Origin: Coriobacteriaceae bacterium AM48-5
Lineage (GTDB): Bacteria; Actinomycetota; Coriobacteriia; Coriobacteriales; Coriobacteriaceae
Reading direction: 5' to 3'
Length of the DNA stretch: 26,677 nucleotides
Assembly (NCBI GenBank): GCA_027669525.1
Contig: JAQEDJ010000032.1
Coordinates: forward strand, 1 to 26,677
The notes below the pieces were generated by a model, which was given only the letters and a program-made list of their open reading frames with translations, was not told the DNA's origin and did no database searches. The translations under genes were made by a program, and so were the position numbers. Position 1 is the stretch's first letter. Each line of letters opens with the position of its first letter. Positions 1-26,677 of this stretch are shown here, in pieces.

Positions 1-279
1 ACCTGCGGAAACGAGGTGATGGCCAGGTGCCGGGAGCTATCTCCGCGTTGCGCTAGCTGCGGAAACGCGTGTTCCGTTCAGGCTGTTGCGTTGAGATTGA
101 AAATCAACCATTTTTTGCGGGAAAAACGGTATATGAAAAATCTTTACCAACCACTCCAACCGCTGCTATCTGGGCGATATGTCAGTTTGGCGATGTGCCG
201 AAGAAAAAACGTTTTACCAATGTTGAGCATCACACGGTCTGCACCGTTGCGTGCGGACCATATTTCCAAACCGATTGTT
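1..279. other. Intergenic region without a supported gene
   Basis: I see no convincing coding region here. Open frames exist (for example 16-348 on the plus strand) but have no ribosome-binding site, no recognisable protein features and AT-rich stretches unlike the coding DNA of this window. The 10-base word CTGCGGAAAC occurs twice (3-12 and 57-66) and again at 15421-15430, so part of this region may belong to a dispersed intergenic repeat. A small TTGA-AAA-TCAA palindrome lies near position 97-107. Confidence 0.5.
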
Positions 280-309
280 TTGGCTAGACGCGTCGCTTTG
301 GGGTACCAT
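280..309 (+). promoter_or_regulatory. Candidate sigma-A promoter of the P-type ATPase gene
   Basis: A -35-like TTGGCT (280-285) and a -10-like TACCAT (304-309) are separated by 18 bp. Transcription would begin near 315-317, immediately before the first leader hairpin at 319. That fit supports the assignment, although both hexamers deviate from consensus and no start site is known. Confidence 0.45.
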
Positions 310-315
310 AGCTCC

Positions 316-427
316 ACTATCAACTGCCGCTCAGCACGGCAGCCTTGATGAGCCCTTGCCCTTCTCCTGGGAATTATGATCGGGCATCAATCTGCTGAGT
401 GGCCCGAATCCCAGGAGGGGACTCTAT
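316..427 (+). promoter_or_regulatory. Structured mRNA leader with competing helices and an occluded ribosome-binding site (candidate riboswitch)
   Basis: Seen directly: hairpin 1 has stem ATCAA+CTGCCG (319-329) pairing with CGGCAG+TTGAT (337-342, 345-349), with loop CTCAGCA (330-336). Hairpin 2 has CTCCTGGGA (364-372) pairing perfectly with TCCCAGGAG (409-417), which contains the Shine-Dalgarno of the ATPase start at 428, plus an inner CGGGC/GCCCG stem (381-385, 402-406). The loop of hairpin 2 carries TGCTGAG (393-399), the exact complement of loop 1. CATCAA (385-390) can pair with TTGATG (345-350) and GGG (382-384) with CCC (353-355). This gives a long-range alternative helix of about 16 bp that cannot coexist with hairpin 1. 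I infer a translational switch. I could not match it to yybP-ykoY or another family I know, and the ligand is unknown. Confidence 0.6.
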
Positions 428-3106
428 ATGCAAAAGGAATACCTGTCCGCCGCGCGGAGGTGCTCAGCGACCAAGGTGTCGATGAGAACCTCGGCCTGAG
501 CAACGACGAGGCGTCTTCGCGCCTCGCCAAGACAGGCCCTAACAAGCTCGAGGAAGCTGAGAAGACGCCGCTGTGGAAGCGTTTCTTTGAACAGATGGCT
601 GACCCTATGGTCATCATGCTGATCGTTGCCGCCGTCATCAGTGCGCTCACGGGCATGGTCAAGGGCGAGCCCGACTTTGCCGATGTTGCCATCATCATGT
701 TCGTCGTTATCGTCAACTCGGTGCTGGGCGTGGTCCAGGAAGCCAAGAGCGAGGAGGCCCTCGAGGCCCTGCAGGAGATGAGTGCGGCGCAGTCCAAGGT
801 GCTACGCGACGGCAAGCTCGTGCACCTGCCGAGCGCCGAGCTCGTGCCCGGCGACGTGATCATGCTCGAGGCGGGCGACTCCGTCCCGGCCGACTGCCGC
901 GTGCTCGAGAGCGCCACGATGAAGATCGAAGAGGCCGCGCTCACCGGCGAGTCCGTGCCCGTCGAGAAGCATGCCAACGTGATCGAGCTCGCCGCCGGCA
1001 CCGACGACGTGCCGCTCGGCGACCGTAAGAACATGTGCTATATGGGCTCCACCGTCGTGTACGGCCGTGGTCGCGCCGTCGTGGTCGGCACCGGCATGAA
1101 CACCGAGATGGGCAAGATCGCCGGCGCCCTGGCCGAGGCCAAGGAAGAGCTCACGCCGCTGCAGGTGAAGCTCGCCGAGCTCAGCCGCATCCTCACCATC
1201 ATGGTTATCGTCATCTGCGTCGTCATCTTTGGCGTTGATATCATCCGCCACGGCGTGGGCAACGTTCTTACCGACCCGACCGCCCTGCTCGACACCTTTA
1301 TGGTTGCCGTCTCGCTCGCCGTCGCCGCCATCCCCGAGGGCCTTGTTGCCGTCGTGACCATCGTCCTTTCGCTTGGCGTGACCAAGATGGCCAAGCGCCA
1401 GGCGATTATCCGCAAGCTCTCTGCTGTCGAGACCCTTGGCTGCACACAGACCATCTGCTCCGACAAGACCGGTACCCTTACCCAGAACAAGATGACCGTC
1501 GTCAAGCACGAGCTCGCTGCGCCCAAGGAGAAGTTCCTGGCCGGCATGGCGCTGTGCTCCGATGCTCAGTGGGACGAGGAGCTGGGCGAGGCCGTGGGCG
1601 AGCCGACCGAGTGCGCGCTCGTCAACGACGCCGGCAAGGCTGGCCTCACCGGCCTGACTGCCGAGCATCCGCGCGTGGGCGAGGCCCCGTTCGACTCGGG
1701 CCGCAAGATGATGTCCGTGATCGTCGAGACCTTGGATGGCGAGTACGAGCAGTACACCAAGGCGCGCCCGACGTGGTGATCGGCCTGTGCACCCATATCT
1801 ACGAGGGCGAAAAGGTCGTCCCGCTGACCGAGGAGCGTCGCGCCGAGCTCGTGGCCGCCAACAAGGCCATGGCCGACGAGGCTCTGCGCGTGCTGGCGCT
1901 GGCAAGCCGCACCTACACCGAGGTCCCGAGCGACTGCAGCCCCGCTGCGCTCGAGCGCGACTTGGTCTTCTGCGGCCTGTCCGGCATGATCGACCCGGTC
2001 CGCCCCGAGGTCGCCGAAGCCATCCGCGAGGCCCACGACGCTGGCATTCGCACCGTCATGATCACGGGCGACCACATCGACACCGCCGTGGCCATCGCCA
2101 AGCAGCTGGGCATCGTCACCGATCGCAGCCATGCCATCACCGGTGCCGACCTCGATCGCATGAGCGACGAGGAGCTCGACGCGCACATCGAGGACTACGG
2201 CGTGTACGCCCGCGTCCAGCCCGAGCACAAGACCCGCATCGTCGAGGCCTGGAAGTCGCGTGACCAGATCGTGGCCATGACGGGCGATGGCGTCAACGAC
2301 GCCCCGTCCATCAAGCGCGCCGACATCGGCGTGGGCATGGGCATCACCGGTACCGATGTCACCAAGAACGTCGCCGACATGGTACTTGCCGATGACAACT
2401 TCGCTACCATCATCGGCGCCTGCGAAGAGGGTCGTCGCATCTACGACAACATCCGCAAGGTCATCCAGTTCCTGCTTTCGGCCAACCTTGCCGAGGTGTT
2501 CTCGGTGTTTATCGCCACGCTCATCGGCTTTACCATCTTCCAGCCGGTGCAGCTGCTGTGGGTGAACCTGGTCACCGACTGCTTCCCCGCGCTCGCGCTG
2601 GGCATGGAGGATGCCGAGGGCGACATCATGAAGCGCAAGCCGCGCAACGCCAAGGACGGTGTCTTTGCCGGACATATGGGTCTGGACTGCGTGGTCCAGG
2701 GCCTAATCATCACCGCGCTGGTGCTGGCGAGCTTCTTTGTGGGCGTGTACTTTGACATGGGCTACATCCACATCGCCGATATGATCGCCGGCAATGCCGA
2801 CGAGGAAGGCGTGATGATGGCGTTCATCACGCTCAACATGGTCGAGATTTTCCACTGCTTCAATATGCGCAGCCGTCGTGCGTCGCTGTTCACCATGAAG
2901 AAACAGAACAAGTGGCTGTGGCTTCCGCCGCGCTGGCACTGGTGCTGACGGTGATCGTGACCGTGCAGCCGACGCTTGCCGAGATGTTCTTTGGCCCCGT
3001 GACGCTTGAGCTCAAGGGCGTTGTCGCTGCCCTGGGCCTGGCCTTCCTGATCATCCCGCTGATGGAGATCTACAAGGCGATCATGCGCGCGGTCGAGAAG
3101 GAGTAG
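428..3106 (+). CDS. P2A-type calcium-transporting P-type ATPase (interrupted by three -1 frameshifts)
   Basis: ATP-driven cation export pump of the inner membrane, most like SERCA/PMCA-type Ca2+ ATPases. In order it shows an actuator TGES motif (about residue 172), the M4 motif AAIPEGL, the phosphorylation motif DKTGTLT (Asp about 346), the hinge TGDGVNDAP (about 618), and the M5/M6 residues NLAE and LLWVNLVTDCFPALALG, which in Ca2+ pumps form the ion site. Inferred length is 893 aa, normal for the family. I choose ATG 428 because AGGAGG (413-418) lies 9 bp upstream. An upstream in-frame alternative at 376 would put the leader hairpin inside the coding region. Breaks: near 452-454, at 1761-1762 (YTKGAPD needs GGG) and at 2920-2921 (GGG to GG). 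All three are single-base losses, so sequencing error is more likely than pseudogenisation. Ca2+ specificity is inferred; Mn2+ or Mg2+ is possible. The leader RNA probably regulates its translation. Confidence 0.9.
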
Positions 3107-3129
3107 GTCGAAAGGCCATCCTTCCCACC

Positions 3130-3220
3130 GGCCCGACCGCCTGCGGGGTTTCTTCCTCGCTGGTCCTCGCGCTTCGCGCTGCGGGATCGCTCGGAAGAAA
3201 CCCCTCCCGGCGGGCGGGCC
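3130..3220. repeat. Large GC-rich palindrome after the ATPase gene
   Basis: A perfect 12-bp inverted repeat, GGGGTTTCTTCC (3145-3156) and GGAAGAAACCCC (3193-3204), is extended by imperfect outer arms (3130-3144 against 3205-3220). It encloses a GC-rich core with its own CGCGC-TTC-GCG-type hairpin. It has no U-tract, so it is not an ordinary terminator; a separate terminator follows at 3262. It could be a REP-like dispersed repeat or an mRNA 3'-end stabiliser. Confidence 0.6.
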
Positions 3221-3261
3221 TCGGATAACCTCTCGGGACCATTGGCTGAGGGAAAGTTTGT

Positions 3262-3295
3262 GAGCTGGTCGGGCTTTGCCCGGCCAGCTCTTTTT
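3262..3295 (+). terminator. Intrinsic terminator downstream of the ATPase gene
   Basis: A 13-bp stem beginning GAGCTGG and ending CCAGCTC (one G-T pair) has a TTT loop and is followed by TTTTTGATTT. It separates the ATPase unit from rsgA. Confidence 0.8.
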
Positions 3296-3343
3296 GATTT
3301 AAAATACCTGCTCAGTTGTGTGGTTTTGTGCTGGGAGGCATCT

Positions 3344-4527
3344 GTGGGCAAGGCTAAGGCTAAAGCGAAGAAAAAGACGACGGGGGCGCGGGCTAAGCGC
3401 GATCGTCGTCGGAAGCTCGCGACCGAACCCCCTGCATCTGCTGAGGAGTTGCTGGCGAGTGTACCGGGGCTTGACGCGCTGCAGGATGTTCCGGCGTTTG
3501 ATGACCTGCCGGTCGATGAAGCTCAGCAGGCTGCCTTTGATGATTTCTGCGCACATGCCGAGGAGCCCGAGCAGATGCAACTTGGCGCCGTGGTGCGCTT
3601 GGATCGTGGGTTTCCGCTGGTGGCGACTGCCGACGATACCTTCCGCGCCGAGCATGCCGTGGGATTTGCCAAGTCGCGCGGTGGGGACGAGGTCCTGCTG
3701 CCTGCCGTGGGCGATCGTGTGGCGGTGCGCCGCGCTCCCGGGCACGATATGGGCGTGATTGAATGCGTGCTGCCGCGCCGTACGAGCTTTGAGCGTTGGC
3801 GCGGCCGTGCCCGCGGAGAGCGCCAGGTGCTCTGCTCCAACGTGGATAGCGTGCTAATCGTGCAGGCGCTCGGTGCCGGTGAGGTGCTGCTCGACCGCGT
3901 GGCGCGCTCGCTGGTGTTGGCGCTCGACTGCGATGCCGAGCCGGTGGTGGTACTCACCAAAGCTGATCGCTGCGATGCCGAGGAGCTCGAGCGCGATCTG
4001 GACCGCGCGCGCCGCCTGGTGGGTCCGGACGTGCGTGTGATCGTGACGTCCTCTGCCGAGGGCCGCGGCCTGGACGAGGTCCGTGCCTGCGTGCCCGCCG
4101 GGAGCTGCGCCATGATTCTGGGCGAGTCGGGTGCCGGCAAGTCGACGCTGCTCAATGCGCTGCTGGGCCACGATACGTTGGCGACCGGCGGTGTGCGCGA
4201 ACGCGACGATCAGGCCGTCACACTACCGTCGCGCGCGTGATGGTGGCACTGCCGGGCGACGCCGGCGTGATCGCCGATGCCCCGGGCCTGCGCAGCCTGC
4301 CGCTCGTGGGTCACGAGCGGGGTCTGGCGCGCGCTTTCCCCGAGATTGTCGAGGCATCGCGCGCGTGCCGGTTTGGCGATTGCACGCATACCCATGAGCC
4401 GGGCTGCGCCGTTCGCGAGGCCGAGGACGCCGGGCAGATCGATAGCCTGCGTCTGGAAACGTTCCAAAACCTGGCGTCATCCATGCGCGTGAGCGCTCAA
4501 ATGCTCGATCCCGATGTCCATCTGTAA
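3344..4527 (+). CDS. rsgA: Ribosome small-subunit-dependent GTPase RsgA (one -1 frameshift)
   Basis: Circularly permuted GTPase that acts in late maturation of the 30S subunit. The order G4-G1-G3 typical of RsgA is visible: VLTKADR (G4), then the P-loop GESGAGKSTLLNALLG (G1), then DAPGLRS (G3-like). The C-terminal zinc motif CRFGDCTHTHEPGCAV follows (Cys-X5-Cys-X-His-X5-Cys type). An OB-fold-like segment precedes the GTPase domain. I choose GTG 3344, with GGGAGG at 3333-3338; the protein then opens with a Lys/Ala-rich basic tail, as in other actinobacterial RsgA. Inferred length is 394 aa. The break is at 4213-4214, where restoring GGG gives DDQGRHTT, the conserved switch-I region. Standing alone between two terminators, it is probably monocistronic. 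Confidence 0.9.
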
Positions 4528-4543
4528 TTGATTTTTCCTATGA

Positions 4544-4580
4544 CAGCCGTCTCCCAACTGTTCGGGAGACGGCTTTTTTT
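4544..4580 (+). terminator. Intrinsic terminator after rsgA
   Basis: AGCCGTCTCCC and GGGAGACGGCT form an 11-bp perfect stem around a short loop, followed by a run of eight T. Confidence 0.9.
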
Positions 4581-4619
4581 TGCTGCGGAAAAGCTTCGAA
4601 ACATACAGTTTGCTGACGT

Positions 4620-4671
4620 GCTGACCAAAACCTTGCCACGAGCTTGACGGGCTGGTCAGCTTTTGGTCAGC
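4620..4671. promoter_or_regulatory. Inverted repeats upstream of the tad operon (possible operator)
   Basis: GCTGACCAAAA (4620-4630) and its exact complement TTTTGGTCAGC (4661-4671) form an 11-bp inverted repeat with a 30-bp spacer. A further GGTCAGC half-site sits at 4654-4660. The repeats lie 111-162 bp upstream of the first tad gene, after the rsgA terminator. A regulator site is a reasonable inference; I could not find a clear promoter next to it. Confidence 0.4.
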
Positions 4672-4781
4672 GATTGGTTTGACATCGAAAACCAAGATTG
4701 CGATTGCGCCGCTTTGCACTCTGACCGCTCAGACAATGGTGGTACGGGCATTCGCCCGGCACTGCCATGAGAGGAGCGGCC

Positions 4782-5441
4782 GTGAACAAGAGCAAGCGCA
4801 TCGCCATCAGTCTGGTCGCGGGCGTGCTCGCTGCTCTGCTCTGCATGGTTTACGGCTCGTCGATCCGCTCGCAAGCCGAACAGGTCCAGGCTGAGACCTT
4901 GGCCAAGTACGGTGGCGATCGCGTCGAGGTTTGCGTCGCGGCGCGCGATATCGATGTGGGCGAGACCCTCGATGAGACCAATGTCATAACCCAGGAATGG
5001 CTGACGAGCCTGCTGCCGCGTGACGCAGCGACCGAGCTGCGCCAGGTGCGCGGCGACGTGACGACTTCGCGTATTCCCAAAAACGCCGTGATCTGCAATG
5101 TCTACACCAAGGCCGAGAGCCGCAAGCTCGAGGTGCCTAAGGGCAAGGTTGCCGTTTCGGTGGCGGTCGATGCCGAGCACTCGGTCGGCGGTGCCACGGG
5201 CGTGGGCAGCTACGTGGACGTGTACGTGCAAAAAGACGGCGTAACCGATCGGCTGTGCGGTGCGTACGTGATCGATACCAGTGAGGATTCCGGTGCCACG
5301 CGCGAGGGCAAGATCGAATGGGTGACGCTGGCGGCTGACCCCGAAGACGTCAAGGAACTGCTGGGCGCCTCGGGCAAGGGAACGGTCAGCTTGACGATTC
5401 CCGCCACGGCGCGCGGCAAAAAGAGCGGAGGCGACGAGTGA
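4782..5441 (+). CDS. cpaB: Flp pilus assembly protein CpaB/RcpC (SAF domain)
   Basis: First gene of the tad operon. The protein (219 aa) has a single N-terminal membrane segment (about residues 7-25, ISLVAGVLAALLCMVYG). An SAF-type domain follows, starting VCVAARDIDVGETLDETNV, where the family pattern is 'A-x-R-x-I-x-x-G-x-x-L'. The C-terminal part resembles the RcpC/CpaB fold. In diderms this protein works with the secretin; in monoderms it is thought to help the pilus cross the cell wall. I choose GTG 4782 over the upstream ATG at 4767 because AGAGGAG lies 6 bp before it. Its stop TGA overlaps the next ATG (TGATG), which suggests translational coupling. Confidence 0.85.
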   Translation: MNKSKRIAISLVAGVLAALLCMVYGSSIRSQAEQVQAETLAKYGGDRVEVCVAARDIDVGETLDETNVITQEWLTSLLPRDAATELRQVRGDVTTSRIPKNAVICNVYTKAESRKLEVPKGKVAVSVAVDAEHSVGGATGVGSYVDVYVQKDGVTDRLCGAYVIDTSEDSGATREGKIEWVTLAADPEDVKELLGASGKGTVSLTIPATARGKKSGGDE

Positions 5442-7089
5442 TGAAGGCGATCTGGCTTGCGTGCTGCGCGTGCGGCGATTACGGGCTGTTGCAGCGGGAA
5501 GTCGAGGGCCGTGATGCGGGTGCACAGGTGCTTCGCGTGGGTGACCTGGACGGGCTGGTTTCCATGGCGCGGGCGTTTCCGTCGCGCCGCGGGGCTGCCA
5601 TCATCGCGGCGTCTCTGTTTGATACCGAAGATGTTCGCAAGGCTGTTGCGCGCCTGACGGCCGAAGGCCGCGTGAGTCGCGTGGTCGTGTTGATAGAAGC
5701 GCTCGATCCGTCGGATATCGAGGGGCTGTTTCGCGCGGGGGCGACCGAGGTCATCGCTGCGCACAGTATATGCGGCAACGGGCGCGCGGGCGAGGGAGCG
5801 GTTGATTCCGATCGGCGCATGACGATTGAGCCCGATGCTTTTGTTGATAGGGAACCCGGGGCGCCTCGCGCTACAAGAGGCCCGCGTGTTGATGATTATG
5901 GAAAAGCGGAAGCCGAGCATGGTCGGCGCCCCGGAACCCCCTTGTATGCGATGACGCTGGAGGGCCGGCGCAGCATGCTGGCGACTCCCCGGCTGTAGAT
6001 ATGGGATACGTGCACGGCGTGCATCTGGTGGATGAGCTCGACGAAGTTGAGGGCTTTGCCGGGTGCGGCGAGTTGTCGCTGATGCAGCATGAGCAGATTG
6101 CGCAGAACGAGCTTGCTTCGCAGACCGAACAAGCTGCCATGCCGGCTTGGACGCAGCGTGTGGTTGCGGCGGAGGAGACGGGGACGCTGGCACCGACGCC
6201 CGCACCGCCGCCTCCGATGCCGCCGGTAGACGCTGCCGCTCCGCAGCGTCGAGCTCCGGTCATCTGCGCCATTTCGGGTTCGGGCGGTTGCGGCAAGTCG
6301 ACGATCGTTGCCACCATGGCACACACATCGTCGCTGTTGGGCTTGCGTGCCGCCGTGCTCGACCTGGACCTGATGTTTGGAAACCTTTACGACTTGTTAG
6401 GTGTCGATGCTCCGCGCGATATGGCGGCGCTTATCGAGCCATCGGCGGCGGGCGCGCTCACCGAGCCGGATATCGTAGCCACATCGATGCGCGTGGCGCC
6501 GGGCGTTACGCTCTGGGGTCCCGTCGCGGCGCCCGAGCAAGCCGAGCTCATGGCACGTCCGGTGGAGCTACTGCTTGATGTCCTGCGTCGCGAATCCGAC
6601 GTGGTCTTTATCGATACCTCGGTCTTTTGGGGCGACGCCGTGGCGGCTGCGGTGGCGGCGAGCGACCGTTGCCTGGTCGTTGGCGATGCTGCGGTGTCGT
6701 CCGCGACATCGGCGTCGCGCGTCATCGAACTGGCAAGTCGAGTAGGTGTGCCGCGCACGCGCATGAGCGCCGTGTTCAACCGGTTCGGTGCGCGCGGGGC
6801 AGACGAGGACGTCGCCATGCGCTTTGAGATTGCCTGTGCGTTGAGCTCCAAGATTCGTATCGCCGATGGCGGGCAGGATCTCGCCGCGCTCATGGCGTTT
6901 GGGCGCGCTGACGAGGCGGTGGGGCAGACCAGTGCTTTTGCGACTAGCATGCGCGAGGCCACGCGCGAGATGCTCGTGGAACTGGGGTGCGCCGTCGGCC
7001 CTTGGGGCGATATGGTCGCCGACCGTGCAACGCGTACCGAACGCCCGCGTATCCGCCTTCCCTGGTTGCGCGAGGGTGATCAGCGATGA
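5441..7089 (+). CDS. cpaE: CpaE/TadZ-like pilus-localisation ATPase (one -1 frameshift)
   Basis: ParA/MinD-family protein that places the Tad machine in the cell. The N-terminal part (about residues 1-125) resembles the atypical receiver domain of CpaE (RVVVLIEALDPSDIEGLFRAGATEVIAAH). A long Pro/Ala-rich linker (APTPAPPPPMPPVDAAAP) leads to a MinD-type ATPase domain with the deviant P-loop SGSGGCGKST (about residue 280), the LDLDLMFGNLYDLLG segment, and DVVFIDTS as Walker B. The frame breaks at 5980-5981; restoring GGG joins the two parts as RRSMLGDSPAVDMGY. Inferred length is 549 aa. Without that correction an annotator would report two proteins (ending at 5998 and starting at 6001). The linker around the break is poorly conserved, so that junction is the least certain in the operon. 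Confidence 0.8.
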
Positions 7090-8413
7090 GCCTGCAAACG
7101 AGGATTAAGGCTGCCGGCGCTGCAGCGGCGGCAGCGCCTGTAGATGCGGGGCGTCGCCGCGCGGTGAAACGACGCACCAAGCGCGCCGTGATGGACCGCA
7201 TGGGTTACGACGAAGTGGCGCGTATCAGCGCCTATATCGACCCGGCACTTGCCCGCTCGGAATTGCGTCCTGCGGTGGAGGCGGCGCTCAATGTTGAGGA
7301 GCCGACCGATCTCGCGACGCCCGAGCGCGAAACCATCATCGACGAGATTTTGGATGACGTGGTGGGCTTGGGGCCGTTGCAGCCGCTCATCGAGGACGAC
7401 ACCGTTACCGAGATCATGATCAACGGCTGCCGCTCGGCTTTCTTTGAACGCGGCGGCGTCTTGTACCCCATCGAGCATGCGTTTGAGGATGATGAACAGA
7501 TCCGTGTGCTTATCGACCGCATCATCTCGCCACTTGGCCGCCGTATCGACGAGCGCAGCCCCATCGTCAACGCCCGCCTCAAAACGGGCTATCGCGTCAA
7601 CGCGGTGATTCCGCCTGTGGCGATTGACGGACCGATTCTCACCATCCGAAAGTTCTCGGACCGTATCTGCTCGCTGGACGAGCTTGTGGGGCTGGGGTCG
7701 CTGCCGCTTTGGTATGCGCAGCTGCTGTCGTGCGCGGTGTCGCTGCGACAGGACCTGGCGGTTGCGGGAGGCACGGGATCTGGTAAGACCACCCTGCTCA
7801 ACGCGTTGTCATGTGAGATTTCCACCGGCGAGCGCATCGTGACGATCGAGGACTCTGCCGAGCTCAAGTTTGCGCATCATCCGCACGTGGTGCGCCTAGA
7901 GGCGCGCGAGGCTTCAATTGAGGGTGAAGGCGCGGTGACGATCCGCGACCTGGTAACTAATGCCCTGCGCATGCGCCCCGACCGCATCGTGGTGGGCGAG
8001 GTGCGCGGTGCCGAGTGCTGCGACATGTTGCAGGCCATGAACACGGGCCACGACGGGTCGCTCACCACACTTCATGCGGGTTCAGAACAGGAGACCGTGG
8101 TGCGTCTGACGTTGCTTGCACGTTATGGCATCGACCTGCCGAGTGAGCTCATCGAGGAGCAGATTGCATGGCGCTCGACGGTATCGTGATGTCCGAGCGC
8201 CACGCCGATGGCAGGCGCTTCGTCTCCTCGTATTCGGGGGTGCGACGCGCCGCATCGGGCGGCGTAGAGCTCGAGCGCTATGTGACGTTCGATGCCGCCG
8301 AGCGCACCTGGACGCTTGACCGCGAGCCGCCGTTTATCGCAGAAGGCCTGCGGTCGGGGACGCTCACACAAGAGGAGGTGGACGAATGGAGATCGCTGTG
8401 CCCCTCGTCGTAG
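7086..8413 (+). CDS. cpaF: CpaF/TadA secretion ATPase (one -1 frameshift near the C-terminus)
   Basis: Hexameric type II/IV secretion ATPase that powers Flp pilus assembly on the inner face of the membrane. It shows the family's [12 protein letters not shown] segment, Walker [15 protein letters not shown] (about residue 227), the Asp box, Walker [12 protein letters not shown] (about residue 300), and the His box [12 protein letters not shown]. The start at 7086 overlaps the cpaE stop by ATGA. The frame is lost at 8167-8168; restoring one base gives [22 protein letters not shown] and continues to a stop at 8413. Inferred length is 442 aa. The last 28 bp overlap tadB. Confidence 0.9.
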
Positions 8414-9309
8414 GGGGCTTGGCAGGGCTTTCTGTCGCGACGGCGTGCGGGGCGGAACCTCGTGTGCCGCAGGTACGCCGGCGGAGCTGGCACGTCAGGC
8501 GCTCGAGACGGTGGCAGAGAAGCTGCCGCGTGAGCTGGTGGAAAACGATCTGCTGAAAAAGATCGCCCGTTCGTGGGCATCGCTGGCTCCGGCGCATCGC
8601 CTTGGCCTCGTGATCGAGGATGCTTCGGGATGTTTGGCGTTTCTGCTGCTATCGAGCGGTGTCTGCTGCGTTTTACTAACGATGGTGTCGTTATCGCCCC
8701 TCGGATTTGCCTTGGGACTTGTTGCTCCGTTTGCCGTTGGTGCCGCTCGGGATGGCTTTGAGAGCCGGCGCGAGCAACACGATGCAGAAGAGGCAATGCC
8801 CGAGGCGTTTACCGCACTTTCCATGTCGCTTGCCTCGGGACATTCGCTGGCCCAGGGCATGCGCTTTGTGGGCGCTCATGCGCAAGAGCCAGTGCATAAC
8901 GAGTTTTTGCGGGTGGCGGCGGCGATCGATTGCGGCATCTCGGCGACCGACGCGCTCGATGACTTGCTCGTGCGTATCGACGCCCCCGGTCTTTCGCTTG
9001 TGACCTTGGCGCTTAAGGTGTCTCAGCGCACCGGCGCTCCGCTTGCCGACTTACTGTCCGAGGCGTCGAGCATGGTGGGGGAGCGCATTGAGCTCAAGCG
9101 CCGCCTGGATGTTAAGACGTCGCAGGCTCGCATGTCTGCGCATATGGTCGCGGCGATGCCGGCGGGCATGTGCGCGGTGTTGGCGCTGCTTTCGGCAGAT
9201 TTTCGTCGCGGTCTTGCGACGCCTGCCGGCGCGGGCGCTGTGGTGCTGGGTCTTGCCTCAACGCCGTTGCCTGGTGGTTATCCGGCGCATTATGCGGGTG
9301 GAGCTATGA
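8386..9309 (+). CDS. tadB: TadB, inner-membrane platform protein (three -1 frameshifts)
   Basis: One of the two GspF-domain platform proteins of the Tad system. ATG 8386 has AGGAGG at 8373-8378 and lies inside the end of cpaF. After a leading hydrophobic segment there is a pair of membrane helices (residues about 80-125, CLAFLLLSSGVCCVLL and LGFALGLVAPFAVG). The GspF core follows: EEAMPEAFTALSMSLASGHSLAQGM and RRLDVKTSQARMSAHMVAAMP. Breaks are at 8472-8473 (GGG to GG), 9256-9257 (CCC to CC) and 9276-9277 (GGG to GG). Repair yields the typical TadB ending LNAVAWWVIRRIMRVEL, with a stop at 9307-9309 that overlaps the tadC ATG. Inferred length is 308 aa. Read uncorrected, tadB and tadC appear as one 551-residue fusion. 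Confidence 0.85.
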
Positions 9310-9947
9310 GCGCCCCGGTTGCAGTTGCGGCTTGCCTGTGCGCCCTGAGCGTATTTGTCGCGACGGGGTTGGATCGGGCGGATGCACGCAAGGTCGCAGG
9401 GGCCTGCAAGCGCGAGGCGGTGCTGGTCGCTGCCGCGGGTCGCTCGGTGGTCGATGCTCTGACCGCGCGAGTGAAGGGCGCGGTTGGAGCGGGCGGCCCG
9501 GCGCGAGTGTCGCTCGGCGAAGTGTCCGAGATGATCGATGTTGTGCGCTTGGGTCTTTCGGCCGGTCTTTCGTTTGATGCGGCGCTTGAGATTTTCTGCG
9601 CCAACCGCCGGTCAGTGCTGGCTCTTCGCCTTGAGCGCGCCTGCATGGCGTGGCAGGTGGGCGTGGGCACGCGTGAGGACGAGTTGTTGGCCGCCGCGCG
9701 CGACCTGGACGTGCGAGCGCTCGAGACCTTTGCCATCACGGTGGGGCAGGCGCTTGCCCTGGGCGCTCCGCTGGCCGAGACGCTGGCTGCTCAAAGTCGC
9801 GAGATCCGTGCGGCCCATCGCGCCGCAGTCGAGCGCGAGATCGAGCGTGCGCCCGTCAAGCTGCTGATTCCCACCGGCACGCTCATCTTGCCGGCGTTGC
9901 TTCTGTCCATATTGGGCCCGCTGCTGGGAGCAGGCGGGATGATGTAG
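9306..9947 (+). CDS. tadC: TadC, inner-membrane platform protein
   Basis: Second GspF-type platform protein, 213 aa, on the short side for the family. ATG 9306 overlaps the corrected tadB stop as ATGA, the same coupling used elsewhere in this operon. The GspF domain is in the middle (EVSEMIDVVRLGLSAGLSFDAALEIFC and ARDLDVRALETFAITVGQALALGAPLAETL). A C-terminal membrane segment follows (VKLLIPTGTLILPALLLSILGPLL). An N-terminal hydrophobic stretch (VAVAACLCALSVFVATG) probably spans the membrane. TadB and TadC are expected to form the pilus assembly base above the CpaF ATPase. Confidence 0.8.
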   Translation: MSAPVAVAACLCALSVFVATGLDRADARKVAGACKREAVLVAAAGRSVVDALTARVKGAVGAGGPARVSLGEVSEMIDVVRLGLSAGLSFDAALEIFCANRRSVLALRLERACMAWQVGVGTREDELLAAARDLDVRALETFAITVGQALALGAPLAETLAAQSREIRAAHRAAVEREIERAPVKLLIPTGTLILPALLLSILGPLLGAGGMM

Positions 9948-9957
9948 GGAGGAATAC

Positions 9958-10191
9958 ATGAACACGATGACTGACACTGCTGGCAAGGTGCAGGGCTGGG
10001 CGTTTTGCCGGGCGGCACATGTTCGTCAGCGCGCCAAGGAACTATTGCAGGAGGAGAGTGCGCAGGGTACCACCGAGTATGCCATCTTGGTCGGCGTGCT
10101 CGTGGTGATCGCGATTATCGCCATCGTCGCATTTAAGGGCAAGGTCCAAGATCTATGGAACGCTATCAGCGAGGGCATCAACAGCCTGTAG
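9958..10191 (+). CDS. flp: Flp-type major pilin
   Basis: Small structural pilin, 77 aa, with ribosome-binding site GGGAGGAA 6 bp before the ATG. A hydrophilic leader ends in EESAQG, followed by the Flp processing region TTEYAILVGVLVVIAIIAIVAF. The mature protein would start after Gly, with the Glu-Tyr pair at positions 3-4 in the hydrophobic helix, as in Flp/TadE prepilins. The leader of about 37 residues is longer than the usual 10-25. No prepilin peptidase (TadV/CpaA) is encoded in the window, so processing must rely on an enzyme encoded elsewhere. Confidence 0.9.
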   Translation: MNTMTDTAGKVQGWAFCRAAHVRQRAKELLQEESAQGTTEYAILVGVLVVIAIIAIVAFKGKVQDLWNAISEGINSL

Positions 10192-10718
10192 AGGGCGAGC
10201 GCCCCGTCGGGGTGCTGCTGGTGTTTGCTTGCCTGACCGTGGCGATAGCGGCGGTGCTTTGGGGGCTTAACGCCGCGCGGCAGCAGCGTCCTGGGACCGC
10301 CTCCGATTTGGGCTCAGATTCGGCGGTGGCGTCTCAAAAAGATGAGATGCGAGATGCGGACGATTCGGATGTCGCTGTCACGGCGCAAACCTTTCTGCGG
10401 ACGCTCGACAAGCGGTCTGGCACTGCGACGGATTCGCCTGGGGGCAACGCGATTGTGGTCCGGCTTGCATGGTCCGAGGACCGACCGATGACCGAAGCGG
10501 CGGCGGATGTGCTGCGTTCCTATCGCGAGGTACCCACGGCGCAACTTGCTCTGAGCGGCTATCTCGACATCAAGGGAAACGTGTGGGGCGCCATCGTGCG
10601 TGACGGACGCGGCTGGGTCGATATGGTGACGGTTGCTGCGGATACTGGCGATGCTTCGTGTCGTCTGCGCGCCGTGCGCCTGAGCCCGCAGGCAACGGAC
10701 TCAAAGGAGGGATCGTGA
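10155..10718 (+). CDS. Tad-operon membrane-anchored protein of unknown function
   Basis: Not recognised. The reading frame (187 aa from ATG 10155) starts 37 bp inside flp. A GTG near 10210 would avoid the overlap but would begin within the membrane segment. Residues about 18-40 (VGVLLVFACLTVAIAAVLWGL) form one transmembrane helix. The remainder is an acidic, Ser/Asp-rich linker followed by a compact, probably extracytoplasmic domain ending ATDSKEGS. The position between the pilin and the second pilin-like gene suggests an accessory role in pilus assembly, but that is context only. The stop sits one base before the next ATG at 10720. Confidence 0.7.
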   Translation: MERYQRGHQQPVEGERPVGVLLVFACLTVAIAAVLWGLNAARQQRPGTASDLGSDSAVASQKDEMRDADDSDVAVTAQTFLRTLDKRSGTATDSPGGNAIVVRLAWSEDRPMTEAAADVLRSYREVPTAQLALSGYLDIKGNVWGAIVRDGRGWVDMVTVAADTGDASCRLRAVRLSPQATDSKEGS

Positions 10719-10719
10719 A

Positions 10720-10938
10720 ATGCATGATGTCCTGCGTGAGGAATCTGCCCAGGCGACGGTCGAATACGCCATCGTCACGGTGGCGCTGTTATCGATCGTG
10801 CTGGCGATCGCGGGACTTTGGCGTGCCGGCACCGATGGGCGCTTGGCGGCGCTGGTTGAGCGGGCGGCATCCCATGGCGTTGCCTCGACGTCGGTTATCG
10901 ACGCCGCTGCGGCCGCTAAGGACATCGCGTTGTATTGA
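10720..10938 (+). CDS. Small pilin-like (Flp/TadE-type) protein
   Basis: A 72-aa protein with ribosome-binding site AAAGGAGG before ATG 10720. Its N-terminal LREESAQATVEYAIVTVALLSIVLAIAGLW closely mirrors the cleavage region and helix of the upstream Flp pilin (EESAQGTTEYAILVGVLV). The hydrophilic leader is only about 10 residues. The C-terminal half is Ala-rich. It is probably a minor pilin or pseudopilin. The position before the cleavage site is Ala, not Gly, which is atypical but does occur in TadE-like proteins. Its stop overlaps the next start (TGATG at 10936-10940). Confidence 0.75.
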   Translation: MHDVLREESAQATVEYAIVTVALLSIVLAIAGLWRAGTDGRLAALVERAASHGVASTSVIDAAAAAKDIALY

Positions 10939-11410
10939 TGCCGCGCGCGAGGACCGGGCGCAGTCTACGGTCGAGGCCGCTTTTTTGCTGCCGACGTTTC
11001 TGACACTCATCCTTCTCGCGCTGCAACCGGTGTGCCTGCTCTATACGCGCGCGGTCATGGAGTCTGCCGCCGCCGAGACCGCGCGGCTCATGACCACGAC
11101 GACGGCGGAGGACGACGATCTTAAGGAGTTCACCCGCCGCCGACTTGCCGCAGTGCCCAACGTTTCGATCTTTCATGCCGGCGGGCCGTTGTCGTGGGAT
11201 ATCGAGCTTGGCCGGGCCGGTGCGGGTGGCGTCTCGTCCGTGTCCGTTTCCGGCGAGGTCAAGCCGTTGCCTGTGATCGGTGCGTTTGCGCAGGCTATGG
11301 GTGGTACCGCCGAGGGCGGCTACGTTGAGCTCAAGGTCGATGTCTCGTATCAATCGCGTCCCGAATGGCTGGAGGGAGATTATGATTCGTGGATTGCTGC
11401 ATGGGATTAG
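10938..11410 (+). CDS. tadE: TadE-like pseudopilin (one -1 frameshift close to the start)
   Basis: Minor pseudopilin of the Tad system, inferred 157 aa. The TadE signature is clear: EDRAQSTVEAAFLLPTFLTLILLALQPV, with Glu five residues into the hydrophobic helix. An extracytoplasmic domain follows. ATG 10938 overlaps the previous stop but is out of frame with the body of the protein. Restoring one base between 10941 and 10951 gives MPRAEDRAQSTVEAAF (or MPRGEDRAQ), so a lost base is more likely than an unusual start codon. The 3' end overlaps the next gene by 29 bp. Confidence 0.75.
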
Positions 11411-13546
11411 GCGCTGCCTGTTGCGGGTGACGCAAGGGTTTGCGGCCCGCCGTCGACCAGGCGCTCTCCGCAAACGAGGCGGCTTTATGGGTCGAGCCGG
11501 TGTCGATCTGTTTATCGAAGACGGCGCCTATGCCACGCTTTCTTCTGCCGTGGTCATCCTAGTGGTGCTCACATTGTTGTTTTCGTCGACCGCGGCGATA
11601 TGGAGCATGTCGCGTGCCGGGGATACTCAGGTGGCGGCTGATAGTGGCGCGCTGGCGGGTGCCAACGTAGTGTCGTCCTATCACACGGCTGCCACGGTGG
11701 TTGATGCGAGCATCTTGAGTCTGGGGCTGGCGGGGTTTGCCACGATCGGGACGGGCCTGGTCGCCATCCTCATCCCGGGTGCCGAGCCGGTTGCGGCAAT
11801 ATGGTCGACACCGGGATCGAGATCATTAAAACGCGCAACAAGTTTGCCAAAAGCGCATCGGAAGGCTTACAGAAAATCGAGACGGCTCTGCCGTATCTGA
11901 TCGCCGCGCGTGCCACGCAGGCGGTGTCGGCGCAGGATACCGATAGTGTGACCTATACCGGTACGGCGCTTGCCGTGCCCAGGACATCCGAGTCTGACTT
12001 CGCTGCGCTCGAGGGGTCCGAGATCTCGACCGATGCCATTAAAGACACATCAGATGATTTAGAGTGTGCGGCCGAGGAGCTGCGGAAGGCTTCTGAGGAC
12101 ACGGCGAAGGCTAAAGAGCGTGCTTGGCTGGCGGATTGTGGTGGGTCTGACAAGGGCTCGGTCGGCAGCTGTTCTTGCATGTGGGAGCGCGCAAAAAGCC
12201 TAACGGATCTCTCCGGTGTTCAAAATCCGCATTACTCATCGAGCGTTACGTGGGAGCCTCAAGTTGCCCTTGATCGCGCGAAGGACTACTACCATTGGCG
12301 TCTGACAAATGAGAAGCCCCAAGGCTCGAGTGTCGAGATGAAGGCAGAGTCTGCGGCGCGTAAGGCGTTTTATACCTATGCGAGCGCGGAGGTCGATCGG
12401 GCATATATAACCGAGAACGGAGACGGGGTTTCCTCCTATATACCGCTGCTGCCGCGCAACTCTGATGAGGTTCGGGCGACGGAACTCTATACCGATGCGG
12501 TGTGGCCGACGAGCGTGAACGATGGCAAGGCGTATCTGCATTACGGGACGACCTGCCCTAACTATAAGAAAGGAACGCCGAGCGGATTTGCTTCGGTTGC
12601 CGATTACGATGGACGGGACAAATGCAGCAAATGCCATTTTGGCGTTTTGTCGCTTGGTGCTGTTGCGGCGCCTTCAACCTCTATCGAAAACGGCTTCGAG
12701 TATCACTTTGACAAGTTTAAAGACGCCCTGGAGGACTACATCGACTGTCGTAACAAGGAACTCGAACTCGAGCGTCAGACCGAGGACGAAGCCGACCGTG
12801 CGGGCAATGCGTTCGATGCCGCCATCAAAGAACTTTCCGGTGAGCGCCCACGCATCGCCCCGCCCGGTCGCAACGGCGTGGTTACCTTTGCGGTCTCTGG
12901 TGCCATCTCCAGTCCCGACGAGCTCAGCTCCTCGTTTAACACGGCAGTTGAGCTTGGCGATCGTGGTGCAATTTCTGCTGCAGTGCTCGCGCCCGATGAT
13001 GCGACGGCACAAAATAACGTCCTCGCGCGGTTTTTCTCGACGCTGGAGGAGCGTTCGGGCGGCGTTGCCGGCGTGCTCGACGGCGTTATGGATGTTTGGG
13101 GCCGCCTGCTTGTGGGGTACGGAGACATCCAGGGTGCGGCCGACGAGCTTATGGGAGAGCTGATCGGTGGCTTGGGAGGGGGTAGCGGCGCGTTGGGCTC
13201 CATTGCGTCCTGGCTCGGTGACACCGTCTCGTCCTCCGTGGCGGCGCTGGGGCTCGAACCGTGCGATTTGCGTCTGCGAAAGCCGGTGCTGACCGATTCC
13301 GCCAACGTCATTAAGAGTCCGGGGTCTGACATTGCCGGTCTCTCTCAAGCGCAAGACAAGCTGCGAAGTATTCCGTTGGGCGTGACCGATCCCAAGGCGC
13401 TTTGCGAGGCGTTGGAATATCAAGTCGAACGCACCATTAGCGGTACGGTGTTCACGCTTGCGGAGATTCCTCTGCCCGGCGGCGGCTCCATCCCGCTCAC
13501 CGTCGATGTCGCCACGCTGGTTGGCGCTTTGGGCGGTGGGTCGTAA
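11382..13546 (+). CDS. Large TadG-like extracytoplasmic protein with a Cys-rich region (one -1 frameshift)
   Basis: TadG-family-like protein, inferred 721 aa. ATG 11382 has GGAGGGAG just upstream. A basic leader is followed by the TadG/TadE-type segment EDGAYATLSSAVVILVVLTLLFSSTAAIW, then the typical DTQVAADSGALAGANVVSSY motif shared by Flp/Tad putative pilus proteins with a 'vWA-like' start. The frame breaks at 11796-11801. The downstream part (after MVDTGIEIIKTRNK) is a long exported domain with an acidic coiled-coil-like stretch and two cysteine clusters: CGGSDKGSVGSCSC, and a CPNYKKG...DGRDKCSKCHF region around 12555-12640. The latter contains a CxxCH sequence. I do not recognise the domain. 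The C-terminus is Gly/Ser-rich. It is probably surface-exposed; adhesin or pilus-cap roles are guesses. Confidence 0.7.
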
Positions 13547-14022
13547 TGAGTATCCGCATGCGTCTGCGCGAGGAGCGCGCCCAAGCGACGGTGGAGATGG
13601 CAGTGGTTACGCCCGTTTTGCTGGTGCTGGCACTCATCGTGTACAACGTCATGATCTTTGCCAGCGCTGTCGCGCGCTTCGACCGCGTGGTGCCCGACAT
13701 CGTGTTGGCGCACGCCGTGGCGTCGGAGGGGGAGGGCGACGAAAGCTCTGCCGATGCCTCGGCGACGGTTCAGACTCAAATTCTGAATGCCATGGAAGGC
13801 TATGGCTTGCAGATCGAAGTGTCGAGCGAGCAAGGCGCGGAGGCATCGGATGGTGGCCTGCTCTCCCTATCCGGTACGTTTAGGACCTACACCTGCACCA
13901 TGCACTATGAGCCGTGGCCGACTTCTCTCAGCATCGCTGGCGTTCCGCTGGGGGCGCCGACAACGTTGTCGCACGAGCGCGCGGTGACGGTCGATCCATG
14001 GCGTCCGGGGGTGGTCATGTGA
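13546..14022 (+). CDS. TadE-like pseudopilin
   Basis: A 158-aa protein whose start overlaps the previous stop (TAATG). After a short basic leader it carries the TadE motif REERAQATVEMAVVTPVLLVLALIVYNVMIFA. An extracytoplasmic domain with one Cys and a run of acidic and Ser residues follows. It is the second TadE-like gene in the operon and the third protein with an 'AQ-x-T-V-E' helix start. Together with Flp it would make the set of major and minor pilins. Confidence 0.8.
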   Translation: MSIRMRLREERAQATVEMAVVTPVLLVLALIVYNVMIFASAVARFDRVVPDIVLAHAVASEGEGDESSADASATVQTQILNAMEGYGLQIEVSSEQGAEASDGGLLSLSGTFRTYTCTMHYEPWPTSLSIAGVPLGAPTTLSHERAVTVDPWRPGVVM

Positions 14023-14378
14023 CCGCGGTCTCGTCCTACATCGCGTACGCGCGGGCGCTCAACAGGCTGGGTTGGACGCCGGCCGAGTTTGTGGTGGCGG
14101 AGTCGTTTGCCGTGCGCCTGCGCGGCATGCTGGGACGGTGTCCGGTTGCCGCCAACGGTCTGCCGCTCGTCATGGCGTTTCCACGCTGCTCTTCGGTCCA
14201 TACGTGTTTTATGGCCTATCCCATCGACATCGCCTTCATCGATCGCGACGGCAATATCCTCGCGCGCTACGAAAGCGTTCGTCCTTGGCGCACGTGCTCC
14301 TGCCCCGGCGCCTGGGCCGTACTAGAGCGTCCTTCAATCATTGTTTCGATCCCTGCTCTCCAACGCGTGCCGGCTTAA
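14019..14378 (+). CDS. DUF192-family protein, last gene of the tad operon
   Basis: A 119-aa protein starting at GTG 14019, overlapping the previous stop (GTGA). The DUF192 pattern is visible: FAVRLRGMLGR, then HTCFMAYPIDIAFIDRDGNILARYESVRPWRTCSCPGAWAVLERP (PIDxxFxDxxGxI followed by V-x-PWR and the AVLE segment). The function of DUF192 is not established. No signal peptide is visible. It contains three Cys in the conserved region, two of them in CSC. Its coupling to the pilus genes suggests co-expression and possibly a surface role. Confidence 0.75.
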   Translation: MTAVSSYIAYARALNRLGWTPAEFVVAESFAVRLRGMLGRCPVAANGLPLVMAFPRCSSVHTCFMAYPIDIAFIDRDGNILARYESVRPWRTCSCPGAWAVLERPSIIVSIPALQRVPA

Positions 14379-14396
14379 GAATTGGCGACAGCGGAC

Positions 14397-14411
14397 TTTC
14401 GTCATACGAAA
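14397..14411. promoter_or_regulatory. Small inverted repeat upstream of the toxin/antitoxin pair (possible operator)
   Basis: TTTCG (14397-14401) and CGAAA (14407-14411) flank a 5-bp spacer, 26 bp before the first gene of the module. Toxin/antitoxin operons are commonly autoregulated by an RHH antitoxin bound to such sites; here this is only a suggestion. Confidence 0.25.
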
Positions 14412-14436
14412 TTGGGTAAGATGGAGGAGAAGATGC

Positions 14437-14703
14437 ATGGATGTTGAGATCCATCCCAACGCTAAAAAGCACCTGACGGAAAAGCAGGTGCTTAGCGCTT
14501 GGCTTGCGGTTACTGAGTGCATTCGTCGCGAGTCGAAGGACGAGCCGCCGAGATGGCTTGCGATTGGATGGCTCCCAGACGGACGAAGCGTGGAGCTTGT
14601 CGCGGTCGAGCTTGTCCGTGGGTGGCTTATCATTCATGCCTTGTCTCCAGTCCAGAAGAAATTTTGGCAGGAGATTGAACAGGCTCGGCAAAGGGGTCGA
14701 TGA
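14437..14703 (+). CDS. BrnT-like toxin-family protein of a type II toxin/antitoxin module
   Basis: An 88-aa basic protein beginning MDVEIHPNAKKHLTEKQVLSA, with GGAGGAGA ahead of ATG 14437. The layout matches the small BrnT/RelE-like fold often paired with RHH antitoxins: an N-terminal helix with His/Lys, then three strands (RWLAIGWLPDGRSVELVAVEL, GWLIIHALSP) and a C-terminal helix. The terminal IIHALSP is the counterpart of the 'IIHA-x-x' strand of these proteins. Target and activity are not deducible, and catalytic residues cannot be assigned with certainty. It overlaps the antitoxin start (ATGATG at 14700-14705), toxin first, the order seen in BrnT/BrnA. Confidence 0.6.
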   Translation: MDVEIHPNAKKHLTEKQVLSAWLAVTECIRRESKDEPPRWLAIGWLPDGRSVELVAVELVRGWLIIHALSPVQKKFWQEIEQARQRGR

Positions 14704-14987
14704 TGGGCAAGACGTATACGGCCGCTAATGGTCAGGTTGTAACGGATGAAATGATTGACGCGTGGTGCGAGTCGTACGAGCGCGGAGAGTTTCCGGATGG
14801 CGAACACACCGTTGGTGGGATCGTGCATGGACGGCCCCCACTCTCAGGTGAGGGGACGGCAACGCTGTCGGTCAAGATTCCTCTGGGAATGAAGGAGGCC
14901 ATTCGTCGACGGGCGGCTGCCGAGGGGATGACGCCAAGTGAGTTTGCCCGTGCGGCTCTGAGCGAAAAACTTCTTGCTGCCGGCTGA
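14700..14987 (+). CDS. RHH (CopG-like) antitoxin
   Basis: A 95-aa protein; starts at 14700 and 14703 are both possible, with AAAGGGG upstream. The N-terminal two thirds (VVTDEMIDAWCESYERGEFPDG and GIVHGRPPLSG) would wrap the toxin. The C-terminal part is a ribbon-helix-helix DNA-binding domain: the strand TATLSVKIP, then GMKEAIRRRAAAEGMTPSEFARAALSEKL. In the BrnA and CopG families the RHH domain represses the operon. The pair lies just upstream of tRNA-Phe and right after the tad operon. Confidence 0.7.
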   Translation: MMGKTYTAANGQVVTDEMIDAWCESYERGEFPDGEHTVGGIVHGRPPLSGEGTATLSVKIPLGMKEAIRRRAAAEGMTPSEFARAALSEKLLAAG

Positions 14988-15050
14988 TGCCTCTGACGTG
15001 CCGATTTATAGAACCGAGGCTGTGCTCAAAAACTTTTTTGAAATTCTCGG

Positions 15051-15078
15051 TTGACCGGAACGCGTCCTTGGTTATACT
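15051..15078 (+). promoter_or_regulatory. Promoter of tRNA-Phe
   Basis: A -35 TTGACC (15051-15056) and a -10 TATACT (15073-15078) are separated by 16 bp, about 33 bp before the tRNA 5' end. Both hexamers are near consensus. Confidence 0.8.
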
Positions 15079-15110
15079 AATCAAGCCTTGAAACAAGGCA
15101 CACCTCAAAT

Positions 15111-15165
<55 letters not shown>

Positions 15166-15183
<18 letters not shown>

Positions 15184-15413
15184 CCTTGAATTGTTTAGGA
15201 CCTCTGCAAAGGGGTCCTTTTCTTTTATGCACGCCCCACATGGAATCACCCCGTGAGGGCGCGGAGCTGAGTAAACGCGTAAGCGTTTGCCAGCGCAGCT
15301 CGCAAGGCGCGTAAGCGCCGCAGCGGTCCGTCCGCGCAGCGCGCGGACGCGATTCCCTTCCCCGCCACCTTGAATTGACTAGGACCTCTGCAAAGGGGTC
15401 CTTTTCTTTTATG
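15166..15413. repeat. tRNA-Phe downstream element: duplicated tRNA 3' end and terminator flanking hairpins
   Basis: A 64-bp direct repeat (15166-15229 and 15350-15413, two mismatches) covers the T-loop, the acceptor 3' strand and the terminator of tRNA-Phe. The offset is 184 bp. Between the copies are a degenerate inverted copy of the T-arm (GGAATC-ACCCC, 15242-15252), hairpin AAACGC-GTAA-GCGTTT (15273-15288), hairpin GGCGC-GTAA-GCGCC (15306-15319), and the 8-bp hairpin GTCCGCGC-AGC-GCGCGGAC (15330-15348). An outer stem GAGCTG/CAGCTC (15264-15269, 15296-15301) encloses the first hairpin. The copy starting inside the T-loop resembles an attachment-site duplication. Confidence 0.8.
15197..15226 (+). 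terminator. Terminator of tRNA-Phe
   Basis: AGGACCTCT and AGGGGTCCT form a stem around GCAA, followed by TTTTCTTTT. A second copy with the same hairpin lies at 15381-15410 as part of the repeat element. Confidence 0.8.
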
Positions 15414-15663
15414 TAGGGTTCTGCGGAAACTGCGTCCCAGAATAAGGGCTCAGAACGGGACACACTTTCCGGTGCCTGCCTTTGGCGCGCGTACACACCT
15501 CGTCGCACCATTCCGAGCCCGCCCGCCCCAGACATTCCTCCCACTTTCGCGTCACTTTGCAGACCGTTCGGTCGCCTGTCCGCACACGCGGGTATACTCA
15601 AAACAATACTTATCCTATGCAATACGATGCGGGTTCGACCTGCATGATCCGAAGGGGGCAGTG
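15414..15663 (+). other. Intergenic region upstream of the GH5-like gene
   Basis: No gene seen. It holds CTGCGGAAAC (15421-15430, also at 3 and 57), a spaced GTCCC/GGGAC inverted pair near 15435-15462, the near-palindrome GACCG-TT-CGGTC (15562-15573), and a good -10 TATACT (15593-15598) without a convincing -35. The last two could form an operator and promoter for the following gene. Confidence 0.4.
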
Positions 15664-16724
15664 ATGGAGAGGATACTCGGCGTTAATCTCTCTGGCTGGT
15701 TTATTCCCGAGCCTTGGGTGACCCCGTCGCTGTACGCGGCGACCGGTGCATCCAACGCGGCCGAGCTACAGGAGGCCATGGGTACCGCCGCCTATAACGA
15801 GCGCATGCGCCGCCATTACGAGACGTTTGTGAGCGAGGACGATTTTCGCCGCATGGCGCAGATCGGTCTCAATGCCGTGCGTCTACCGGTGCCTGGTATG
15901 CCTTTGGTTCGCAGGAGTCCGATGCGTCCTACATCTCGGTTGTCGACTACATTGATCGTGCAATTGAGTGGGCTGCCAAGTACGACATCCGCGTGCTGCT
16001 CGATCTGGCAACCGTGCCCGGTGGCCAGGGCGATTCCAACGATTCGCCCACCACGCCGGAGGCTGTCGCCGAGTGGCATTCGTCCACCAACGGCCGTCAC
16101 GTCGCACTCGACGTGCTCGAGCGCTTGGCCGATCGCTATGGCGAGGCCGAGAGCCTGCTGGGTATTGAGCTGCTGGACACGCCGCAGATGAGCGTTCGCA
16201 AGAGCCTCTTCACCATGACGGATGGCATTCCGGCCCACTACCTGCGCAATTTCTATCGCGATGCCTACGAGCTCGTTCGTTCGTATATGCCCGAGGATAA
16301 GATCGTCGTCTTCTCGTCGTCGGGGCATCCCAGCGAGTGGAAGCATTTTATGCGCGGCGCCAAGTACAAGAACGTCTACATGGACCTTCACCTGTACCAT
16401 TACCGTGACGAATATGCGCTCGACATCACGAGCCCCCGCGGGCTGACGACGGCGATTTCGCGCAACAAGCGCGAGCTCAAAGAGGCGATTTCGACTGGGT
16501 TCCCCGTGCTGGTGGGCGAATGGTCGGGTGCGGCGATCTTTGCCAACTCGTCGGTTACGCCCGAGGGCCGCAATGCCTACGAGCGCGTGTTTATCGCCAA
16601 CCAGCTGGCTTCGTTTGCGCCGGCTGCCGGTTGGTTCTTCCAAACGTGGAAGACCGAGAAGCGCATTGCAGCATGGGACGCCCGCGCGGCGCTTGGTACG
16701 CTCGAGCGCGGCATGATTGAATAG
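15664..16724 (+). CDS. Glycoside hydrolase family 5-like protein lacking the usual acid/base residue (one -1 frameshift)
   Basis: A GH5-type (beta/alpha)8 protein, inferred 353 aa, similar in layout to exo-beta-1,3-glucanases of subfamily GH5_9. Recognisable are the N-terminal GVNLSGWFIPEPWVTPSLY, GLNAVRLPVPWYAFG (after repair), LDLATVPGGQGDSND (counterpart of the 'DLHGAPGSQNG' strand), the MDLHLYHY strand, and the nucleophile strand VGEWSGA. There is no signal peptide, so it is probably cytoplasmic. The break is at 15892-15893 (CCC to CC). The strand that normally reads 'NEP', with the acid/base Glu, reads LLGIELLDTPQ here: Glu is replaced by Thr. ATG 15664 has AAGGGGG at 15652-15658. It ends 6 bp before rsmI. 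Confidence 0.8.
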
Positions 16725-16730
16725 GTTGAT

Positions 16731-17608
16731 ATGACGCAAAACAGCGCCCATACGGGCAAACTCTATGTGGTCGGCACGCCCATCGGCAACCTAGGCGACC
16801 TGTCCCCGCGCGTTGGCGAGGCTTTTGCCGCCGCCGATGCCATTTGCTGCGAAGACACGCGTGTGACGTCAAAGCTGCTGATGCACCTGGGCATTTCCAA
16901 GCCGCTTGTCCGTTGCGACGAGAATGTGATCGCTAGCCGCGCTGCCGGCCTGGTCGACCGTCTGCTGGCGGGGGAGACCCTCGCCTTTGCCTCGGACGCC
17001 GGCATGCCGAGCGTGTCCGATCCCGGCCAGGCGCTGGTCGAGGCGGCGCGTGAGGCCGATGTGCCCGTCGAAGTTATTCCCGGGCCCTCTGCTTGCGTCA
17101 CGGCGCTTGTTTCGTCCGGCATTCCCTGCGAGCATTTTTTCTTCGAGGCTTTTTGGGCCGAAAGCACGGCGACCGTGTGCGCCGTTTGCAGCGCCTTGCC
17201 GTGGTGCCCGGCGCACTCATCTTCTACGAGTCTCCACATCGTATCGTGGCGACGCTCGAGGCCGTGGCGGAGGTCTTTCCCCAGCGTGAGGTCGCCGTCT
17301 GCCGCGAACTCACCAAGCTGCACGAGGAGGTCTTGCGCGGGCCCGCTGACCAGCTTGCCGAGGAGCTGCGTGCTCGCGGCGAGGTAAAGGGCGAGATTGC
17401 GCTGGTCATCGCGCCGCCGAGCGAGGACGAGGAGGCCGGCATCGCGCCGGTTGGCGCTGCGGTAGCGGATCCCGACGAGGCCCTGCGCGAGGATATCCGC
17501 ACCGCGCTCGAGGAGGGGGAGCCCGCCTCTGCGGTGGCCAAGCGCCTGTCTCAGAAGTATTCGCGCCGCAAGCGCGATGTCTATGCCATGGTGCTCGATA
17601 TGCAATAG
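16731..17608 (+). CDS. rsmI: 16S rRNA (cytidine-1402 2'-O) methyltransferase RsmI (one -1 frameshift)
   Basis: Tetrapyrrole-methylase-fold enzyme that methylates C1402 of 16S rRNA using SAM. It shows YVVGTPIGNLGDLSPR, EDTRVTSKLL, DAGMPSVSDPG, the SAM-site strand VIPGPSA, EGFLGRK (after repair) and FYESPHR. The C-terminal helical tail ends SRRKRDVYAMVLDMQ. The break at 17147-17148 removes one G of GGG. Inferred length is 292 aa, normal for RsmI. No strong Shine-Dalgarno precedes ATG 16731; the gene starts 6 bp after the GH5 stop and is probably translated from the same message. Confidence 0.92.
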
Positions 17609-17677
17609 ATGGAGGATATCCAGCCCTTGCGCTAGAATCATCCCCTGTATGCAACGTTTTTCTGGAGGACAAACCCC

Positions 17678-19279
<1,602 letters not shown>

Positions 19280-19322
19280 GACGTCGCGCGAGTGCCATAT
19301 CGGCAATTTGCTGTGTAACGGT

Positions 19323-19354
19323 AAGGGCATGGCCGCAACGGTCCATGCCCTTTT
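19323..19354 (+). terminator. Intrinsic terminator after metG
   Basis: GGGCATGG and CCATGCCC, extended inward by CCG/CGG, form a strong stem followed by TTTT. Confidence 0.85.
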
Positions 19355-19390
19355 GCTTAACGATGTAGCCGCCATGTTAAGGAGGCAACC

Positions 19391-20250
19391 ATGACAACTT
19401 CGCCTTTGGCAAACCCCACGGCAACGAGGGAGCTGCTGGAGGAGTTTGGTCTTGCGACCAAGCATCGCCTGGGCCAAAACTTCCTGATCGACAACCATGT
19501 GATCGAACGTATCTGTGAGCTCGCTGAGCTTGCGGGCGATGAGCGCGTGCTCGAGGTCGGCCCGGGTTGCGGCACGCTGACGTTGGCCCTGCTGCAGGAG
19601 GCGGCGTGCGTTACGTCGATTGAGGCCGATCCCGAGCTTGAGCCGGTGCTTGACGCCCACGCCGCCGACTATGCCAACTTCCGCTTTATCATGGGCGATG
19701 CGCTCAAGGTGACGCCGGAGCAGATTGAGCAGGCCGCCGGTGGTGAGCCCACGGTGTTTGTCGCGAATCTGCCTATAACGTGGCGGCGACGATCATCCTT
19801 CAGTTCTTCCAGACGATGCCCGCGCTTAAGCGCGCTGTCGTCATGGTGCAAAGGGAAGTTGCAGATCGTATTGCCGCAACGCCGGGCAACAAGACTTATG
19901 GCGGCTACACGGCAAAGCTTGGCTTGTATGCGCAGGTGACGGGGCGCTTTGAGGTGCCGCCGCGCTGCTTTATGCCGGCGCCGCATGTGGACTCGGCCGT
20001 AGTACGCATCGATCGTGTTGAAGGCGTAGTGCCCGAGGAGCTCGATCGCGAGTTTGTGGCCCGTGTAATTGACGCTGCGTTTGCTCAGCGCCGCAAGACC
20101 ATCCGCAATTCCATGAGCGCCAACGGCTTTGCCAAGGATGTTCTCGATGCCGCCTTTGAGGATTGCGGTATCGCACCTACCACGCGCGCCGAGACGCTCG
20201 ACGTCGCCGCCTTTGTCCGCTTGGCTCAGGAGCTAATACATGACGCCTAA
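19391..20250 (+). CDS. rsmA: 16S rRNA dimethyladenosine transferase RsmA/KsgA (one -1 frameshift)
   Basis: Dimethylates A1518 and A1519 of 16S rRNA with SAM. AAGGAGG precedes ATG 19391. It shows the signature LGQNFLID, the SAM motif LEVGPGCGTLT, acidic VTSIEADPEL, GDALK, and the catalytic NLPYNVAATI, which only appears after one C is restored at 19772-19773 (CCC to CC). Further on are RCFMPAPHVDSAVVRI and QRRKTIRNSM. Inferred length is 286 aa, standard for KsgA. It overlaps tatD by 11 bp. The cluster with metG and tatD is common in Gram-positive bacteria. Confidence 0.93.
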
Positions 20251-21156
20251 TGTCGAACGCGTGACGTTTACCAAAAAGAAGAAAACGGTGGCCTGCCCGG
20301 TGCCGCTGGCGCCGCTTGCCGATACGCATGCGCACCTGCTCTCATTTTGGAGCAAGGAAGTGCCCGAGACGCTCGAGCGTGCCAAGGAAGCGGGCATTGA
20401 CTTGTTGGTGACGGTCTTCGACCCCATTGCCGATAAGCGCAGCGTGGCGGACTATAGCGACTGGCTGGTTCGCGAGATCCTGCCGATGCGGGATATTCCG
20501 CAGGTCAAGTATCTCGCCGGTGTGCATCCGTATGGCGCGCCGAACTATACCGACGACATCCACGCGCAGGTTGTTGCTGCGCTCGACGACCCTTTGTGTG
20601 TCGGTATTGGCGAGATCGGTTTGGACTACCACATGGATTATGACGACGATATTGCGCCGGCGCCCCACGACGTGCAGATCGACTGTATGGCGCGCCAACT
20701 TGAGGTTGCCGTACGCCGCAATGTGCCGGTAGAGCTGCATCTGCGTCATGAGGACACGGACGAGGAGCGCACCTCGCATGTGGACGCCTACAACGTGTTG
20801 CGCGAGGTCGGCGTGCCCCAGGCCGGTTGCGTGCTGCACTGCTTTGGCGAGGACCGAGCCACGATGGAGCGCTTTGTGGATTTGGGTTGTTACATCGCCT
20901 ATGGCGGAGCGGCTACCTTTAAGCGCAACGACGACGTGCGCGAGGCATTCGCGGCAACCCCGCTCGATCGTATTTTGTTCGAGACGGATTGTCCCTATAT
21001 GGCGCCGGAGCCATTCGCGGTCTTGAGTGCGAGCCTGCAATGATTTCCATCACGGCAAACGCGCTGGTCAACGACCGCGTCGATCGTACCGGCGAGGACG
21101 CCGAAGCAATCGCTCGGGCCGCTTGGGAAAATGCCTGCAAACTTTTCCAAAAATAG
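20240..21156 (+). CDS. tatD: TatD-family metal-dependent hydrolase (one -1 frameshift near the end)
   Basis: TIM-barrel, metal-dependent DNase-like hydrolase. The metal ligands are seen as ADTHAHL (HxH), IGEIGLDYH (Glu), ELHLRHED (His), VLHCFGED (His), and LFETDCPYMAPEP (Asp). The break at 21011-21012 (CCC to CC) removes the last part; repaired, it reads APEPIRGLECEPAMI and continues VNDRVDRTGEDAEAIARAAWENACKLFQ to a stop at 21154-21156. Inferred length is 305 aa. It has a Lys-rich N-terminal extension (KKKKT) of about 25 residues before the barrel. It overlaps rsmA and probably shares its message. Confidence 0.9.
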
Positions 21157-21159
21157 TTC

Positions 21160-21188
21160 TTGCGTTCGCGGCGGCGCTCCGTTATTCT
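21160..21188 (+). promoter_or_regulatory. Promoter of tRNA-Leu
   Basis: A -35 TTGCGT (21160-21165) and a -10 TATTCT (21183-21188) with a 17-bp spacer lie 11 bp before the tRNA gene and right after tatD. Confidence 0.7.
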
Positions 21189-21199
21189 AATTCCTGCAC

Positions 21200-21286
21200 G
21201 CGGGCGTGGCGGAATTGGCAGACGCGTACGGTTCAGGTCCGTATGGGGGCAACCCCATGAAGGTTCAAGTCCTTTCGCCCGCACCA
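21200..21286 (+). tRNA. tRNA-Leu (CAG)
   Basis: An 87-nt class II tRNA: acceptor GCGGGCG/CGCCCGC, anticodon stem TACGG/CCGTA with loop TTCAGGT (anticodon CAG), long variable arm TGGGG-GCAA-CCCCA, and T-loop TTCAAGT. A73 is followed by an encoded CCA (21284-21286). Its 3' half is repeated at 21458. Confidence 0.97.
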
Positions 21287-21512
21287 TTAAATGAAAGAGC
21301 TCCCAGCAATGGGAGCTTTTTTTGTTATGGGCTCATCGCGGGGACTTGAACCTGCGAAGGAGCGAGCGTCAAGAAAACGCGGAGCGTTTTAGCGAGCTGG
21401 CGAGTCCGCCGGCAGGCGGGCGAAGCCGGTGCGGATCCGCGAAGCGGATACACGGACGTCCTTTCGCCCGCATCATTAAATGAAAGAGTTCCCAGCAATG
21501 GGAGTTTTTTTA
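21269..21512. repeat. tRNA-Leu downstream element: duplicated tRNA 3' end and terminator flanking hairpins
   Basis: The T-loop-to-terminator segment of tRNA-Leu (21269-21323) is repeated at 21458-21512 with few mismatches, offset 189 bp; the CCA of the copy has become TCA. Between the copies, GGACTTGAACCT (21342-21353) is an exact inverted copy of the T-arm AGGTTCAAGTCC (21261-21272). Then come hairpin AAAACGC-GGA-GCGTTTT (21374-21390), hairpin CCGCC-GGCA-GGCGG (21406-21419) and hairpin ATCCGC-GAA-GCGGAT (21435-21449). The order matches the element after tRNA-Arg, and the overall plan matches that after tRNA-Phe. Confidence 0.85.
21298..21324 (+). terminator. Terminator of tRNA-Leu
   Basis: AGCTCCCA-GCAA-TGGGAGCT is a perfect 8-bp stem followed by seven T. 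A degenerate copy (AGTTCCCA...TGGGAGTT) recurs in the downstream repeat at about 21487-21512. Confidence 0.9.
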
Positions 21513-21564
21513 CGGGTCGTTTTTGGCAGATTTGACCTATCGATTTCGCGCGGTAGATGCCCCT

Positions 21565-21783
21565 GTGGTCAAAAAGTGGCAAATATGAGTACTGGCACGA
21601 AAATAGAGACATTTCACGAAGCCATTTTTGCTCATTTTACGCAACGGATGTACGCTAATTTGGCTCAACCTTGAGACAATTTGAAGTAATTTCGATAGAC
21701 CTCGGGTTCAAGGAGGCGAGTTTGACCCAAATACGCTGCTACTAAACTGGTAACAGTACTCATATTTGGCTTTTTTTGACCAC
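21565..21783. mobile_element. MITE-like element with about 30-bp terminal inverted repeats
   Basis: The 30-bp ends 21565-21594 and 21754-21783 are inverted copies of each other with mismatches confined to four central positions (both start GTGGTCAAAAA and end CAAATATGAGTACTG when oriented alike). The 160-bp interior is markedly more AT-rich than the surrounding DNA and has no plausible gene. No clear target-site duplication is visible. Non-autonomous transposable element or remnant is the best reading. It ends 77 bp before the SPFH gene and may influence its promoter. Confidence 0.7.
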
Positions 21784-21860
21784 GGACCCTCTTGTTAGTG
21801 TCACGCGGCCGCTCCGTGCGGGTATCCTAGTGCCAATGTGCGCCTATCAGAGGAGAAACC

Positions 21861-22799
21861 ATGCTGTTTTCCGGTATCATCGCTGCCCTTACGAGCCTCT
21901 TGTTTCCCATCATCATTTTATTGCTCCTGCTCCCCAACGCCTGCTATGTCGTTGAACAGCAGCACGCCGTAATCATCGAGCGCTTGGGTAAGTTCAACCG
22001 CATTGTTAGCGCAGGCTTCCACATGAAGGTGCCCGTGATTGACCGCAAGGCCGCCACGGTGAGTCTGCGCACCATGAAAAATGGTTTTGGCATCGACGTT
22101 AAGACTCAGGACAACGTGACCATTGGCCTTGAGGTCTCCGCTCAGTACCACGTGAGCTATGACATGGGTGCTGGCCCGGCGGATTCGGGCATCTACAAGA
22201 GCTACTACATGCTGCAGGAGCCCGTCGACCAGATGCGCGACTTCATCACCGACGCCCTGCGCTCCTCCATCCCCGTCTACACGCTCGATGAGGTCTTTGC
22301 CAAGAAGGATGACATCGCCAAGGATGTCAACGCTACTGTTTCCGAGCAGATGGCCGCCTACGGCTTCACCCTCGTGTCGACGCTCATCACCAAAATCGCA
22401 CTGCCGACCGAGGTTGAGAACTCCATGAACGACATCAACGCTGCCCAGCGCAAGCGCGCTGCCGCGCAGGAGCTCGCCGAGGCCGACCGCATCAAGCGCG
22501 TCACCGAGGCGACCGCCGAGGCCGAGGCTATGGAAAAGGCGGGCGAGGGCATCGCCAACCAGCGCAAGGCCATCGCGCTGGGTATCAAAGATTCGCTCGA
22601 GATCATCCAGGAGACGGGTGTCGGCAATGACGAGGCCAACCAACTGTTCATGTTTACGCAGTGGTCCGAGATGATGACGGAGTTCGCTCGCACGGGTAAA
22701 ACCTCGACGGTCGTGCTGCCGAGCGACTTTTCGCAGTCGGCCTCGATGTTCGAGCAGATGCTGGCCGCCGGCAAAGTTCAAAACCATTCGAAGGAGTAG
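21861..22799 (+). CDS. SPFH/band 7 membrane protein (stomatin/HflC-like)
   Basis: An intact 312-aa protein with GAGGAGA before ATG 21861. One N-terminal transmembrane segment (about residues 4-26, SGIIAALTSLLFPIIILLLLLP) is followed by the SPFH domain (VEQQHAVIIERLGKFNRIVSAGFHMKVPVIDRK). Ala/Glu-rich coiled coils follow (INAAQRKRAAAQELAEADRIKRV, ATAEAEAMEKAGEGIANQRKAIA). Such proteins form membrane microdomain scaffolds or modulate FtsH-type proteases; the partner is not deducible here. A -10-like TATCCT (21823-21828) lies between the MITE-like element and the gene. rlmH follows 6 bp later, so the two may be cotranscribed. Confidence 0.9.
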   Translation: MLFSGIIAALTSLLFPIIILLLLLPNACYVVEQQHAVIIERLGKFNRIVSAGFHMKVPVIDRKAATVSLRTMKNGFGIDVKTQDNVTIGLEVSAQYHVSYDMGAGPADSGIYKSYYMLQEPVDQMRDFITDALRSSIPVYTLDEVFAKKDDIAKDVNATVSEQMAAYGFTLVSTLITKIALPTEVENSMNDINAAQRKRAAAQELAEADRIKRVTEATAEAEAMEKAGEGIANQRKAIALGIKDSLEIIQETGVGNDEANQLFMFTQWSEMMTEFARTGKTSTVVLPSDFSQSASMFEQMLAAGKVQNHSKE

Positions 22800-22805
22800 A
22801 CGCGC

Positions 22806-23276
22806 GTGAAATACACCGTCGTTTGCGTCGGTAAGCTCAAGGAGCGCTTTTGGAAGGACGCGTGCGCTGAGTACACCAAGCGCCTAGGTGCCTATGCCAA
22901 GGTGGATATCCGCGAGGTGGCCGATATCGACCCGGCTAAGGCGGGCGGCGTGGATGCCGCGCGCGACAAGGAGGGGGCGGCGATTCTTGCCGCCTTGCCA
23001 TCTCGAGCGCATGTGATCCTGCTGGCTATCGAGGGCAAGGAGCGCTCGAGCGAGGAGCTCTCGGCGAGGCTCGACGATCTTATGCTGCGAGGCAGTAGCG
23101 ACATTGCCTTTGTAATCGGCGGTTCGGATGGCGTGAGCGATGACGTGCGCGCACGAGCCGACGAGATGCTCAGCTTTGGACGCATTACCTTGCCGCATAA
23201 CCTGGCGCGTGTGGTGCTGCTGGAGCAGATTTACCGTGCCTGCAAGATCAGTCGTGGCGAGCCGTATCACAAATAG
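22806..23276 (+). CDS. rlmH: 23S rRNA (pseudouridine-1915 N3) methyltransferase RlmH
   Basis: SPOUT-class methyltransferase acting on the 70S ribosome. It is intact, 156 aa, starting at GTG, which follows the SPFH stop by 6 bp with AAGGAG at the end of that gene. It shows VGKLKERFWKDACAEYTKRL, the SAM-knot motifs FVIGGSDGVSDDV and LLAIEGKERSSEE, and the C-terminal TLPHNLARVVLLEQIYRACKISRGEPYHK, typical for the family up to its final Tyr-His-Lys. Confidence 0.97.
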   Translation: MKYTVVCVGKLKERFWKDACAEYTKRLGAYAKVDIREVADIDPAKAGGVDAARDKEGAAILAALPSRAHVILLAIEGKERSSEELSARLDDLMLRGSSDIAFVIGGSDGVSDDVRARADEMLSFGRITLPHNLARVVLLEQIYRACKISRGEPYHK

Positions 23277-23349
23277 GTCGGCAATACGAAACAATGGCGT
23301 GGGACAATACCTTTCGTTTTGAGGAATGTGTCTGAAAGGACTATGCGAT

Positions 23350-24120
23350 ATGAAGATTGGATTTGTCGGTTTTGGCAATATGGCGAGCGCTATGGCCGAT
23401 GGCTGGATCGCTGCCGGTGTAGCTGCGAGCGACATGTGCGCCTGCGCGGGTCGCTACGACGCACTGGTTGAGCGCTGCGAGGCGCGCGGCATGGTCGCCT
23501 GCCACGATGCCGCCGAGGTTGTCGCCGCATCCGATATCGTGGTCGCTGCGGTCAAACCGTACATGATCGAGAAGGTATTCGCCCCGCTCAAGGACGCTCT
23601 TGCCAAAAAGGTCGTTCTGTCGGTTGCCTGGACCTGGGACAGTGCCAAGTGGGAGCAGGTCCTGCCGGGCGTCGCGCATATCTCGACGGTGCCCAACACG
23701 CCGGTTTCGGTGGGCGAGGGCGTCATCGCCTGCGAGAAGGCTTCGACGCTTAACGACGAGCAGCGTGCTGTGGTGCTCGACCTGCTCGGTAAGCTTGGCG
23801 CTGTCGTCGAGCTCGACACAAGCCTGCTGTTTGTGGGCGGCACGGTGGGTGGTTGCGCTCCGGCGTTTGTCGCCATGGCAATCGAGGCCCTGGGCGATGC
23901 GGCGGTCAAGCACGGTATCCCGCGTGCGGATGCTTATCGCATTGTGAGCCAGATGGTGCTGGGTACGGCAAAGCTGCAGCTTGCAGCTGGCCAGCATCCT
24001 GCGGCGATGAAGGATGCCGTATGCTCGCCCGGTGGTGCCACCATCAAGGGCGTCGTTGCGCTCGAGGACGCCGGCATGCGCAGCGCCCTGGTCAAGGCAA
24101 TCGACGCAACCCTCCAGTAA
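23350..24120 (+). CDS. proC: Pyrroline-5-carboxylate reductase
   Basis: NAD(P)H-dependent last step of proline synthesis. It is intact, 256 aa from ATG 23350, with AAGGA 9 bp upstream; an in-frame ATG at 23326 would add eight residues before the Rossmann strand and is less likely. The Rossmann motif is IGFVGFGNMASAM. AVKPYMIEKVF, ISTVPNTPVSVGEG and the C-terminal dimerisation motif CSPGGATIKGVVALEDAGMRSALVKAI are typical ProC. The stop codon is itself the start of the downstream repeat (24118). Confidence 0.95.
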   Translation: MKIGFVGFGNMASAMADGWIAAGVAASDMCACAGRYDALVERCEARGMVACHDAAEVVAASDIVVAAVKPYMIEKVFAPLKDALAKKVVLSVAWTWDSAKWEQVLPGVAHISTVPNTPVSVGEGVIACEKASTLNDEQRAVVLDLLGKLGAVVELDTSLLFVGGTVGGCAPAFVAMAIEALGDAAVKHGIPRADAYRIVSQMVLGTAKLQLAAGQHPAAMKDAVCSPGGATIKGVVALEDAGMRSALVKAIDATLQ

Positions 24121-24280
24121 AACCGACCAAAAAAGGGACAGGTTTATGTTGGCAGGTTTTTCCTGCGGTTTTGTCCTTTTAGCGAAAAGTGCCCCGCAAC
24201 TGGCTCAATTCCAGTTGCGGGGCACTTGCGTTTGCCCAGATAAAACCGACCAAAATAAACCTGTCCCTTTTTGGCAGGTT
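24118..24280. repeat. Composite palindromic intergenic element after proC
   Basis: TAAAACCGACCAAAA occurs directly at 24118-24132 and 24241-24255, and TTGGCAGGTT directly at 24149-24158 and 24271-24280. Between each pair, however, the core is inverted: AAAAAGGGACAGGTTTAT (24130-24147) against ATAAACCTGTCCCTTTTT (24255-24272), 18 bp perfect. In the middle a perfect 17-bp inverted repeat with a 7-nt loop (24187-24203, 24211-24227; starts AAGTGCCCCGC) could form a very stable hairpin. No poly-U follows the hairpin. It covers the convergent gap between proC and the minus-strand gene, overlapping both stop codons by three bases. It looks like a repeat family member and could also serve as a bidirectional transcription barrier. 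Confidence 0.75.
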
Positions 24281-24452
24281 AGTCCCAGAAGCTGTCTTCT
24301 TCGTCCTCGGACTTGGGGCCGCGGTCGACATACATCTTATGGGTGCGCTTCTCCATTACAAAGGCAATAATCGCAAACAGCAGGATGCCGCCGGCGAAAA
24401 GGATGGCAAAACCGGTGCGGGTGCCAAACAAAAAGGAAAAAACTGCGTCCAT
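24279..24452 (-). CDS. 57-residue single-pass membrane protein of unknown function
   Basis: Minus-strand reading frame with ATG at 24452-24450 and TAA at 24281-24279, preceded by AAGAAGG at a suitable distance. The product starts MDAVFSFLFGTRTG, has one transmembrane helix (about residues 14-33, GFAILFAGGILLFAIIAFV) and a short cytoplasmic tail, basic (EKRTHKMYVDR) then acidic, ending DEEDSFWD. The alternation of hydrophobic core and charged tail, a start with its own ribosome-binding site and the convergent layout support a real gene. I do not recognise the family. It is transcribed divergently from serS. Confidence 0.7.
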   Translation of the reverse strand: MDAVFSFLFGTRTGFAILFAGGILLFAIIAFVMEKRTHKMYVDRGPKSEDEEDSFWD

Positions 24453-24476
24453 TGGGTGCCTTCTTGCGTAGTTGAG

Positions 24477-24523
24477 TTGGGTCGTAAACGCTCATAAGTA
24501 TATACTTGCCCATACATGTACAA
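24477..24523. promoter_or_regulatory. Divergent promoter region between the small membrane protein gene and serS
   Basis: AAGTATATACTT (24496-24507) is a perfect palindrome that reads TATACT as a -10 on both strands. On the plus strand TTGGGT (24477-24482) is an 18-bp-spaced -35. On the minus strand TTGTAC (24523-24518) is a -35 with a short 15-bp spacing. Two further palindromes, TACATGTA (24513-24520) and GGTTGCAACC (24524-24533), follow. Shared -10 use would make the two directions mutually exclusive. Confidence 0.4.
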
Positions 24524-24563
24524 GGTTGCAACCTAAATGGAATGTATATCGCCGGAGGATCTA

Positions 24564-25844
<1,281 letters not shown>

Positions 25845-25867
25845 ATTGGCTGCATAAGCGATTTGCT

Positions 25868-25897
25868 AGGGCACTCCTTTTTGGGGTGCCCTTTTTG
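25868..25897 (+). terminator. Intrinsic terminator after serS
   Basis: AGGGCACTCC and GGGGTGCCCT form a 10-bp stem (one G-T pair) followed by TTTTTG. Confidence 0.9.
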
Positions 25898-25942
25898 TGT
25901 GCGGCCATACTATGCTGTGCGGACAGCTCAATAGAAAACACA

Positions 25943-25956
25943 CGAACAACTGTTCT
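25943..25956. promoter_or_regulatory. LexA-box-like site upstream of the unknown gene at 26016
   Basis: CGAACAACTGTTCT contains the perfect inverted repeat GAACA-AC-TGTTC and matches the Gram-positive SOS box CGAAC-N4-GTTC well. A second palindrome CTGTATACAG (25955-25964) abuts it. A -10-like TATGCT lies at 25977-25982, so the box would overlap the -35 region (TTCTGT, 25953-25958), a typical repressor placement. Confidence 0.45.
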
Positions 25957-26015
25957 GTATACAGCCATCTACCTGCTATGCTTTTGCTAAATAAGAGCGA
26001 GAGAAAGGGGACGCG

Positions 26016-26393
26016 ATGGAGCTGTTTGATGATCGGGTGGTTTTGTTTGAGAGCGACGAGGGCGGGGAGTACCTGCTTGTGACGTGTGAGCCGTCTGGCA
26101 TGGGTGGCCTGGTGGTTCGACAGACGAGCGAGGGTCCGTTGACCCAATGGTGCTACGAGGAGTCGCCGCATGTGGTTGAGACGTTTGTGGCGCACGAGGG
26201 GCTTGTGGCGCTTGAGCAGTTCTATGGAGTTGGAACTTCTAACCAGGTCGCGCGCATGTTGAGCATCTCGTTTGCCGATTATGACTGTGCCCAGCGGGTG
26301 CGCTCGCTTTTGAGGGCGCTCGGTGCTGGGTTCGATGTGGTTGAAAAACCGATTGATCGCATGGGGGACGCTGGCGCATGCGGAGTTGCGTGA
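26016..26393 (+). CDS. Uncharacterised 125-aa protein, possibly SOS-controlled
   Basis: Not recognised. AAAGGGGA precedes ATG 26016. The acidic protein begins MELFDDRVVLFESDEGGEYLLV, with several predicted strands (YLLVTCEPSGMGGLVVRQTS) followed by helical segments (VVETFVAHEGLVALEQFYGV, YDCAQRVRSLLRALGAGFDVVE). It has no signal peptide or membrane segment. The composition is like that of its neighbours. Position: after the serS terminator, with a LexA-like site in its leader, and 74 bp before tRNA-Arg. Confidence 0.7.
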   Translation: MELFDDRVVLFESDEGGEYLLVTCEPSGMGGLVVRQTSEGPLTQWCYEESPHVVETFVAHEGLVALEQFYGVGTSNQVARMLSISFADYDCAQRVRSLLRALGAGFDVVEKPIDRMGDAGACGVA

Positions 26394-26426
26394 GGAACAT
26401 ATTTGCAAAAAAGTTTGAAATTGTGC

Positions 26427-26457
26427 TTGACTCCAACTAACTAAAGTGGTTTTATAT
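26427..26457 (+). promoter_or_regulatory. Promoter of tRNA-Arg
   Basis: A -35 TTGACT (26427-26432) and a -10 TTTATA/TTATAT (26451-26457), spacing 18-19 bp, lie just before the tRNA gene. Confidence 0.65.
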
Positions 26458-26467
26458 GTCTTGCGCT

Positions 26468-26544
26468 GCGGCGTTACCTCAGCTGGATAGAGGGTCTGAC
26501 TACGAATCAGAACGTCATAGGTTCGAATCCTATACGCCGCACCA
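26468..26544 (+). tRNA. tRNA-Arg (ACG)
   Basis: A 77-nt cloverleaf including CCA: acceptor GCGGCGT/ACGCCGC, D-arm CCTC...GAGG, anticodon stem TCTGA/TCAGA with loop CTACGAA (anticodon ACG, A34 presumably deaminated to inosine), and T-arm ATAGG-TTCGAAT-CCTAT. CCA is encoded at 26542-26544. Confidence 0.97.
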
Positions 26545-26555
26545 ATTGAAATTGA

Positions 26556-26584
26556 AAGCCTCCGGCAACGGGGGCTTTTCTTTT
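26556..26584 (+). terminator. Terminator of tRNA-Arg
   Basis: AAGCCTCC and GGGGGCTT form an 8-bp stem (one T-G pair) around GGCAAC, followed by TTTTCTTTT. Confidence 0.85.
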
Positions 26585-26599
26585 ACGCCGGCACCCCAT

Positions 26600-26677
26600 G
26601 GATTCGAACCTCGGTCGAGGCGCGAGCGTGAAGCGGACGCGGAGCGTCCGTAGCGAGCGGGCGAGCACGCCGGCAGG
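26600..26677. repeat. tRNA-Arg downstream element, truncated by the window edge
   Basis: GGATTCGAACCT (26600-26611) is an exact inverted copy of the T-arm AGGTTCGAATCC of the adjacent tRNA (26519-26530). Then comes hairpin CGGACGC-GGA-GCGTCCG (26634-26650), the counterpart of the Leu element's first hairpin with the same GGA loop and a different, fully paired stem top, followed by the shared words TAGCGAGC and CCGGCAGG. By analogy with the Phe and Leu elements a copy of the tRNA 3' end should begin near 26713-26720, outside the window. Confidence 0.75.

Follow-up and report, generated by a model that had tools for sequence, protein, structure and literature searches.

A conserved bulged-hairpin RNA precedes Ca2+-type ATPase genes in two families of Coriobacteriia and is probably a translational riboswitch

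Introduction

The window analyzed here, a whole stretch of 26,677 nucleotides from Coriobacteriaceae bacterium AM48-5, carries near its beginning a gene for a Ca2+-type P-type ATPase, preceded by a short segment that an initial annotation had described as a riboswitch-like leader with three perfect complementarities, mutually exclusive helices and a hidden Shine-Dalgarno (SD) sequence. This raises the question of whether the segment is a genuine regulatory RNA and, if so, how it would act on the pump and what it would sense. We find that positions 316-427 form a conserved structured cis-regulatory RNA, which confirms the original observation in a stronger form than first stated. The leader is probably a cis-acting RNA switch that represents a new riboswitch class and exerts translational control over the Ca2+-type ATPase.

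Results

Distribution of the leader

A DNA search recovered the leader in 35 of 58 relatives. Using R1, a covariance model built from 16 sequences, we identified it in at least 158 of 396 Coriobacteriia genomes, a lower bound because strict filters were applied. All of these genomes belong to two families, f1 and f5, taken as Coriobacteriaceae and Atopobiaceae, and the 22 of 396 genomes that matched R1 in a phylum-wide sample fall within the same two families only. The exact core pattern was found in at least 120 stretches, with 123 matches among the matches listed, and in no stretch from viral contigs. Hosts, listed for 80 of these at least 120 stretches, include Collinsella, Olsenella, Atopobium, Lancefieldella, Thermophilibacter, Parafannyhessea and kin, the remaining entries being uncultured Coriobacteriaceae, Atopobiaceae, Coriobacteriales, Coriobacteriia or actinobacterium. 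Within f5, the exact core pattern is present in 53 of 61 genomes, with a variant in at least one other (G244, locus L134).

Close ATPases (59-68% identity) are also encoded in 2 of 30 genomes of f2, an Eggerthellaceae-type family by inferred name, and neither genome gave a significant R1 match with the filters off. In genus g36, two genomes (L327, L328) encode the ATPase but show no recognizable RNA, and in genus g23 the core has diverged in three genomes (L329-L331); therefore, the pump can do without the RNA. Collinsella G005 retains only an ATPase fragment whose start is missing. In some Collinsella, a second ATPase copy lies about 3-7 kb away (on another contig in G096), and each such copy has its own diverged RNA (L106, L111, L114, L115, L119 and L133, in genomes G009, G018, G035, G014, G096 and G022, respectively), with a core reading GAGGCCC...UUAAGAUC and an SD reading CCCAAGAGG or CCCAAAAGG.

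Structure and covariation

The segment 316-430 folds at -44.8 kcal/mol, compared with a mean of -34.4 kcal/mol for shuffled sequences (z = -2.8; 0 of 200 shuffles this low), and the wider segment 310-440 gives z = -2.29, with 1 of 200 shuffles this low. Each of the three claimed complementarities is present in the sequence. The pairing of loop 1 (330-336) with 393-399 is real and grows to an 11-bp helix, P1 (326-336/393-403), and both parts of the proposed continuation of this long-range helix were located, TTGATG/CATCAA at 345-350/385-390 and CCC/GGG at 353-355/382-384. The initial annotation overlooked the conserved core, which consists of P3 (CCC/GGG) together with the strands UUG and AAUUAUGAUC and forms a compact bulged hairpin, GCCC-UUG-CCC / GGG-AAUUAUGAUC-GGG.

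The covariation analysis was based on A2, an alignment of 98 leaders (96 distinct) assembled from the 158-genome matches and earlier loci, leaving out near-identical C. aerofaciens-group copies and lower-ranked matches. Double changes occur at 16 of 23 pairs in A2, and the 253 double-change cells compare with 73 after shuffling and 21-66 when the partners are slid; these counts lean towards the structure of the model, since A2 was fitted to it. A MAFFT alignment, A1, agrees, with 36 double-change cells versus 11.9 in shuffles; it combines the window with 15 distinct leaders, another 15 of the 30 loci being identical to the window over that stretch. Parsimony on an ATPase tree of 96 tips, from which two short ORFs were dropped, yielded 99 double pair-to-pair changes, 82 in P1 and 17 in P2, versus 1-6 for six slid controls. 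On the same tree, pairing was lost through a single change in 81 instances and through a double change in 19. Among paired cells, 1766 are Watson-Crick, 161 G-U, 31 A-C and 136 other mismatches, and the marked excess of G-U over A-C indicates that the RNA of the + (sense) strand is under selection. P2b and P3 hardly vary as pairs in A2, so covariation cannot prove these two helices. Homologous leaders thus keep pairings whose loss, in the initial annotation, would have counted against the proposal, as seen in the P1/P2 covariation and the SD helix, and what stands in the 5' leader of the relevant gene is a conserved, aptamer-like structured RNA.

Table 1. Positions of the leader elements and the linked gene in the window, with the basis for each.
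Feature	Position	Strand	Basis
Candidate -10 element TACCAT	304..309	+	GTANNNT-like motif in relatives; read from sequence
Structured RNA leader	316..427	+	model match in Coriobacteriia genomes; ATPase downstream in aligned cases
P1, 5' strand GCCGCUCAGCA	326..336	+	double changes at all 11 pairs in A2; missing from minimal leaders (by eye)
5' bulge CGGCAGCC	337..344	+	338-344 at 85-92% of aligned leaders; missing from minimal leaders
P2, 5' strand UUGAUG	345..350	+	double changes at 5 of 6 pairs
P2b, 5' strand CCC	353..355	+	invariant in A2, 96 of 96 distinct rows
Core internal loop, 5' side UUG	356..358	+	95-96 of 96 per position
P3, 5' strand CCC	359..361	+	95-96 of 96 in A2
Anti-SD strand CUCCUGGGA	364..372	+	native versus swapped duplexes; loop motif
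P3, 3' strand GGG, common to anti-SD	369..371	+	96 of 96 in A2
Core internal loop, 3' side AAUUAUGAUC, candidate ligand site	372..381	+	column conservation in A2
P2b, 3' strand GGG	382..384	+	invariant in A2, 96 of 96
P2, 3' strand CAUCAA	385..390	+	same basis as P2 5' strand
P1, 3' strand UGCUGAGUGGC	393..403	+	same basis as P1 5' strand
SD strand UCCCAGGAGG	409..418	+	410-418 conserved in 74-88 of 90-91 rows
Loop sequence UUAUGAUC	leader
ATPase start codon ATG	428..430	+	start identical in close relatives
Ca2+-type P-type ATPase, interrupted	428..2948	+	ORFs 376-1779 and 1554-2948

Conservation is uneven along the elements of Table 1. On the 3' side of the internal loop, positions 372, 374-376 and 379-381 are conserved in 94-96 of 96 leaders and positions 373, 377 and 378 in 81-86 of 96, and the P2 pair G350-C385 is broken in 24 of 92 rows. 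P3 is backed by extended stems in L030 and L134, its CCCC/GGGG is retained around unrelated loops in L120, L129 and L137, and it is shortened to CC/GG in two of the three genus g23 leaders, which lie outside A2 (by eye). Minimal leaders (e.g. L322, L324, L136 and L138) lack both P1 and the GGCAGCC bulge, and by eye their RNA would begin just ahead of P2. The indispensable part therefore comprises P2, P2b and P3 plus the UUG/AAUUAUGAUC internal loop.

Hairpin 1 (319-329/337-349), the third of the original complementarities, is present in the window sequence and in its minimum-free-energy (MFE) structure, but it finds no support among relatives: the six-pair form is 71.9% paired, against 70.5% for shuffles, 110 of 500 of which reached as high a value, and the extension 319-323/345-349 is absent, by eye, from 15 of 25 distinct leaders. 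With pairing at shuffle level, we discarded the view of hairpin 1 as a general feature that serves as a conserved alternative pairing. Since both GCC and GGC are conserved, its four inner pairs persist in 14-16 of 16 rows, which leaves room for a short form of the hairpin. The inner stem of hairpin 2 likewise appears in the window MFE structure, yet by eye it is not kept by relatives.

Sequestration of the Shine-Dalgarno sequence

The SD is very likely sequestered by the P3 loop. The helix 364-372/409-417, proposed at the outset, is conserved: CUCCUGGG lies within 73 of 98 P3 loops, and native loop/SD duplexes, compared over 96 distinct pairs of the 98, have a mean of -16.9 kcal/mol, versus -16.07 kcal/mol after SDs had been exchanged between leaders (0 of 200 exchanges reached so low a value) and -7.1 kcal/mol with shuffled loops. 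The helix also partly co-varies. The SD reads CCCGGGAGG in six leaders, three of which (L140, L094 and L101) have the compensating loop CUCCCGGGG, with a wobble in L092 and no match in L070 and L120; L108 combines the CUCCCGGGG loop with an ordinary SD. The anti-SD motif [CU]UCC[UC]GGG is missing from 19 of 98 loops.

Both the SD duplex and P3 need GGG 369-371. Mutually exclusive helices therefore exist, as had been claimed, but the element in conflict with the SD helix is P3 rather than the long P1/P2 helix. Under a nearest-neighbour energy model, which ignores pseudoknots and tertiary contacts, constrained folding of 93 leaders (five core-only rows dropped) gave the SD-hidden fold the lower energy in 86 and the core fold the lower energy in 7; the difference averaged 6.7 kcal/mol over the full 93. 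Of the same 93 leaders, 72 have an MFE structure that retains at least 80% of the SD helix, and 2 have one that retains at least 80% of the core pairs. For the window, the energies are -40.8 kcal/mol (SD-hidden), -37.1 kcal/mol (core) and -42.4 kcal/mol (MFE).

A second design is found in genus g65 (L129, L134 and L137), where the P3 loop carries no anti-SD; instead, CCCGAUC immediately ahead of the SD is complementary to GAUCGGG, the 3' strand of P2b. Computationally, the expression platform and the aptamer thus exclude each other, as judged from GGG 369-371, this second design and the folding energies. In L329 the SD lies inside the loop of a small hairpin, AUGUAUC-GGGAGG-GAUACAU, and L330 is alike (by eye); this is possibly a third SD-hiding platform.

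The linked ATPase gene and the promoter region

An ATPase gene of the SERCA/PMR1-like Ca2+ type lies downstream of all 98 aligned leaders. Among the matches listed for the exact core pattern, the ATPase follows on the same strand in 121 of 123; the two other stretches end 115 and 154 bases past the match, and what remains of them resembles the start of the ATPase (by eye). The leader is therefore linked to a Ca2+-type transporter gene, which its position suggests it controls.

In the window, the two ATPase pieces carry cation-ATPase Pfam domains and have TIGR01522 and TIGR01116 as their best NCBIfam matches, each under the full-length cut-off. The reading frame is broken at least twice relative to all eight close relatives compared (the first 1.5 kb, in 8 of 30 loci), which is probably an assembly error or a decayed copy. 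By eye, the second piece seems to stop early, and the leader itself is intact. For the orthologue L061, the best solved relative is the Listeria Ca2+ ATPase lmo0841 (about 1e-200), which we take to be LMCA1, followed by type 2C member 1 and SERCA (about 1e-149 to 1e-146). The motifs PEGL in M4, N..E in M5, N..TD in M6 and E in M8, whose residues presumably form the two Ca2+ sites of SERCA, are present in the L061 alignment and in the window pieces. Glu occupies M5 and M8 positions of L061 that are Ala and Arg in the aligned lmo0841; if these are Ca2+-site positions, as we assume, L061 is more SERCA-like than lmo0841.

Further downstream are an RsgA-type GTPase gene (3242-4240) and, within 3242-9947, genes resembling a Flp/Tad-type pilus cluster (RcpC, ParA-like, T2SSE, T2SSF). 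The window also contains three tRNA genes (15111-15183, 21200-21283 and 26468-26541).

The candidate promoter reported ahead of the leader is plausible. A GTANNNT-like -10 motif was found in 79 of 98 leaders, in 46 of these at 42-44 nt before the core, versus 0.25 per shuffled sequence, and transcription is expected to start near position 316 from this conserved -10-like motif.

Discussion

The picture of an SD-sequestering, riboswitch-like leader of a Ca2+-type ATPase is supported computationally, and we consider it likely that the leader responds to a ligand. Our preferred reading, to which we assign a probability of roughly 0.6, is a translational ON switch in which a ligand would stabilize the core and free the SD. 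In the absence of ligand, CUCCUGGGA would be paired to UCCCAGGAG, so that the SD would be hidden and the pump OFF. Ligand would bind the internal loop UUG/AAUUAUGAUC and stabilize P2b-P3, which would then reclaim GGG 369-371, freeing the SD and turning the pump ON. The main argument for this direction is that two designs make SD hiding incompatible with the core. In addition, a fold that is conserved and rarely the ground state resembles a ligand-stabilized state, and the freeing of the SD by core folding would fit an exporter turned on by its substrate.

The ligand may be the ion that the pump exports. Ca2+ is the leading guess, and a tentative one, because the sole gene found after the leader is an ATPase with SERCA-type site residues. 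Mn2+ is the main alternative, because PMR1-type pumps also carry Mn2+. It is conceivable, at less than even odds, that a bulged-hairpin core of about 45 nt senses Ca2+ directly and turns on a SERCA-like exporter through at least two SD-sequestering platforms. If so, the leader would clearly exemplify an aptamer shared by different SD-hiding platforms. Because the RNA is compact, well defined and tied to one Ca2+-type pump in two bacterial families, the question is amenable to immediate probing.

The opposite logic, in which ligand would lock P1, P2 and P3 together with a kissing pseudoknot between the P3 loop and the SD and leave the pump OFF when bound, appears rather unlikely to us. Such a ligand-bound pseudoknot is possible because P1/P2 are topologically compatible with the SD helix and could coexist with it, and the energy model lacks pseudoknots; moreover, most leaders have the anti-SD in the P3 loop, and the CUCCU/AGGAG part could, on a reading of the sequence, pair while P3 stays intact. 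However, 53 of 98 leaders can form CCCC-UCCU-GGGG, whose 4-nt loop seems too tight for a 5-bp kiss, the matched SD duplex uses the GGG of P3, and the second design (L129, L134 and L137) employs a P2b strand and is incompatible with the core. It would also make little sense for an exporter to be switched off by its own substrate.

A leader that responds to a protein or small RNA, with a trans-acting factor binding the core to open or close the SD and no small ligand involved, is similarly improbable in our estimation. Many protein sites share the shape of a short conserved bulged hairpin, and no ligand is known; nevertheless, the element precedes one transporter gene in every case checked, which points to the substrate of the transporter.

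A constitutive or thermosensing SD hairpin without a ligand would account for the hidden SD in the predicted ground state of most leaders. It would leave unexplained the near-invariant positions among 352-361 and 372-384, the P1/P2 covariation outside the SD helix, and the leaders (L030, L129, L134 and L137) that keep the core with a P3 loop devoid of anti-SD. The core is conserved beyond what SD pairing alone explains, and we regard this possibility as very improbable. Chance complementarity or a DNA operator, for which the adjacent promoter-like motif is the sole point, is scarcely credible in view of the excess of double pair-to-pair changes over the slid controls and the bias of G-U over A-C.

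Comparison with known systems

A scan of the leader with the 4227 covariance models of Rfam 15, the kind of check that the initial annotation had named, gave no match to a known family at the gathering score, and with E values up to 10 returned only two chance matches to lncRNAs, on the opposite strand (E 4.3 and 9.5). Thirteen divergent homologous loci likewise had no match at the gathering score. These models should, we assume, include the known ion riboswitches. A 2017 survey reportedly described 224 motifs. The leader is not described in the titles and abstract openings returned by the literature searches, nor in the passages considered from two surveys that mention Collinsella (PMC2864571, PMC8040213), the latter of which holds many unnamed motifs in its supplements. 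No paper naming a calcium riboswitch was found in the literature searched, which excludes most subscription journals.

Riboswitches exist for Mg2+, Mn2+, Ni2+/Co2+, Na+, Li+ and fluoride. The yybP-ykoY RNA is an Mn2+ riboswitch that is ON with its ion and also occurs before P-type ATPases; unlike that two-legged junction, the present RNA is a single bulged hairpin with no Rfam match. The DUF1646 and nhaA-type riboswitches have other structures and genes than the present leader, which, unlike them, matches no Rfam family. The likenesses concern the linked genes. In PMC7266159, the leader of the yybP-ykoY riboswitch precedes putative cation transporter genes, and here too a leader RNA lies ahead of a cation transporter gene. 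Similarly, PMC9337991 and PMC9646797 present the DUF1646 Na+ and nhaA-type Li+ riboswitches as cation-sensing RNAs that regulate cation transporter genes; the present leader shares the type of gene, and cation sensing here is a guess. The msiK leaders (PMC2864571), which precede one transport gene, form a long bulged hairpin, with the ribosome binding site included in the 3' side of its base. The present RNA resembles them as a bulged hairpin that involves the ribosome binding site of one transport gene, and differs in the gene, in the SD arrangement and in having no Rfam match. Box 4 of a 2022 review counts K+, Ca2+ and Zn2+ among the strong candidates for ligands of undiscovered riboswitch classes (PMC10043782). 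Should the ligand of this leader prove to be Ca2+, it would be the first Ca2+ riboswitch known to us.
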